A stretch of DNA of 64,000 nt from Caulobacteraceae bacterium (GTDB lineage Bacteria; Pseudomonadota; Alphaproteobacteria; Caulobacterales; Caulobacteraceae): the NCBI GenBank assembly GCA_025450315.1, contig JANWHQ010000019.1:1-64000 (forward strand). Direction: 5' to 3'. The position numbers were made by a program, and so were the translations under genes. Shown here in pieces: positions 1-64,000 of this stretch. Each line of letters starts with the position of its first letter. Position 1 is the first letter of the stretch. The notes beneath the pieces are model-generated. The model was given only the letters and a program-made list of their open reading frames with translations. It did no database searches and had not been told where the DNA came from.

Positions 1-2
1 GC

Positions 3-1757
3 CGCTGCGTGACGGTGCATGGCACCAACGACGTGCGGGTGGAGAACAACGTGACCTACAACACCGTGGGTCACTGCTTCTTCCTGGAGGACGCCGTCGA
101 GCACGGCAACCAGTTCATCCACAACCTCGCCATGGTGACCAAGTGCCATCCCGACGGGAAGCCCTGCGTCCCCACCGACCTCGGCCCGTTCGGACGCGAG
201 GGCGCCAAGAACTTCAACCTGGCCGGCCAGGACGCCAAGGACATCCTGATCCCGTCCGACAACACCGCATCGTCCTTCTGGATCACCAATCCGGACAACG
301 TCTACCTGGACAACGTGGCGGCGGGGTCCGAGGCGACGGGGTTCTGGTTGGCCACGCCGGTGCATCCGACCGGCGCGTTCCTGGACAAGCCGGGCAGCGA
401 CAAGATCTGGCCACGCGCGACCCGGTTGCGCGAGTTCAAGGGCAACGTCGCCCACTCGAACTTCGACGGCTTCATGTTCGACCGCGGCCCTCGGTCCGAC
501 GGCCATTTCGGGCCCGGCGGCCACATGGCCCTCGCCAATCCGAATGACGCCAAGAGCCCCGTCGTGGAGACGGATTTCCAGGACCTCACCGGCTACAAGA
601 ACCGCAACAGCGGCATCTGGGCCCGCGGTGAGATGGACAAGTTCACGGACTTGAAGATGGCCGACAACGGCATCGGCTATACCCACGCGTCCGGCAACTT
701 CGGCAATTCCGCCTTTACGTCCCGGGTCGACGACTCGCTGTTCGTGGGCGAAAGCGCCAATGTCGGCAATCCCGAGACGCCGACGGAAATCGCTTACGGC
801 CGCAGCTTGCCGGAGCCTGAAGTCGCGGATTTCCCGATCCGCGGTTACGAGTTCTACGATTACCTTCATCACCTGGACAATGACACCTTCATCAATTTCC
901 AGGACAACGCCACCCGCAAGACGGGAGCGATCTCATACTTGCTCTATACGAGCTTCGGAATGAGCTCCAACAACACCGTTAAGCGTGCGAAATTCATCAA
1001 CGCCAAGCCGGTGTACTTCCCGCCGATGGAGCACAAGTGGAGCAACGATGATTACGGCAATGGCAGCTACAAGACCGCGGTGTTCCACGACCTGGACGGC
1101 TCGGTCGACGGCGTCCCCAATTCCTTCATCCTGATCAACGACCCGGATGACGGGATCGCCATCGACAAATCCTGCGAGATCAAGCCGACCTGGAACGCCG
1201 CGGTGTGCACGGGCGATGTCGGACGCCTTGCTGTCAACAACCCCGGCGGCGCCGGCGGCCCTGGCATCCCCGGCTTCCCCGCCAATTTCGGCGCTCCTGG
1301 CGCGGGGCCCGGCCGAGGCGCGGCCGCCCGTCCCGGCGCCGCCGCTGGTCCCCCGGCCGGTCCTCGTCCAGGCGGCGGCCCCGGCGGAGTGTTCGGCCGT
1401 CCCGCGGGGCCTCCCCCGCCGCCGGTCGTCGTCAGCAGCAATGGCAAGGAATTCACCCTGAACGGGGCGACCAACATCCGCGCCGGCGCCGAGATCAAGG
1501 TGACCACCCAAAGGCCGTCCGTGGACCTCAGCCTGACGGAACTGAACAAAGGTTCGTGGGTGATGTTCGAGCTTCCGGGATTCACCACGGCAGGCTCGGG
1601 TACGCCTGAGGACAGCCTGGATGCGCTGCGCAAGGCCACCGCCACCTCGTACTACAAGGGCAAGGATGCGCTCTGGGTGAAGGTGGTCTCCAACGGCGAA
1701 GGCGCCCTCGTCAGCGGCCCCGCCGCCGGTGGAACCAGCGTCCAGGTCAGCCGGTAA
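3..1757 (+). CDS. CEMIP/TMEM2-like right-handed beta-helix protein, 5' truncated
   Basis: The frame is open at the left edge, so only the C-terminal part (about 584 codons) is present; the GTG at 9 is unlikely to be the true start. Asn-rich turns such as VRVENNVTYNTVGHCFFLED and NPDNVYLDNV are typical of parallel beta-helix rungs, and the GHCFFLEDAVE block resembles CEMIP/TMEM2 hyaluronidase-like proteins and other G8-domain surface proteins. After residue ~415 comes a 70-residue linker of Gly, Pro and Ala, then a ~100-residue C-terminal domain. That architecture suggests an exported polysaccharide-binding or polysaccharide-degrading protein. Signal peptide and G8 domain, if present, lie upstream of the window. 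The substrate cannot be told from this fragment. A strong hairpin follows the stop. Confidence 0.7.
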   Translation, partial: RCVTVHGTNDVRVENNVTYNTVGHCFFLEDAVEHGNQFIHNLAMVTKCHPDGKPCVPTDLGPFGREGAKNFNLAGQDAKDILIPSDNTASSFWITNPDNVYLDNVAAGSEATGFWLATPVHPTGAFLDKPGSDKIWPRATRLREFKGNVAHSNFDGFMFDRGPRSDGHFGPGGHMALANPNDAKSPVVETDFQDLTGYKNRNSGIWARGEMDKFTDLKMADNGIGYTHASGNFGNSAFTSRVDDSLFVGESANVGNPETPTEIAYGRSLPEPEVADFPIRGYEFYDYLHHLDNDTFINFQDNATRKTGAISYLLYTSFGMSSNNTVKRAKFINAKPVYFPPMEHKWSNDDYGNGSYKTAVFHDLDGSVDGVPNSFILINDPDDGIAIDKSCEIKPTWNAAVCTGDVGRLAVNNPGGAGGPGIPGFPANFGAPGAGPGRGAAARPGAAAGPPAGPRPGGGPGGVFGRPAGPPPPPVVVSSNGKEFTLNGATNIRAGAEIKVTTQRPSVDLSLTELNKGSWVMFELPGFTTAGSGTPEDSLDALRKATATSYYKGKDALWVKVVSNGEGALVSGPAAGGTSVQVSR

Positions 1758-2124
1758 GCTGGATCCGGTCGTATGAGCAAGAGCCCCCGGCGCAGGCCGG
1801 GGGCTTCCTAATGTCCCACGGTGCGCGCCGCAGACCCGCGTCGAGGCGGCTTCGTAGAGGTTTCGTCAAAACGATACGGTCCGGCGATCGCCGATCGGAC
1901 GGCGGCTACCGGAACCAGCGATGACGGTGACCGCGCATTCAGATGCTGATGCTTGATTCCGCGGTGATGGAATTGAGTGCGCCGCCACCGTAACGACCAG
2001 CTTCACCACCGGCCCCAGGCGCCTAGAGCAGGTTGCGATCTGACGGAATCAGATCGCCGCTCTAGATCTTTGTATTCACGCGCGTTCTGTTCCGAAAACC
2101 GGTTCCCACTTTTCGGAACGCGCT
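1758..2124. other. 367-bp intergenic region
   Basis: No convincing gene. It holds the terminator at 1783-1807, a 12-bp perfect palindrome CGGCGATCGCCG near 1884, and the two palindromic units at 2023-2128. The rest shows nothing recognisable. Confidence 0.6.
1783..1807 (+). terminator. Rho-independent terminator after the beta-helix gene
   Basis: A perfect 9-bp GC stem (GCCCCCGGC / GCCGGGGGC) with loop GCAG begins 25 bases after the TAA stop and is followed by a short pyrimidine run (TTCCT). The T-tract is weak, but the position and stem strength fit a terminator. Confidence 0.7.
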
Positions 2125-2128
2125 CTAG
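2023..2128. repeat. Two-unit alphaproteobacterial palindromic intergenic repeat
   Basis: Unit 1 (2023-2065) is CTAGAGC...GCTCTAG enclosing a perfect 9-bp stem GCGATCTGA / TCAGATCGC. Unit 2 (about 2089-2119, closed by CTCTAG at 2123-2128) has the perfect 10-bp stem GTTCCGAAAA / TTTTCGGAAC. From memory, sequences with CTAGAGC ends and a TTCCGAAAA stem are dispersed in many Caulobacterales and Rhizobiales genomes. The TAG stop of the neighbouring minus-strand gene lies inside the closing CTCTAG, so the repeat has set that protein's C-terminus. Confidence 0.75.
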
Positions 2129-2844
2129 ATCTGCTTCCACCGCCGGAACGCGGCCACGTCCCGGGGCGTCAGGGCGAACCACTCCGGGTCGAGGCGGCGG
2201 TAGGCGAAGCGGCGGCGCCAGTAGGTTTCCACGCCGACCGGGTCGTCGGTGTAAATGGCGTGTTCCAGGACCGAGCTCTTCGGCAGGGCGACGACGGGCG
2301 ACCGGGACCGGCCGTCCGCGCCGCCGTGGCGCGCCAGGCAGAACTGCTCGCGGCAGCGGTAGAGGCGGACGACGCCTCCGGCCTCGGCGGGCTCGCCCTG
2401 CGCCCCCTCCATGCTTTCTGGGTCCCCCGCCCCCGTGTCGCCGCAGAGGAGAAGGGCGATGTCGGCGTAGTCGGGCCGGGCCGCCGTCCATTGTCTCAGG
2501 CGGGCGATGAGAGCGGCCCGCCTGCCGAAGTGGAGGCGGACGGTGGACGGCGTGGGGGCCGGCGAGGTCCGCCGGTAGAGGGCCAGCTCGTCGACGGTGG
2601 GGCAATGGCCCAGCCGCCGCGTCGCGACGGCCAGCTGTTCCAGCAGGACGTCCGGGTGGGCCTTGTCCTGCCTGGAGTTGGGCTGCAAGCCGGCCTCGCG
2701 CAGGGCGTCGCTCCACCTCGCCCAGTAGACGCCGCGCCACTGGTGGGCGCGCAGGCCGGTCTCGGCTTCGAACAGATGGCTGCCGGGCGGGCGGCCGATC
2801 ACGGCCGCCAGGCGGCGGATCTCGGCGATGATGTCTTCGCGCAT
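2125..2844 (-). CDS. HNH-repeat / GIY-YIG (Mug113-type) protein with degenerate active site
   Basis: 239 aa, ATG start with GGAG six bases upstream. Residues 1-50 resemble the homing-endonuclease-associated repeat (IIAEIRRLA...W...ALREAGL), with a weaker second copy at about 65-118. The C-terminal ~85 residues align by eye with the Mug113/T5orf172 branch of GIY-YIG nucleases, best in TDDPVGVETYWRRRF and the closing EWFALTPRDVAAFRRWK. The two signature strands are decayed: GVVRLY replaces the GxVYxL strand and FCLARHG replaces the YKIG strand, while the glutamate in VETYW is kept. It is therefore either catalytically impaired or a DNA-binding derivative. The stop codon lies in an intergenic repeat, so the last residues may not be ancestral. 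Monocistronic; divergent from the gene at 2995. Confidence 0.65.
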   Translation of the reverse strand: MREDIIAEIRRLAAVIGRPPGSHLFEAETGLRAHQWRGVYWARWSDALREAGLQPNSRQDKAHPDVLLEQLAVATRRLGHCPTVDELALYRRTSPAPTPSTVRLHFGRRAALIARLRQWTAARPDYADIALLLCGDTGAGDPESMEGAQGEPAEAGGVVRLYRCREQFCLARHGGADGRSRSPVVALPKSSVLEHAIYTDDPVGVETYWRRRFAYRRLDPEWFALTPRDVAAFRRWKQI

Positions 2845-2994
2845 GAGGTGCTCCGGCCTCGGGTGAAAGACGCGATGTGGGCGGCGCCGCGCCGGCAGGC
2901 AAAGGGGATCGGCGCCGACTGCACAGGAGATTCGCGGCTCGCGTTTCGCGCGTAACCCCTGGCGTCTGGCCCCATTCGTGCATTAGCTGGGCGC

Positions 2995-3708
2995 ATGGCT
3001 ATCTTCGACCGGCTCGCCCAACTCGGGGGCACCAACTACGGCCAGGCGCTGGGGTCGGCGCACGAGCATTTCCAGACCCGGCTGAACACCCATGGCCATT
3101 TCGGCCGGGCGCTGATCGAGAGCGTCGCCGAGCTCTGCCGCAACCACCCCAACCTTGTGGGCGTCGCCGTGGGTGTGGCGGTCGAGCAGCTGCTGGTGCA
3201 CGAGAAGCACCAACACGACCTCGAGGCGGCGGAGGCCGAGCGCGAGGGCCTGCCGCGCGGGTCGATCGCGCCCCTGCCGCGGGCCGCGCCGCACCACACC
3301 CCCCATCACCTGATGCGGTTTTCGCGCATCCACCCGGGCCGCATCGCACTGGAGGTGTTCGGCGGGCTTCTGCTGCTGAAGTTCAGCATGGGCGTCGCCC
3401 GGATTTTCTCGCGCCACCGCCAGCATTCGCGCGCCAGCATGGCCTCGGTGGCCAGGATCCGGCTGTTCAGCGCCACCTTCGCTACCTACTACTTCTGCAA
3501 GGCGCTGAAATCCCATGAGGTTTCCGCCCTGCGCAACGGCCTGGCGGTGTTCTTCGGCACCCGCGCGCTGAAGCCCCTGATGCGGCCCGACTACAGCCGC
3601 CCACCGCCCGAGCCGCATCCGGCCCATGCGCCGATGGACCAGCAGGGCTTCGCCCTGGCCTCGGAGCTGCATCCTCCCCCCGAGCACGGCTCCAGCCTGT
3701 TCCACTGA
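2995..3708 (+). CDS. Conserved hypothetical protein, possible membrane association
   Basis: 237 aa starting at ATG (MAIFDRLAQLGG). I do not recognise a family. Visible features: a hydrophobic helix at about 55-66 (NLVGVAVGVAVEQLLV), a charged Glu/Ala stretch (EAAEAERE), a His-rich segment PHHTPHHL, a second hydrophobic segment (IALEVFGGLLLLKF), basic helices, and a Pro/His-rich C-terminal tail. The two hydrophobic stretches could be short membrane helices or buried helices of a soluble protein. It is divergent from the GIY-YIG-like gene with a 150-bp spacer and ends at a shared convergent hairpin. Strong codon bias typical of the window supports it being real; the function is unknown. Confidence 0.6.
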   Translation: MAIFDRLAQLGGTNYGQALGSAHEHFQTRLNTHGHFGRALIESVAELCRNHPNLVGVAVGVAVEQLLVHEKHQHDLEAAEAEREGLPRGSIAPLPRAAPHHTPHHLMRFSRIHPGRIALEVFGGLLLLKFSMGVARIFSRHRQHSRASMASVARIRLFSATFATYYFCKALKSHEVSALRNGLAVFFGTRALKPLMRPDYSRPPPEPHPAHAPMDQQGFALASELHPPPEHGSSLFH

Positions 3709-3728
3709 GCGCACATTCGCTTGCGCTT

Positions 3729-3748
3729 ATCCCGGCCTTCGCCGGGAT
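3729..3748. terminator. Hairpin between convergent genes
   Basis: Perfect 8-bp stem ATCCCGGC / GCCGGGAT with tetraloop CTTC, sitting in the 71-bp gap between convergent stops at 3708 and 3780. ATTTT follows shortly on the plus strand (3753-3758). It may serve both genes. Confidence 0.6.
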
Positions 3749-3779
3749 GGGCGGATTTTGCTGGTTCGGCCTGGCCGGC

Positions 3780-5033
3780 TCAGGCTTCCAGGGTCATCCG
3801 CACGAAGTCGACGGTCTGGCGGGTGGCGGCGGCGAACTCGGTCTCGGTGGCCTTGAACGCGCCGTAGTGGGCGAATTCCTCCGGCCGCATGCCCTCGAAC
3901 TCGTAGGCCGCGCGGAAGCTCGGCAGCTTCATCAGCTTCTCGAGCGAGTCCTTGCGCGGCTCGCGGTGGATGGCCTGGGCGTCGAAGGGCTCCAGCTCGG
4001 CCTGAGCGCTCATCAGCCCGGCCACGAAGCCCGGCGGGCAGGTGTAGACCATGTCCGAGCCGCCGAAATCGGACAGGTGCCGGCTGACGGTCTTGCCGGT
4101 GCGGTCGTCCTTTTCGATGCGCATCGAGCACTGCAGCATCTTGGACGGGTGGTGATTGGTCTTGCCGAAATGGTAGGCGCGCTTCAGCACGGCCTCCTCG
4201 CCGTCGCGGATCTCCGACAGGCTGAGCTCGATGCCCCGGGCCTTGGCCTCGGTGCGCCAGTCGCCGAGTTCGCCCAGGCGGGCCGACATGTGGGTGATCA
4301 CCGAACGCCAGCGCGACATGTCCACGCCCGCGCCCTTGGCCCGCAGCAGGCCCGCGCTCACCGCCGCCATGCAGCGCACGTACTGGGGCACGGTGAAGCT
4401 GGTGGTGTTGTTGGTGGCGATGCCGCGCGCGGTCATCTCCTCGATGATCTCGTAGCCTTCCTTGGAGCCGGGCAGCTTGACCATCACGTTCTCGCCCTGG
4501 GCGGCGATGTCGAGGCCCTGGGCCAGCATCCGGGGCCCGTTGGTCACCCAGCGCGGATCGACCTGGCCCGAGATGAAGCCGTACTTGCCGCCCGAGGCCT
4601 TGAACACGGGCAGGATCATCTCGGCGCCCTTGCGCACCAGCTCCAGGTAGAGCTTCCAGTAGACCCCCTCGACGTCGAGGTGCGGGTCCTGCCTGGCGAT
4701 CTCGCGGATGCGCTTGGCCCAGAGGTCGGGGGCGGTCTTGATCGCCTGCAGCGACAGGGGCGGATTGGTGGTGACGCCGCGGAAGCCCATGCGGCCCTCG
4801 GCCGCGATGGTCTGGGCGTCGAGCAGGCGCGCCAGCTGCTGGCTCCAGCCCGAGGTCTTGGGATCCGGATCCTTGGCCAGGACCGCGTCCTTCCAGCTCT
4901 GGTAGACCAGGGGCGAGGAGTCCCACCAGATCTCGGCGTCGGCATTGGTGGCGGCGAGCTGTTCGAGGACGTGGGCGGTTTCGGCGGCGGTCGAACCGGC
5001 GTCGGTGGATCGGGCGAGCACTTGATCGGTCAT
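3780..5033 (-). CDS. Transaldolase-family enzyme
   Basis: 417 aa from the ATG at 5033, preceded by GGAAG; a TTG four codons upstream (5045) is a weaker alternative. Class I aldolase motifs are visible: a conserved Asp near the N-terminus (EIWWDSSP), GVTTNPPLSL at about 86-95, and MVKLPGSKEG at about 180-189, whose Lys is the expected Schiff-base residue. It is about 100 residues longer than classical TalB (~317 aa), with extra C-terminal sequence containing GGSDMVYTCPPGF. The family moves dihydroxyacetone units between sugar phosphates, but this long variant could act on another substrate such as a different aldol sugar phosphate. Its upstream region now carries the left attachment site of the inserted element; before integration it would have lain directly downstream of tRNA-Arg. 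Confidence 0.75.
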   Translation of the reverse strand: MTDQVLARSTDAGSTAAETAHVLEQLAATNADAEIWWDSSPLVYQSWKDAVLAKDPDPKTSGWSQQLARLLDAQTIAAEGRMGFRGVTTNPPLSLQAIKTAPDLWAKRIREIARQDPHLDVEGVYWKLYLELVRKGAEMILPVFKASGGKYGFISGQVDPRWVTNGPRMLAQGLDIAAQGENVMVKLPGSKEGYEIIEEMTARGIATNNTTSFTVPQYVRCMAAVSAGLLRAKGAGVDMSRWRSVITHMSARLGELGDWRTEAKARGIELSLSEIRDGEEAVLKRAYHFGKTNHHPSKMLQCSMRIEKDDRTGKTVSRHLSDFGGSDMVYTCPPGFVAGLMSAQAELEPFDAQAIHREPRKDSLEKLMKLPSFRAAYEFEGMRPEEFAHYGAFKATETEFAAATRQTVDFVRMTLEA

Positions 5034-5132
5034 GATGTCTTCCAAATAGGCCTACGCCTGGAAAGGTCCAGCGCCAGACCGCCATCCAGGCCCGGCGAAT
5101 CGCCGCCCCGAAGCTGTGCGGCCGGCCGCCGA

Positions 5133-5146
5133 TGGCGCACCCGACA
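5133..5146. repeat. attL: 14-bp copy of the tRNA-Arg 3' end
   Basis: TGGCGCACCCGACA matches exactly 18291-18304, which is the CCA terminus and acceptor stem of tRNA-Arg on the minus strand. Similarity continues with a 5-base imperfect stretch followed by a shared CGAACC, giving 22 of 25 matches. It lies 145 bp upstream of the integrase start, the usual position for an element that integrated into a tRNA 3' end. Confidence 0.85.
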
Positions 5147-5264
5147 CGAACCGAACCCCCGTCCGTCGTAGGCCGTGTAGGTCCGAAAACTGCTTTATTT
5201 ACAGCAGGTTTCTGGATTGCCCGTCCTTGACGGTCCGCCGGTGTGCGCCTAAATCCGTGTCAAA

Positions 5265-5286
5265 TGTTGGGGTGGATGTTGGGGTG
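5265..5286 (+). promoter_or_regulatory. Left arm-type repeats overlapping the int ribosome-binding region
   Basis: TGTTGGGGTG occurs at 5265-5274 and 5277-5286, a 12-bp period. The same pair with the same spacing is at the right end (18214-18235). The second copy's GGGG lies six bases before the int ATG and likely serves as its Shine-Dalgarno. If these are integrase arm sites, bound integrase would cover its own translation start region, giving autorepression. Confidence 0.6.
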
Positions 5287-5290
5287 AAAC

Positions 5291-6571
5291 ATGGCTCGGC
5301 AACTTGCAAAGCTGGATCCCAGGCGGGTCGCGACGCTCACAAAGCCTGGTCGCCACAGCGATGGCGGTGGCCTGTATCTCGTTATAGACAAGAGCGGCGC
5401 GAGGCGGTGGACGTTCATCTACCGCTGGAAGCGCCGCGGGGAGTCAGGCCCGGGGCGACTGCGCGAAATGGGCCTCGGCTCGCTGAACGCGGTCGGTCTC
5501 AAGGAGGCTAGGGAGGCTGCGGCAGAGGCACGGCGGACGCTCGCCAAGCGCATCGATCCTATCGATGCGAAACGTACGGCTGACAGCATCCCGACGTTTG
5601 GCGAGGTGGCGGACCTCCTGCTCGCTAACAAGGCTGTCGAGTTGCGAAGCGATAAGTCCACGGCGCGCGTGCGCAGGGCGCTGGAGACCTACGCGGCCAA
5701 GCTACGTCCGATGGGCGTCGACGCCGTCGATACCGCGGCGGTGCTCGATGTGCTCAAGCCTATTTGGACGGAGAAACACGAGACCGCCCGTAACGTGCGT
5801 GGCTACATCGAGGCCGCCTTGAACGCCGCTAAGGCGAAGGGCTACCGGACCGGTGACAACCCGGCGGCTTGGCGCGGCCACCTGGACCATCTGTTGCCCA
5901 AGGGCCGGAAGCTCGCACGGGGCCATCACCCGGCGCTGCCTTACGGTCAGGTGCGGAGCTTCGTGGCCGAGTTGCGCGAACGTCCGGCGACAGCCGCCAG
6001 AGTTCTGGAGTTCCTGATCCTGACCGCGTCCCGTTCGGATGCCGCGCGCGGCGCAACATGGGGCGAAGTTGACCTTGAGAAGTGCGTCTGGAGCGTGCCG
6101 GCGGCACGCATGAAGCGCCGGCTCGGTCAATCGCAGGAGGCCCACCGCGTGCCGCTGTCGCAGCGTGCTATAGCTCTGCTGGACGCCATCAAACCCGACA
6201 AGGTGGACCCCCACGCGCTGGTATTTCCAGGCGAGCGCAGCGGGAAGCCGCTCACCGACGCTGCCTTGTCGAACCTTATCGACCGTATGCAGAGTAGTGG
6301 CGAGCCCAGGTGGGTTGATGAGGACGGCCGCCCCATCACGGTCCACGGCTTTCGATCCACCTTCCGCGACTGGGCTGGCGATGAGACCCACTTCCCGCGG
6401 GAGCTTATCGAGGCAGCGCTTGCGCACGTTGTCGGTGATGAGGCTGAGCGCGCCTATCGGCGGAGCGACGCACTTGAGAAGCGCCGCGCGCTCATGGAGG
6501 CGTGGGCGGCATGGTGTCTGCCGGCAGCCGGCGACAACGTGGTGCAGCTCCAGCCGGCAGGTGCGGCGTGA
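5291..6571 (+). CDS. int: Tyrosine-type site-specific integrase
   Basis: 426 aa. N-terminal arm-binding (DUF4102-type) domain at about 1-90 (GLYLVI, WTFIYRWKRRG), core-binding domain at ~100-190, catalytic domain at ~215-400. Catalytic residues are readable: R248 in TASRSDAARG, H352 and R355 in HGFRSTF, H379 in LAHVVG, and nucleophile Y389 in ERAYRRSD. This is the P4/GI-type integrase arrangement, about 400-430 aa, which usually targets tRNA 3' ends; the tRNA-Arg duplication at 5133 and 18291 agrees. It catalyses strand exchange between attP and attB; excision probably needs the AlpA-like protein at 7134. Its last codon overlaps the next gene by GTGA. Confidence 0.95.
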   Translation: MARQLAKLDPRRVATLTKPGRHSDGGGLYLVIDKSGARRWTFIYRWKRRGESGPGRLREMGLGSLNAVGLKEAREAAAEARRTLAKRIDPIDAKRTADSIPTFGEVADLLLANKAVELRSDKSTARVRRALETYAAKLRPMGVDAVDTAAVLDVLKPIWTEKHETARNVRGYIEAALNAAKAKGYRTGDNPAAWRGHLDHLLPKGRKLARGHHPALPYGQVRSFVAELRERPATAARVLEFLILTASRSDAARGATWGEVDLEKCVWSVPAARMKRRLGQSQEAHRVPLSQRAIALLDAIKPDKVDPHALVFPGERSGKPLTDAALSNLIDRMQSSGEPRWVDEDGRPITVHGFRSTFRDWAGDETHFPRELIEAALAHVVGDEAERAYRRSDALEKRRALMEAWAAWCLPAAGDNVVQLQPAGAA

Positions 6572-7002
6572 CCGAGGAGGGCCCGAAGCGCCTGGCTCTC
6601 CTTGGGACACGCGCGGCCGAGAACAAGCTCACGGAGGAGGAGTGGCGTGAGTGGCTGTCTCTTTCCACCACGCCGGAGGCCGTGGCCGAGCGGGCAAAGT
6701 GGGAGTTGCGGTCGGCCCGCAGCGAGGCAGCGGAATTATTCGAGGCATTGTCCAAGCGGTATGGCGAAGCAGCGGCTCGACAGAGTTTCGAGGAGACCAT
6801 CGACCGAGAGGCTGGGCGGCCCCCGCGCGTCGCGCTTAACAACCTCATGCTAGAGCACTACGCGTGGCTGAAGGAGCATAAGGTCCGAAACGCCCGCCTA
6901 CGCTCCGCTGAGGTGTTTGCCTTCGCGTTTAAACATAGCGAAGACCCCGTGGGTGCCGGGCTAGAGCGCCTAAAGTATCTCCTGAAGAAGCGTCGGAGAT
7001 AA
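6568..7002 (+). CDS. Small helical protein of unknown function, coupled to int
   Basis: 144 aa if started at the GTG at 6568, which shares GTGA with the integrase stop; the frame is open further upstream but would overlap the integrase gene more. The sequence is charged and predicted helical, rich in Glu/Arg/Ala (EEEWREWLSL, EAAELFEALSKRYGE, ARQSFEETIDREAG), with a basic C-terminus ending LLKKRRR. No family is recognised. Overlap with int suggests a role in recombination or element control. Codon use is a little less GC-extreme than the chromosome around it, as in the rest of the element. Confidence 0.65.
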   Translation: MTEEGPKRLALLGTRAAENKLTEEEWREWLSLSTTPEAVAERAKWELRSARSEAAELFEALSKRYGEAAARQSFEETIDREAGRPPRVALNNLMLEHYAWLKEHKVRNARLRSAEVFAFAFKHSEDPVGAGLERLKYLLKKRRR

Positions 7003-7019
7003 TCGCCCGACCGCCCTGC

Positions 7020-7060
7020 GATGTGGGGTAATAAACCCGGCTATTATGCCCCGCCACATC
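7020..7060. promoter_or_regulatory. 41-bp imperfect palindrome upstream of the AlpA-like gene
   Basis: GATGTGG...CCACATC arms enclose GGGG/CCCC and TAATA/TATTA pairings around an eight-base centre. It lies between the int-linked gene and the AlpA-like gene, so it could terminate the first transcript or be an operator for the second. It is the clearest dyad in this 131-bp gap. Confidence 0.45.
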
Positions 7061-7133
7061 AATCCCGGACGCATGCATCCTTCTGTGTACGCCACGCAAT
7101 TCAGCGGTGGCTGCAACAGAAGAGTGAAGTCAA

Positions 7134-7355
7134 ATGAGCGTTCATACAGAAGGCAACGAAAGCGGCCCCACGATTGAGGGCGCGTTCTCCATCAAGCGAT
7201 TTTGCCGCGAGTACGATGTAGGCAGGAGCTACGTTTACGAGCTGATCAAGGCGGGGAAGCTCAGGGCCGTTAAGGCGTCCACCCGGACCCTGATCTTGAA
7301 GCAAGACGCCGAGGCTTGGGCCGAGGCGCTGCCGGCGATCAACCCCGCCCACTGA
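7134..7355 (+). CDS. AlpA/excisionase-family helix-turn-helix protein
   Basis: 73 aa with a purine-rich AGAAGAG ribosome site. The core FSIKRFCREYDVGRSYVYEL followed by IKAGKLRAVKASTRTLI is the helix-turn-helix plus wing of the MerR-like excisionase/AlpA family, and DAEAWAEALP is the usual closing helix. In P4-like elements AlpA activates int or acts with integrase in excision. The position downstream of int and upstream of the replication gene fits that switch role. The hairpin at 7020-7060 is a candidate operator. The specific target is inferred, not seen. Confidence 0.85.
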   Translation: MSVHTEGNESGPTIEGAFSIKRFCREYDVGRSYVYELIKAGKLRAVKASTRTLILKQDAEAWAEALPAINPAH

Positions 7356-7436
7356 ACGTTTCCAGCTCTTGCGCCTAGCATAGCCCCGGCTTCGTCGCCG
7401 GGCGCTGTGCTGATGCGCCCCAAAAAGGTATCCCAC

Positions 7437-9443
7437 ATGTACGGCAACATCAGCACCGCACCGGATCACGTGCGCGAACTTCGGCTCACGCTCCTGGCGA
7501 ACGACTACGAGCCCGTCGCCGTTGCTGGAAAGGCCCCGGTTAGCTCCGGCTGGCAATCCAGAGGCCCGACCGCCGACAGCGTCGCTGCGGAAATCGACAA
7601 CTTCCCCGAAGCCCTCAACACCGGGCTCCGCACGGGGGGCCTCGTCGGAGTGGACATCGATCTGCTGGACCCCGAAGAGGCGGCCTCGGCGCAAGCCCTG
7701 GCCGAACAAGAGCTTGGGCCCACCCCCTTCGTCCGGGTCGGCCAGAAGGGAATGCTGCTCTGCTACGCCAACGCCGAGCCGCTCCGTAAGATTACCGTCG
7801 CCAGTCGCGATGGGGCCAAGGTCGAAATCTTGGGCGTCGGCCAGCAATTCGTCGCGTATGGCGATCACCCTGCGACGGGCGAGCCCTACCGTTGGACGGG
7901 GAGCGCGGAGCCCGCCGCGAGCGCGGCTTGGGAGCTGCCGCCCGTCTCGCCTGACCAGATCAGAGCGCTGGCCGACCGGCTGGCGAATTGGCTGCGCGAG
8001 CGGCACGCCGATGTGAAGGTCTCCGGTGACATGGGACGCTCTCCGGCGGAGGCCGTTCAGGTGCTGCCCCACCGCAACCTGCCGCCCCTGCCCCCGGAAG
8101 AAATTCGGGCGCGGCTGTATGCCTGCGATCCCGATTGCGAACGTGACCAATGGCGAAATCTCATCGCCGCGCTCCGGGCGACGCCCTGTTCCGACCCCGA
8201 GTTCGACGCCTGTGCGCTTGCCGAGCAATGGTCCACGACCGCGAGCCGGGACTTCGGCGATGATCCGGCGCAAGCGGCCCACAGGGTTTTCGAGACTATG
8301 CCGCCCAGGCACGGCGGCCTCCGGTCCGGCAGCTTCATTCGGATGACCGACGACGCCGGCTACAGCGGCCCCACGGTCGCCCACTCTGGCTCGCCGATCC
8401 CGGCGAATGGACAACCCTACCCTCGGCCCAAGTCTGCGGCCGAACTGGCATTCGGTGACTTTCCGCGGCCCGCGTTCGCGTGGGACCGCTTCATCCTTCA
8501 ACGTCACGTCAATCTGCTCTACGGCGACGGCGGCACCGGCAAGACCTTGCTCGCCGAGCATATCGCCTGCGCGGTGGCGGCTGGCCGTGAACTGTTCGGG
8601 TTCGAGACGGTGCAGATGCCGGTCCTGTTGGTGCTGGCGGAGGATGATGACGGGGAGACCAAGGCGCGACTGGAGGCCATCTGCCGAGCGCTCGGCCTGA
8701 ACCTGCCGGACCTCCCGTTGTCTATCTGGTGCCTGCCCGGCTGGGACCTCAACCTCGCCCACATCCGCGATGACGGCAGCTACACCGGCGGCCCGTTCAT
8801 GGAGCCGCTCAGGGCCGAGCTGGAGCGGATCGGGCCCTGCCTTCTGATCCTCGACACGGTCACGGACATCGCCGCGCTGGACGAGACCAAGCGCCCGCCG
8901 GTCAATGCGCTCTGCAAGGTCATCCTGGCGGGGCTGTGCCGGGAGTTTGGCGCGACTGTCCTGGTCAACGCCCATCCGAGCAAGGCCGCCATGGCGGACG
9001 GCAGCGACTATGCAGGATCGACGGCCTGGAACAACGCCGTGCGGAACCGCCTGTCGTTTAAACGACCTGATGCGAAGTCGCGCCGCCGCCTCTTGGAGGT
9101 GGCGAAGGCGAACTACGGGGAGCCGACCGAACTGGAATTGTACCTCATCGGTCCTGCGCTGGTGACGATGGCGGAGATCGCGGAAGACAGAGCCAGCGAG
9201 CGAGAAGCCGTGTGGGAGGTTGTTCGGGACCTTATTGCCGCGGGAGTGGACATCGTCCGCGGCAATGGAGCCGGGCAAAAGCCGCGGGATGTCGCCGAGG
9301 CGATCCACGAGCGCCTGAGCATCCGCCTGGACGCGAAGCAGGTGCTGGATCACCTCAACGCTTTGGAGCGGGCCGGTCGCCTTGCCTACGAGAAGGGGGG
9401 AAATGGAAAGCGCGGCCAGCGGGCGGGCTTTCGACTTCCCTGA
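7437..9443 (+). CDS. Bifunctional prim-pol / RepA-like helicase
   Basis: 668 aa from the ATG at 7437 (AAAAAGG upstream); an in-frame GTG at 7407 is less likely. The N-terminal prim-pol domain (about 10-190) carries the metal-binding GVDIDLL at 71-77. A PriCT-2-like helical segment follows (EEIRARL...DQWRNLIAALRA, about 220-250). Then an AAA/RecA-type ATPase of the RepA/AAA_25 kind: Walker A GDGGTGKT at 363-370, a Walker-B-like LLILDTVTDI, and VNAHPSKAAM. The C-terminus looks like a winged helix (VLDHLNALERAGRL). Such proteins prime and unwind DNA at an element's own origin, implying that the excised form can replicate. An iteron-like stretch lies 290 bp downstream. Confidence 0.85.
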   Translation: MYGNISTAPDHVRELRLTLLANDYEPVAVAGKAPVSSGWQSRGPTADSVAAEIDNFPEALNTGLRTGGLVGVDIDLLDPEEAASAQALAEQELGPTPFVRVGQKGMLLCYANAEPLRKITVASRDGAKVEILGVGQQFVAYGDHPATGEPYRWTGSAEPAASAAWELPPVSPDQIRALADRLANWLRERHADVKVSGDMGRSPAEAVQVLPHRNLPPLPPEEIRARLYACDPDCERDQWRNLIAALRATPCSDPEFDACALAEQWSTTASRDFGDDPAQAAHRVFETMPPRHGGLRSGSFIRMTDDAGYSGPTVAHSGSPIPANGQPYPRPKSAAELAFGDFPRPAFAWDRFILQRHVNLLYGDGGTGKTLLAEHIACAVAAGRELFGFETVQMPVLLVLAEDDDGETKARLEAICRALGLNLPDLPLSIWCLPGWDLNLAHIRDDGSYTGGPFMEPLRAELERIGPCLLILDTVTDIAALDETKRPPVNALCKVILAGLCREFGATVLVNAHPSKAAMADGSDYAGSTAWNNAVRNRLSFKRPDAKSRRRLLEVAKANYGEPTELELYLIGPALVTMAEIAEDRASEREAVWEVVRDLIAAGVDIVRGNGAGQKPRDVAEAIHERLSIRLDAKQVLDHLNALERAGRLAYEKGGNGKRGQRAGFRLP

Positions 9444-9811
9444 ACCGTTGCAAGCTCGGTCGTGAGCCCGTCGCAAGGGGTGTCGCAGGTACAGCGCGGG
9501 GATCTCGGGCGAACGACGGCGGACATCGCAAGGTGCGGCGTCGTATCCCCCTATCCCCTGGACTGCGACTGCCCTAGATCGGGCCGCCTCCGTCCGACGG
9601 ACGGTGCGCCCGCTTCGCCGGCCTTGGTGTTGGCCTCGCGCGTGAAAAGTTAGCGTATGTGCGTGCCTGAGAGAGGTCTATTCGGGGCATTTTCCGAGAG
9701 GACCTGGCAAGACTTCACCCCGGCGCATTTGCTAATGAGGTTAGCACATCCGATGTGCGGTTAGCGCTCTACGGGCGTTAGCAATCGATCGGCAGGGGCG
9801 TTGAGGGTGTC
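9444..9811. other. 368-bp non-coding region with iteron-like repeats
   Basis: No convincing gene on either strand. The right part (9731-9782) has three GTTAGC copies and two perfect dyads, listed separately. The left part shows only scattered short GC dyads. It separates the replication gene from the convergent HNH/73-aa pair and is a good position for an origin. Confidence 0.5.
9731..9782. repeat. Iteron/dyad cluster, possible origin of the element
   Basis: GTTAGC occurs at 9740-9745, 9760-9765 and 9777-9782. GCTAA(TGAGG)TTAGC forms a perfect 5-bp dyad at 9731-9745 and GCACATC(C)GATGTGC a perfect 7-bp dyad at 9744-9758. Direct repeats interleaved with dyads downstream of a primase-helicase gene resemble satellite or plasmid origins. 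It could equally be an operator region. Confidence 0.4.
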
Positions 9812-10033
9812 TCAGTTTCTATCGGGGAGGCACATTCGGCAGTTCGAATAGTTACGTGCCCCGACCCGCAGTTTGCCCTCCCCATCCGCAAAGACGCGTG
9901 CTGCCTCGTATGTGTCGGCTTCCTCGCACGTCACCCGCCAATCGTAGCCACTCCAGCGCTCTAATGCGACACAGCCGTGCCGGTGGATACGCACCGCCCG
10001 TTTGCGCGGTGACATGTACACGACAAAGCCCAT
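9812..10033 (-). CDS. 73-aa Cys/His-containing protein downstream of the HNH gene
   Basis: ATG start 33 bases after the stop of the 10067-11050 gene and in the same direction, so the two probably form an operon. Visible features: VVYMSPRKRAVRIHRHGC with closely spaced His and Cys, a Trp-containing middle, TYEAARVFAD, and CRMC near the C-terminus. The His/Cys pattern could bind zinc. No named family is recognised. Being small and second in the operon, it might be a partner or inhibitor of the HNH protein; that is inference only. Confidence 0.6.
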   Translation of the reverse strand: MGFVVYMSPRKRAVRIHRHGCVALERWSGYDWRVTCEEADTYEAARVFADGEGKLRVGARNYSNCRMCLPDRN

Positions 10034-10066
10034 CGGCCCTCCCGCTCGCGCACGTGTCTTGCGGCC

Positions 10067-11050
10067 TCACTCCGCCGCCTGTATGGCCCGGATCAGTCGC
10101 CGTGCGAGCTGATCATCGTCCGCGCCCTTCCAACGATTGATGAAGCGGCAAACGACCTGCACATTGTCTGGCGTATAGTGGCCGGCGCTGTCGATCCGAT
10201 CCAGCGACGCAAGCATCTGATCGTCTTCGCATTCACCGCGATAGCCCAACGGCAACCCCGTGAGAGCGCACCGATCTTCCTGTTCGCCCATCAGCCTGAG
10301 GATTAGAGCCTCGCACTCCTCGCGGCTCAAGTTGGTCTGCTTCTCTTTCATTCGGCGCTCGACCGTCTGGCCGTTGGCTTGAGCCACGGTCGTCAGCATC
10401 GTGTTTGCCATCTCGGCGGCCGACTTCTCTTTGGGGGAAAAGATGCGGCCGGACATCCGCTTCGCTTCTGCGGCCTTCCCGGCGAAAAGGGGCAGCGTAT
10501 GCCATCGGTCCAGCGGTTCACCTGCGATGAGCGCGCGCCCATAGTCGGCATAACCGCGGTCGTTGCTGAGCTGCTGGAACGTCGCCTCGGTAGCGAGGAA
10601 GTCTCGTGCCTTCGGATGCAGGGCCGACCAACGTAGCGGGCGGCCAGCGCCGTCTCGATCAGACCAGGGCTGGCACGGCTTTTCGAGCACCCACACCTTG
10701 GGGCCGTCGCGTTCGGGCCGGTCGGCGTCCTGTAGCGTCTCCGTTAGGCCGGTCGGCAGGGACATCGTCCACCACAGCGCGTCGCCCTGACGGCTGAGCC
10801 ACAGGTCGCCATTCGTGTCCCTGAGTTCTTCCATCAGATTGAACCAGCGACCGGCGGTCGGTTTGGTCGGAGGCAGCCCGAGCGCAGTCAACGCATGGGC
10901 AACGGACCATTGTATGTAGCCCTCTCGGTCACCGGACTGCCAAAACTCATGGGCGCCCACGACATCAAAAGTCGCGAGGGTGCTGTGTGCGAGGCACTGG
11001 GGCCAGAGGGTATTCCCCTGGCCGAAATTGGAGATGTAGACGCGGTCCAC
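10067..11050 (-). CDS. HNH-type nuclease-like protein with an unidentified N-terminal domain
   Basis: 327 aa, GTG start with GGGGA upstream. The C-terminal ~70 residues read as an HNH variant: C261-A-L-T-G, then ASLDRIDSAGHYTPDNVQVVC at 281-301 followed by N305 and K308. The SLDRIDS...Y..DNVQ form replaces the classical first His and is seen in several phage and restriction HNH proteins. The N-terminal ~200 residues open with VYISNFGQGNTLWPQC and are rich in Trp (FWQSGD, WSV, GRWFNLM, LWWTMSLP, PWSDR), with CQPWSD and ALHPKARDFL later; I do not recognise this domain. Aromatic-rich N-terminal modules joined to HNH domains often read modified DNA. It is divergent from hsdR with only 70 bp between starts. 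Confidence 0.65.
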   Translation of the reverse strand: MDRVYISNFGQGNTLWPQCLAHSTLATFDVVGAHEFWQSGDREGYIQWSVAHALTALGLPPTKPTAGRWFNLMEELRDTNGDLWLSRQGDALWWTMSLPTGLTETLQDADRPERDGPKVWVLEKPCQPWSDRDGAGRPLRWSALHPKARDFLATEATFQQLSNDRGYADYGRALIAGEPLDRWHTLPLFAGKAAEAKRMSGRIFSPKEKSAAEMANTMLTTVAQANGQTVERRMKEKQTNLSREECEALILRLMGEQEDRCALTGLPLGYRGECEDDQMLASLDRIDSAGHYTPDNVQVVCRFINRWKGADDDQLARRLIRAIQAAE

Positions 11051-11120
11051 CCGGCGGTCCCCGATCCGTCCAATGCTGGCATTTGCTCAGGCAATGCTTC
11101 CCCCGCATAGTCAACTCCAA

Positions 11121-13850
11121 ATGGCAAAGCCCGAAGAACGCGCCCGCCAGCTCATCGACGGCCAGCTCAGGGCGGCGGGCTGGGCGATCCAAGACCGCGA
11201 GGAAATGAACCTCGGCGCGGGTCTTGGCGTCGCGGTGCGCGAGTATCCGCTTGCCGCCGGTCCTTGCGATTACCTCCTGTTCGTCGACCGCCGTGCCTGC
11301 GGCGTGCTGGAGGCCAAGCCCGAAGGCAAAACGCTGTCGGGCGTGGCGGAACAGGCGAGCGGGTATCAGTTTGAATTGCCTGCGCACCTAGCCCACTGGG
11401 GCGATCCGCTCCGGTTCGACTACGAGGCTAGCGGCTCGGAGACGCTGTTCAGCGACCGCGCCGACCCTGAGCAGAGGTCCCGCTATGTCTTCAGCGTCCA
11501 CCGCCCTGAGACCTTGCTGGAGTGGCTGAAAAACGGCTCCTCGCTCCGAGCGCGGTTCACGACCATGCCGCCGTTAGTGACGGATGGCCTGCGCGACTGC
11601 CAGATCGAGGCGATCACGGCCCTGGAGGTCTCTTTGGCCGAGGCCAGGCCTCGCGCCCTGGTGCAGATGACCATGGGGGCGGGCAAGACCTTCACGGCCG
11701 CCACACAGAGCTACCGCCTGCTCGCCCATGCGGGGGCGTCCCGCGTGCTCTTCTTGGTGGATCGCAACAACCTCGGCCGGCAGACCCTCAAGGAGTTCCA
11801 GGCTTACCGGCCCCCTGGAACGGGCCGGCTGTTCACCGAACTCTACAACGTCCAGCGCCTTGGCCCGGCGGGCCTCGACCCTGACGCCAAGGTGGTGATC
11901 TCCACCATCCAGCGCGTCTTCGCCCAGCTCTCCGGCCAGGAGCTGCCGGAGGAGGACGAAGAGGCCAGCGCCTATGAAGGCGAGACCCAGGGCGCGCCTC
12001 AAGAGGTCTCCTATAGCCAGGCCCTGCCGCCCGAGACCTTCGACATCGTCATCGTGGACGAATGCCACCGCTCGATCTATGGCCGCTGGCGACAGGTGCT
12101 GGAGTACTTCGACGCCTTTCAGATCGGTCTGACGGCCACCCCGTCGGCGCACACCTTGGGCTACTTTCAGAAGAACCTGGTCGCCGAGTACCCCTATGAG
12201 CGTTCGGTAATAGACGGCGTGAACGTCCCGTTCGACGTGTTCCGTATACGGACCGAGATCGGCGAGCGCGGCGGCAAAGTGCCCGCCGGCTTCACGGTGC
12301 CCAAGCGCGACCGGCACACCCGCCGCCAAAGGTACGAGGAGCTGACCGACGACCTGATCTACGCACCCTCCGAACTCGACCGCTCGGTGATCGCGCCCAA
12401 CCAGATCAGGACGGTGCTGGAAACCTACCGCGACACCCTGCCGAACGACCTGTTCCCCGGCCGCACCGAGGTCCCCAAGACGCTGATCTTCGCCAAAGAC
12501 GACCATCACGCCGAGGAGATCGTCCACATCGCCCGCGAGGTGTTCGGCAAGGGCAACGACTTCGCTAAGAAGATCACCTACCGCGTCACCGGTATCAGTC
12601 CCGAGGAGCTGATCTCGGCCTTCCGCAACCAGTATCACCCCCGCATCGCCGTCACCGTCGACATGATCGCCACCGGCACTGACATCAAGCCGGTGGAGGT
12701 GCTGATCTTCCTGCGCGACGTGAAGTCCGCCCTCTACTTCGAGCAGATGAAGGGCCGGGGCGTACGGACCATCAACCCCTCCGACCTGACCAACGTCACG
12801 CCCGACGCCCGCACCAAGGATCGCTTCGTCCTGATCGATGCCGTAGGCGTCAGCGAAAGCGCCAAGACCATCGCCCCGCCCCTGGAGCGCGAACCAACGG
12901 TCGCCTTCCACAAGCTCTTGGAACAGGTCGCCAGCGGCCGCAGCGATCCCGAGGTGGTCTCCACCCTGGCCGTCCGCCTCGCGGCCCTGGACCGCAAGCT
13001 AAACGAGGAAGACCACGCGCGGGTCATCGAGGCCACGGGCGGGCGCACGATCAAGGACATCGCCTCAGGCCTTCTGGAAAGCCTGGACAATGACCGCATC
13101 GCCGAGGCGACCGAGTCCCCCGTCACGGACGCACGGTTTGACGCCACGGCCGCGCGGATGCGCGCCGAGGCCCTGCGTGTGCTGACTGACGCCCCCGCTG
13201 TACGAAAGCTCCTGAACGACCTGAAGACCCAAAGCGAGGTGGTAATCGACGAGTTTAGCCGCGACGCGGTGGTCTCCACGGGCTTCGACGAAAAGGCGGC
13301 CACGGAGATAACCGGCCGCTTCCGCCAGTTCCTGGACGAGAACCAGGACCAGCTCACCGCCTTGGCAATCCTCTACGGCAAGCCCCACGCCGCCCGTCGG
13401 CTCACCTACGCCAGCCTGGAAGAGCTTCGCGCCGCCCTCGCTCGGCCGCCGTGGCTGCTGCAGCCGGTCGCGCTCTGGGCGGCCTACAAGCGGCTTTCCA
13501 ACGGCGCGGTTAGAGCCGACCCGGCACGCGTGCTGACCGACATAGTGTCTCTGGTCCACTACGCCCTCGGCCAGCGCGAAAGCCTTGCGCCCCTGTCATC
13601 AGAGGTGGCCGGGCGGTTCAACCTCTGGCTCGGCCGCGAGGAGCGTGCGGGCCGTAAGTACGACGCTGAGCAGCAGGGTTGGCTGGAAGCGATCCGCGAC
13701 CATCTGGCTGCGAATATTGACCTCGGCTTGCGCGACCTTCAGGAACTTCCCCGGTTCTCTGAGCGTGGCGGCGTCGTAGCGGCGCGGGCCGCCTTCGGTG
13801 CGCGGCTTCCCGAGCTGATTGAAGACCTGTCGGACGCGTTGGTGGCCTAG
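11121..13850 (+). CDS. hsdR: Type I restriction enzyme R subunit
   Basis: 909 aa from the ATG at 11121 (MAKPEERARQ); the frame is open 48 bases further upstream without a good ribosome site. The N-terminal nuclease domain shows D50, E64 and K66 (the PD-(D/E)xK triad, ending VLEAK) and the Q78/Y82 motif in EQASGY. The motor follows: Walker A MGAGKT at 185-190, DECH at 313-316, TATPSA at 338-343, later ATGTDIKPVEVLIF and QMKGRGVRT. It cleaves unmethylated foreign DNA after ATP-driven translocation, in complex with HsdM and HsdS. The order R-S-M is less common than M-S-R or R-M-S. hsdS begins 14 bases after the stop. Confidence 0.95.
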   Translation: MAKPEERARQLIDGQLRAAGWAIQDREEMNLGAGLGVAVREYPLAAGPCDYLLFVDRRACGVLEAKPEGKTLSGVAEQASGYQFELPAHLAHWGDPLRFDYEASGSETLFSDRADPEQRSRYVFSVHRPETLLEWLKNGSSLRARFTTMPPLVTDGLRDCQIEAITALEVSLAEARPRALVQMTMGAGKTFTAATQSYRLLAHAGASRVLFLVDRNNLGRQTLKEFQAYRPPGTGRLFTELYNVQRLGPAGLDPDAKVVISTIQRVFAQLSGQELPEEDEEASAYEGETQGAPQEVSYSQALPPETFDIVIVDECHRSIYGRWRQVLEYFDAFQIGLTATPSAHTLGYFQKNLVAEYPYERSVIDGVNVPFDVFRIRTEIGERGGKVPAGFTVPKRDRHTRRQRYEELTDDLIYAPSELDRSVIAPNQIRTVLETYRDTLPNDLFPGRTEVPKTLIFAKDDHHAEEIVHIAREVFGKGNDFAKKITYRVTGISPEELISAFRNQYHPRIAVTVDMIATGTDIKPVEVLIFLRDVKSALYFEQMKGRGVRTINPSDLTNVTPDARTKDRFVLIDAVGVSESAKTIAPPLEREPTVAFHKLLEQVASGRSDPEVVSTLAVRLAALDRKLNEEDHARVIEATGGRTIKDIASGLLESLDNDRIAEATESPVTDARFDATAARMRAEALRVLTDAPAVRKLLNDLKTQSEVVIDEFSRDAVVSTGFDEKAATEITGRFRQFLDENQDQLTALAILYGKPHAARRLTYASLEELRAALARPPWLLQPVALWAAYKRLSNGAVRADPARVLTDIVSLVHYALGQRESLAPLSSEVAGRFNLWLGREERAGRKYDAEQQGWLEAIRDHLAANIDLGLRDLQELPRFSERGGVVAARAAFGARLPELIEDLSDALVA

Positions 13851-13863
13851 GGGGAACGACCGA

Positions 13864-15282
13864 GTGCTAAGGGGGGCAAGACGGGCTGCCACGCCGACAG
13901 AGCCAGTTGAGGGGCCGTGGGCGCTGCCAGAAGGATGGCGGTGGGAGCGTGCTGCCGAGATCGCCAATATTGTTGGAGGTGGGACGCCGCGCAACGCTGC
14001 GGACCCTTTGAACTACGACCCAGCCGGAACGCCATGGATCACCCCCGCAGACCTTTCGGGGTACGACCGCGCGATCATCGGTCGAGGTGCCAGAAGCCTC
14101 TCTGAGCAAGGCCTGAAAAGATCGGCGGCACGGGTAATGCCAGCCGGCACGGTTCTTATCTCGTCAAGGGCTCCGGTTGGCTATTGCGCTGTCGCCAGCC
14201 GACCCGTTGCCACCAACCAGGGGTTCAAGAGCCTAGTCCTGCGTGACGGCATCGACCCATTCTTCGTCCGATACTATGTGCTCCGTTCAAAGCAGTACCT
14301 TCAGGACAACTCCAGCGGCACGACCTTCAAGGAATTGTCGGGCTCAGCCATGGGCGAGCTCATGTTCCCGCTAGCGCCGCTCGATGTCCAACACCGCATT
14401 GTCGCTCGGATAGACGCGCTGTTTGCCGAGATCGAGGAGGGTGAGCAGGCGCTGGCAGCCGCGACGGAAGGGCTAGAGGCGTATCGCAAGGCTCTGTTCA
14501 AGGCCGCTGTCACCGGCGACCTAACCGCTGACTGGCGGAAGGCCAACCCGCCCGCCGAGACCGGTCAGGACCTCATGCGCCGCGTCCTCGCCGACCGTCG
14601 AGCCCGCTGGGAAGCAGAGCCGAGCAACACCAAAAAGCACTACAATGAACCCGCTGGTCCAGGGTCCGACGAGAGGCCCAATTTGCCGGAGCGATGGGCC
14701 TGGACCCGGCTGGAACAGCTAGGTGAAGTGGTGAGAGGTGCCTCGCCCCGACCTGCCGGACATCCGAGGTATTTTGGAGGTACTATTCCGTGGATCACTG
14801 TGGGATCTATCACACGTGACAATGGCATCTACCTCCATCGAACGGATACTTTTCTCACTGAGGAGGGGCGCCAGAAAAGCAGGTTCATACAGCCGGGCAC
14901 ATTCCTGCTAACCAATAGTGGTTTTACACTCGGTGTGCCAAAGATATCAATGATCGGAGGGTGCATAAACGACGGAGTAGTTGCGATAAATATTTTGGAC
15001 GAAGATGTAAAGGTCTTTCTATATTTCTACCTTTCAACGAAGACTGAAGAATTGAGAAATATAAGGCGGGGACAAGATCAGCCCAATCTGAATACCTCGA
15101 TAGTAAAAGATATACGCGTGCCGATCCCGCCCGTTAGCGAGATAAGACAAATTAATCGTCTTCTGCTTGATTGTGGGGATCGGCTTGTCGGGCTGGAGCC
15201 AACGCTCCGGGGCGCAACTCGTGGTCCGGCCCTCCGCCAAGCCATCCTCGCCGCCGCTTTCCGGGGAGACCTCGCGGTATGA
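13864..15282 (+). CDS. hsdS: Type I restriction-modification specificity subunit
   Basis: 472 aa from the GTG at 13864, preceded by AGGGGGA eight bases upstream. Two target-recognition domains and two conserved helical repeats are visible. TRD1 runs about 15-170, from PEGWRWERAAEIANIVGGGTP. The first helical repeat has QHRIVARIDALFAEIEEGEQ and EAYRKALFKAAVTGDLT. TRD2 starts at LPERWAWTRLEQLGEVVRG and ends near PPVSEIRQINRLLL; the closing ALRQAILAAAFRGDL mirrors the first repeat's end. The DNA of TRD2, roughly 14,900-15,130, is markedly AT-rich (two 60-base lines counted at about 40% and 32% GC), unlike everything around it. That marks a recently imported recognition domain. The stop overlaps hsdM as ATGA. 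Confidence 0.93.
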   Translation: MLRGARRAATPTEPVEGPWALPEGWRWERAAEIANIVGGGTPRNAADPLNYDPAGTPWITPADLSGYDRAIIGRGARSLSEQGLKRSAARVMPAGTVLISSRAPVGYCAVASRPVATNQGFKSLVLRDGIDPFFVRYYVLRSKQYLQDNSSGTTFKELSGSAMGELMFPLAPLDVQHRIVARIDALFAEIEEGEQALAAATEGLEAYRKALFKAAVTGDLTADWRKANPPAETGQDLMRRVLADRRARWEAEPSNTKKHYNEPAGPGSDERPNLPERWAWTRLEQLGEVVRGASPRPAGHPRYFGGTIPWITVGSITRDNGIYLHRTDTFLTEEGRQKSRFIQPGTFLLTNSGFTLGVPKISMIGGCINDGVVAINILDEDVKVFLYFYLSTKTEELRNIRRGQDQPNLNTSIVKDIRVPIPPVSEIRQINRLLLDCGDRLVGLEPTLRGATRGPALRQAILAAAFRGDLAV

Positions 15283-16736
15283 ATGAAGCGGCACTGGTCT
15301 CCAAGGTCTGGAACTACGCCCACGTGCTGCGCGACGAAGGCGTCAGCTATGGCGACTATGTCGGCCAGATCAGCTTCCTGTTGTTCCTCAAGATGGACGA
15401 GGAGCGCACAACCTATCTGAACGAGCCCTCGGCGATCCCCGCCGAGTACCAATGGGACGCGCTTCGCGGCAAGTCGGGAGAGGCGCTGGACGTCCACTAC
15501 AAGGCCGCGCTCGCGGCCCTGTCAAAACGCACGGATTTCGTCGGTGCGCTGTTCCTGAAGGCCGAGAGCAAGATCAACGATCCGGCCCGCCTCCAGCGCC
15601 TTGTCAGTCTGATCGACGGCGAGACCTGGATGGGCATCGACGTCGACGTCAAGGGCACGATCTACGAGGGCCTGCTGGAACGCAACGCCGGCGAGGTGAG
15701 GAGCGGGGCGGGCCAGTACTTCACCCCCCGCGCCCTGATCCAGGCCATGGTCGAGGTGGTCGATCCCGAGCCGGACCAGACCATCTGTGACCCCGCTTGC
15801 GGCACCGGTGGTTTCCTGCTCGCGGCCTATGAGCACATGAAGAAGAAGCCCGCCGCCCAGGACCGCAAGGTCTCAGGCCGGCTGAGGGAAGAGACCTTCC
15901 AGGGTTACGACATTGTGGCCGACGTGGTGCGGCTGTGCGCAATGAACCTCTATTTGCACGGCATCGGCGGGGCCGCCTCACCGGTGGAGGCGCGTGACGC
16001 GCTGCTGTCCGACTCTGGCGGGCGGTACGACTTGGTGCTGACAAATCCGCCCTTCGGCAAGCGTCAGTCGTTTCGCATCGTCAACGAGGAAGGTGGCATC
16101 GAAACCGAGCGGCAGGAGTACGTCCGCGAGGATTTCACGGTCATCACCTCCAACAAGCAGCTCAACTTTCTCCAGCACGTCATGACGATCCTGAAACCGG
16201 GCGGGACCGCCGCTGTGGTGCTGCCAGACAACGTGCTGTTCGAGGGCGGCGCGGGTGAGACGCTGCGTCGACGCCTACTGCGGGACTTCAACTTACACAC
16301 TCTGCTGCGCCTGCCGACGGGCATCTTCTACAGCCAGGGCGTGAAGGCGAACGTCCTGTTCTTCGAGAAGGTCGCCGGCGGGGAGCACATCGCGACCAAG
16401 GACCTCTGGGTCTACGACTTCCGCACCAACCAGAACTTCACCCTGCGCGAACGCCCGTTGAGGCGCGCCGATCTCGATGACTTTGTCGCCTGCTACCAGA
16501 GCGCGCTTGGTCCCCACATGCGCAAGGCGACCGAGCGGTTCCGCAAGTTCAGCTACGACGAGCTGGCCGCCCGTGACAAGCTGAACCTCGACATCTTCTG
16601 GCTCAAGGACGACGGCCACATAGACCCCGACAGCCTGCCCCCTCCCGACGTGGTCGCCGCTGAGATTGTGGAGAACCTGGAACTGGCGTTGGAGAAGTTC
16701 AGGAAGGTCGCCGCTGAACTGGAGCAGGCGGGCTGA
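15279..16736 (+). CDS. hsdM: Type I restriction-modification methyltransferase (M) subunit
   Basis: 485 aa from the ATG at 15279, which shares ATGA with the hsdS stop. N-terminal HsdM helical domain (VWNYAHVLRDEGVSYGDYV...ISFLLFLKM). The N6-adenine methylase core has the SAM motif DPACGTGGFLLAAY and the catalytic NPPF (VLTNPPFGK), preceded by the AGQYFTPRALIQAMV motif. It methylates adenine at the site read by HsdS and protects the host. Tight coupling to hsdS and to the following mrr indicates a single transcript from the 11,051-11,120 region. Confidence 0.96.
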   Translation: MNEAALVSKVWNYAHVLRDEGVSYGDYVGQISFLLFLKMDEERTTYLNEPSAIPAEYQWDALRGKSGEALDVHYKAALAALSKRTDFVGALFLKAESKINDPARLQRLVSLIDGETWMGIDVDVKGTIYEGLLERNAGEVRSGAGQYFTPRALIQAMVEVVDPEPDQTICDPACGTGGFLLAAYEHMKKKPAAQDRKVSGRLREETFQGYDIVADVVRLCAMNLYLHGIGGAASPVEARDALLSDSGGRYDLVLTNPPFGKRQSFRIVNEEGGIETERQEYVREDFTVITSNKQLNFLQHVMTILKPGGTAAVVLPDNVLFEGGAGETLRRRLLRDFNLHTLLRLPTGIFYSQGVKANVLFFEKVAGGEHIATKDLWVYDFRTNQNFTLRERPLRRADLDDFVACYQSALGPHMRKATERFRKFSYDELAARDKLNLDIFWLKDDGHIDPDSLPPPDVVAAEIVENLELALEKFRKVAAELEQAG

Positions 16737-17662
16737 TGGCGGTTCCCGATTATCAGACAGTAATGCTGCCGCTCTTGAAGCGCGTGGCGACGGCTGAGCG
16801 CCCCGTTGCGATCAAGCAGCTTCTACCTGTCCTTGCGCAGGACATGGACCTATCCGACGCTGACCTGGCAGAGCGCCTGCCCAGCGGTCGGCTGGGCCTG
16901 TTCCACAACCGCGTCCACTGGGCGAAGCTTTACATGACACGGGCGGGTCTACTGAGATCGCCGCGGTGGGGGCTATTTGAGATCACCGATCAGGGGCGTG
17001 CCTTGCTGTCGGCGCATCCCACCCGCATCGACAACGGCGTCTTGGATCGTTTCCCAGAGTTCAAGGCGTGGCGGACGCATGAGGCGAAGCCAGGCGGCCC
17101 GGCGGCTGTCAGCGCCGCCCTGGATCAAGTCGCGGCGACGGCGACCCCGGAAGAGCGGATAGACCTTGCCCGCCGAGAGCTTGAGGCGGGGTTGCGCGCG
17201 GAGTTGCTGGACCGGGTCCGCCAGATGGACCCGTCGGACTTCGAAGGGCTGATCATCCAGCTTCTGGTGAAGATGGGATACGGCCAGGGCCGTTCCGAGC
17301 TTGCCGAAGCATTGGGCGGGAGCGGCGACGGCGGGGTGGACGGAGTGGTGAACCAGGACCCGCTCGGCCTTGACCGGGTCTATATCCAGGCAAAGCGGAA
17401 CAAAGAGGGCAACACCGTCAGCCCCGCCGAGATCAACAGCTTCATCGGAGCCCTCAACATCAAGCGGGCCAACAAAGGCCTTTTCGTAACCGCGTCCACG
17501 TTCACTCGGCAGGCGCGCGAACACGCCGGCTCCTCTACCCTTCACGTCGTCCTAGTCGACGGCGACCGCCTCGCCGAACTCATGGTCCACTATGGTGTCG
17601 GCGTACTGGTGCGCGACACCATAGAGGTGAAGGCAATAGACGAGGGTTTCTTCTCCGACTGA
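16736..17662 (+). CDS. mrr: Mrr-type (type IV) restriction endonuclease
   Basis: 308 aa; the ATG shares one base with the hsdM TGA. Residues 1-95 form the Mrr N-terminal winged-helix domain (RVHWAKLYMTRAGLL, RWGLFEITDQG). The C-terminal Mrr catalytic domain shows E170 in DPSDFEGLI, D202 in GSGDGGVDG and Q218/K220 in YIQAKR, a complete PD-(D/E)xK-type site. Length matches E. coli Mrr (~304 aa). Mrr proteins cut DNA bearing foreign methylation. Direct fusion of its reading frame to a type I modification operon is notable, because the host's own HsdM mark must be tolerated. Confidence 0.93.
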   Translation: MAVPDYQTVMLPLLKRVATAERPVAIKQLLPVLAQDMDLSDADLAERLPSGRLGLFHNRVHWAKLYMTRAGLLRSPRWGLFEITDQGRALLSAHPTRIDNGVLDRFPEFKAWRTHEAKPGGPAAVSAALDQVAATATPEERIDLARRELEAGLRAELLDRVRQMDPSDFEGLIIQLLVKMGYGQGRSELAEALGGSGDGGVDGVVNQDPLGLDRVYIQAKRNKEGNTVSPAEINSFIGALNIKRANKGLFVTASTFTRQAREHAGSSTLHVVLVDGDRLAELMVHYGVGVLVRDTIEVKAIDEGFFSD

Positions 17663-17940
17663 GGTTGCGCGCGCCGCGTTTAAACAGTGCCCCGCGTGTC
17701 GCCGACCGCCGCGTGCAAGGAAAGACACCTGCACGATTTCGTGCGACGGCGATCCGGCCCCACCCCCACCCCCACCCCGGTCTTTTTCAGGATGCGGCCC
17801 GACCTGGGGCCGCGAACGGCTGCCGGCAGATGGCGGCCGATCCGATGGAAAGGGTCAGAAGAGAGTTACAGGTAACATTTTGAACATTGCGCGCCGCCTG
17901 CGCATGCTCTCAGTAGGCAACCTTCAGATGGGAGGATGTC
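17663..17940. other. 278-bp intergenic region after mrr
   Basis: Contains a short C-rich microsatellite (CACCCC units near 17761-17778) and a GTTAC-AG-GTAAC dyad at 17865-17876 that could be an operator for the small gene at 17941. No other gene is supported. Confidence 0.4.
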
Positions 17941-18153
17941 ATGACCTATTCAGCGATTGCGACCCGCGTCCGCCATTTGGGTGGCGGCTACGCCAAGCCA
18001 TGCTGGATCGCGCACGTTAAGGCGGACAACGGCCTTACACGCGGACAAGCTCCGAACCGCATCGATCCGATATCTCGCGTCGCACCGTGCCCTCCGGCTA
18101 AGCGTCGCTTCATCGAGCGTGCGCTTCGGGACCTTGGTCTGATTTCGCCCTAA
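17941..18153 (+). CDS. Small conserved protein next to the right attachment site
   Basis: 70 aa, with a good Shine-Dalgarno (GGGAGG) seven bases before the ATG. The pattern [12 protein letters not shown]...APNR...PCPP...IERALRDLG reminds me of short conserved proteins found at the ends of alphaproteobacterial islands, though I cannot name the family. It is basic, with two Cys residues and PCPP. Its position 137 bp from the attachment site suggests a role in integration, excision or maintenance, but no motif proves it. Confidence 0.6.
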
Positions 18154-18213
18154 AACACTCGCGACGCCTGGACTGAAGCGCGATAGGCGTACCGGGGCTC
18201 GTCGACGTGTCTC

Positions 18214-18235
18214 TGTTGGGGTGAATGTTGGGGTG
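18214..18235 (+). promoter_or_regulatory. Right arm-type repeats
   Basis: TGTTGGGGTG at 18214-18223 and 18226-18235, identical in sequence, orientation and 12-bp period to the pair at 5265-5286. Both pairs are preceded by CGTGTC a few bases upstream. They lie 55 bp inside the attachment core. Best read as binding sites for integrase or its accessory factor. Confidence 0.6.
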
Positions 18236-18290
18236 GCCTGTTCCGGCCCCAATAAAACTCTAGTAAAATCAATTAATTGCCTTGCGGCCC

Positions 18291-18304
18291 TGGCGCACCC
18301 GACA
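18291..18304. repeat. attR: attachment core within tRNA-Arg
   Basis: TGGCGCACCCGACA, identical to 5133-5146. Its first three bases are the complement of the encoded CCA end, so the element's edge coincides exactly with the mature tRNA terminus. Confidence 0.85.
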
Positions 18305-18367
18305 GGATTCGAACCTGTGACCTCAGCCTTCGGAGGGCTGCGCTCTATCCAGCTGAGCTACGGGTGC
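18291..18367 (-). tRNA. tRNA-Arg (anticodon CCG)
   Basis: 77 nt on the minus strand. The acceptor stem GCACCCG pairs with CGGGTGC; the D-arm contains AGCTCAGCTGGATAGAGC; the anticodon stem CAGCC/GGCTG encloses loop CTCCGAA with anticodon CCG, which reads CGG arginine codons; the T-arm is ACAGG-TTCGAAT-CCTGT; then discriminator G and encoded CCA. All four arms are intact, so the gene should be functional despite serving as the integration site at its 3' end. Confidence 0.96.
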
Positions 18368-18446
18368 TTTTTGGGCCTTGTGGGCCGCGGGGCCGGAAGG
18401 CGGCGGAACCTAGCCGAAAGGCCCCGGCCGCGCAAACCGCCTGTGC

Positions 18447-19409
18447 TCAGTACGCCGTCGGGTCCACCGTCTCGGGGGCGGAATAGGTGAGGGACATGAA
18501 GACGTCCTCCAGGTCCGGGTTCTCGGTGGCCAGGTCCTTGATGCGCACGCCGGCCGCGCGCACCGCGGTCAGCACCGCCTCGACGCTGGTCTCGGAGGTC
18601 TTGAAGGCCACCGCCAGGGCGCCGTCGGCGCGCAGCCGGGCGTCGAAGGGGCCGAGCGCCGGCACGGTGGAGAGCGGCTGCTCGGGCGTCACCACCACGG
18701 TGCGGGTGTCCATCCGGCGCAGCAGGCTGGACTTGGGCTCGCAGGCCACCACCTGGCCGCGGTTCATGATGGCGATGGTGTCGCAGAGCTCCTCGGCTTC
18801 CTGCAGGTAGTGGGTGGTGAGCACGATGGTCACCCCCAGCCCGTTCAGCTCCTCGACATAGGCCCAGAGCTGGCGGCGCAGCTCCACGTCCACGCCGGCG
18901 GTCGGCTCGTCCAGGATCAGCACCGGCGGGTTGTGCACCATGGCCTTGGCCACCATCAGCCGCCGCTTCATCCCGCCCGACAGCTGGCGCACATAGGCCT
19001 GGGCCTTGTCGCCGAGACCCATGACGTTCAGCAGCTCCTCGGTGCGGCGCTCCTTCCTGGGCACGCCGTAGTAGCCGGCCTGGACCTCCAGCGATTCCTT
19101 GGGGGTGAAGAAGACGTCGACGGTGATCTCCTGGGGCACCACGCCGATGGCGGCCCGGGCGTCCCTAGGCTGCTCGTCGATGTCCAGGCCCCAGATCTTC
19201 ACCGTGCCCGAGGTCTTGCGGCAGAGGCCCGCCAGGATGTTGATGAAGGTCGACTTGCCCGCGCCGTTGGGGCCCAGAAGGCCGAAGATCGAGCCGCGCG
19301 GGATCATCAGGTCCACCCCGCCCAGCGCGGTCTTCTCCGGCACGGACTTGGACGCGGGGAAGACCTTGGTCAGCCCATGGGCCTCGATCGCAAAGTCGGG
19401 AAGCTGCAT
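18447..19409 (-). CDS. ABC transporter ATP-binding protein (ABC-2 type), orphan
   Basis: 320 aa from the ATG at 19409 ([17 protein letters not shown]); upstream extensions lack support. Walker [10 protein letters not shown] at 46-54, signature LSGGMKRR at 143-150, LDEPTAGVD at 166-174, and an H-loop in [11 protein letters not shown]. The C-terminal ~100 residues resemble the accessory domain of drug- or polysaccharide-exporting ABC-2 ATPases (CcmA/NodI-like). No ABC-2 permease gene lies on either side: downstream is tRNA-Arg and upstream is an opposite-strand gene. Its membrane partner must be elsewhere. Cytoplasmic face of the inner membrane; substrate unknown. Confidence 0.9.
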
Positions 19410-19548
19410 GGATGGCTCGGAGTCTTGGGAGGAAGGGCGGCGGCGAACGCCGTCGTGTTGACGCTCGTTTGGCCCCCGCGCATAGGTATGCGCGCCGGAC
19501 CTGATTGCCAAGCAGGTCCCCCTTGCCTGGCAGTGGAGCCCTCACCGC

Positions 19549-19800
19549 ATGGCCCTCGAGTCCGAGACCGCGTCCATCCCCTATGCCGATCCGCCCGAGG
19601 TGGTGAAGGTGCGCGTGCGCCGGATCGCCTGCGACGGCGTGGGCGGCGCGCTCGGCCATCCGCGCGTCTATCTGGAGATGGGCGAGGCGAACCAGGTGGA
19701 ATGCCCCTACTGCGACCGCCGCTTCGTGCTGGTGGGGCCCGCCGTCGACGAAAGCGAGTTCCTGGCGCCCGGCGTCTACGACGGCTCCTCGGGGCACTAG
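19549..19800 (+). CDS. Zinc-finger domain protein (zf-CHCC type)
   Basis: 83 aa. The core VRRIACDGVGGALGHPRVYL followed by VECPYCDRRFV is the zf-CHCC pattern shared with mitochondrial NDUFS6, with Cys, His and the CPYC pair as ligands. Short standalone members are common in alphaproteobacteria and are thought to bind zinc, possibly linked to complex I or proteostasis. Divergent from the ABC ATPase gene; SDR gene 145 bp downstream. Confidence 0.8.
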   Translation: MALESETASIPYADPPEVVKVRVRRIACDGVGGALGHPRVYLEMGEANQVECPYCDRRFVLVGPAVDESEFLAPGVYDGSSGH

Positions 19801-19944
19801 AGGCGCGGTCCCTTCCACCAAAGGGGGAGGATCCCAGGGTCGGCGCTGAACGAGATCTTCCCCCTGTGGGCGAAGTCCGCCCGAAGGGCGGGATGGGGGC
19901 GTCCCCAGCTTGCGAAGCCGCAGCTTCAAGGCCACGCTGGCTCG

Positions 19945-20760
19945 ATGCCTGAACCCCGCCCCCTCTGCCTGGTCACCGGCGCGTCGGCCGGGATCGGGGC
20001 CGAGCTGGCGCGGGTGTTCGCCGCCCACGGCTGGGACCTGGCCCTGACCGCGCGCCGCGCGGAGCGGCTGCAGGCCCTGGCCGAGGAGCTCGAGGCCGCG
20101 CACGGCGTGGAGGCCTTCGCCATCCCCGCCGATCTCGCGCAGGCCGGCGCCTGCGACGCGGTGCTGGGGGCCGTGGCCGAGCGCGGGCGTGTGGTCTCGG
20201 GGCTGGTGAACAACGCCGGCGATGGCCTGACCGGCGCCTTCGCCCAGGTCGGCTGGCCGGAGCAGGCCGCCATGCTGCAGGTCATGCTGACCGCGGTTGT
20301 CGAGATGAGTCACAAGGTCCTGCCCGGCATGACCGGGCGCGGCTTCGGGCGGATCCTCAACGTCGCCTCCCTGGCCGGGAAGCTGCCCGGATCGCCGGGC
20401 CAGACGCTCTACACCCCGATCAAGACCTTCCTGGTCCGCTTCTCCCAGACGCTCCACCTGGAAAACCTGGGCGCCGGGGTGCACGTCACCGCCCTCTGCC
20501 CCGGCTTCACCTTCACCGAATTCCACGACGTCAACCAGAGCCGCGCGAAGCTCGAGAAGCTGACGCCCCGTTGGCTGTGGCAGGACGCCCGCACGGTGGC
20601 CCGGCAGGGCTACGCGGCCCTGGAGGCGAACCGGCCCGTCTGCGTCACCGGCGCGCCCAACCGCGCGATCGCACTGGCCAGCCGGCTGATCCCCGAGGAC
20701 CTCGCCCTGTCGCTGACCGCCTGGTCCCAGCGCAGGATCGGCCGTAGGTGGAGCGACTGA
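19945..20760 (+). CDS. Short-chain dehydrogenase/reductase
   Basis: 271 aa. NAD(P)-binding TGASAGIG at 11-18, NNAG at 89-92, and catalytic S142, Y156 and K160 (YTPIK), the classical SDR set. R37/R38 (LTARRAERL) after the second strand favours NADPH. The C-terminal part contains CPGFTFTEFH and a helical tail. The substrate is not readable. The 144-bp gap upstream holds a GC hairpin (TCCGCCC-GAA-GGGCGGGA) and no gene. Confidence 0.88.
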   Translation: MPEPRPLCLVTGASAGIGAELARVFAAHGWDLALTARRAERLQALAEELEAAHGVEAFAIPADLAQAGACDAVLGAVAERGRVVSGLVNNAGDGLTGAFAQVGWPEQAAMLQVMLTAVVEMSHKVLPGMTGRGFGRILNVASLAGKLPGSPGQTLYTPIKTFLVRFSQTLHLENLGAGVHVTALCPGFTFTEFHDVNQSRAKLEKLTPRWLWQDARTVARQGYAALEANRPVCVTGAPNRAIALASRLIPEDLALSLTAWSQRRIGRRWSD

Positions 20761-20888
20761 AAGTCGCACGCGCGCCGCGCGCGAGAGAAAACTTACGGCT
20801 AATTCATTTGCCCGAGCATGAATTGCATCACAGAACGCCCCCTGCGGGCGGTTCCAGTGGCGGCCGGGGCCGCGCAAGGGAACAAACT

Positions 20889-21947
20889 ATGCGGCTCGAG
20901 CCCCGCTACATGGTCGTCGGCGGCATCGTCGGGGTATTCGCGCTCTATTTCGTGGTGAGCGCGGTCCTGGGCGGACATGGCCATGCGGCCAAGGCGTCCG
21001 CTCCGGCCGACACCACGCCGACCGTCCAGGTGTCCTTGCTCCAGCCCCAGATGCGGCCCGACACCGTGGCCATGCGCGGCCGCACCCAGGCGGCCCGCAC
21101 CGTCAGCGTCCGCTCCGAGACCGCCGGCGTGGTCGCCGCCACGCCGGTGCGCGAGGGCAGCTTCGTCCGCGCCGGCCAAGTGCTGTGCAAGCTGAAGGTC
21201 GACGCGCGGCAGGCGACGCTCGACCAGGCCGAGGCCAACCTGCGCTCCAAGCAGCTGACCCAGAAGGCGTCCGCCGAGCTGGCCGCCCGCGGCTTCCGCT
21301 CGCCGACTCAGCTCCTGGCGGACCAGGCCAATCTCGACCAGGCCTCGGCCTCGGTCCGCCAGGCCGAGGTGGCGCTGAATCAGACCGACATCCGCGCCCC
21401 CTACGCCGGGGTGTTCAACGAGCGCGACATCGAGGTCGGCGGCTATCTGGCGGCCGGCGGCGCCTGCGGGGTGGTGATCGAGCTGGATCCCCTGAAGATC
21501 GTCGGCGACGTGCCCGAGACCGAGATCGGCAAGGTGAAGCTGGGGGCGCCCGCCCACGTGGTGCTGGCCTCCGGCGAGAAGATCGACGCGGTGGTCTATT
21601 ACATCGCCAAGGACGCCGATCCCCAGACCCGCACCTATCCGGTCGAGCTGATCGCCCGCAATCCGGGCTCGGCGGTGCGCTCGGGCCTGTCGGCGGAGGT
21701 CCGCATCGACGCGGGCCAGATCGACGCCCACCTGGTGCCGGCCTCGAGCCTGGTGCTGGACTCGGCGGGACGGCAGGGGGTGCGCTACATTGGCTCCAGC
21801 GGGCTGGTGGCTTTCGCGCCCGTCAAGGTGCTGGACGAGACGTCTCAGGGCGTGTGGGTGTCCGGATTGAGCGGGCCCGTGCGCGTGATCACCGTCGGCC
21901 AGGCCTATGTCTCGGAGGGCCAGCGCGCCCGCGTGGCGGGCGGATAG
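20889..21947 (+). CDS. RND efflux periplasmic adaptor (membrane fusion protein)
   Basis: 352 aa from the ATG at 20889, preceded by AAGGGA. An N-terminal membrane anchor (MVVGGIVGVFALYFVVSAVL) leads to the lipoyl halves (SETAGVVAATPVREGSFVRAG and APYAGVFNERDIEVGGYL) around a coiled-coil hairpin rich in Gln/Ala (LDQAEANLRSKQL, ASVRQAEVALNQ), then beta-barrel and membrane-proximal domains. It should bridge the inner-membrane pump encoded next to an outer-membrane channel. No TolC-family gene is in the cluster, so a channel from elsewhere must be used. The pump gene starts 8 bases after the stop. Confidence 0.92.
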   Translation: MRLEPRYMVVGGIVGVFALYFVVSAVLGGHGHAAKASAPADTTPTVQVSLLQPQMRPDTVAMRGRTQAARTVSVRSETAGVVAATPVREGSFVRAGQVLCKLKVDARQATLDQAEANLRSKQLTQKASAELAARGFRSPTQLLADQANLDQASASVRQAEVALNQTDIRAPYAGVFNERDIEVGGYLAAGGACGVVIELDPLKIVGDVPETEIGKVKLGAPAHVVLASGEKIDAVVYYIAKDADPQTRTYPVELIARNPGSAVRSGLSAEVRIDAGQIDAHLVPASSLVLDSAGRQGVRYIGSSGLVAFAPVKVLDETSQGVWVSGLSGPVRVITVGQAYVSEGQRARVAGG

Positions 21948-21955
21948 GACGAGCC

Positions 21956-24900
21956 ATGATCGGGGCCCTGATCGACGGCGCGATCAAGCGGAGGAAGGTG
22001 GTCCTGGCGGTCACCTTCCTGCTGACCCTGTTCGGCCTGTTCGCCTATCTGAACCTGCCCCGGGAAGCCGACCCCAACATCAACTACGGCTACATCTTCG
22101 TGCAGGTGGTCTATCCGGGCGTCAGTCCGGAGGACTCCGAGCGCCTGCTGGTGCGGCCGCTGGAGACCGAGCTGCAGTCCATCGAAGGACTGAAGGAGAT
22201 GAACGCCCAGGCGGTGGAAAGCGCCGCGGTGGTGCTGCTCCAGTTCGAGCCCGAGGCCGATCCCGACCGGGCGCTCAACGACGTGCGCGCCAAGGTCGAC
22301 CAGGCGAGGGGTAGATTCCCACCCGACGCCTTGCCGCCGATCATCCAGCAGATCACCGCCGCCACCGACAATCCGGTGATCACCGTGATCATGCACGGCA
22401 CCGCGCCCGAGCGGACCCTCTACCATCAGGCCCAACAGCTGCAGCGCCGGCTCGAGGGGTTGAACGGCGTGCTCCAGGTCGACCTGAACGGCGGCCGCGA
22501 GGAGATGATGGAAGTCACCATCGATCCGGTGCGGATGCAGACCTACGGCGTCACGCCCGGCGAGCTGGCCGGCCTGATCCGCAACAACAACCAGCTGGTT
22601 CCCGCCGGCGACCTGCAGTCGGGCCAGGGCATGTTCTCGGTGAAGGTGCCGGGCGTGGTCCAGCGTCCCGAGGACATCGCGGCCCTGGCGATCAAGACCA
22701 ACGGCGACAAGGTGGTCACCCTCGGCGACATCGGCGAGGTCCGGCGAACGTTCAAGGATCCCACCTCGATCAGCCGCTACAACGGCGGCTCGGCCTTCGC
22801 GCTCGACATCACCAAGCGGCCGGGCGCCAACATCCTGGACACGGTCAAGACCATCAAGGCGGCGGTGGCCACCGAGCAGAAGGCCTGGCCGCCCAACGTC
22901 CAGGTGGCCTACGCCTTCGACCAGTCCGACCAGATCGGGCGCATGCTGGTCCTGCTGGAGTCGGGCCTGATTACCGCCTCGATCCTGGTCATGGTCGTGA
23001 TCATCGCCAGCCTGGGCGTGCGCCAGGGGCTGATGGTCGGCGCGGCCATCCCCGGCTGCTTCATGCTGACCTTCCTCCTGCTGGTCGCCGCCCACATGAC
23101 TTTGAACATGATGGTCATGTTCGGCCTGGTGCTGGCCGTCGGCATCCTGGTCGACGGCGGCATCGTGGTGGTCGAGTACGCCGACCGCAAGATGGCCGAG
23201 GGCTATCCCAAGGAGCAGGCCTTCGCCATGGCCGGCAAGCGGATGTTCTGGCCGGTGCTGAACGGCACCCTGACCACCCTGTCGGCCTTCGTGCCCTTCC
23301 TGTTCTGGAACTCCATCGCCGGCCGGTACATGAGCTACCTGCCCGAGACGCTGATCTTCGTGCTCTCCGCCTCGATCTTCATCTCGCTGATCTTCACCCC
23401 CGCCCTGGGCTCGGTGGCCGGGCGCAAGGCCGGCGCCGATCCGCACATGCTGGCCGAGATCGAGAAGTCCGAGCGCGGCGACCCGCGCCGGATGTCGGGC
23501 TTCATGGGCTGGTATGCGCGCACCCTGGGCGGGGCCATGGAGCGGCCGTTCCTGGTCACCGGCGGGGCCCTGCTGATCGTGATCGCCATCTTCACCTGGT
23601 TCGCCGTGAGCCAGCACAAGACCGAGCTCTTCCTGAGGCAGGACCCCGACCACGTGAACGTCTACGTCCAGGCCCGGGGCAACCTGTCGGTCCAGGCCCA
23701 GAACGAGCTGGTCGCCCAGGTCGAGCGCAAGCTGGCCGGCCAGGAGGGCGTGGACGCCACCTATGTGCGGGTGGGGCGCACCAATTCGGTGGGCACCGGC
23801 GGCGCGCCCAACGACTCCATCGGCCGCATCCTGGTGCAGTTCGTCGACTACCAGCAGCTGAAGAAGCTGCATAAGACCGGCCAGGACATCGCCGACGAGG
23901 TGCGCGCGCGCATCGGCGTCATCCCGGGCATGGGCATCGAGGTGCGCCAGCCCTCCTCGGGCACCAGCAACGGCAAGGACATCCAGGTCGAGTTGAGGTC
24001 CAACAATCCGGCCGACCTGAACCGGGCCGCCGACGTGATCCTGGCCCACATGCGCGCCGACCCGCGCCTGATGGAGCTGGAGGACAACCGCACCTCGCCC
24101 GGCATCGAATGGGACCTGGACGTCGATCGCGAGGCCGCCGGCCGCTACGGCGTGGACGTCTCCACCGTCGGACAGGCCATCCAGTTCGTCACCGACGGGG
24201 TGCTGGTGGGCAAGTTCCGGCCCGACGACTCCCGCGACGAGCTCGACATCCGCGTACGCTTCCCGCCCCAGGACCGCTCGCTGTCGGCCTTCGACCAGCT
24301 GATGATCAACACCCCCAAGGGCGCGGTGCCGGCCAGCTATTTCGTCAAGCGCGTGCCGGCCCGGCAGGTGACGGTGATCCACCGCCGCAACTCCGAGCGG
24401 CTGGTGCTGCTGCAGGCCAATGCGTCCAAGGGCAACGCCGCCAACCTGGTGGTGGCCGACATGAAGACCTGGCTGAAGACCGCGCCGATCGCTTCGGACG
24501 TGCAGTGGAAGTTCGCCGGCAACGACGAAGATCAGGACGAGGCATCGAAGTTCTTCATGGGCGCCATCCTCGCCACCCTGGCGATGATGGGGGTGATCCT
24601 GCTCTGGCAGTTCAACAGCTTCTACGGGGTGGTGGTGACCCTGTCGGCGGTGGTGCTGTCGACCGTGGGCGTGGTGCTGGGCATCCAGATGAATCTCTTC
24701 CACACCTTCGACTACATCTCCTGGATCATGGCCGGCACCGGCGTCGTCGCCCTGATGGGGGTGGTGGTGGGCCACAACATCGTGCTGGTCGACACCTTCT
24801 ACCAGCTGAGGCGCTCCGGCTATTCCGAGGCCGAGGCGGCCCTGCGCTCGGCGGTGCAACGGTTCCGGCCGGTGATGCTGACCACGGTGGTGACGGTAAT

Positions 24901-25177
24901 CGGCCTTCTGCCCCTGATGTTCCAGCTCGACCCGGCCTTCCGCACCGGCCACGTCGAGTACAAGGCGCCGGGCTCGGAGTGGTGGGTGCAGCTGGCCGGC
25001 ACGGTGGTCTGGGGCCTGAGCTTCGCGACCCTCTTGACCCTGTTCCTGACCCCGGCGGCCCTGGCCGCCCCGGCGGTGATCAAGCGGCGCACGGGCAAGC
25101 TCGTCGGGGCCGTCACCGGCCGCCGTCCCGAGCCGGCTCCCGCGCCGGGGCATGGCCTGCCGGAGGCGGCCGAGTAG
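21956..25177 (+). CDS. RND efflux transporter permease
   Basis: 1073 aa from the ATG at 21956. Typical RND layout: TM1 (VVLAVTFLLTLFGLFAYL), a large periplasmic loop with YPGVSPEDSERLLVRPLE, TM2-6, a second loop, and TM8-12. In TM4 the motif reads GILVDGGIVVVEY, where AcrB has two adjacent Asp (VDDAIVVVE): only the first is kept. This single-Asp form occurs in some HAE1-like branches and may mean a different proton relay. It forms a proton-driven trimeric pump with the preceding adaptor. Substrate unknown; drug- or solvent-type molecules are the family norm. Confidence 0.93.
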   Translation: MIGALIDGAIKRRKVVLAVTFLLTLFGLFAYLNLPREADPNINYGYIFVQVVYPGVSPEDSERLLVRPLETELQSIEGLKEMNAQAVESAAVVLLQFEPEADPDRALNDVRAKVDQARGRFPPDALPPIIQQITAATDNPVITVIMHGTAPERTLYHQAQQLQRRLEGLNGVLQVDLNGGREEMMEVTIDPVRMQTYGVTPGELAGLIRNNNQLVPAGDLQSGQGMFSVKVPGVVQRPEDIAALAIKTNGDKVVTLGDIGEVRRTFKDPTSISRYNGGSAFALDITKRPGANILDTVKTIKAAVATEQKAWPPNVQVAYAFDQSDQIGRMLVLLESGLITASILVMVVIIASLGVRQGLMVGAAIPGCFMLTFLLLVAAHMTLNMMVMFGLVLAVGILVDGGIVVVEYADRKMAEGYPKEQAFAMAGKRMFWPVLNGTLTTLSAFVPFLFWNSIAGRYMSYLPETLIFVLSASIFISLIFTPALGSVAGRKAGADPHMLAEIEKSERGDPRRMSGFMGWYARTLGGAMERPFLVTGGALLIVIAIFTWFAVSQHKTELFLRQDPDHVNVYVQARGNLSVQAQNELVAQVERKLAGQEGVDATYVRVGRTNSVGTGGAPNDSIGRILVQFVDYQQLKKLHKTGQDIADEVRARIGVIPGMGIEVRQPSSGTSNGKDIQVELRSNNPADLNRAADVILAHMRADPRLMELEDNRTSPGIEWDLDVDREAAGRYGVDVSTVGQAIQFVTDGVLVGKFRPDDSRDELDIRVRFPPQDRSLSAFDQLMINTPKGAVPASYFVKRVPARQVTVIHRRNSERLVLLQANASKGNAANLVVADMKTWLKTAPIASDVQWKFAGNDEDQDEASKFFMGAILATLAMMGVILLWQFNSFYGVVVTLSAVVLSTVGVVLGIQMNLFHTFDYISWIMAGTGVVALMGVVVGHNIVLVDTFYQLRRSGYSEAEAALRSAVQRFRPVMLTTVVTVIGLLPLMFQLDPAFRTGHVEYKAPGSEWWVQLAGTVVWGLSFATLLTLFLTPAALAAPAVIKRRTGKLVGAVTGRRPEPAPAPGHGLPEAAE

Positions 25178-25374
25178 CGGCCCTGGCGGGCGCCTTCGCC
25201 GGGGGCAACCCAGGGGGATGGGCCGCCGCAATTGCGGGCGTTTGCCCCGGCCTCCGGCCGATGCGGGGTCCGGTCCTGCCCCGGCCGCCGCCGCCGCTGA
25301 TATGCAGGGCTGGATGAGAGCCGCCCTGATCGTCCTGGTCCTGACGTCTGGCGCGCGTGGCGCGGCGGCGTGAG

Positions 25375-25884
25375 ATGTTCGTGTTCCTGGGCCTCAAGGT
25401 GGAGCGGCTGGGAGCGGACGACGGCCCCGAGCTCGACGCCCTGCTGGTCCGCTGCGCCGATTTCATCCGCCTGACCGAAGGACGCGAGCCGGCCGCGGGC
25501 GACGGGCTGCTGCTGCTGGACGAGCGGCCGGAGGCGGCGCCCGATGTCGAGAAGCTGGTGCTGGGGCTCTACGACGGGCCGTGCCTGATCGGGGTGATGG
25601 ACCTCCTGAAGGACTATCCGGCCGCCGGGGTCTGGCAGCTGGGCCTGATGCTGATCGAGCCCGAGCGTCGGCGGTCGGGGATCGGCGCGTCCCTGCTCGG
25701 CGCCCTCGAGGACTGGATCGCCGGCCAGGGCGGGCGCTCGCTGCGTCTGGGCGTGGTGGAGCAGAACGCCGCCGGCCACCGGTTCTGGGCCCGCGAGGGC
25801 TTCCGGGACATCGGGACCGTGGAGCAGGACCTCGGCCCCTTCCGCCGCACCGTGCTCAGGATGGAGCGCGCCCTGCCGATCTAG
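25375..25884 (+). CDS. GNAT-family N-acetyltransferase
   Basis: 169 aa from the ATG at 25375; an in-frame GTG at 25357 is possible. The acetyl-CoA motif A is WQLGLMLIEPERRRSGIGASLL, with RRSGIG as the pyrophosphate loop, and motif B is GVVEQNAAGHRFWAREGF. The acceptor is unknown. A 19-codon frame shaped like a signal peptide (25314-25373) ends in a TGA one base before this ATG. Confidence 0.85.
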   Translation: MFVFLGLKVERLGADDGPELDALLVRCADFIRLTEGREPAAGDGLLLLDERPEAAPDVEKLVLGLYDGPCLIGVMDLLKDYPAAGVWQLGLMLIEPERRRSGIGASLLGALEDWIAGQGGRSLRLGVVEQNAAGHRFWAREGFRDIGTVEQDLGPFRRTVLRMERALPI

Positions 25885-25958
25885 AGCGGGCTGGCGCGGC
25901 GCCCGCCCAGGGTCCATATCCGCCCCGGGCCGACCTTCGATCCGCAACGGAGCTCTCG

Positions 25959-26834
25959 ATGACCGACGCCTACACGCCGCCCAAGGTCTGGACCTGGAAC
26001 AAGGAGAACGGGGGCCGCTTCGCCAACATCAACCGACCCACCGCGGGCGCCCAGTTCGACAAGGACCTGCCGGTCGGCAAGCACCCCTTCCAGCTCTATT
26101 CCCTGGCCACGCCCAACGGCCAGAAGGTCACCATCATGTTCGAGGAGCTGCTGGCCGCGGGCCACTCGGGCGCCGAGTACGACGCCTGGCTGATCCGCAT
26201 CGGCGAGCGCGAGCAGTTCTCCTCCGGCTTCGTGGCGGCCAATCCCAATTCCAAAATCCCCGCCCTGGTCGACCGCTCGGGCCCCAAGCCGATCCGGGTG
26301 TTCGAGTCCGGCGCCATCCTGATGCACCTGGCCGAGACGTTCGGCGCCTTTCTGCCCAAGGACGGCGAGGCGCGGGCCGAGACCCTGTCGTGGCTGTTCT
26401 GGCAGATGGGGTCCACGCCCTATGTCGGCGGCGGCTTCGGCCACTTCTACGCCTACGCCCCGGTCAAGATCGAATATGCGATCGACCGCTTCGCCATGGA
26501 GACCAAGCGCCTGCTCGACGTGCTGGACCAGCGCCTGGCCGACAACCGCTTCCTGGCGGGCGAGGAATACACCATCGCCGACATGGCGGCCGCGCCCTGG
26601 TACGGCGGCCTGGTGGTCGGCAACACCTACGAGGGCGCCGAATTCCTCCAGGTGCACGAGTACAAGAACGTCATCCGCTGGGCGGAGGAGATCTTCGCGC
26701 GACCGGCGGTCAAGCGCGGGCGGATGGTCAACCGGGCCTTCGGCCCCTTGGAGAACCAGCTGCGCGAACGCCACGACGCCTCGGACTTCGAGCTGCGCAC
26801 CCAGGACAAGCTGGAGCCGGCGGAGGCGAACTGA
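25959..26834 (+). CDS. yghU: Glutathione-dependent disulfide-bond oxidoreductase, YghU-like
   Basis: 291 aa. The thioredoxin-fold N-terminal domain includes HPFQLYSLATPNGQKVTIMF and NPNSKIPALVD, with VFESGAILMHLAE for glutathione contact; the all-alpha C-terminal GST domain includes FLAGEEYTIADMAAAPW. Length and the TPNGQKV block match E. coli YghU (~288 aa), a nu-class GST that reduces disulfides with two glutathiones rather than conjugating. Cytoplasmic. The 3' end faces the esterase gene across a palindromic repeat. Confidence 0.9.
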   Translation: MTDAYTPPKVWTWNKENGGRFANINRPTAGAQFDKDLPVGKHPFQLYSLATPNGQKVTIMFEELLAAGHSGAEYDAWLIRIGEREQFSSGFVAANPNSKIPALVDRSGPKPIRVFESGAILMHLAETFGAFLPKDGEARAETLSWLFWQMGSTPYVGGGFGHFYAYAPVKIEYAIDRFAMETKRLLDVLDQRLADNRFLAGEEYTIADMAAAPWYGGLVVGNTYEGAEFLQVHEYKNVIRWAEEIFARPAVKRGRMVNRAFGPLENQLRERHDASDFELRTQDKLEPAEAN

Positions 26835-26874
26835 GAACGGCTCAAAATTTGGCGCCAGTCCCTCACCATCATTC

Positions 26875-26980
26875 CCGGCTGGAGCACCCGGGCGCGGAAT
26901 GCCGGGAACCTATGAACACCCAATTCCGGGACAGCTCTCGGAGGCGGTGTTCATGGGTTCGCGGGACAAGCCCGCGAATG
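26875..26980. repeat. REP-like palindromic intergenic repeat
   Basis: ATGAACACC (26912-26920) pairs with GGTGTTCAT (26946-26954), and TTCGCGGG-ACAAG-CCCGCGAA (26958-26978) is a perfect 8-bp hairpin. Sequences of the type GTTCGCGGGACAAGCCCGCGAATGACGG are dispersed in many alphaproteobacteria. Located between convergent genes, it may also terminate both. Confidence 0.6.
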
Positions 26981-27008
26981 ACGGTGAAAAAGAGAGCGTC
27001 CCCAGGGC

Positions 27009-28661
27009 CTACGCCTGCTGCTGCCGCGCCTTGAGCTCGGCGATGGCGGCGCGGGCGCGGCCGTCGGGGTCGATCTCCAGCCGGCACTCGTCGTCGAAGG
27101 TCATCACCGCCCGGCGGCCGCCCGAATAGGACTCCCAGTACGGCAGGTCGGCCCCGCCCGTGTTGGGATCGCCGTGGCGGGCGAAGGCCACCCAGGCGGC
27201 GCTCATCTTGTCGGCCAGCACCTGGGCCGCCGGGGTGTCGCCCGTGATCTCCTTGGCCGAGGCGATGTTGTCGAAGACGTAGGGGATCTCCGAGCCGTGC
27301 GGGCAGTGCAGCTTGCCGCCCCTGGCCGGCGACAGGCGGTTGAACTGGTAGACATAGGCCGGCGCCCGCCCGAGCGCCGCCTTGCGCTCGGCCTGGGTCA
27401 GCACCGTCGTCCGCATCCAGTACTCGCTGGAGATCAGCTGGTAGAGGAAGACGTTGTCCCGGGTGGGATGCTCTTGGCGGTAGAGCGCGACCAGCTGGTG
27501 GGCGGCGGCGTCGTCCACGTGGCAGTAGCTCTTCACGTGGGCATGCAGCTCGTCCTCGTTCAGCGGGTCGAGCGGGGTGTCGAGGAAGAAGGTCGATTCG
27601 GTCAGGTTGCTGCCGGTTAGGAACGGCACGTCGGCCGAGACCTCCGGCGCGCCCGGATCGAACGGATCGCGCGGGATCGAGCGGCCGTCGACGATTGGGG
27701 CCATGCTCTGGAAGCCGGCGGGCGTGGCCTTGATGATCTCCTCGATCGGCAGGCTCTGGAGCTTGGCCGTTTCGGTGATCGCCACCCCCAGCTTGTCCAG
27801 CATCGCCTTGGCGACGGCGGTCGCCTGGTCGGGCCGCCCGAGCTTCAGCGCGCCGCCGCTCTCGGCCACCGCGCGGTGGAAGAGGCCCCTCGCCGCCGGC
27901 ATGCCCATCAGGCACGAGACTTTTCCGGCCCCGCCGGACTCCCCGAAGATGGTCACGTTGCCCGGATCGCCGCCGAAGCCGGAGATATTGTCCCGCACCC
28001 ACTGCAGCGCCGCCACGCAGTCGAGCATGCCGACGTTGGCGCTCTCGGCGAAGGCAGGGTTCAGGCCGCCCAGATAGAGGAAGCCGAAGGCGTTCAGCCG
28101 GTGGTTGACGCTCACCAGCACCACGTCGTGGCGCGAGGCGAGTCGCTCGCCGCGGTACCAGGGCGCCGACCCGCCGCCCACGGCATAGCCGCCGCCATGG
28201 AACCAGACCATCACCGGCCGTCGGCCCGGCCCGACGGCCGGCGTCCAGACGTTCAGCAACAGGCAGTCCTCGCCCTGGGGCTCGTGCGCTTCGGAGTCGT
28301 TTTCCTCGGGAATGATCGGGCCGCTAGGCTGCGGGCTGATGTTCCCGAACTGGGTGGCGTCGCGCACGCCGGGCCACGGCGCGCGGGGCCGCGGGGGTTG
28401 GAAGCGGTTCGCCCCATCGGTCGAGGCGGCGTATGGCACGCCGCGGAAGGCGATGCAGCCCTCCAGCTGCTGGCCCCTGAGCTTGCCGGTGCGGGTGTCG
28501 ACCACGGGGCCGGTCGGGTCCGCGGGCTTGCCGGCGGCAGAGCCACGCACCTTCAGGAACTTCAGCGGATTGGAGGCGTCCGCCGCCGCGGCCTGGCCGA
28601 GCAGGCCCAATCCTCCGGCGGCCGCGAGCAGACGGCGGCGATCGACGCGCTTGTCGGACAT
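27009..28661 (-). CDS. Exported type-B carboxylesterase
   Basis: 550 aa from the ATG at 28661, preceded by GGGAGG. The N-terminus has a twin-arginine signal (DRRRLLAAAGGLGLLGQAAAADA). Carboxylesterase type-B landmarks: EDCLLLNVWTP at 131-141, oxyanion HGGG at 155-158, nucleophile S242 in GESGGAGK, and the catalytic His in CPHGSEIPYVF. Family members hydrolyse esters such as p-nitrobenzyl, cocaine-like or long-chain esters; the natural substrate here is unknown. Tat export means folding in the cytoplasm, then periplasmic action. Alone on its strand; divergent from the PNPOx-like gene. Confidence 0.9.
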   Translation of the reverse strand: MSDKRVDRRRLLAAAGGLGLLGQAAAADASNPLKFLKVRGSAAGKPADPTGPVVDTRTGKLRGQQLEGCIAFRGVPYAASTDGANRFQPPRPRAPWPGVRDATQFGNISPQPSGPIIPEENDSEAHEPQGEDCLLLNVWTPAVGPGRRPVMVWFHGGGYAVGGGSAPWYRGERLASRHDVVLVSVNHRLNAFGFLYLGGLNPAFAESANVGMLDCVAALQWVRDNISGFGGDPGNVTIFGESGGAGKVSCLMGMPAARGLFHRAVAESGGALKLGRPDQATAVAKAMLDKLGVAITETAKLQSLPIEEIIKATPAGFQSMAPIVDGRSIPRDPFDPGAPEVSADVPFLTGSNLTESTFFLDTPLDPLNEDELHAHVKSYCHVDDAAAHQLVALYRQEHPTRDNVFLYQLISSEYWMRTTVLTQAERKAALGRAPAYVYQFNRLSPARGGKLHCPHGSEIPYVFDNIASAKEITGDTPAAQVLADKMSAAWVAFARHGDPNTGGADLPYWESYSGGRRAVMTFDDECRLEIDPDGRARAAIAELKARQQQA

Positions 28662-28844
28662 GAAGCCTCCCACGTGCGGCGACGATCCTTGAGCCGTCAC
28701 CGAGCCTTTGCGGCAGATTGGTCCAGCTTGGCCTGCGCCGCAATCGGCGGATCGCCGCCTCGCGGGTGCTGGCCGGTGGACGGGGGCGTGCGGCTGTAGG
28801 ATACCTTCGCTCCGGGCCCCCAGCAGACAAGAGCAAGATCCTCC

Positions 28845-29279
28845 ATGGCGACGATTCCGAAGAAGGTTCAGCCCCACATCAATTCCGCCTTCCCGGCGCA
28901 CGTCTGCCTGGTGGGCAGCGTGCTGCCCGACGGCTACGCCCAGATCAGCCCGCGCGGCAGCGTCCAGGTCTATGACGACGACCACATTTCGCTGTGGGAG
29001 CGCGGCCGCGGCTCGACCACCGGCAACACCGAGAACGGCAGCCAGCTGACCATCTACTATTCGAACTACGACCTGATGAGCCAGGGCGTGCTGCCCATCG
29101 CCGGCATCGCGCGGCTCTACGGCAAGGCCGAGATCCACAAGTCCGGCCCGGTCTACGACGAAGTCTGGAAGCGGCTGATCCAGCCCGAGAAGGACCGCGA
29201 TCCCGACAAGAACGGCTGGGCGGTGCTGATCAAGATCGAGAAGACCGAGGACCTGCTCGGCCAGCCGATCACCGACTGA
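28845..29279 (+). CDS. Pyridoxamine-5'-phosphate-oxidase-fold flavoprotein
   Basis: 144 aa. The start INSAFPAHVCLVGSVLPDGYAQISPRGSV is the split-barrel FMN-binding opening strand pair, followed by the GNTENGSQLTIYYSN strand and the closing RLYGKAEIHKSG block. Members bind FMN, F420 or heme and act as oxidoreductases or scavengers; none can be chosen from sequence alone. Confidence 0.8.
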   Translation: MATIPKKVQPHINSAFPAHVCLVGSVLPDGYAQISPRGSVQVYDDDHISLWERGRGSTTGNTENGSQLTIYYSNYDLMSQGVLPIAGIARLYGKAEIHKSGPVYDEVWKRLIQPEKDRDPDKNGWAVLIKIEKTEDLLGQPITD

Positions 29280-29440
29280 CGCGTTTGACTTTCCCGGGCG
29301 TGCGCGCCAGCGTGCGCCCATCGTTCACCGCGCCTTGCGGTGAGCCGCGGGAATCGAGTACCGCGGTGGATCGGGCGCCCCGGGCTTCGGCTCCGGGCGC
29401 CGTGGTCCGCCGCGGGGCGCCGTCATCGAAAGACGGAGCC

Positions 29441-30247
29441 ATGACCCAGACCCCAGCCACCCCCGATCCCCGCGACCAGACCCTCGAGCACTTCCGCCTG
29501 CACGGTTGGATGCGCGCACCTCAGGCCTTCGACGCCGACCAGGCCGCCAGGATGCGCGATGTCGCCTGGGGCGGCCTGGAGGACGCCGGCGTCCGGCGGG
29601 ACGACCCCTCGACCTGGACTATCGAGCGGCCGGCGAAGCTGCAGGGCCTGAAGACAGATCCCGCCTTCGAAGCGGTCGGAAGCCCGCGGCTGCTGGCCAC
29701 GATCGAGGCCCTGCTCGGGACCCGCGCCTTCGAGAGGCCGAAGACCTGGGGCGCCCTGTTCATCGCCTTCCCCCGCGACGGAGCGTGGGAGGTTCCGGCC
29801 AGCGGCTGGCACGCCGACGCCAACTACCGGAGCCAGCTGTGGCCTCCCCAGGGGGTGCAGACCCATGCGCTGTTCGGCGACGTGGCCCCGCGCGGCGGCG
29901 CCACCCTGATCCTCTCGGGCTCGCATCGGCTGATTCACGACTGGTTCCAGCGGAACCCGCCGCCGGCCGCCGCCCGGAGCGCCGACATGCGCAAGCTGCT
30001 GCAGGGGCATCCCTATATCCGCGACCTGCACACCCCGGGCGATCCGGGCCAGCGCCTCGCGCGCTTCATGGATCGGGCCGAGCAGGTGGACGGCGTTCCG
30101 CTGCAGGTGATCGAGAACACCGGCGCGGCTGGGGACGTGATCCTGCTACACCCGCTGCTGCTGCACGTGGCGAGCCGGAACATCGGCGCCGCGCCCCGCT
30201 TCCTGCTGAGCGGCGGGGTCACCACCGACCTGGCGGGCTGGGCCTGA
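29441..30247 (+). CDS. Phytanoyl-CoA dioxygenase (PhyH) family protein
   Basis: 268 aa from the ATG at 29441, with GGAGCC upstream. Non-heme iron / 2-oxoglutarate features: HxD in SGWHADANYRS, distal His in LLHPLLLHVAS, and Arg in PRFLLSGG. The opening HFRLHGWMRAPQAF is the usual PhyH N-terminal helix. The product is likely a hydroxylated small molecule; the substrate is unknown. Its stop lies 15 bases from the stop of the convergent DUF899 gene. Confidence 0.85.
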   Translation: MTQTPATPDPRDQTLEHFRLHGWMRAPQAFDADQAARMRDVAWGGLEDAGVRRDDPSTWTIERPAKLQGLKTDPAFEAVGSPRLLATIEALLGTRAFERPKTWGALFIAFPRDGAWEVPASGWHADANYRSQLWPPQGVQTHALFGDVAPRGGATLILSGSHRLIHDWFQRNPPPAAARSADMRKLLQGHPYIRDLHTPGDPGQRLARFMDRAEQVDGVPLQVIENTGAAGDVILLHPLLLHVASRNIGAAPRFLLSGGVTTDLAGWA

Positions 30248-30262
30248 ATCGGCCCGGCGGGG

Positions 30263-30961
30263 TCAGTAGCGCAGCTTGGGATACCAGTGCGGGTCGCGGC
30301 CCGCCGGGGTGAGGTCGAGCACGTTCCACAGGGGGGCGAGGTCGGGGGCGCCGCGGGGGTCCTGGCCGGGATCGCACATCTCGTCGCGGATCTCGTCGGC
30401 CCAGAACAGCCGGGGCGGGTCGCCCTTGGCGTAGACGATCAGCGAGGGCCATTCCAGGCCCTCCGGCGTCAGCGCGCCCAGGTCTTTCGGATAGTCGTCG
30501 CCCACGGTCTGCAGGAAATCGAGGTTCGCCCAGCCGCGCTCCTGGGCGAAGGCGATCTGACGCTCGATCGGCGAGCGGCCGACGATCTTCAGCGCCGCTC
30601 TCTGCTTGATGTCGCGGGCGTTGCCGGCCAGGCCGCCCAGCATGTTGGTGCACATGGGGCACGGCCGCTTCCGCTGCGGTCCGAACATCCAGAAATAGAC
30701 CACCAGCGCCTGGTGCGGACCGAACAGGTCCTTCAGCCCGACCTCGGCGCCGTTCTGGTCGATGAAGCGGTAGTCCTTGGCGATTTCCGGGCCCTGGGGC
30801 AGGGCGCGGCGCTGGGCGGCGACCCGCTCCAGATGGCGGCGCAGCTCGATCTCCTCGGCCAGCAACGCCTGACGGGCCCTGGCGTAGTCCGGGGTTTCGC
30901 CGGGGAAGGGCGGCTTGCGCCTGGCGGCCAGCTCCTGGGCGGGGATCAGAATATCGGTCAT
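30263..30961 (-). CDS. DUF899 thioredoxin-like protein
   Basis: 232 aa. The pattern YRFIDQNGAEVGLKDLFGPH, then VVYFWMFGP and CPMCTNMLGGL, then DYPKDLGALTPEGLEWPSL and IRDEMCDPG, is the DUF899 family. These have a thioredoxin-like fold with a CPMC motif in the redox-loop position. They are abundant in actinobacteria and alphaproteobacteria, without a firm function. The gene precedes the MFS transporter gene at 31029 in coordinate order on the same strand, so is transcribed after it (67-bp spacer). Confidence 0.85.
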   Translation of the reverse strand: MTDILIPAQELAARRKPPFPGETPDYARARQALLAEEIELRRHLERVAAQRRALPQGPEIAKDYRFIDQNGAEVGLKDLFGPHQALVVYFWMFGPQRKRPCPMCTNMLGGLAGNARDIKQRAALKIVGRSPIERQIAFAQERGWANLDFLQTVGDDYPKDLGALTPEGLEWPSLIVYAKGDPPRLFWADEIRDEMCDPGQDPRGAPDLAPLWNVLDLTPAGRDPHWYPKLRY

Positions 30962-31028
30962 GGCGCCGTCCCTTTGCCGTGGGTCGCCCGGTTCAACGCG
31001 CGGGCGCGCCGATCGGAGCCCGAGCCGA

Positions 31029-32441
31029 TCAGGTCCCCGCCTCGCGCGGCTCCTTCACCGCCAGCAGGATCAAGAAGCCGACGAACAGGAAGAACACCCC
31101 CACCAGCACCCCCGCGCGCTGGGCGTGGAACAGCACGGTCAGGATGCCGATGGCGGCCGGGCCGATGAAGGTGGTGGCCGTCCCCGACAGCGAATAGATG
31201 CCGAAGAACTCCGCCAGCATCGACCTCGGCGACAGCTTGGCCATCATCGCCCGGCTGGTGACCAGCCCGCCGGTGACGAAGACGGCGATCGAGCACTGGG
31301 CGATCAGGAACACCTTGTCCGGCAGGGTCGGATAGAGCCCGCCGGTGGCTGTGGCGACCGGGTCGATGTGGACGAAGAACACCATGTTTGGCGTCACCGA
31401 GAAGATGATCACGTTGGCGATCAGGCAGCCCAGCACGAAGACCATGGTGGCGCGTTTGGAGCCGATCCTGGTGTCCATCCAACCGGCCACCAGCGCGGCG
31501 ATGACGGCCACCACGCTGTTGGCCAGCCCCTCGACGGCCAGCATCTTGGCGTTCCAGTGCAGGATGCCGGCGGCGAACACGCCGGTGAACAGCATCAGGG
31601 CGATGAAGCCCTCGTTGTAGCTCATCCGCGACAGCAGGAAGACGCCGACGTTCCTGTAGTTCCTGATCTTGCGGACCGTGTCCCAGAGCTGGTTCAGGCC
31701 ATGGGAGACCGCATCGGGAATGCTGCGCCCGCTGCCGGCGGAATCGGGGGTGAAGAAGAACAGCGGCAGGCCAAAGAGCACGAGGCAGATGGCGGCCAGG
31801 ACGCCCACCGCGCGCTCGGGCTGATGGGTGGCGCTGTCCAGGCCGAACAGGGGGTGCGGGTTCCAGGACCAGGCGAACAGGAAGAACAGGAAGGTCAGGA
31901 TGCCCATGGCGTTGCCGAGGCTGAAGCCCAGGCCGCTCAGGAAGCCCAGCCGGCCGCTCGGGGCCACGTTCGGCAGCATGGCGCTGCAGAAGACGTTCCA
32001 GTACTCGAACACCACCTGGGCGACGATCAGCGGGATCGCCACCATCATCAGGCCCGAAGCCATGCCGGGCGTCGCCCACCAGGTGGCCAGCATGCAGGGC
32101 GCGAACACCACTAGGCAGACCGCCAGCCACGGCTTGCGGCGTCCGCCGGCGTCGGCGATGGCGCCCAGGACCGGCGCCGTCAGCGCGATGATCAGCGAGG
32201 CGACCGAGGTCAAGAGGCTCCAGGTCGCCTGGCCCCTCACCGGGTCGGTGATGACCACAGTCGAGAAGTAGGCCGAGAAGACGAAGATGTTGACCAGCAC
32301 GTTGAACGGGCTGCGCGAGCCGTCGCACAGCGCCCAGCAGAACTGGGCGAGCTTGGACGCGCCCGCGTGCGGCCCGGCCGCGGCCTCGTGGGCGGCGGCT
32401 TCCGCGGGCGTCATCGGCCCGATCTCGACGGCGTCGACCAT
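31029..32441 (-). CDS. MFS transporter, Atg22/UMF1-like
   Basis: 470 aa with about 12 hydrophobic segments. An N-terminal hydrophilic stretch precedes WALCDGSRSPFNVLVNIFVFSAYF, which with GAIADAGGRRKPWL between TM2 and TM3 is typical of the UMF1/Atg22 branch of the major facilitator superfamily. Possible substrates are amino acids, peptides or sugars. It is first in a likely two-gene transcript with the DUF899 gene. Inner membrane. Confidence 0.85.
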   Translation of the reverse strand: MVDAVEIGPMTPAEAAAHEAAAGPHAGASKLAQFCWALCDGSRSPFNVLVNIFVFSAYFSTVVITDPVRGQATWSLLTSVASLIIALTAPVLGAIADAGGRRKPWLAVCLVVFAPCMLATWWATPGMASGLMMVAIPLIVAQVVFEYWNVFCSAMLPNVAPSGRLGFLSGLGFSLGNAMGILTFLFFLFAWSWNPHPLFGLDSATHQPERAVGVLAAICLVLFGLPLFFFTPDSAGSGRSIPDAVSHGLNQLWDTVRKIRNYRNVGVFLLSRMSYNEGFIALMLFTGVFAAGILHWNAKMLAVEGLANSVVAVIAALVAGWMDTRIGSKRATMVFVLGCLIANVIIFSVTPNMVFFVHIDPVATATGGLYPTLPDKVFLIAQCSIAVFVTGGLVTSRAMMAKLSPRSMLAEFFGIYSLSGTATTFIGPAAIGILTVLFHAQRAGVLVGVFFLFVGFLILLAVKEPREAGT

Positions 32442-32510
32442 GGACTGGCCCTATGTGTGCGTTTCCCCTGGCGGCACTATCCGGGGGCGGATGAGGCGGC
32501 GCAAGGGGGC

Positions 32511-34937
32511 CTAGAACCGCGTGCGCCAATTGGCCAGGACGCCCAGGCTCAGCGGCTGGCCGGCATAGTTGCCGGCGTCGCGGGCGGTGACGAACTGCAA
32601 CTGCAGCAGGCCGAGGCCGCTCCAGCTGCGGTCCATGCCCAGCCGCAGGTCGAGCTCGCGGCCGTCCGGCGCGGCGCTGAAGGTGCGCCGCGAGAAATAG
32701 AGCGGATCGCCATAGGCCTCCGGCACGTCGGCCAGCAGGGCCCAGAACCGGCCCTGCTCGACCCTGACTGGCTGGGCGAGGTCGAGCTCGAAGTGGGTGC
32801 AATCGCCGCGCGGCCCCGTGCACTGGGTCCTCGCGGTCAGCCGCCAGCTGGAGCTGATCAGCGGGGTCGCCAGGTTCAGGAAGGTGCTCTGGGCGCGGGT
32901 GCGGCCCACCGAGCCCTCGCCCGACAGGGTCAGCCAGCTGAGGGCGGCGAAGTCGGCGTGCAGGGTGGCGAAGTTGGTGCTGGCCGGCATGGAGAAGGAG
33001 GTTTGTCCGGGGATCAGCGAGCCCAACGGCCCTTCCGGCTCGTCCAGCCGGCCGATCGACCCGGCCAGCGCCCAGCGCCCGCGCGCGAAGCCCACCGAGG
33101 TCATGGCGTAGCTCGACGGCTGCAGCTCGGCATAGTCGAAGAACGACTGGCGGCTGGAGGCGCCCATCTCGGTGGAGATGGTGAGGCCCGCAAACCGGTA
33201 GGCGGCGCGCACCGCCCGGGTCGGATGCGCCAGCGAAGCGAAGGCGTTGGAGGCGGCCGCCAGGTCCGGAGACGGCGCCATGCCGTTCTGGCCCTGCCAG
33301 GCCTGGAAGCTGAAATGGCCGGCGTCGATCTGGAGATCGAGGTCGGCCCGGTCCTGCTGCTGCTGCACCAGCCGCGCGGTCCCCCTTAAGGGATCCAGGT
33401 CCGGCATGGCCGCGCCGGCGGTGAAGCTCAGCGAGAAGCCCTTGCCGCCCATGGCCACCCCCGTCTCCTGCATCGCGGGCGTGACCCCGCCGGAGACCAG
33501 GGTCGGGCGGCCGGTGGGCAGGCCGCTGGCCAGGTCGACCTTGAACATCCGGCCGAAGGAATCGAAGCCGACGGTGGTCAGGGCCTGGGTGCGGACGAAG
33601 GCGTCGCCAAAGGCGGTGCTGACGTTGGTCCCGGCGACGGCCACCGCCTCCGAGACCCGCGTCGCCGACTGCGGCACGCTCATCGCCCCGATCGGCTGGA
33701 AGGCCTTGTTCAGGTCGATCAGGCCGTTGCCGTAGACGCTGTCGACGCCGGGCGCGCCGAGATCGTCGGCGGTCTGCTCCAGGATGGCGATAGCCTGCTT
33801 GCCTGAGAGGTTGGGGAAGGCCTGCAGCAGCAGCGCCAGGGCCCCGGCCGCCATGGGCGACGAGAAGGAGGTGCCGGAGATCTGCCAGCAGTTGGTCCCG
33901 TCGCAGTTGGTGATCAGGTTGTCGCCGGGCGCCACCACATAGCCGGCCGCGGCGCTCCCCGCGCGGTTGGAATAGCTGGTGATGGCGTTGTTCTCGTCGG
34001 TGGCCCCGACGGTCAGCACCGAGCCCTGGTAGCGCGGATCCACCGCGTAGAGGGCCGGATAATCCGGATTGGCGTTCCCGTCGTTGCCGGAGGCGACGGT
34101 GACGACCACGCCGGCGGCCACGGCCTGGCTGAGCGCGGTCTGGAAGGCAGTGCTCGAGGGAGTGGATCCGCCGACCGACAGGTTGATGATCCGGGCCCCG
34201 TGGGCGACCGCATAGTTGATGCCGCTGGCGATGTTGGCGTCGTCGAACTTGCAGCTGCTCTGGCTGTCCCCGCTGCTCGAGGTCGTGCCGCAAGACCCGG
34301 GCGTGTCGGCGCGGATGTTGAGGATGGTGGAATCGTAGGCGACCCCGATGGTCCCCTGGCCGTTGAAGCGCGAGGCGATGACCCCGGCCACGAAGGTGGC
34401 GTGCTGGTCGGTTCCGTTGGGCTGGCCGCGGCTGGAGATGATGTCGGTGGAGTCGGCCGAAATGGCGCCGGTGAGGTCGGGCGGGTTGGCGAAGACGCCG
34501 GAGTCGATCACCGCCACGGTGATCCCCTGTCCGGTGCCGCCCTGGCCGAAGGCCGCGCTGGCCTGGATCGCCGCCAGGCCATAGCTGCGCTGGTACTCCG
34601 TGCTGCCGGACGAGGGTGTCGTCGGGGTCGGCGTGGGTGTGGGGGCCGGAGTCGGCGCGGGCGTCGGCGCCGGGGTCGGAGCCGGGGTCGGCGCGGGCGT
34701 CGGGGTTGGAGCCGGCGTCGGCGCGGGTGTCGGCGCGGGCGTGGGCGCTGGTGTCGGCGCGGGGGTGGGAGCCGGGGTGGGCGCGGGGGTCGGCGCCGGC
34801 GTGGGCGTCGGCGTGGGCGGCAACCCGCTCGAACCCCCGCCGCCGTCGCTGGCGCAGGCGGCGGTGGTGAGCACCATTCCCAGGATCAGGCAGGCGGCTT
34901 TCGGCCGCTCCAGGCGAAGCCCCATCGGCGTGCGCAT
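32511..34937 (-). CDS. Lipoprotein S8 subtilisin-like protease with barrel-like C-terminus
   Basis: 808 aa from the ATG at 34937, preceded by GGGGGAG. A lipoprotein signal ends in TTAAC (C28). Residues ~40-107 are an almost pure Pro-Thr/Pro-Ala linker. The S8 domain has D145 (AVIDSG), H179 ([12 protein letters not shown]) and S357 ([11 protein letters not shown]), a full triad. The last ~330 residues alternate hydrophobic and polar strands and end in Phe (NWRTRF), like an autotransporter beta-barrel. A lipidated N-terminus combined with an autotransporter barrel is known for some SphB1/NalP-like proteases that mature other surface proteins. TamA/TamB genes, which assist such barrels, lie just beyond the sirtuin gene. 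Confidence 0.88.
34618..34821 (-). repeat. Coding tandem repeat (Pro-Thr-Pro-Ala linker)
   Basis: About 200 bp of degenerate 12-bp units encoding PTPA, inside the S8 protease gene. Wobble positions vary, so the repeat is kept by protein selection as well as slippage. Copy number may differ among strains and change the length of the spacer between lipid anchor and protease. Confidence 0.85.
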
Positions 34938-35085
34938 CGGACGCTCCCCCCAAGGACCAGCCGCCCCGCCGTCCTCGATCAAAACCCGCTGGAGACGAGG
35001 CTGCCCGCGCCCGTGCGCCGCGTCCATCGGCAAATTGCAACCTTCTTCCTTGATGCGCTGTTGATCGCGTCCAAAATCAGCGCCG

Positions 35086-35853
35086 ATGTCCGACCGCGAG
35101 CGCCTGTCCAAGCTGATCGAGGCCTCCGGGCGCGTGGTGGTGTTCACCGGCGCGGGCATCTCCACCGAATCCGGCGTCCCCGATTTCCGCAGTCCCGGCG
35201 GAGTCTGGAGCCGGATGAAGCCGATCACCTACGGCGAGTTCATCGCTTCGGAGGCCAAGCGGCGGGAGGCCTGGAGCAGAGCCTTCTCCGGCGTGGCGGG
35301 CTGGGTGGGCAAGCGGCCCAACGCGGGCCACCATGGCGTCGCGCGGCTGATTGCCTCGGGCAAGGCCAGCCTGGTGGTCACCCAGAACGTGGACAACCTG
35401 CACCAGGACTCCGGCGTGCCTTCGGACCGCCTGATCGAGCTGCACGGCAATGCCAGCTACGCCGCCTGCCTGGATTGCGGGCTGAGGCACGAACTCGCGG
35501 CGCTGAAGGCGGGCTTCCTGGACTCCGGCGCCATTCCCGTCTGCCGGGACTGCGGCGGGCTGGTGAAGACCGCGACCATCTCCTTCGGCCAGGCGCTTCC
35601 GGCCGGGGCCCTGGCGCGGGCGGAGGCGGAGGCGCGCGCCTGCGACCTCTTCCTGGTGCTGGGCTCCTCGCTCCAGGTCCATCCCGCCGCTGGCCTGCCG
35701 CTGGCCGCCAAGAGGTCCGGCGCCATGCTGGCCATCGTCAACCGCGATCCGACCCCCCAGGACGAGATCGCCGACCTGGTGCTGCACGAGCCGATCGGCG
35801 AGGTGATGACCGAGGTCGCCCCCCACGCCTGGGCCGTTTCTGCGCCGCGGTAG
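35086..35853 (+). CDS. NAD-dependent protein deacylase (sirtuin)
   Basis: 255 aa. GAGIS at 22-26, [12 protein letters not shown] at 99-110, catalytic H120 in ELHGNAS, zinc Cys at 128, 131, 153 and 156, and [13 protein letters not shown] for NAD. All sirtuin essentials are intact. It removes acetyl or other acyl groups from lysines, for example on acetyl-CoA synthetase. CobB-like, but with SFGQALP where many members have FGE. A divergent 148-bp spacer separates it from the S8 protease gene. Confidence 0.93.
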
Positions 35854-35872
35854 GTCTGCCGATCCAGCAGAC
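35854..35872. terminator. Possible hairpin between convergent sirtuin and tamB
   Basis: GTCTGC-CGATCCA-GCAGAC, a 6-bp perfect stem in the 31-bp gap between stops. There is no T-run, so termination here is uncertain. Confidence 0.35.
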
Positions 35873-35884
35873 GCCGGCGAACGG

Positions 35885-38800
35885 TCAGGGCTTCGCCGCC
35901 GGCGGCTTCGGCTTTTTGGGCGCGCCGAAGTCGTGGGTCCAGTGGACGCCCAGCTTGGCCCCCAGCTCGTTGCTGAGGGTCGAGGTCAGGGACAGGTGGC
36001 GGCGCACCCGCCAGTCCACCTCGGCGCTCGGGCCCTGCCGGCCGCCGCCGATCACCTCCAGATAGACGTTGTCGCCGATGTACTTGCCGCCGGCCACGGT
36101 CAGGCCCGAGGTCTGGTCGCCGCCGAAGGCCAGCCGGTCCAGCCCCGAGAACTGGCGCAGGCTGCCCAGCACGTCGAAGCCGCCGCCCGAGGCCAGGGCC
36201 GTGGCCGTCGACGCCAGCTGGGCGGTCTGGGCGCCGGAGAGTTGGGAGGCCGAGCTGCCGAACAGCACCTGGGACAGGATCTCCGACTGGGGCAGCGCCG
36301 GGCTGGAGGTCAGGGTGATCTCGTGCCGGGCGGCAGTGCCGGCGATCCTCACCGTGGCCGAGAGACTGGGGCCTTCCCAGGTGGCCGAGAGGTCGAGCCG
36401 GATCTGTTCGGGCGAGTTGGCCAGGGTGATCGAGCCGCGCTCGTCGAAGTCGAAGCGCTTGCCGGCGAATTCGTAGGTGCCCTGATAGACTGTGGCGCGG
36501 CCGGTCAGCTCGGGCTTGGCGATGGTCCCGCCGACGTCGGCGTCGAACGACAGCTCCGCGTCCAGGCCCCGGCCGCGCACGAAGACGCCGCGGGCGGCTC
36601 TCAGCTTGACGTCCAGCTCGATGGGCGGGCCGTTGGGCTTGGCGGGCCTCAGCTGGCTGACTCGGGCCTGGTCGGACAGGCCGCGCTCGACCACGTCCAT
36701 GGTGACCACGCTGGGCCGCAGCTTGGCCTGGGCGTTGATCTCGGCCCGGTCGATGTCCAGCACGCCCTGGATGCGCACCTTGCCGTCGGCGCCGCGGACG
36801 AAGGTCGCCTGGCCGGACGCCGTGGCCTGCAGGTCGTCGGTGTCGATCAGCCGGAACCTGTGGAAGTTCAGCTTCAGATTCGAGGCGCCGCCGCGATCCA
36901 GGCCGATGGTCCCCGAGCCGTCGACGGTCCCGGACTTCTCGTCCCTGGCCGAGAGGCTTTGCAGGGTGATCTGGCGCTGGCTGAGGTCGGCCTTGGCCTC
37001 CAGGTTGGTCAGCACCAGGCCCGAGGCATAGTCGTCCAGACGTCCGCCCGAGACCTGGGCCTGGCCGGTCAGCCGGGGGTCGTTGATCGTGCCGCCGATG
37101 TCGGCCGAAAGCTTGACCTGGCCGCCCAGCTCGCGGTCGCCGCCGTAGTAGAGGTCCCACAGGGGCTGCACCTCGCCGTCGGCCTGGATGTGGCCCTGGA
37201 TCGGCCGATCGCGGACGATGGCCAGGTGCAGCGGCGCGGCCGAGGCTTGCACCGGCAGCACCACGTCGATGGTCGAGGTCAGCCCCTTGGCCCCGGTGGC
37301 CTTGGCGTCCACCGTCAGCCGCCCGGACCCCAGCCCGGCCTTGACCTCGGCGTTCATCGCCAGCTCGGGCTTGGCGTCGGCGCTGCGCGCGCCGGTCAGC
37401 GAGGCGGTCATGTCGCCCGAGAGGCTGGGGCCCTTGCCCTGCAGGCTGACCCGCGCGTCGACCTTGCCGACGAAGTCCGGATCGATCGCCTTGAGGTCCA
37501 CGCCCTGCAGCGTGCTGGTCAGCATGGCGCCGGCGGACGTCTCGTGGCCGTCCAGATCGAGGCGTCCGCCGCCGAGCTCGAGCCTCAGCCGGGCGGCGCG
37601 ATCCTGGCCGGCCAGCCTCAGCGAGATCGGCTCCAGGGTATGGAATTCCACCTGCCGGAAGCGGCCCGAGCCGTTCAGGGACGCCTGCACCACTCCGCCG
37701 GCCTGCTGGTAGGTCCCCGAGCCGGTGACGGTGAGCGGGCCCTGCGGCGTCTCGGCGTCGGCGCTCAGCTGGAACGGCAGCCGCGACAGCGGGCCCTGTC
37801 CAGTCAGCCGGGCGCTGTTGATGGTCATGTCCTGGCCGCGGAAGGCGGCGTCCTGGGCGGTCAGGTCCACCGCGCCGGTGGGGGTGGCGCCGTCGAGGAT
37901 CTTGACCGAGCCGGAGACGCGCCCGCGGGTCAGCACCGCGCCCGGGCCGATGGCCAGCTGCAGGTCGGCGCTGGAGGGCGTCGAGCCTCGCAGGGACAAG
38001 GAGCCGCTGGCCTTCACCCCCGCCGCCTCGGCGTCCAGGCCGGTCAGGTCGATCCCGTCGCCCACGAGCGTGAAGCCGGCCTTGCCCCGCGCCGGGCCGT
38101 AGTCGCTGTCGCCGGTCACCTCGATGTCGCCGGCGAGGCCCTTGGGCCCCTTGGCCAGGGTGAGCTGAACATGTGCGCCGGTGAGCGGCAGGTAGGGGGC
38201 GTCGATCTTGCCGAAGGACGCGTCCAGCACGGCCTTGGGATTCTCCAGCGTCCCGCTGACCGAGCCGTCGCCGGCGGCCTTGCCGTCGATCAGCACCGGC
38301 CCGGCGTGGAACGGTCCGTCCGCATGCCAGCTGCTCTTCAGGGCGATCGAGCCGCGCGGGCCGATCTGGCCCTTGGCCTCGAAGCCGGCCGCAGCCCCGT
38401 CGACGGCGGCGTCGGCGAGCTGCACCTCGCCGCCGGCCAGCGCCGCCTTGAGCCGCAGCTTCGGCGATTCGCCCAGGAGCCGGTCGAGCTCGCCAAGGCC
38501 GGTGTGGAACTTCGATCCCTGGCCGTCGGCGGCGATCAGCCAGGGCTTGGCGGCGGCGGCCTGGCTGGCCGACCAGTGCAGCACCAGGCTGCCGGCGGTC
38601 CCGGGCCGGACCCGCTCCAGGCCCGAGACGGTCGCCGTCCCCTTGAAGCTCAGGTCGCCCAGGAGGCCGATGGAGCCCGTGGCCGAGGCGGCGAGGCCCT
38701 GGCCCCTCAGGTCGGCCTTGCGGATCAGCACCCGTCCGTCCTGCAGGCGCAGCAGCTTGACCGCCAGCTTGGGCGCGGGGCCGCCCAGATCGGCCAGCAG

Positions 38801-40102
38801 GGTCGAACCCTCACCGCCCGCACCGGCGAGGTTGGCGTCGACGCTGAGCTGCTTGTTGCGGCCCGCCAGGATCACCGGGCCGGAGACCCTGGCCAGGCGA
38901 TAGCCGTCCAGCCCGGCCTTCTCGACGCTGGCGGTCCCCAGGAAGCGCCAGGCGGCGGGGCCGCCCGAGATCAGACCCTGGGCCTGGCCGGCCCCCAGAT
39001 CGGGCGGCTTGACGATGCGAGAGAGGTCGGCGACGCGGACCGCCAGCTTCAGGCCCTTGGAGCTCTGCGAGGCCGGGTCGATGGGCCCCTCGGCGGCGAG
39101 GACGAGGTTGCGGGAGCGCAGGCGCAGCGCCGCGCCGTAGAGCCCGCCCGGCGCCCGCCGCGCCGCCAGCGCCACGACCGCGTCCGGGCCCGCCATGCGC
39201 AGGGCTCCGCGGGTGAGGCGGGAGGCGTCCAGAGAGACGCGCCCCGCGATCACCCCGCCCTCGGAGGTCCAGCCGCCATGGGCCCACAGCGGGCGCTTGC
39301 CGCCGCTGTAGAGGTCCAGGTCCAGCCGCCCGCTCTGGCCCTGGGGCGCGCCCTTCGCCTTGAGATCGACGCTGAAAGGCTGGTCGGCGGGCAGCCCCAG
39401 CGACCCGGCCAGGGCGCCGCCCTTGGCCTCCATCGCCCGGGCGACGAGCTGCAACGGCCTGGCGCCGCCGGCGTCGAAACTCAGGTCCAGGAAGTCGCCG
39501 ATGTGGGTAAGGCTGGAAGCATGGATCTGGCCCGTCTCCCCCCTGCCGGCGCGCAGCAGCCGAAACTTGCCGTCGACCTCGTAAAGCCCCGGGCGCTCGG
39601 AGAAGGCCGGCAAAGTCTTCAGCCGGAACGTCATCGATCCGATGTCGAAGGACACCGGCAGCCCGCGCGAGGGCGGCCCCTTGGGGAGAAGACTGGGGCG
39701 GCGCATCACCGACACCTGCTGGGCGGTCAGCCGCGAGACCTGCAGCCGGCGATGCACCAGGGCGCGATAGTCCCAGGTCGCGGCGACGTTGTCGGCCTCG
39801 AGCCACACGCCGTGCTCGTCGGCGATGGTCAGCTTGCGGATGGTGAAGTCGCGCCAGATGTCGCCGCCCAGGCCCTCGATCTTCAGCCGGCCCACCGGCC
39901 CCAGCCGCAGCCCCGAGACCCTGGCCTCGATCAGCAGCCGGGCGCCTGGCGTCAGCACGCCGAAGCGCAGCACCGCCGCCATTAGCGCCACGAACAACAG
40001 CGCGGCCATGACGAACGAGGCCGCCCACGCCGCGGCCGTGCGGGGCCGCATCCGCGCCAGGCGGCCGGGGCGCTTGGGCGAGGAGGCGGGGCGCTCGCTC
40101 AA
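35885..40102 (-). CDS. tamB: Translocation and assembly module protein TamB
   Basis: 1405 aa. The start is TTG at 40102, overlapping the tamA TGA as TTGA; the ATG at 40051 is an alternative. One N-terminal membrane helix (AAAWAASFVMAALLFVALMAAVL) is followed by ~1000 residues of repetitive amphipathic beta strands (AsmA-like groove) and the conserved C-terminal TamB/DUF490 domain (ATVYQGTYEFAGKRFDFDERG, SEILSQVLFG, GGKYIGDNVYLEV). It spans the periplasm and works with TamA in outer-membrane protein insertion or in phospholipid transport to the outer membrane. Larger than E. coli TamB (1259 aa). Confidence 0.93.
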   Translation of the reverse strand: MSERPASSPKRPGRLARMRPRTAAAWAASFVMAALLFVALMAAVLRFGVLTPGARLLIEARVSGLRLGPVGRLKIEGLGGDIWRDFTIRKLTIADEHGVWLEADNVAATWDYRALVHRRLQVSRLTAQQVSVMRRPSLLPKGPPSRGLPVSFDIGSMTFRLKTLPAFSERPGLYEVDGKFRLLRAGRGETGQIHASSLTHIGDFLDLSFDAGGARPLQLVARAMEAKGGALAGSLGLPADQPFSVDLKAKGAPQGQSGRLDLDLYSGGKRPLWAHGGWTSEGGVIAGRVSLDASRLTRGALRMAGPDAVVALAARRAPGGLYGAALRLRSRNLVLAAEGPIDPASQSSKGLKLAVRVADLSRIVKPPDLGAGQAQGLISGGPAAWRFLGTASVEKAGLDGYRLARVSGPVILAGRNKQLSVDANLAGAGGEGSTLLADLGGPAPKLAVKLLRLQDGRVLIRKADLRGQGLAASATGSIGLLGDLSFKGTATVSGLERVRPGTAGSLVLHWSASQAAAAKPWLIAADGQGSKFHTGLGELDRLLGESPKLRLKAALAGGEVQLADAAVDGAAAGFEAKGQIGPRGSIALKSSWHADGPFHAGPVLIDGKAAGDGSVSGTLENPKAVLDASFGKIDAPYLPLTGAHVQLTLAKGPKGLAGDIEVTGDSDYGPARGKAGFTLVGDGIDLTGLDAEAAGVKASGSLSLRGSTPSSADLQLAIGPGAVLTRGRVSGSVKILDGATPTGAVDLTAQDAAFRGQDMTINSARLTGQGPLSRLPFQLSADAETPQGPLTVTGSGTYQQAGGVVQASLNGSGRFRQVEFHTLEPISLRLAGQDRAARLRLELGGGRLDLDGHETSAGAMLTSTLQGVDLKAIDPDFVGKVDARVSLQGKGPSLSGDMTASLTGARSADAKPELAMNAEVKAGLGSGRLTVDAKATGAKGLTSTIDVVLPVQASAAPLHLAIVRDRPIQGHIQADGEVQPLWDLYYGGDRELGGQVKLSADIGGTINDPRLTGQAQVSGGRLDDYASGLVLTNLEAKADLSQRQITLQSLSARDEKSGTVDGSGTIGLDRGGASNLKLNFHRFRLIDTDDLQATASGQATFVRGADGKVRIQGVLDIDRAEINAQAKLRPSVVTMDVVERGLSDQARVSQLRPAKPNGPPIELDVKLRAARGVFVRGRGLDAELSFDADVGGTIAKPELTGRATVYQGTYEFAGKRFDFDERGSITLANSPEQIRLDLSATWEGPSLSATVRIAGTAARHEITLTSSPALPQSEILSQVLFGSSASQLSGAQTAQLASTATALASGGGFDVLGSLRQFSGLDRLAFGGDQTSGLTVAGGKYIGDNVYLEVIGGGRQGPSAEVDWRVRRHLSLTSTLSNELGAKLGVHWTHDFGAPKKPKPPAAKP

Positions 40103-41886
40103 AAGCTCTGTCCGATGCTGACGTAGACCTGGAACGCCCCGTCGCCCTTCCGGCGGTTGAGCGGGACGCCCACGTCAACGCGCAGGGGCGCGAAGCCCAG
40201 GTTGTAGCGGACCCCCACCCCGGCCCCGAGGCTGAGGCTATGGAACTCGGGGTACGGCTGGCTGCCTACCGAGCCGGCGTCGACGAACACCACGGCGCCC
40301 AGGGGGCCGCGGATCGCCTGGCGCAGCTCCACCGAGGCTTCCACCAGCGAGAGCCCGCCCATGGGGGTGTTGTCGGGGAAGCGGGGGCCGACCGCCTGGT
40401 AGGCGTAGCCGCGCACCGAGCCGCCGCCGCCGGCGAAGAAGCGCCGTCCGGCCGGGATGTCGAAGGTCGAGCCGCCGGTGACGATCGAGCCCAGGTGCAG
40501 GCGGCCGGCCAGGACGGTGGAGGCGCTGGCCCCGAACGGCAGGTAGGCCGAAAGCTGGGCGTCGACCTTGGCCCAGCCGATGGTCGAGCCGCCTGCTCCG
40601 AACGTGGGCTGGACGCTGCCGTCGAACTTCCAGCCGCGGACCGGGTCCAGGGGATCGTTGGAGTGGTCCAGCGTCAGGCGCCCCAGAAGGGTGAGCAGGG
40701 CCATCCGCTGGCGCCTTTTTTCGACGGCGCCGCCCGAGAGGATCTCCTCGTCGTCGTCGATGTAGTCGGCCGCGACGCCGACGGTGCGGAACGAGGTGGC
40801 CGTGTAGCGGCGGACCAGGTCGACGTGGCCGCCGAAGTCGCGCTCGGTATAGGCGGTGGTGTCGTTCCGGTAGGCTGTGACGCCCGGCTGCAGGGTGTAG
40901 AGCGGCCAGGGGAAGTCCGGCAGCGAGAGGGTCGCGTCGAAGCGCTTCAGGATGGCGCCGTACTGGCCGTTGAAGGTGATGGTGTCGGCCCGGCCCAGCA
41001 GGTTGTAGATCGAATAGAGGGCGTCGGCGGCGACGCCTTCGCGGGTGGCGTAGCTGCCGCCCAAGGACAGGCTGCTGCGCGGACGGTCGGTCAGGGTGAC
41101 GAGCACGGGCCGCAGGCCGTTGGCGTCCGAGGCCGGGGCCAGGGCCACGTCGACGGCGTTGTAGACGCCCGCGTCCAGGAGCCGCCGCTGCAGCTCCGCC
41201 ACCGACTGGGGATTGTAGACCTGGCCGGTGCGCCAGGGCGCCAGCGCCGCCACCCAGCGCGGATTGGTGCGGCCGGTGGTCTTGAGCTGGATGCCGTCCA
41301 GCTTGACCTTGGCCTTGGCCTCGATGCGGAAGGTGGGCCTGACGGTGCGGTCGGCATGGTCGACGATCACCTCGCGCTCGTCGGCCTTGGCGTCGGCGTA
41401 GCCGTCCTTGCGCAGGGCCGCCACGATCCGGCCTTCGGCGGCGATGACCTCGGCGGCGCGGCCGGGCGCCTTGGGCTTGAATCCCATCGCCTTGTTGGCG
41501 TCGGCGGCGGCGGCGGGATCGGGCGGCTGGCCCGTCCAGGAGATCTGCGGATCGGCGATGTCAAACCGCGGGCCGGGATCGATCTTCAGCACGGCCCTGG
41601 GCTTGTCGCTGTCGCCGACGTCCGGGGTCACCGCGTAGTCGTAATAGCCCTCGGACCGCAGCACCACGACCGCGTCGGCGGCGGCGTCCTGGGCGCGCTG
41701 GCGCGCCTCGAAACGGCTGTGCGCGGGGCGCTTGGCGGTCCCGATGTAGCGCTCGATGGCCTGGCGCAGGCCCTTGTCCTGGACGCCGTCGAGCGTGGCG
41801 CGCGGTTCGTCGGCCAGAGCCGAGCCAGCAAGTCCAACCGCTGCAGCGTTCAGAGCCGCAGCCAGCCCCAGGCGAAGTCGTCCCAC
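40099..41886 (-). CDS. tamA: Outer-membrane assembly protein TamA (BamA/Omp85 family)
   Basis: 595 aa from a GTG at 41886 with AGGG upstream. A signal peptide (LRLGLAAALNAAAVGLAGSALA) is followed by POTRA-like domains (~30-270; VVVLRSEGYYDYAV, VAALRKDGYADA, RRLLDAGVYNAVDV) and a 16-strand barrel with the Omp85 motif GGGGSVRGYAYQ and terminal Phe (SIGQSF). Cotranslated with tamB. The intergenic 41,887-42,050 region holds divergent promoters for tamA and zwf. Confidence 0.93.
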   Translation of the reverse strand: MGRLRLGLAAALNAAAVGLAGSALADEPRATLDGVQDKGLRQAIERYIGTAKRPAHSRFEARQRAQDAAADAVVVLRSEGYYDYAVTPDVGDSDKPRAVLKIDPGPRFDIADPQISWTGQPPDPAAAADANKAMGFKPKAPGRAAEVIAAEGRIVAALRKDGYADAKADEREVIVDHADRTVRPTFRIEAKAKVKLDGIQLKTTGRTNPRWVAALAPWRTGQVYNPQSVAELQRRLLDAGVYNAVDVALAPASDANGLRPVLVTLTDRPRSSLSLGGSYATREGVAADALYSIYNLLGRADTITFNGQYGAILKRFDATLSLPDFPWPLYTLQPGVTAYRNDTTAYTERDFGGHVDLVRRYTATSFRTVGVAADYIDDDEEILSGGAVEKRRQRMALLTLLGRLTLDHSNDPLDPVRGWKFDGSVQPTFGAGGSTIGWAKVDAQLSAYLPFGASASTVLAGRLHLGSIVTGGSTFDIPAGRRFFAGGGGSVRGYAYQAVGPRFPDNTPMGGLSLVEASVELRQAIRGPLGAVVFVDAGSVGSQPYPEFHSLSLGAGVGVRYNLGFAPLRVDVGVPLNRRKGDGAFQVYVSIGQSF

Positions 41887-42050
41887 GCAGCCATCCCTGC
41901 TTCGCCCCCAGGGGATGTGTTAGCGGCCATCTTTGGGCGTGTCACGGCTGGCGCTTCGCCGGTGCGGCGAGTAGCAGTGCCCGGGCCGGCGCCCTGGAGC
42001 GCATTGGTGCGTTCCGATGCCGGCCGCGGCATCGTGAGGTGGAAGACAGC

Positions 42051-43526
42051 ATGGACAAGCCCGGTCGCCAGCAGGTGGACGTCTTCGTGATCCTGGGCGC
42101 GACGGGCGACCTCGCCCGCCACATGCTGCTGCCCTCGCTCTACTTCCTCGACGCCGAGGGCCTGCTGCCGGAGGGCATGAAGGTGATCGGCGCCGCCCGC
42201 ACGGCGATGAGCCGGCCGGCGTTCCTGAAGGAGGTGCGCGAGCAGGTCGAGGCGCGGGCCAAGCCGGCCAAGGTGCACGAGGCGGCCTGGGAGCGCTTCG
42301 CCAAGCGGGTGCACTACGTCCAGGCCGACGTGGCCAAGGCCGAGGGCGCCAAGGCGCTGAAGGACGAGATCGGCGAGGCCAGGCTGCCGGCCTTCTACCT
42401 GGCCCTCTCCCCAAGCCTGTTCGAGCCGGTGTGCAAGGCGCTGAAGGCGGCCGACGTGGCAACGCCCATGAGCCGGGTGGTGCTGGAGAAGCCCGTCGGC
42501 CACGACCTGGAGAGCTCGCGCAAGGTCAATGCCGCGGTGGCCCATGCCTTCAGCGAGGACCGGGTCTTCCGCATCGACCACTACCTCGGCAAGGAGACGG
42601 TGCAGAACCTGATCGCCCTCAGGTTCGCCAACACCCTGTTCGAGCCGCTCTGGAACAACCTCGCCGTCGATCACGTCCAGATCACCGTGGCGGAGACCGT
42701 CGGGGTCGGCGACCGCTGGCCCTATTACGACGACTACGGCGCGCTCAGGGACATGCTGCAGAACCACATGCTGCAGCTGCTCTGCCTGGTGGCCATGGAG
42801 CCGCCGGCGGACCTCGATCCGGACTCCGTCCGCAACGAGAAGGTCAAGGTGCTGAAGTCGCTCCGGCCGTTCACCCGCCGCATGGCCGAGGAGTGGAGCA
42901 TCCGGGGCCAGTACGCCTCGGGCGTCGTCGAGGGCGAGGCAGTGGCGTCCTATGAATCCGAGCGCGGCCAGCCCAGCGAGACCGAGACCTTCGTGGCCCT
43001 GAGGGCCGAGATCGACAACTGGCGCTGGGCGGGGGTGCCGTTCTTCCTGCGCACCGGCAAGCGGCTGCCCGAGCGCCGCACCCAGATCGTGATCCAGTTC
43101 AAGGGCGTGCCGCATTCGATCTTCGACGGGGCCGGGCGCGAGGATCTGATCGCCAACCGCCTGGTCATCGACCTGCAGCCGGACGAGGACATCGAGCTCT
43201 TGCTCATGAACAAGGCGCCGGGGCTGAACCAGAGCGGGATGCGGCTGCAGTCGCTGCCCCTGTCGCTGAGCCTGGCCAAGAGCTACGCCGACAAGGACGC
43301 CCGCCGGCGCATCGCCTACGAGCCCCTGATGCTGGAGATCATCAACGGCGTGACCACCCTGTTCGTGCGGCGCGACGAGGTCGAGCAGGCCTGGGAATGG
43401 ATCGACGGCGTGGCCGACGCCTGGGCCGCCGCGAGCATGAAGCCCAAGCCCTATTCGGCGGGAACCTGGGGTCCGGCGGGGGCTTTCGCCCTCATCGAGC
43501 GCTTTGGGCGAGCCTGGTATGAGTGA
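42051..43526 (+). CDS. zwf: Glucose-6-phosphate 1-dehydrogenase
   Basis: 491 aa from the ATG at 42051 (GAGGTGGA upstream). NADP-binding GATGDLA at 16-22, active site RIDHYLGKE beginning at R174 (catalytic H177), and the C-terminal catalytic domain with FFLRTGKRLPER. It converts glucose-6-phosphate to 6-phosphogluconolactone and heads a five-gene Entner-Doudoroff operon. Its last codons overlap the pgl start by 8 bases. Confidence 0.97.
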   Translation: MDKPGRQQVDVFVILGATGDLARHMLLPSLYFLDAEGLLPEGMKVIGAARTAMSRPAFLKEVREQVEARAKPAKVHEAAWERFAKRVHYVQADVAKAEGAKALKDEIGEARLPAFYLALSPSLFEPVCKALKAADVATPMSRVVLEKPVGHDLESSRKVNAAVAHAFSEDRVFRIDHYLGKETVQNLIALRFANTLFEPLWNNLAVDHVQITVAETVGVGDRWPYYDDYGALRDMLQNHMLQLLCLVAMEPPADLDPDSVRNEKVKVLKSLRPFTRRMAEEWSIRGQYASGVVEGEAVASYESERGQPSETETFVALRAEIDNWRWAGVPFFLRTGKRLPERRTQIVIQFKGVPHSIFDGAGREDLIANRLVIDLQPDEDIELLLMNKAPGLNQSGMRLQSLPLSLSLAKSYADKDARRRIAYEPLMLEIINGVTTLFVRRDEVEQAWEWIDGVADAWAAASMKPKPYSAGTWGPAGAFALIERFGRAWYE

Positions 43527-44229
43527 AACGCGCAAGGCTCCCGAGATAGAGACCTTCCCGAGCGCCAAGGCGTTGGCCGAGGCCGCCGCTTCGGTCCTGG
43601 CCGAGGCCCTGGCCCAGGGGCTGTGCGAGGGCGCCGAACGGGCGAGGCTGATGGTCACCGGCGGCTCCAGCCCGGTCGCCTGCTACGAGGCGCTGCAGGA
43701 CTGTCCCTTGGACTGGAGCCGGGTCGACATCGCCCTGACCGACGACCGCTTCGTGCCGCCGACCAGCCCCGACAGCAACGAGGGTCTGGTGCGCCGGCAT
43801 CTGCTCAAGGGCAGGGCGGCCGCCGCTAGCCTGACGCCGCTGTGGTCGGATGCGCCGACGCCCGAGGACGCCGCCGCCAGGGCCGAGCCGGCCATCCGGG
43901 CGCTCGGAAGATTCGACGCCGTGCTGCTGGGCGTGGGGCCGGACGGGCACATCTGCTCGCTGTTCCCGCACAGCCCCGAGCTGGCCGAGGGGCTCGATCC
44001 CGACACCAGACGCCTCGCCATCGGCGTTCCCAAGGCCGGCCAGCCACCCTATGTGCCGCGCATCTCCCTGACCCTGCCGGCGATCCTGAACGCCCGTCTC
44101 GTCGTGATCCTGATTTCCGGAACCGATAAGAAGGGAGTCATCGAAGCCGCTCTCGCCGGGGCCGACATGCCGGTGCGCGCGGTCCTGGCCCAGCGGCGCA
44201 CGCCGGTCCGGATCCTCTGGGCCGCGTGA
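43519..44229 (+). CDS. pgl: 6-phosphogluconolactonase
   Basis: 236 aa from the ATG at 43519, within the zwf 3' end. Motifs: [43 protein letters not shown] and [18 protein letters not shown], all typical of the DevB/SOL lactonase. It hydrolyses the product of Zwf. The following edd starts 22 bases after the stop with its own AAAGGA. Confidence 0.95.
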
Positions 44230-44251
44230 ATTCAGTTTTCGAAAGGACGGC

Positions 44252-46056
<1,805 letters not shown>

Positions 46057-46057
<1 letters not shown>

Positions 46058-47019
46058 TGCTGGGACTGGTCGGCGACCTCGGCGGCACCAACGCCCGCTT
46101 CGCCCTGGTGCGGGACGTCGCCGGCCGGCCCGAGCCGTTTGACATCCGCGCCTACGCCGCGCGCGACTACCCCTCGCCCGAGGACGCCATCGAGGCCTAT
46201 CTGAAGGACACGGGCGCCGAGCGTCCGGCCAGGGCGGTGCTGGCGGTGGCCGGGCCGGTGCTTCATGGCGCCATGCATTTCACCAACATCGACTGGCGGG
46301 TCTCGGAGGCGATCCTGACCAGCGTCGGCGGCTTCAAGGCCGCACGCCTGCTCAACGACTTCGCCGCCCAGGCCCTGGGCGCGCCCCGGGTGGCCAGAGA
46401 CCAGCTGCAGGTCCTGGGCCCCGAGATCGCTCGGCCGGAGGAGGGGACCATGGTGATCCTGGGTCCCGGCACCGGCTTCGGGGTCGCGGGGCTGGTGCGC
46501 CAGGATGGGCGCGAGACGGTGCTGGCCACCGAAGGCGGCCACGTGGGCTTCGCGCCGACCGACGATCTGGAGCTCGAGATCTGGCGCCGGTTCGCTAGAG
46601 GCCGCGAACGGGTCTCCATCGAGCGGGTGCTGTCGGGCTCGGGGCTCCATGAGCTCTACCAGGCGCTGGCCGAGATCGAGGGCGTTCCGGCCCACTTGCC
46701 GGACCAGCGGGCCGTGCAGGCCGCGGCCGAGGGCGGCGATCCGCTCGCGGGGCGCACCGTCGACCGCTTCTGCCGCATCCTGGGCTCGACGGCAGGCGAC
46801 TTCGCCTTGGCCTATGGCGCCCTGGCCGGGGTCTATGTCACCGGCGGGGTGGCCGAGAAGCTGGGCGACCAGCTGGCCAAGCGGGGCTTTCGCGAGCGCT
46901 TCGAGGCCAAGGGACGCTTCGAGAGCTACATGCAGGCCATCCCCACCTGGCTGGTGCTCGATCCCTATGCCGCGCTGATCGGCGCCGCCAGCCAGCTTTC
47001 CGCTTTGGACCCCTCATGA
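46057..47019 (+). CDS. glk: Glucokinase
   Basis: 320 aa, bacterial Glk family: [13 protein letters not shown] at the N-terminus, [35 protein letters not shown] and [10 protein letters not shown]. It phosphorylates free glucose, feeding Zwf at the head of the same operon. Overlaps edd by one base and eda by four (ATGA). Confidence 0.95.
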
Positions 47020-47630
47020 CCCTGGAACAGATGCTGAAGCTGGCGCCGGTGGTGCCCGTGCTGACTATCGAGGACGAGGCCCACGCCGTTCCGCTGGGAC
47101 GGGCGCTGGCGGACGGCGGACTCAGGATGCTGGAGGTGACGCTGCGCACGTCCGCGGCCATCGGCGCCATCCGCCGCATCTCCGCCGAGGTCGAAGGCGC
47201 CGTGGTGGGGGCCGGCACGGTGCTGAACGCCGGGGACCTCGAACGCGCCGCCCAGGCCGGCGCCCGCTTCGCCGTCAGCCCGGGCCTGGGCGAGGGCGCC
47301 CGTCCGGACGGACCGATCCCGCTCCTGCCCGGCGTGGCCACCGCCAGCGAGGTGATGGCGGCCCTGGCGGCGGGATTCGAATATCTGAAGTTCTTCCCCG
47401 CCGTTCCGGCCGGCGGCGTGGCCATGCTGAAGGCCTTCGCCCCGGTGTTCCCCAAGGCCCGGTTCTGCCCGACGGGCGGCGTCTCGGTGGAGAACGCGCC
47501 GGAGTTCCTAGGGCTGGCGAACGTAGTTTGCGTCGGCGGTTCGTGGGTGGCGCCGGCGGCGGCCGTGCGGGCGGGCGACTGGCGGCGCATCACCGAGCTG
47601 GCGCGGGCTGCTCAGCTCCTGGGCGCGTAG
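47016..47630 (+). CDS. eda: KDPG aldolase
   Basis: 204 aa. Catalytic Glu in [22 protein letters not shown], Schiff-base Lys in EYLKFFPA, and [10 protein letters not shown]. It splits 2-keto-3-deoxy-6-phosphogluconate to pyruvate and glyceraldehyde-3-phosphate. Last gene of the operon. Its final 123 bp are antisense to the 3' end of otsA. Confidence 0.95.
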
Positions 47631-49046
47631 CTTCTCCAGCGATTCGGGCAGGGGTCCGGACGGGGCGGCGGGAGCGCGCGCCTCGCGCAGGGCCTTCACG
47701 AAGCTGTCGCGCCAAGCGGTGATGTCGTCGCGGCGCACGCCACCGATCAGCGATTCCCAGCGGCGGACGCGCTCGGCCGGCTTCATCGACAGGGCCTGGT
47801 GCAGGGCCTCGCTCATCTCCTCGCGGCTGAACGGGTTGACGATCAGCGCGTCCTTCATCTGGGCGGCGGCCCCGGCGAACTGGGAGAGGATCAGCACGCC
47901 CGGATCGCGCGGGTTCTGGGCGGCGACATATTCCTTGGCCACCAGGTTCATGCCGTCGCGCAATGGCGTCACCAGACCCACCTTGGCCGCGCGGTAGATG
48001 CCGGCCAGCTCGTCGCGGCGATAGCTCTTGTGCACGTATCGGATCGGCGTCCAGGCGGTGTCGGCGAACTCGCCGTTGATGCGGCCGCACAGCGATTCCA
48101 GCCGCGCGCGGATCTCCTGATAGGTGTCGACCTCCTCGCGGGTGGGCGGGGCGATCTGCAGGAGTAGGGTCTTGTGCAGATATACCGGATGGTCGCTCAG
48201 CAGCTGCTCGAAGCCGAGCAGCCGCTCCTCCAGGCCCTTGGAGTAGTCGAGCCGGTCGACCCCGACGATCAGCGACTGGAACACGCTGTTGGCCGCCATC
48301 AGGTCGAACGATCGCCCGGCCGCGGGCGACTGCAGCAACTGGTCGAAGTCCTCCGCGTCGATGCCGATCGGGAAGGCGCCGGTCGATACGGTTCGTCCGA
48401 ACGCGGACATGCGGCCGGCCTCGTGCTCGGCCCCGCCCACCTCGTCCAGCACATAGTCCTTGAAGGCCTGCAGCCAGTCGTCGGTCTGGAAGCCGAGCAG
48501 GTCGTAGTCGAACAAGGCCTCCACCAGCCGCTTGTGGAAGGGCAGGGTGGTCACCAGCTGCCGCGCCGGCCAGGGGATGTGAAGGAAGAAGCCGATCGGA
48601 TTGGTCACGCCCAGCCGGCGCAGCTCCTTGGCCAGGGCGAACAGGTGGTAGTCGTGCACCCAGATGACGTCGTCCGGTTCGATCAGCGGCGCCAGGGTCT
48701 CTGCGAAACGGCGGTTCACCCGCTCATATCCCTGGCCGAAGGAGCGGTCGTAGGCGGTCAGGTCGATGCGGTAGTGGAACAGCGGCCAGATCGTCTTGTT
48801 GGCGTAGCCGTTATAGTACTCCTGGACGTCCTGCTCCTCGAGATCGATGGTCACCACGGGCACGCCGCCGGCGTCCACGGTGCGGGTCTCGCCGGTGAAC
48901 TGATCGGTGGTCTCGCCGCTCCAGCCGAACCACATCCCCGGATATTTTCGCAGCGCTGCGCCCAGCCCCACGGCCAGGCCGCCCTGGCTGGCGCCCTCGT
49001 TGGCGGCGATGGTCACGCGGTTGGACACCACGATCAGGCGGCTCAT
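47508..49046 (-). CDS. otsA: Trehalose-6-phosphate synthase
   Basis: 512 aa from the ATG at 49046, overlapping the GH15 stop as ATGA. GT20 motifs: the N-terminal glucose-6-phosphate loop SNRVTIAANEGASQGGLAVGL, WVHDYHLFALA, DRLDYSKGLEERL, and NLVAKEYVAAQ. It makes trehalose-6-phosphate from UDP-glucose and glucose-6-phosphate. The last ~40 residues, from about [12 protein letters not shown] to the end, are low-complexity and basic ([11 protein letters not shown]) and are encoded antisense to eda, so the tail looks like read-through after loss of an ancestral stop. Confidence 0.95.
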   Translation of the reverse strand: MSRLIVVSNRVTIAANEGASQGGLAVGLGAALRKYPGMWFGWSGETTDQFTGETRTVDAGGVPVVTIDLEEQDVQEYYNGYANKTIWPLFHYRIDLTAYDRSFGQGYERVNRRFAETLAPLIEPDDVIWVHDYHLFALAKELRRLGVTNPIGFFLHIPWPARQLVTTLPFHKRLVEALFDYDLLGFQTDDWLQAFKDYVLDEVGGAEHEAGRMSAFGRTVSTGAFPIGIDAEDFDQLLQSPAAGRSFDLMAANSVFQSLIVGVDRLDYSKGLEERLLGFEQLLSDHPVYLHKTLLLQIAPPTREEVDTYQEIRARLESLCGRINGEFADTAWTPIRYVHKSYRRDELAGIYRAAKVGLVTPLRDGMNLVAKEYVAAQNPRDPGVLILSQFAGAAAQMKDALIVNPFSREEMSEALHQALSMKPAERVRRWESLIGGVRRDDITAWRDSFVKALREARAPAAPSGPLPESLEKLRAQELSSPRQLGDAPPVARPHGRRRRHPRTADANYVRQP

Positions 49047-50836
49047 CGGACAGAGCTCCAGGGTCGACTGAGCAGAACTGCGCAGTTGATCAATCCGACT
49101 AGCGAATAGGTCTGTGGATAGTTCCCCCACAGCTCCCCATCCGCAAAACTGATGTCTTCGGTAAATAGGCCCGCGTGGGTGCGTCTGCTCAACATCTCCT
49201 CAAAAAGTGATCGGGCTTCTTCGGTGCGTCCGGCCAAATGAAGGGCTTCGATGAACCAGAACGTGCAGAAATTGAACGCCGTCTGGGGCGCGCCGAAGTC
49301 GTCGGGGATGGCGTAACGGAGCAGGTGCGAGCCGCGCCTGAGCTCGTGCTCGATGGCCGTGAAGGTCGCGCGGTAGTGCGGATCGTCGTGCGACAGGAAG
49401 CGCAGGTCGACCAGCTGCAGCAAGGATGCGTCCAGCTCCTCGCCCTCGAAGCTGGCGGCGTAGCGACCCAGCTTGTCATCGAACGCCCGCTCCTCGATGG
49501 CCTTGCGCACGGCGGCCGCGCGCCCGGCCCAGAGCTCGAGCCGGTCGGTCAGCCCCATGGCGGCGGCGGCGTTGGCCAGCCGGTCGCAGGCGGCCCAGCA
49601 CATGACCGAGGAATAGGTGTGCACCGAGGCGCGGGTGCGGAACTCCCAGAGCCCCGCGTCAGGCTTGTCGTGCAGGGCGAAGGCGCGCTCGCCGACCTCT
49701 TCCAGGGCCCGGAAGTCCTCCACCGTCGCGGTCCTCAGCAGCCGCGAGTCGAAGAAGGCCTGGACGTTGGAAAGGACGATCTGTCCGTACACGTCGTGCT
49801 GGTCGTGCTCGTGCGCCTGGTTGCCGACGCGCACCGGCCCCATGCCGCGATACCCGGGCAGGGTGTCGACGATCCGCTCGCGCAGCGCCGGCTCCAGCCC
49901 CACGCCGTAGACCGGCTGCACCTTGCCGTTCTTGGCGCGGGCCACGAGGTTGCGCAGGAAGGTGAGGTAGTTCTCCAGGATGTCGACCGCGCCCAGCCGG
50001 TTCAGGGCCTGGACCACATAGTAGGCGTCGCGCACCCAGCAGTAGCGGTAGTCCCAGTTGCGGCCGGAATCGGCGTGCTCCGGGATCGAGGTGGTCAGGG
50101 CGGCCACGATGGCCCCGGTCTCCTCGTAGGCGCAGAGTTTCAGGGTGATCGCCGCGCGGATCACCGCCTCCTGCCACTCCAGCGGCACCGCCAGGGTGCG
50201 CACCCATTCCATCCAGTAGCGGCGCGTGTCGGCCAGCATCCTCGCGCAGGTGGAGGAAACGTCGCCGTCGAAGGGCTCGTCGGGCCCCAGGAACAGGGAC
50301 AGGGGCTCTTCCAGCCGGAACCAGCGCTCGGTGAAGATGTGCGAGACCGGGCAGTCGGTGGTCAGGCGCAAGGTGACGTCGCTGCAGATGTAGCGGATGT
50401 GGTTGGAGCCGCTGGTGCGCTCGGCGGCGCGCGCGGCCCACTCGGCGGCGGGCCTCAGCCGTATACGGATCATCGGCGTTCCGGCGAGGGGCCGGATCAG
50501 CCGGATCATCGAGGTCGGGCGGTAGACCCGGCCCGACTGCCGGTAGCGCGGCGCGAAGTCCAGGATCTCCAGCGCGTTGCCGGAGACGTCCTCCACCTCG
50601 GTGCGCAGGATGGGCGTGTTGCGCAGATAGGCCTGGCTGGCCTGGGTGAAGCCTTCGACATCGACGGCCCAGATCCCGATGGCGTCCTCGGCCTCGGGCT
50701 CCTTGCCGCTGAGCAGGGTCGAGAACACCGGATCGGAATCCACCCTGGGCGCGCAGCACCAGATGTGCCGCCCCTGGCGGTCGATCAGGCTGGAGATCGA
50801 ACAGTTGCCGATGGGGGCGAGATCGAGGTCGATCAC
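49043..50836 (-). CDS. Glycoside hydrolase family 15 (glucoamylase/trehalase-like)
   Basis: 597 aa from a GTG at 50836 that shares GTGA with the otsB stop (VIDLDLAPIGNCSISSLIDRQGR). GH15 features: N-terminal beta-sandwich, then an (alpha/alpha)6 barrel with WDYRYCWVRDAYYVVQAL (catalytic region), EPALRERIVDTLPGYRG, and ADGELWGNYPQTYSLVGLINCAV near the end. Some GH15 enzymes of this length hydrolyse trehalose; sitting between otsB and otsA it could tune trehalose level, or trim maltooligosaccharides with the neighbouring debranching enzyme. Confidence 0.9.
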   Translation of the reverse strand: MIDLDLAPIGNCSISSLIDRQGRHIWCCAPRVDSDPVFSTLLSGKEPEAEDAIGIWAVDVEGFTQASQAYLRNTPILRTEVEDVSGNALEILDFAPRYRQSGRVYRPTSMIRLIRPLAGTPMIRIRLRPAAEWAARAAERTSGSNHIRYICSDVTLRLTTDCPVSHIFTERWFRLEEPLSLFLGPDEPFDGDVSSTCARMLADTRRYWMEWVRTLAVPLEWQEAVIRAAITLKLCAYEETGAIVAALTTSIPEHADSGRNWDYRYCWVRDAYYVVQALNRLGAVDILENYLTFLRNLVARAKNGKVQPVYGVGLEPALRERIVDTLPGYRGMGPVRVGNQAHEHDQHDVYGQIVLSNVQAFFDSRLLRTATVEDFRALEEVGERAFALHDKPDAGLWEFRTRASVHTYSSVMCWAACDRLANAAAAMGLTDRLELWAGRAAAVRKAIEERAFDDKLGRYAASFEGEELDASLLQLVDLRFLSHDDPHYRATFTAIEHELRRGSHLLRYAIPDDFGAPQTAFNFCTFWFIEALHLAGRTEEARSLFEEMLSRRTHAGLFTEDISFADGELWGNYPQTYSLVGLINCAVLLSRPWSSVR

Positions 50837-51600
50837 GGCTGGGCGTCCTGCATCAGCGACGCCTCCAGCCACCCGCGCACGGACTCCACGTCCTCCAGGC
50901 GCATGTCGGCGGCGGTGGCCCTGAGCGGGCCCACCAGCACGCTCACCCCGCCGAAGGCCCGCGCGGCGCGAAAGCCGTCCTCGTCGGTCAGGTCGTCGCC
51001 GATGAACACAGGCAGGGAATCCACGAACGGCGGCTCGTGCATGAAGGCCCGCACGGCCGCGCCCTTGTCGAGCCCCGGGGTGCAGAGCTCGGCGACCATG
51101 TCGCCCAGCTGCAGCCTGAGGCCGGCGTCGGACGCGAGCGCCTCGGCCTGCCGGCGGACCTCGCCAGCCAGCTCGGGGGCCTGACGGAAGTGGACGGCCA
51201 CGCTCACCCGCTTGTCCTCGATCTGGAGGCCCGGATGGCGGGCGGCCAGGGCGGCCAGCCCGGAGCGGGCTAGGTCCAGCCCCTCGGCCGGCGCGGCCTC
51301 TTCGAGCGAGCCGTCGGCCCTGCGGCGGACCAGGCCGTGCACGGCCGCGACGGCCGCCACGGCGCCGTCCAGGATGCGGTCGACCTCGTCCAGGCTGCGC
51401 CCGCTGATCACCGCCAGCCGGCCGTCCAGCTTCTCCTCCAGCCGATGCATCAGGGCGGTGCGCCAGGGCTGCGGTCCGACGTCCTCGGGCCGGGGCTCGA
51501 TCGCCGCCAGGGTGCCGTCGAGGTCCAGGAACAGGGCGACGTCGCGAAAGCCCGGCAGCGGGCGCGGCTCGGGCAGGAGCCGGGGCGAGTGGGCGGTCAT
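50833..51600 (-). CDS. otsB: Trehalose-6-phosphate phosphatase
   Basis: 255 aa from the ATG at 51600, nine bases after AGGG; an ATG at 51609 abuts the AGGG and is less likely. HAD-superfamily motifs: nucleophile Asp in FLDLDGTLA, AVISGRSLDEV, DKGAAVRAFM, and FIGDDLTDEDGF. It dephosphorylates the OtsA product. Its stop overlaps the GH15 start. Confidence 0.94.
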   Translation of the reverse strand: MTAHSPRLLPEPRPLPGFRDVALFLDLDGTLAAIEPRPEDVGPQPWRTALMHRLEEKLDGRLAVISGRSLDEVDRILDGAVAAVAAVHGLVRRRADGSLEEAAPAEGLDLARSGLAALAARHPGLQIEDKRVSVAVHFRQAPELAGEVRRQAEALASDAGLRLQLGDMVAELCTPGLDKGAAVRAFMHEPPFVDSLPVFIGDDLTDEDGFRAARAFGGVSVLVGPLRATAADMRLEDVESVRGWLEASLMQDAQP

Positions 51601-51646
51601 GCGGGCCATCCCTGCGGGTTCATCAGCGCTCCGTCTTTCATCGGCT

Positions 51647-53815
51647 TCAGGCTCGGGTGAGCACGGCCACCTTGGGGTCGCAGCGGCGGCCCGGGACGGC
51701 GATCACGCGGTCACCGGCGTGCTGGAACAGCAGCTGCGCTTCGCGGGAGCCAACCCTCAGACTGTCGATGCTCAGCTTGTCGATGCCGATGGGCAGGCAG
51801 GGGTGGTCGATCGAGATCTCCGAGGTCCAGCCGTCGATCTTCACCCCCAGGCAGGCCTGCAGCAGCATGAAGATCGAGCCGGCCGCCCAGGCCTGAGGCA
51901 GGCAGGCGACCGGATAGGCCACCGGCGGCTCGCCAGGATTGCGCTTGAAGCCGCAGAACAGCTCCGGCAGCCGCATTTCGAAGGACACGGCCGTCTCGAA
52001 CATCTCCGACAGCATCTGGACCACTCCGGCCCGCTCGCCGTAGCGGGCCATGCCGGCGACGCAGAGGGCGGTGTCGTGGGGCCAGACCGAGCCGTTGTGA
52101 TAGGACATCGGATTGAATCGGGCTTGGCCGGTCCCCAACGTGCGGATCCCCCAGCCGCTCTGGAACGGCGCCGAGAGCAGGCATTCGGTGACCCGCCTGG
52201 CCCTGTCGGGCGCGGGCAGGCCGCAGAAGAGCAGGTGGCCGGGGTTGGACGCGGGCACGCGGCAAAGCTGGCCATGGCCGTCGATGGCGATGCCGTAGGT
52301 TCCGTGCTCCTCCATCCAGAACCGCTCCTCGACGATCCGGCGAATCTTCTCGGCGCGGGCGAGCCAGCGAATGGCGGCGGCCGGGTCTTCCCGGCGCTCG
52401 GCCAGCCCCGCCATGGCCCGATAGGCGGCGAAGGCGTAGCCCTGCACCTCGATCAGGGCGATGGGGCCGTCGGGAAAGCTGCCGTCGGCGTGGAAGACCG
52501 AGTCCTGGCTGTCCTTCCAGCCCTGGTTGGCAAGGCCCGAGTCCTGGCCGCGCTGGTAGTCGATCAGGCCGTCGTCGTTGGAGTCGCCGTACTGCTCCAT
52601 CCAATCCACCGCCGCCGTCAGCGAGGGCCAGAGCCTGTCGATGAACTCCAGGTCACCCGTGCGGTCGGCGTAGGCACCGGCCAGGGCCACGAACAGGGGG
52701 GTGGTGTCGACCCCGCCGTAGTAGCGGCCGAACGGCAGCTCGCCCAGGTTGGTCATCTCCCCCCGGCGGCTCTCGTGCATGATCTTGCCGGGCTGGGAAT
52801 CGCGGAACGTCGAGGTCTCCGTCGCCTGGGTCGAGGCCAGATAGGCCAGCACCCCCCTGGCCAGCGAGGCGTTGATCCACAGCACCTGCCAGGCGGTGAT
52901 GATGGCGTCGCGCCCGAACGGCGTGGAGAACCAGGGGATGCCGGCGTAGGGATAGGGTCCGGTCTCCAGGTCGGTGATCAGCAGCGACAGGTCGGACCGG
53001 GACTTCTCCACCCACTCGTCGAACAGCCGCCCGGAGGTCTTGATCCGCGCCCCGTGCCGGCGCTTGGCGCGGATGGCGAAGCGGGCCCTGGCGGCGCAGG
53101 CGCGAAAGCGCTCGCGGCTCGGGGTCTGCATGGCGGGCGCGTCGCTGGCCTTGCCCACCTCCAGATAGAACTCGACGACTCCGTCGGGCGGGATGTGGAA
53201 TAGGAACTCGGCGCGATTGCCGCTGAGCCGCACCGGCTGCTCGGAGAAGACGATGACGCTCGCGCGGGTGATGTCGTCCAGGCCGTCGTAGCGGAACACC
53301 ACCTGGCGGCCGCTGGCCTCGGGCTCGTGGATCCGGCCGCGGCGGGCCCGCTTGGTGCCGCGCACCTCGAACATGTCGTGGAAGTCGGCGCCGAACTCGA
53401 AGGCCAGGGGGGCTGCGGCCTGGTCGCGGCTGTAGTTGGTGCAGCGGATGCGTTCGTGGAGCCGCCCGTCCCACAGGAACCGCTTGCGCTCGATGTGGAT
53501 CACGCCCTTCGGCGTCGCCGCCGCGCCGGTCGGGGCCAGCGGCCGGTTGGTGCCGTTGGAAGTGAAGAAGACGTTGTCCTGGGCGATCGCCGCGCTCAGC
53601 AGCGAGGGCGGCCGGTTCCCCAGCAGCAGCCGGAAGTGGGACAGCACGCGGGTGTCGTCATGGAACAGCCCGTCGGCGACGCCCAGGATGTCGCCATAGG
53701 CGTCGGCCACGACGAATGTATCGCCGTCTTTCAGGGCGAACAGACGGTGCGGGACGCGCGGTTCGGTGGTTTCGCCTTGCTCGACCTGCGGGCCAGGCGA
53801 CGCCAGATCGTCCAT
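51647..53815 (-). CDS. Amylo-alpha-1,6-glucosidase / glycogen debranching-type protein
   Basis: 722 aa. N-terminal GDE-N-type domain (FALKDGDTFVVADAYGDILG, GLFHDDTRVLSHF), then an (alpha/alpha)6 catalytic domain with GIPWFSTPFGRDAIITAW, YYGGVDTTPLFVALA, and FNPMSYHNGSVWPHDTALC. Family GH133-like. It may debranch or trim alpha-glucans. Follows the GT4 gene by nine bases and precedes otsB; same transcript. Confidence 0.92.
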   Translation of the reverse strand: MDDLASPGPQVEQGETTEPRVPHRLFALKDGDTFVVADAYGDILGVADGLFHDDTRVLSHFRLLLGNRPPSLLSAAIAQDNVFFTSNGTNRPLAPTGAAATPKGVIHIERKRFLWDGRLHERIRCTNYSRDQAAAPLAFEFGADFHDMFEVRGTKRARRGRIHEPEASGRQVVFRYDGLDDITRASVIVFSEQPVRLSGNRAEFLFHIPPDGVVEFYLEVGKASDAPAMQTPSRERFRACAARARFAIRAKRRHGARIKTSGRLFDEWVEKSRSDLSLLITDLETGPYPYAGIPWFSTPFGRDAIITAWQVLWINASLARGVLAYLASTQATETSTFRDSQPGKIMHESRRGEMTNLGELPFGRYYGGVDTTPLFVALAGAYADRTGDLEFIDRLWPSLTAAVDWMEQYGDSNDDGLIDYQRGQDSGLANQGWKDSQDSVFHADGSFPDGPIALIEVQGYAFAAYRAMAGLAERREDPAAAIRWLARAEKIRRIVEERFWMEEHGTYGIAIDGHGQLCRVPASNPGHLLFCGLPAPDRARRVTECLLSAPFQSGWGIRTLGTGQARFNPMSYHNGSVWPHDTALCVAGMARYGERAGVVQMLSEMFETAVSFEMRLPELFCGFKRNPGEPPVAYPVACLPQAWAAGSIFMLLQACLGVKIDGWTSEISIDHPCLPIGIDKLSIDSLRVGSREAQLLFQHAGDRVIAVPGRRCDPKVAVLTRA

Positions 53816-53824
53816 ACGGAAGAC

Positions 53825-54886
53825 CTATGCGGTTTGCAGCAGCGGGAGGTTGGATTCTGTGGGGACCACGGCCTCTTCATAGATGTCCAGATACCGTCGC
53901 GCCATGGCCGTGGCGGAAAACCTCGACTCGAACCGGGCGCGAATGGCCCGCCGATCCAGCCCGACCGCGCGCCGCGCCGCCCGGACCGCCGCGTCATGGC
54001 CCTCGACGATGAAGCCGGTGACCCCGTCCTCGATCACTTCGGGCACCGAGCCGCAGTTGTAGGCCACCACCGGCGTGCCGCAGGCCATGGCCTCGATCAT
54101 CACCAGGCCGAAGGGCTCAGGCCAGTTGACCGGGAACAGCAGCGCCTGCGCGCCGCCCAGGAACTCCGGCTTCCTGGCGTCGCCGATCTCGCCGATGAAC
54201 TCGATCAGCGGATGGTGCAGCAGCGGCTCGACCACCTCGTCGAAATAGGCCTGGTCGGCGGCGTCGACCTTGGCGGCGATCTTCAGCTTCATGCCGAGCG
54301 ACTTGGCGATGGCGATCGCCCGGTCGGGGCCCTTCTCGGGAGAGATGCGGCCGAGGAAGGCCAGGTAGCCGCCCTCGCCCGGGCCATAGCGATAAAGGTC
54401 GGTCTGCACCCCGTGCAGCACCGTGCCCGCCCAGTTGGCCCAGGGAATCGGCCGCCGCTGGCTGTCGGAGATCGACACCAGGGGGAACTGCGGCCAGCGC
54501 CTGTAGACGGCGTCCAGGTCCTTGATGTCCAGGCGCCCGTGCAGGGTGGTGAGGGTGCGCTCCGGCATGTCCTCGAAGAAGGCGAAGTGGATCATGTCGG
54601 TGTGGAAGTGGATGATGTCGAACTCGTCCGCCCGCCGGCGCACCTCGTGCAGCATGGCCATGTGCGAGGCGAGGTCGGACTTGAACTGGGCGGGGTCCAG
54701 CCGGATCGCCTGATCGCGGACCGCCGCGAGCTCGGCCTTGGTCACGGCGTCGGCGCTGGCGAACAGGGTGACCTGGTGTCCGAGCTCGACCAGGGCGTCG
54801 GTGAGATGCGCCACCACCCGCTCGGTGCCGCCATAGAACCTCGGAGGGACCGCCTCGTACAAAGGCGTGACTTGGGCGATCTTCAC
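53825..54886 (-). CDS. Glycosyltransferase family 4
   Basis: 353 aa from a GTG at 54886, with GAGGG seven bases upstream. GT-B fold: N-terminal YGGTERVVAHLTDALVELGHQVTLFAS, nucleotide-sugar domain LGRISPEKGPDRAI, and EPFGLVMIEAMACGTPVVAYN (the EX7E motif). It transfers an activated sugar, probably glucose, to an unknown acceptor. First gene of the trehalose/glucan operon; its promoter lies in 54,887-55,096. Confidence 0.93.
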   Translation of the reverse strand: MKIAQVTPLYEAVPPRFYGGTERVVAHLTDALVELGHQVTLFASADAVTKAELAAVRDQAIRLDPAQFKSDLASHMAMLHEVRRRADEFDIIHFHTDMIHFAFFEDMPERTLTTLHGRLDIKDLDAVYRRWPQFPLVSISDSQRRPIPWANWAGTVLHGVQTDLYRYGPGEGGYLAFLGRISPEKGPDRAIAIAKSLGMKLKIAAKVDAADQAYFDEVVEPLLHHPLIEFIGEIGDARKPEFLGGAQALLFPVNWPEPFGLVMIEAMACGTPVVAYNCGSVPEVIEDGVTGFIVEGHDAAVRAARRAVGLDRRAIRARFESRFSATAMARRYLDIYEEAVVPTESNLPLLQTA

Positions 54887-55096
54887 TGCACTGACCCTCG
54901 CATCGGGGAACGGCTTCCGGCCCCCTTCCCGCGAAGCTCTAAGGCGCGAGCGGTCCGCCCGGTTCCCCTATGCGTGGCGTTTTTGCCGCGGCGCCGCGAA
55001 AGTCTGGCGCATGGGCGCCATTTCGAACCGAACGCCCGTTTCTGGCGTTGCTTTCGGGACGGACGCCGCAGGCGGCGGTCCAGGCGGGAGCGTCCC

Positions 55097-55258
55097 TTGA
55101 CCCCATACGAGACCCGGCTCGAGGAGCTGCTGAACCAACTGGAGGCCACGCTCAACGAGGTGCGCGAGCACCTGGACCGCGGCCGCCGCCAGCCCGAGGC
55201 TCCCGCCAGGGCCGTCGAAGCCTTCGCCGACGAGGCGTTCCGGGACCGGGACGCCTAG
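55097..55258 (+). CDS. Putative 53-aa coiled-coil protein (TTG start)
   Basis: Begins with TTG at 55097, six bases after GGGAG. Leu heptads run through YETRLEELLNQLEATLNEVR, an amphipathic helix long enough for a dimeric coiled coil, then a Pro/Ala-rich acidic tail. No family is recognised. It lies alone in the gap between the divergent GT4 gene and the DUF1993 gene. The case rests on the ribosome site and the heptad pattern. Confidence 0.4.
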   Translation: MTPYETRLEELLNQLEATLNEVREHLDRGRRQPEAPARAVEAFADEAFRDRDA

Positions 55259-55336
55259 GGCCCGCTAGCGGTGGAAGCTCGGCGGCGCCATATGCCGGGC
55301 CAGGGGGCGCAGGGGCGCCCGCGCCTGGGAGGATCC

Positions 55337-55855
55337 ATGAGTTTCAAGATCTACGACGCGTCCGCGCCGGTGTTCATCGCCGCCCTGACCAACATGCAGA
55401 AGTGGCTCGACAAGGCCCTGGCCGAGGGCAAGAGCGAGTCCGAACTGATGGCCGCGCGGCTGGCGCCCGACATGGCGCCCTTTCCGAGGCAGTTCCAGAT
55501 GAGCTCCGACACCGCCAAGTTCGCCGTCGCCCGGCTGACCGGCGTCGAGGCGCCCGCCATGCCCGACACCGAGGCCAGCTTCGACGAACTGAAGGCGCGC
55601 TGCCAGCGCACCATCGACTTCATCGGCGGCGTCGACCCCGCCGCCTTCGACGGCGCCGACGACCGCGAGGTGGTGCTGAAGTTTCCCAACGGCACGGGCT
55701 ACGAGTTCAGCGGCGCCCGCTACCTGACGGGCTTCGCGCTGCCCAATTTCTTCTTCCACGTGACCACCGCCTACGCCCTGCTGAGGGCCAACGGGGTAGG
55801 CGTCGGCAAGCCGGACTTCCTGCAGCACCTGGGCCAGCCCAGCGCCCGGACCTAG
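55337..55855 (+). CDS. DUF1993 family protein
   Basis: 172 aa from the ATG at 55337 (GGGAGG upstream). The pattern IYDASAPVFIAALTNMQKWLDKA, LAPDMAPFPRQFQMSSD, GARYLTGFALPNFFFHVTTAYALLRANGV is the DUF1993 helical-bundle family, related to DinB-like four-helix proteins, with a His in FFFHVTTAY. Function unknown. Its stop shares CTAG with the stop of the convergent gene. Confidence 0.85.
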   Translation: MSFKIYDASAPVFIAALTNMQKWLDKALAEGKSESELMAARLAPDMAPFPRQFQMSSDTAKFAVARLTGVEAPAMPDTEASFDELKARCQRTIDFIGGVDPAAFDGADDREVVLKFPNGTGYEFSGARYLTGFALPNFFFHVTTAYALLRANGVGVGKPDFLQHLGQPSART

Positions 55856-56319
55856 CGTCCCGCCGCGGGCGGACTTGCGTCCGGGGTCCTGACGGTCGGA
55901 AGCGGCCTGCGGGCGATCCGCGCGGGTGAGGTGTCCTCGAGGTCGTATTTGAGGCTGACGGGCCAGCTGGCGCCGGATTCGGTCCAGGTTCCCCGCCACT
56001 GGCCGCTGGAGGCGTCCCAGTCGCCGCGGAACCGGGCCCCGCCGCCGGCGAAGGCCAGGGTGTCGGCCGGCGCGTCGATGGGCGCGATGGGCACGCTCGA
56101 GGCGCTGGTTTCGGGGCTGTCCATCCTTCCGACGTAGCCCGCGGACGTGTTGCGGATATGCACGAACACGTGCCGCCTGGCGCCGCTCGGCCCGATGGTA
56201 CCGGCCCAATCGCCAGCCGAATTCGCCGGAAAGGTCGGCGTGGCCCAGGCGGGAAGGGCGGTCCCGAGGCCCAGCGCCATGCCGGCGACCGCAATGAAAG
56301 TCACACAGGCTCTCGTCAT
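55852..56319 (-). CDS. Small secreted protein of unknown function
   Basis: 155 aa from the ATG at 56319 (GAGG eight bases upstream). Signal peptide TRACVTFIAVAGMALGLGTALPAWA with an AWA cleavage site. The mature part has ANSAGDWAGTIGPSG, HVFVHIRNTSAGYVGRMDSP, FRGDWDASSGQWRGTWTESG, a short beta-rich fold reminiscent of DUF-type lipocalin-like domains that are often fused to beta-lactamase or hydrolase proteins. Likely periplasmic. No enzyme motif. Confidence 0.65.
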   Translation of the reverse strand: MTRACVTFIAVAGMALGLGTALPAWATPTFPANSAGDWAGTIGPSGARRHVFVHIRNTSAGYVGRMDSPETSASSVPIAPIDAPADTLAFAGGGARFRGDWDASSGQWRGTWTESGASWPVSLKYDLEDTSPARIARRPLPTVRTPDASPPAAGR

Positions 56320-56396
56320 CGGCCGGCCTCGCATAACCTGTGCGCAGCCTAGCACCGTTCCGGAACGGGCGGAACGTCGCGGCGACAGGCCGGCGC

Positions 56397-56942
56397 TCAG
56401 CGCGCGGGCCGCCCCGCGTCCCGACCGAGCAGGGGCAGGCCGACGGCTTCCTTGATGGTCTTCATCAGGAAGCTGGAGCGCACGTCCTTCACGCCGGGGA
56501 TCTGGCGCAGCTTGTAGAAGACGATGTCGGAATAGGCGCGGCTGTCGGCGGCGGCCACGTACAGGATGGCGTCATAGCCGCCCGAGACGATGTAGCAGGA
56601 GACGACCTCCGGGATCTCGCCGATCCGGTCGATGAATTCCTGGGCGGTCGAGCCGGTGACGTAGTCCAGCACCAGGGTCACATAGGCGCGGAAGCCGAGG
56701 CCGATCGCCTCTGGGTCCAGGCGCGCCCCGTAGCCTTCGATGACGCCCAGCTCCTCCAGCCGCCGGATGCGGCGCGAGCAGGGCGCCTCCGAAAGGCCGA
56801 TGCGGTGGGCGATCTCGATGTTGGCGGCCCGGGCGTTCTGCTGCAGCACCGCCAGGATCTTCCAGTCGAAACTGTCGAGTTCCCCGAGCGCCGGCGCGGG
56901 ATTTTGCGGCGCCGTCCCAGCTGGCGCAGCTTTCTTGCTCAT
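56397..56942 (-). CDS. Lrp/AsnC family transcriptional regulator
   Basis: 181 aa. A disordered N-terminal tail precedes the helix-turn-helix (LDSFDWKILAVLQQNARAAN, IGLSEAPCSRRIRRLEELGVIEGY) and the C-terminal RAM ligand-binding domain (EVVSCYIVSGGYDAILYVAA, GVKDVRSSFLMKTIKE). Divergent from the MetE-like gene; the shared 114-bp spacer contains a TTGCGAA dyad, so it probably regulates that gene and itself, likely in response to an amino acid such as methionine. Confidence 0.9.
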   Translation of the reverse strand: MSKKAAPAGTAPQNPAPALGELDSFDWKILAVLQQNARAANIEIAHRIGLSEAPCSRRIRRLEELGVIEGYGARLDPEAIGLGFRAYVTLVLDYVTGSTAQEFIDRIGEIPEVVSCYIVSGGYDAILYVAAADSRAYSDIVFYKLRQIPGVKDVRSSFLMKTIKEAVGLPLLGRDAGRPAR

Positions 56943-56964
56943 ATGTGGCGGCCATGGCTGGAGT

Positions 56965-57002
56965 CTTGCGAACTTATCCCGCGTCGGGGCGGCTTTCGCA
57001 AG
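56965..57002. promoter_or_regulatory. Candidate Lrp operator dyad
   Basis: CTTGCGAA (56965-56972) and TTCGCAAG (56995-57002) are perfect 8-bp inverted repeats with centres 30 bp apart, about three helical turns, within the divergent promoter region. Spacing suits two dimers of an Lrp-type oligomer. Confidence 0.5.
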
Positions 57003-57056
57003 GACGTTCCGCGCCCGGGCGGGCTAGCGTCCCGGGCCGTTTCCCAGGAGCCCGCC

Positions 57057-58226
57057 ATGACCACCGCCCTTCCGGCGCGCCGCGACGTCCCCCCCGATCC
57101 CAAGCCCCAGGCCACGCCGCCCTTCCGCGCCGACCACGTCGGCAGCCTGTTGCGGCCCCCGGCGCTCGCCTGGGCCAGGTCCAAGGCCGAGGCGGGCCTG
57201 CTGTCGCCTTCGGAGCTGCGGCGCATCGAGGACGTCGCCATCGGCGACGCCGTGGCGATCCAACAGGGCGCAGGCCTGGAGGTCATCACCGACGGCGAGT
57301 TCCGCCGCGCCTATTTCCACCACGATATCCTGACCTCGATCGACGGCGTGGAGGCCGAGGCCGATCCCAGCGCGGCCCACTTCCACAAGGCCGATGGCGA
57401 GGTCCTGTCGTTCAGTCCGCCGAAGCTGCGGGTCGCCGGACGGCTCGGCCGGACATCGCCGATCGTGCTGCGGGATTTCGAGATCCTGGCCGGCGCGACG
57501 GGCCCGGGCCACACGCCCAAGATCACCATCCCTTCCCCGTCGATGGGCCTGCGCGGCGGGCGCGCCGCCGTCGCGGCCTGCGCCTATCCGGAGCTGGAAG
57601 CGTTCCATGCCGACCTCGCCTCGGTCTACCGCGAGGAGATCGCCGATCTGTTCGCCGCCGGCTGCCGCTATCTCCAGCTCGACGACACCAACCTGGCCTA
57701 TCTGTGCGACCCCGAACGGCGCGAGGCCAGCCGCGGCGCGGGCGAGGATCCCGAGGCGCAGGCGGCGCTCTCGGCCGGGCTGATCAACGCGGCGCTGGCG
57801 GGCGCGCCGAAGGAGATGCACCGGGCGATCCACGTGTGCCGCGGCAACTTCCGCAGCGCCTTCGTCGCCGCGGGCGGCTACGAACCGGTGGCGGAGCTGC
57901 TGTTCAACGTCATCGAGGTCGACGCCTTCCTGCTGGAGTACGACGACGAGCGGTCCGGCTCGTTCGAGCCCCTGCGGTTCCTGCCCAAGGGCAAGTCCGC
58001 CGTCCTCGGACTGATCAGCTCCAAGTCCGGCCAGATGGAGTCCAAGGACGAGATCAAGCGCCGCGTCGACGAAGCGGCGCGGTTCGCGCCCCTGGAGCAG
58101 CTCTGCCTGTCGCCCCAGTGCGGCTTCGCCTCGACCTGCCACGGCAACGACATCAGCTTCGACGCCCAGCGCCGCAAGCTGGAGCTGGTGGCCGTCTGCG
58201 CCCAGGAGATCTGGGGCGACGGCTAG
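57057..58226 (+). CDS. Cobalamin-independent methionine synthase core (MetE C-terminal-like)
   Basis: 389 aa from the ATG at 57057 (AGGAG upstream). Only the catalytic C-terminal barrel of MetE is present: FRADHVGSLLRPPAL, EVITDGEFRRAYFHHD, GCRYLQLDDTNLAYL, zinc ligands in IHVCRGNF (His, Cys) and LSPQCGFAST (Cys). The RGNF form is that of YxjG/YxjH-like proteins. It probably transfers a methyl group to a thiol such as homocysteine; without the N-terminal MetE half the methyl donor may differ from polyglutamylated methyl-THF. Likely controlled by the divergent Lrp protein. Confidence 0.88.
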   Translation: MTTALPARRDVPPDPKPQATPPFRADHVGSLLRPPALAWARSKAEAGLLSPSELRRIEDVAIGDAVAIQQGAGLEVITDGEFRRAYFHHDILTSIDGVEAEADPSAAHFHKADGEVLSFSPPKLRVAGRLGRTSPIVLRDFEILAGATGPGHTPKITIPSPSMGLRGGRAAVAACAYPELEAFHADLASVYREEIADLFAAGCRYLQLDDTNLAYLCDPERREASRGAGEDPEAQAALSAGLINAALAGAPKEMHRAIHVCRGNFRSAFVAAGGYEPVAELLFNVIEVDAFLLEYDDERSGSFEPLRFLPKGKSAVLGLISSKSGQMESKDEIKRRVDEAARFAPLEQLCLSPQCGFASTCHGNDISFDAQRRKLELVAVCAQEIWGDG

Positions 58227-58312
58227 GGCCAGACGACGGCGCTCGGCCGGGGCGGCTGGCGCCGAAGGCCAAGCCGGGCCTATCATCCCTCGGCGGCGGC
58301 GAGGAGGAAGAG

Positions 58313-59062
58313 ATGAAGCGTCCGGTCCTTTTCCTGACGGCGATGGCGGTCATCGCCGCAGCGCCGGCCCTGGCGGCGCCGCTTCCGCCCAGGATCGCGG
58401 CGGCGGCCGCCGATCCGGCGCGGGCTTCCGACACGGCGACCGACGCGCGGCGGCATGGCCCAGAACTGATGGCCTTCGCCCAGGTGAAGCCTGGCGACAA
58501 GGTGCTCGAGCTGATCCCGGGGGCGGGCTATTTCACCCGCCTGTTCAGCCGTATCGTGGGACCTGGCGGCCACGTCTACGCGATCTGGCCCAAGCCCTAC
58601 GCCGACGAAGCCGCTCCCGACGTGAAGGCCCTGCAGGCCGCCTCGGCCAAGAGGCCCTGGACCAACGTCTCGGTGATGGTCCAGCCGGCGGCCGCACTCA
58701 CCGTTCCCGAGCGCGTGGACGTGGTCTTCACCTCGCAGAACTACCACGACTATCCGGACAAGTTCATGGGCCGGATCGACCCCATGGTGCTGAACAGGGC
58801 CGTCTTCAGGGCGCTGAAGCCGGGCGGTCTGTACGTCATCGTCGACCATGCCGCCCAGCCGGGCTCGGGCATGCGCGACACCGACACCCTGCATCGGATC
58901 GACCCCGAGATCGTGAAGAAGCAGGTGCTGGCCGCTGGATTCCGCTTCGACGGCGAAAGCCGGCTGCTGCGCAACCCCGCCGACAATCACAAGCTGCTGG
59001 TGTTCAACCCCGCGATCCGGGGCAAGACCGACCAGTTCGTGTTCAGGTTCCGCAAACCCTGA
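58313..59062 (+). CDS. Exported class I SAM-methyltransferase-like protein (COG4798-type)
   Basis: 249 aa, strong GAGGAGG ribosome site. It opens with a clear signal peptide (RPVLFLTAMAVIAAAPALAAP). The following fold has KPGDKVLELIPGAGYFTRLFS as motif I, VVFTSQNYHDY, and RALKPGGLYVIVDHA, i.e. a class I methyltransferase, although SAM is not known in the periplasm. The family (predicted methyltransferase, often with a signal peptide) has no agreed function. Confidence 0.8.
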   Translation: MKRPVLFLTAMAVIAAAPALAAPLPPRIAAAAADPARASDTATDARRHGPELMAFAQVKPGDKVLELIPGAGYFTRLFSRIVGPGGHVYAIWPKPYADEAAPDVKALQAASAKRPWTNVSVMVQPAAALTVPERVDVVFTSQNYHDYPDKFMGRIDPMVLNRAVFRALKPGGLYVIVDHAAQPGSGMRDTDTLHRIDPEIVKKQVLAAGFRFDGESRLLRNPADNHKLLVFNPAIRGKTDQFVFRFRKP

Positions 59063-59203
59063 GGGCGATCCAAGCCTCGTCTTGTGCGGTGACAGAACCG
59101 GGACATGGGGGGTGGGCGAGCAGGACGGCGATGTCGTCGAGACTGGCGTTCGGCCGGGCCTCGAGCGCCGTCCGGCGTCTGACCCGTCCGTTCCACCGGA
59201 CTT

Positions 59204-59590
59204 TCAGCTCTGCGTGACCAGATTGGCGACCAGATAGGTCACCAGCGCGCAGCCCAGCAGGAACAGCATCATCGCCAGCGCGAGGTCGAGCCGGGAGCCT
59301 TCGCCCATGCGGGGCTTGGTGTCGTCGATCATCCGGCGGGTGTGGATGAAGCGGATCGCGGCCACGATCACGATGGCCAGGCCTGCGACCATCAGGCCGA
59401 GACCGGCGACCTCGCCGAGCGTTGAGTTCAGCAGATGCCGGACATGGGGCGACACCGCGCCAGGCGCGATCCTCAGGAACAGGTCGAAGCGCTCGACCAC
59501 GAAGCCGAAGGCCATCACCGCGATGGCGGTGCGCACCCAGGCGAGAAAGGTCCGCTCGCTGGCTGCATGGTCGCTGTAGTTCTGGATCAT
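59204..59590 (-). CDS. DUF202 / YidH-like inner-membrane protein
   Basis: 128 aa. N-terminal SDHAASERTFLAWVRTAIAVMAFGFVVERF is the DUF202 signature; three membrane segments follow the order ~19-35, ~58-80 and ~102-124. Function unknown; widespread. The 141-bp gap between it and the convergent methyltransferase gene shows nothing. Confidence 0.85.
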   Translation of the reverse strand: MIQNYSDHAASERTFLAWVRTAIAVMAFGFVVERFDLFLRIAPGAVSPHVRHLLNSTLGEVAGLGLMVAGLAIVIVAAIRFIHTRRMIDDTKPRMGEGSRLDLALAMMLFLLGCALVTYLVANLVTQS

Positions 59591-59624
59591 CGGGCACAGC
59601 TCCGTTCAAGCGGGGACGGAAGGC

Positions 59625-60506
59625 TCACCCCAGGTCCTCGTCCCAGGCCAGGATGCAGGCGGAGTTGTCCCGCCCGGCGCCGACCTTGTCGCGGGCGTAG
59701 GTGAAGCGCTCGCGCACCAGGCGCGAGAGGGGGGCGTCGAGCTTCATCTGCTCGCCGAGGTCCGCGGCGATGGTCACGTCCTTGGTCATCAGGCCCAGGG
59801 TGAAGCCGGCCGAGAACGAGCCGGAGATGATGTGCTGCTTCAGGAGGTTCTCGGTGGCGAAGTTCTTGCCGGTCGAGACGTTCAGGATGTCGGCCATGAC
59901 CTCGGGGTCCAGCCCGAAGCGCTGGCCGATCAGCAGGGCCTCGCAGGCGGCGGCCAGGCCGGTGGCGGCCACATAGTTGTTCAGGCACTTCATGGCGTGG
60001 CCCGAGCCCAGGGGCCCGGTGCGGAACAGCCGGTCGCCCATGCACTGCAGGATCGGCGTGGCCTTGGCGATGGCGGCCTCGTCGTCGCCGCCGATCATCA
60101 GGGCCAGGGTCCCGGTGATGGCCCGGGGCCGCGCGCCCGAGACCGGGGCGTCGATCAGCACCGCCCCCCGCTCGGCCAGGATGGGCCCAAGCGCCCTGGT
60201 GTCGCCGGGCTCGGACGAGCTCATATCGATGACGATCAGCCCGGGCTGCACTCCTTTCAGGAAGGCGCCGCCCTCGGCCTCGGTCAGGGCCTGGCGCACG
60301 TGTTTCGAGGTCGGCAGCATGGCGACCGCCACCTCGCAGGCCGCCAGTTCGGCGATGCTGTCCGCCGCCTGGCCGCCCACCTCGCCCTGGAAGCGAGCCA
60401 TGGCGTCGCGGGCGAGGTCGAAGACCACCAGGTCGTGGCCGCCCTTCACGATGTTGGACGCCATGGGCCAGCCCATGACGCCGATGCCGATGAAACCAAC
60501 CCTCAT
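59625..60506 (-). CDS. NAD(P)-dependent beta-hydroxyacid dehydrogenase (HIBADH-like)
   Basis: 293 aa from the ATG at 60506, overlapping the CMD gene stop as ATGA. Rossmann motif GFIGIGVMGWPMA, IDMSSSEPGDTRAL, DAPVSGARPRAITGTL (substrate motif), catalytic Lys in GSGHAMKCLNNYV. Family members oxidise 3-hydroxyisobutyrate, tartronate semialdehyde or similar beta-hydroxyacids. Last gene of the minus-strand cluster from 63,818. Confidence 0.92.
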   Translation of the reverse strand: MRVGFIGIGVMGWPMASNIVKGGHDLVVFDLARDAMARFQGEVGGQAADSIAELAACEVAVAMLPTSKHVRQALTEAEGGAFLKGVQPGLIVIDMSSSEPGDTRALGPILAERGAVLIDAPVSGARPRAITGTLALMIGGDDEAAIAKATPILQCMGDRLFRTGPLGSGHAMKCLNNYVAATGLAAACEALLIGQRFGLDPEVMADILNVSTGKNFATENLLKQHIISGSFSAGFTLGLMTKDVTIAADLGEQMKLDAPLSRLVRERFTYARDKVGAGRDNSACILAWDEDLG

Positions 60507-60889
60507 TTGTCGAGCCCCAGGTTCTGCAGCACCTCGCGCGCGTGCGTGAAACTGTCGGCCGCCGCCGGCACCCCGCCGTAGATCATCACCTGCAGCAGCA
60601 CCTCGCGGATCTCGTCGGGCGTCGCGCCGTTGGCGATGGCGCCGGCCACGTGGCTCTTCAACTGGTTCGGCCGGCTCAGCACCGCCAGGATGGCGATGGT
60701 CAGGAGCGAGCGGGTCTTGTGGTCGAGCTCGGGCCGGGTCCAGACCTTGCCGAAGCAGTATTCGGTGACGAAGTCCTCGAGCGGACGGTTGAAGCCGCTG
60801 GCGGACGCGACGCGCTGGTCGGCGCCGGCCTCGCCCCACATGTGGCGTCGGATATCCATACCCTCGGTCATGGCCTGATCGTCCGGCAT
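60503..60889 (-). CDS. Carboxymuconolactone decarboxylase family protein
   Basis: 128 aa (GAGGAC upstream). The pattern TEYCFGKVWTRPELDHKTRSLLTIAILAVLSR, then LKSHVAGAIANGATPDEIREVLLQVMIYGGVPAA, is the CMD family, very close in form to PcaC (4-carboxymuconolactone decarboxylase). It lacks the CxxC of AhpD-type peroxidases, so a decarboxylase or hydrolase-like role is more likely. No other beta-ketoadipate gene is nearby. Confidence 0.9.
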   Translation of the reverse strand: MPDDQAMTEGMDIRRHMWGEAGADQRVASASGFNRPLEDFVTEYCFGKVWTRPELDHKTRSLLTIAILAVLSRPNQLKSHVAGAIANGATPDEIREVLLQVMIYGGVPAAADSFTHAREVLQNLGLDK

Positions 60890-60931
60890 GCCGCGTCCTC
60901 CCTGGCTAGGGGGCGGCGGGGGGCCGCCCTG

Positions 60932-61936
60932 TTATTCGGCCAGAGTCCGATCCCACGCCGCCCGGACCGCTTCAAGGGTTTCCGGCGGGTGTTTCAGCAG
61001 GGGGATGGCGGCGGCGCGGACCAGATCGCGCTCGGCGTCGGTGGTGATGTACTCCACCGGCGACTTGCCATCGACGCGGGCCAGCAGCAGCGCGGGGAGC
61101 AAGGCGGCGGCGCGCCGTTCCATCGCGGCGCGGGGCTCGAAGTCGATCCGGGCCAGATAGGCCTCGGCCATGGCCGTGAAGCTCTCGTTCAGCGCGCGGG
61201 CGCGGCCCCTCACCACCAGGCGCTTGAGCAAGAGGTGGTTGAGCACCGAGGCGGCGTCGAAGGCCGGATCGCCCCACCAAGCGGTCTCGGCGTCGAGGAA
61301 CACCGGTCCCCTCGGGCCCATCAGGATGTTCTTGGGCGTGGCGTCGCCGTGAACCAGACCCAGCTTGAGCTCCGCGGTGCGGCGGGCGAGCGCCCCGATC
61401 TCGGCGGCGACCTCCGGCCGGCGGCGGGCGGTGGCCAGCAGATAGGCGTCGATGCGCAGGGCGAAGAAGCCTTCGTCCGAGGCGAACTGGGAGGCCAGGC
61501 CCGGCTCGGCGGCGCTGGCGGCATGGATGCGGCCCAGACGCTCGCCCACCTCGGCGGCGAAGCCGACGTCCACCCGCCCGGCCAGCATCTCGGCTTTCCA
61601 CAGGGGATGGTCCTCGGGCGGCAGGAAGGCCATGGCCAGGAGCCGCCGCTCCGGATCGAAGGCCAGGGGCTCGGGCGCGGCCTCGGGGATCCAACGACGC
61701 ACGGTCTGGAACCAGCGCCATTCGTAGAGGTTGCGGTCGGGCGGCGCCTGCCAGTCGTCCTTGACCCTGAGTTTGGGCAGGGCCCGCTTCACGCAGAGCG
61801 AGCGGCCTTCGAGGTCCACCCGCCAGATGTCGGAGGACACCCCGCCCGAGAGCACGCTCCAGCGCTGCGCTTCGTCGGCGCGGGCGAGGCCGCTGGCGAC
61901 CAGGAAGCCTTCGAGTTCGGGGGCGGGGCTCTTCAA
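60932..61936 (-). CDS. Aminoglycoside-phosphotransferase-family kinase (TTG start)
   Basis: 334 aa from TTG at 61936, which follows GGAGGAAGGG with ideal spacing; the only in-frame ATG upstream lies inside the neighbouring gene. ATP loop SVLSGGVSSDIWRV, catalytic LVHGDATPKNILM, and metal-binding FLDAETAWWGDPAFD. The family phosphorylates small hydroxylated molecules (choline, homoserine, sugars, methylthioribose-like). In this cluster a metabolic substrate is more likely than an antibiotic. Confidence 0.85.
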   Translation of the reverse strand: MKSPAPELEGFLVASGLARADEAQRWSVLSGGVSSDIWRVDLEGRSLCVKRALPKLRVKDDWQAPPDRNLYEWRWFQTVRRWIPEAAPEPLAFDPERRLLAMAFLPPEDHPLWKAEMLAGRVDVGFAAEVGERLGRIHAASAAEPGLASQFASDEGFFALRIDAYLLATARRRPEVAAEIGALARRTAELKLGLVHGDATPKNILMGPRGPVFLDAETAWWGDPAFDAASVLNHLLLKRLVVRGRARALNESFTAMAEAYLARIDFEPRAAMERRAAALLPALLLARVDGKSPVEYITTDAERDLVRAAAIPLLKHPPETLEAVRAAWDRTLAE

Positions 61937-61967
61937 CCCTTCCTCCGCTCCGGGAGAGGGGCTGGCC

Positions 61968-62906
61968 TCAATATCCCAGCTCCAGGTCGACCAGATTCCG
62001 CAGCGGCTCGCCCCTGCGGTAGCGGTCCAGGTTGTCCAGGAACAGGGCGGCGGCACGCCGGTAGAAGCCTGTCCCCACGGCCGAGCTGTGACCGGTGAGC
62101 AGGACGTTCGGCGCGGTCCAGATCGGGTCGTCCCCGGGCGGAGGCTCGGGCTCGGCGACGTCCAGCAGGGCGCCGGCGAGACGGCCGTCCGTCAGGGCGC
62201 CGATCAGGGCCGGCTGGTCGATCATGAAGCCCCGGGCGACATTGACGATGCGGGCGCCGGGCTTCATCGCCTCAAGCTCGTCCGGCCCGATCATGCCCCG
62301 GGTTTCGGCGGTGGAGGCGGCGGCCAGGATCACCCAATCGAACTCGCCGAGGCGCGCCTTCCAATCGTCCGGTCCGATCACGCCGGGCTCGCCCGTGGGA
62401 CGGCGGCGCACGCCGGTCACCTCGACGTCGAAGGCCTTCAGCCGGCGGCCGATCTCGGCGCCGATCGAGCCATAGCCGACGATCAGGGCCTTGGCGCCGG
62501 CCAGGTCGAAACCGCCCAGGCCATGGGGCGCCCAGCGGCGCTCCTCCTGCATCGCCATCAGGCCCCGCAGGTTCTTGATCAGGGCCAGCATGCCCATGAC
62601 CACGAACTCGGCGATCGGCGGCGCCGCGACCCCGGCGCCGTTGGTGAACAGCAGCCCCCGCTGCTTCATGCGCGCCAGGGGCCAGGTGTCGACGCCCGCC
62701 TGGATGGTGGCCACCCATTTGAGCTTGCGGCCCGCCTCGACCGCCCGGGCCTGGCCGTCCGCGTCCAGGATGTTGATCCAGGCGACCTCGGCTTCCGCCA
62801 TGGCCTCGGAGGTCTCGGGGGCGCCCGGATACCAGCCCACGCTCACGCCTGGGGGCAGATGCGGCTCGACCTCGCCGCGGACCGAAGCCGGGAGGGCGAG
62901 CTTCAT
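61968..62906 (-). CDS. D-2-hydroxyacid dehydrogenase
   Basis: 312 aa. GYGSIGAEIGRRL (NAD loop), catalytic Arg in NVARGFMI, Glu in DVAEPEPPP, His in TGHSSAVG, the D-isomer-specific 2-hydroxyacid dehydrogenase set. Closest in form to glyoxylate/hydroxypyruvate or phosphoglycerate-type members. Nine bases separate it from the MTHFR gene stop upstream in the transcript. Confidence 0.92.
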   Translation of the reverse strand: MKLALPASVRGEVEPHLPPGVSVGWYPGAPETSEAMAEAEVAWINILDADGQARAVEAGRKLKWVATIQAGVDTWPLARMKQRGLLFTNGAGVAAPPIAEFVVMGMLALIKNLRGLMAMQEERRWAPHGLGGFDLAGAKALIVGYGSIGAEIGRRLKAFDVEVTGVRRRPTGEPGVIGPDDWKARLGEFDWVILAAASTAETRGMIGPDELEAMKPGARIVNVARGFMIDQPALIGALTDGRLAGALLDVAEPEPPPGDDPIWTAPNVLLTGHSSAVGTGFYRRAAALFLDNLDRYRRGEPLRNLVDLELGY

Positions 62907-62915
62907 GGGGCCGGC

Positions 62916-63818
62916 TTACTTTCCGGCCGCGCGGACCAGGTCGACCACGCCGGGGATCGAGGCCTCATTCAGCGGCGCCATGATGTGCACCCCCGCCACG
63001 CCCGGCACCTCGGCCAGCTGCAGGATGATCTCGGCGCAGATCTTCTGGCCCTCGGCCTTGCCGTTCTCGGCCTTGTCCATGCGGTCGATCACCCAGTCGG
63101 GGATGACCACGCCGAACAGGTTCTCCTTGATCCAGCGGGCCTGCTTCGCCGACGAGGGGGGGCACACGCCGATCAGGTACTTGAGCTTGCCGCCCAGGCC
63201 ATTGTCCTCCAGGCGCTGGAAGTAGCGGCGCAGCACCTCGGCATCCATGCAGAACTGGGTCTGGGCGAACTGGCCGCCGGCCTCGACCTTCTGGGCCAGG
63301 CTCTTGGGGGTCCAGCCCTCCGGGGGGTCGATCGGAGCGTCGGCCACGCCGATGAACCAGCTGGGATTGCCGGCCACCTTGCGGCCGTGGGGCAGCTCGC
63401 CCTTGTCGCGAATGTGGGCGGCGGTGCCGATCAGCTGGGCCGAGTTGAGATCGAACACCGGCTTGGCGTCGGGCTGGTCGCCCTTCTTGGGATCATCGCC
63501 GGTGAGCACCAGGATGTTCTCCACGCCCATGGCGGCCGCGCCGATCAGCTCGCTCTGCAGGGCGATGCGGTTGCGGTCGCGGCAGGTGAGCTGCAGGATC
63601 GGCTCGATGCCGTTGTTCTTCAGGATGATGGCCGCGACCAGCGAGTCCAGGTGGGTCCTGGCGCTGGCCCCGTCGGTGACGTTCACCGCGTCGGCGTAGC
63701 CCTTGAGCGGCAGGGCCTTCGCCAGAAGATCCTCCGGATTGGACGAGAGCGGCGGGGTGACCTCCGCGGTCATCACGAACTTTCCGGACGAAAGCTTCTC
63801 TTGAAGGCTGGAGGTCAT
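62916..63818 (-). CDS. Methylenetetrahydrofolate reductase family protein
   Basis: 300 aa. FVMTAEVTPP at the N-terminus, NVTDGASARTHLDSL, LQLTCRDRNRIALQSEL (FAD/folate motif), LVLTGDDPKKGD, FAQTQFCMDAE. The MTHFR TIM barrel converts methylene-THF to methyl-THF in methionine supply or the reverse in C1 catabolism. Heads the minus-strand cluster; start ATG at 63818. It may feed the MetE-like protein encoded at 57,057. Confidence 0.88.
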   Translation of the reverse strand: MTSSLQEKLSSGKFVMTAEVTPPLSSNPEDLLAKALPLKGYADAVNVTDGASARTHLDSLVAAIILKNNGIEPILQLTCRDRNRIALQSELIGAAAMGVENILVLTGDDPKKGDQPDAKPVFDLNSAQLIGTAAHIRDKGELPHGRKVAGNPSWFIGVADAPIDPPEGWTPKSLAQKVEAGGQFAQTQFCMDAEVLRRYFQRLEDNGLGGKLKYLIGVCPPSSAKQARWIKENLFGVVIPDWVIDRMDKAENGKAEGQKICAEIILQLAEVPGVAGVHIMAPLNEASIPGVVDLVRAAGK

Positions 63819-63872
63819 GGCGAGGCGTTTCCTTGGGCTGCGGCTCTGCGTCCGGAAGGGCGCGGCCGTCTT

Positions 63873-63946
63873 CTAGTGTCCCGGTTCCGAAGTCCGCAAG
63901 AGCCGGTGCGGTCCCGGGCGAACTTCGGAACCGATCAGGACACTAG
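63873..63946. repeat. CTAGTGTCC-ended inverted repeat
   Basis: CTAGTGTCC / GGACACTAG outer arms (9 bp) and CGGTTCCGAAGT / ACTTCGGAACCG inner arms (12 bp, with a 4-base bulge) around a GC-rich loop. A second CTAGTGT begins at 63960 and is followed by GAAGTTCGCA, probably the edge of another copy. This looks like a second family of dispersed palindromes, distinct from that at 2023. Confidence 0.65.
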
Positions 63947-64000
63947 CAAGTCTATGATTCTAGTGTGGTTTACGAATCTGAAGTTCGCACCAGCGCAGCC

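Follow-up and report, generated by a model that had tools for sequence, protein, structure and literature searches.

What does a nuclease do that is encoded back to back with a type I restriction operon, and does it act together with the small protein encoded next to it? The locus is located in the window, the whole stretch of 64,000 nucleotides analysed here from a Caulobacteraceae bacterium, and contains a gene for a 327-residue protein with an HNH domain and an open reading frame of 73 codons (Table 1). An earlier note had described the two as co-directional, separated by 33 bp, divergent from hsdR, and part of a restriction-rich element, and all of these observations hold. The neighbouring genes encode an integrase, an excisionase-like HTH protein, a primase/AAA protein, HsdR, HsdS, HsdM, and Mrr. 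The 14 bp at the 3' end of the tRNA-Arg(CCG) gene are found as an exact direct repeat at the other side of the integrase gene. Thus, positions 5133 to 18304 of the window look like a single element of about 13.2 kb that is integrated in tRNA-Arg(CCG) and carries the restriction genes as cargo. A further open reading frame of 166 codons (window 6502-7002), which does not belong to a recognisable family, overlaps the end of the integrase gene.

Table 1. Features of the integrated element and of the two proteins under study (window coordinates).
Feature	Position	Strand	Basis
att repeat TGGCGCACCCGACA, distal end, just outside the integrase gene	5133..5146		
Tyrosine integrase of the element	5291..6571	+	
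HTH_17 excisionase-like protein	7134..7355	+	
Prim-Pol/AAA_25 replication protein of the element	7407..9443	+	
Zinc-ribbon-like small protein, 73 aa, ATG start	9812..10033	minus	ORF and weak homologues
HNH nuclease with predicted reader, 327 aa, GTG start	10067..11050	minus	ORF and homologues
Linker helices and HNH domain, residues ~195-327	10070..10468	minus	alignments, PHROGs, fold matches
N-terminal domain, residues ~1-187, Trp-rich, predicted PUA-superfamily/YTH-like reader	10490..11050	minus	models, Foldseek, conservation
hsdR (type I restriction subunit), transcribed divergently from the HNH gene	11073..13850	+	
hsdS, specificity subunit	13819..15282	+	
hsdM, N6-adenine methyltransferase subunit	15171..16736	+	
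mrr-type (type IV) nuclease	16736..17662	+	
att repeat, 3' end of tRNA-Arg(CCG)	18291..18304		
tRNA-Arg(CCG) gene	18291-18367	minus	

Judging by its full-length homologues, the HNH gene is real beyond chance. About 35 of them were collected, a set that depends on the peptide patterns used for searching, with identities of 39-74% and the closest one in Brevundimonas (74%). The GTG start is consistent with the N-terminus M..VYIANFG conserved in the alignment. First relatives were obtained by tblastn against plasmids, a scan of genome contigs with the N-terminal alignment resulted in 34 loci, mostly from Alphaproteobacteria together with some Burkholderia-type and Alteromonas-type loci and one Geotalea genome, and nine further contigs came from IMG/VR. 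Annotated phage records contained no homologue. On unannotated loci the genes were predicted with a home-made caller, which at three of them failed to call the main gene. Within the window's own family, the Caulobacteraceae, full-length copies are sparse (three of 199 genomes), and several copies of the gene family (L007, L008, L010/L056) are broken by frameshifts, as expected for accessory genes with turnover. That neither protein fits a named defence family had been suspected from the beginning, and no Pfam, NCBIfam, or PADLOC match above cut-off was found for either. These searches also did not reveal a match to a housekeeping enzyme, which had been named beforehand as an argument against a role in defence, and the whole 327-residue protein did not match any solved structure. 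PHROGs matches just the last ~75 residues, to phage endonucleases, and this match is present in all 35 family members tested.

The earlier note had further put forward both proteins as a candidate new defence module, which could also be a toxin-antitoxin-like pair. Their location on the same strand and their close spacing are in agreement with such a module, as is the Shine-Dalgarno-like GGGAGG upstream of the ATG of the small gene, which has a GC3 of 0.69 and is probably a genuine gene. Its clustered histidines and cysteines (H..GC...C..CLP), already noticed before, are also present in weak relatives from other Caulobacteraceae genomes, the clearest of which is an open reading frame of 87 codons with HR.GC...C..CLP. 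However, these relatives are encoded away from HNH genes. The surroundings of about 40 HNH homologues were surveyed by tblastn and by HMM searches on six-frame open reading frames, and none of them contained a homologue of the small protein. Plasmids did not contain one either, and in G517, the only other genome with relatives of both proteins, they are on different contigs. Thus, the pair does not constitute a module, an explanation that we regard as very improbable, and the small protein is probably an unrelated neighbour of the HNH gene. A conserved pairing was rejected after searching plasmids, viral contigs, the 199 genomes of the family, and all collected loci.

Conservation of the 327-residue family is concentrated in two blocks, and models and alignments support a layout in which linker helices connect a reader-like N-terminal domain to a C-terminal HNH domain. 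The C-terminal block contains the HNH motif recognised earlier (SLDRIDS..DNVQVVC...N..K), with conserved C261, S-L-D284-R285-I-D-S, H291-Y292, N296, C301, N305, and K308. A beta-beta-alpha metal fold with the N...N..K signature is indicated by the PHROGs matches and by fold matches to the HNH domain of Cas9 and to PacI (3ldy, probability 0.99). The canonical first histidine of HNH nucleases after the aspartate is absent, and instead D284-R285 is invariant across the family. PacI is active despite missing the usual HNH histidine. It is also the sole nuclease aligned when the HNH profile is compared with the PDB, albeit weakly (E 1.6), and has the DR variant and the pattern DR.DS...Y...N...C...N..K in common with the profile. 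PacI differs in having no separate reader domain and in recognising an unmodified 8-bp site.

The N-terminal block comprises about 185 residues, of which W16, W37, W69, W93, W94, W129, W141, H145, and W183 are invariant or nearly invariant. The earlier note had proposed this Trp-rich region as a possible reader of modified or structured DNA and had suggested modelling it and searching for its fold. The modelling resulted in a confident AlphaFold structure (mean pLDDT 94.6 for the domain and 88.7 for the full protein), but the best matches, to YTH-type domains of the PUA superfamily, are weak (E ~0.02). In the Foldseek search against the PDB twelve YTH-domain chains came first, with E-values of 0.02-0.10, probabilities up to 0.91, and TM-scores of ~0.3-0.5, and no match had E <= 0.001. 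Among viral predictions an unnamed phage protein was the top match (E 2e-5) followed by an ASCH-domain protein, and the YTH and ASCH fold matches (E 0.01-0.1) are without sequence support. YTH, ASCH, and EVE all are PUA-superfamily domains, several of which are known base readers (PMC7897488, PMC7641849). Neither Pfam YTH nor EVE matched any of the 35 family members, profile-profile comparison with YTH and EVE gave nothing, and hhalign against a small YTH alignment reported a probability of 0.1%. An assignment to YTH or EVE by sequence was rejected because Pfam, the PDB profile search, and the profile-profile comparison were all negative, and the domain is therefore called PUA-like or YTH-like by fold only. 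In the sequences, the conserved tryptophans would be compatible with an aromatic cage for binding N6-methyladenine (m6A). Based on its predicted fold and on the exchange of domains described below, the N-terminal domain resembles a reader of modified bases.

Both halves of the protein are found in other combinations. In a Hyphomonas MAG (L046, 5365-6783) the N-terminal domain is fused to DUF3427 and T5orf172 (GIY-YIG-like) and the HNH domain is absent, and in four further loci (L012, 6945-8411; L076, L077, and L080) the linker and HNH domain follow an unrelated N-terminus of about 260 residues, which in L012 has no Pfam match. Such an exchange of readers among nucleases is a hallmark of modification-dependent restriction enzymes. 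EVE domains are fused to HNH, GIY-YIG, PLD, and PD-(D/E)XK nucleases (PMC7641849), and winged-helix readers are likewise fused to different nucleases (PMC11037411). The closest layout is that of the EVE-HNH modification-dependent endonucleases VcaM4I, TspA15I, and CmeDI, with VcaM4I consisting of a reader (residues 1-147), linker helices (148-178), and an HNH domain (179-309; PMC7897488). The window family shares with these the size of ~310-330 residues, the helical linker, and the C-terminal HNH domain, and its N-terminal domain would likewise be a reader with a PUA-like fold. However, its N-terminal domain is not EVE by Pfam or profile comparison, its HNH domain has Asp-Arg at the place of the canonical histidine, and it is recurrently coupled to type I operons. 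With the winged-helix type IV endonucleases it has in common that the reader is interchangeably fused to HNH, GIY-YIG, or PLD (PMC11037411), but the fold search with the N-terminal domain did not give a winged-helix match. PcaRCII is a methylation-dependent HNH endonuclease with a three-helix-bundle N-terminal domain and without a methyltransferase gene nearby (PMC8989522), two features in which it differs from the window family. In its predicted role, the family would resemble PcaRCII as an HNH defence nuclease forming a second line beside a restriction-modification (R-M) system.

Type I operons are recurrent neighbours of the family. Scoring a locus as type I if it contains hsdM plus hsdS or hsdR within the examined flanks, such operons are present in 15 of 36 family loci (the rows of the tree, window included). 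For comparison, 45 HsdM_N matches in ~270 Mb (96 genomes of the class) correspond to 0.0036 expected per 21.5-kb locus, a background that was determined by HMM, while tblastn/blastp was used for the loci. Ten of 35 loci contain an hsdM match as strong as E <= 1e-40 in tblastn (P ~6e-17), and even at ten times the background P would be ~3e-7. On the family tree the trait changes at least nine times and is thus not confined to one clade. The recurrent co-location with hsdRMS exceeds background, and the nuclease family is strongly linked to restriction loci. Homologues lacking the small partner and lying mainly outside defence loci had been named as the opposite outcome; the partner is missing. 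The nuclease is unnamed as the earlier note had supposed, but because it is associated with type I R-M operons, the family is better described as an accessory of known restriction systems than as a new system of its own.

At least three operon layouts combine hsd genes with the HNH gene. A 4-bp overlap joins the hsdS stop and the start of the HNH gene in L026, L029, L037, and L048. In L026 the order is hsdR-hsdM-hsdS-HNH, in L048 it is hsdS-HNH-mrr with a 4-bp overlap also of mrr, and L025 has the order hsdM-hsdS-x-hsdR-YgjP-HNH. This recurrent translational coupling to hsdS could mean that the protein is a true type I subunit, whose N-terminal domain would dock on HsdRMS or on stalled or translocated DNA and whose HNH domain would add nicks or double-strand cuts without any reading of modifications. 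Two of the four fusions with the alternative N-terminus also sit in type I loci (L012 and L080), which would fit as well. However, more than half of the family loci do not contain hsd genes in the examined flanks, the window copy is transcribed divergently, and in L046, at a distance from hsd genes, the N-terminal domain is combined with another nuclease. A type I subunit therefore seems unlikely.

The family occurs in other settings as well. In L047 a SNF2-PLD helicase and an Eco57I/TaqI_C-type methyltransferase take the place of the hsd genes. The Mesorhizobium loci L009 (104-8701) and L056 encode multiubiquitin, ThiF, DUF6527, PD-(D/E)XK, and UvrD-helicase proteins upstream of the HNH-family gene, and in Burkholderia (L005, 10001-11914; L052) it directly follows a T6SS set of VgrG, polymorphic toxin 15, and a GAD-like protein and is itself followed by a second HNH gene. 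Further copies are in integrase-bearing elements, and in the three related loci L017, L027, and L028 the gene is located between the phage tail tube and tape-measure genes of a common prophage tail module. These prophage-tail copies are possibly superinfection-exclusion morons. The adjoining integrases, the copies within tail operons, and the resemblance of the C-terminus to phage endonucleases could indicate a selfish or moron-type HNH nuclease that belongs to mobile elements and prophages and whose proximity to restriction genes would reflect the accumulation of both in the same islands. It is hard to reconcile this with the tight operon coupling that several lineages show to hsdS and mrr, and with the repeated changes of the hsd trait on the tree. 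In addition, known homing nucleases do not, to our knowledge, have DNA-binding modules resembling the large conserved N-terminal domain, and we consider a purely selfish nature quite unlikely.

With moderate confidence we favour the 327-residue protein being a restriction endonuclease of two parts that depends on modification (type IV-like) and that type I R-M islands carry as an accessory. Against this reading stand the weak fold scores of the N-terminal domain, the arginine in place of the first HNH histidine, and the many homologues outside type I loci, in prophage tail operons, T6SS clusters, and other elements. By analogy with VcaM4I, the predicted PUA-like domain would use an aromatic pocket to bind a modified base, possibly flipped out, in DNA entering the cell. 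As long as the reader is empty, the linker helices would keep the HNH domain from acting, and binding would release it to cut the DNA nearby. Phage restriction would be divided such that the type I system cuts DNA without the host mark while the reader-HNH enzyme, like the adjoining Mrr, cuts DNA whose foreign modification hides it from the type I system.

Generic m6A is an unlikely target. The host encodes a protein with a RAMA domain, which, from its sequence, we take to be a CcrM homologue, and it has its own HsdM, so that reading m6A in any context would be unlikely and either another modification or m6A in a limited context would be read. There are YTH restriction proteins such as YTH-McrB of Thermococcus gammatolerans, and YTH-HNH proteins have been named as future work (PMC11037411). 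The window family is similar in that YTH domains rank first in the fold search, but it differs in having no detectable sequence similarity and weak fold scores, and generic m6A reading would clash with the host CcrM. For m6A-dependent PLD-wH nucleases, some of whose genes lie near EcoEI-like enzymes, a location near type I methyltransferases is reported where the methylated contexts differ (PMC11037411), a precedent for the linkage seen here. It could be imagined that the family represents an unnamed YTH-like sensor of adenine modification within an HNH nuclease, co-expressed with adenine-methylating type I systems and distinguishing host m6A at CcrM and HsdM sites from foreign marks by sequence context or other chemistry, but this more specific proposal is doubtful.

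Together, the analysis reveals a nuclease family that Pfam, NCBIfam, and PADLOC have missed and that is recurrently tied to a very common multi-subunit type of restriction. If it is a true modification-dependent cutter, type I islands would themselves contain a countermeasure against phages protected by modified bases. This raises the puzzle which modification could be safely attacked in hosts that have N6-methyladenine in their own genome.
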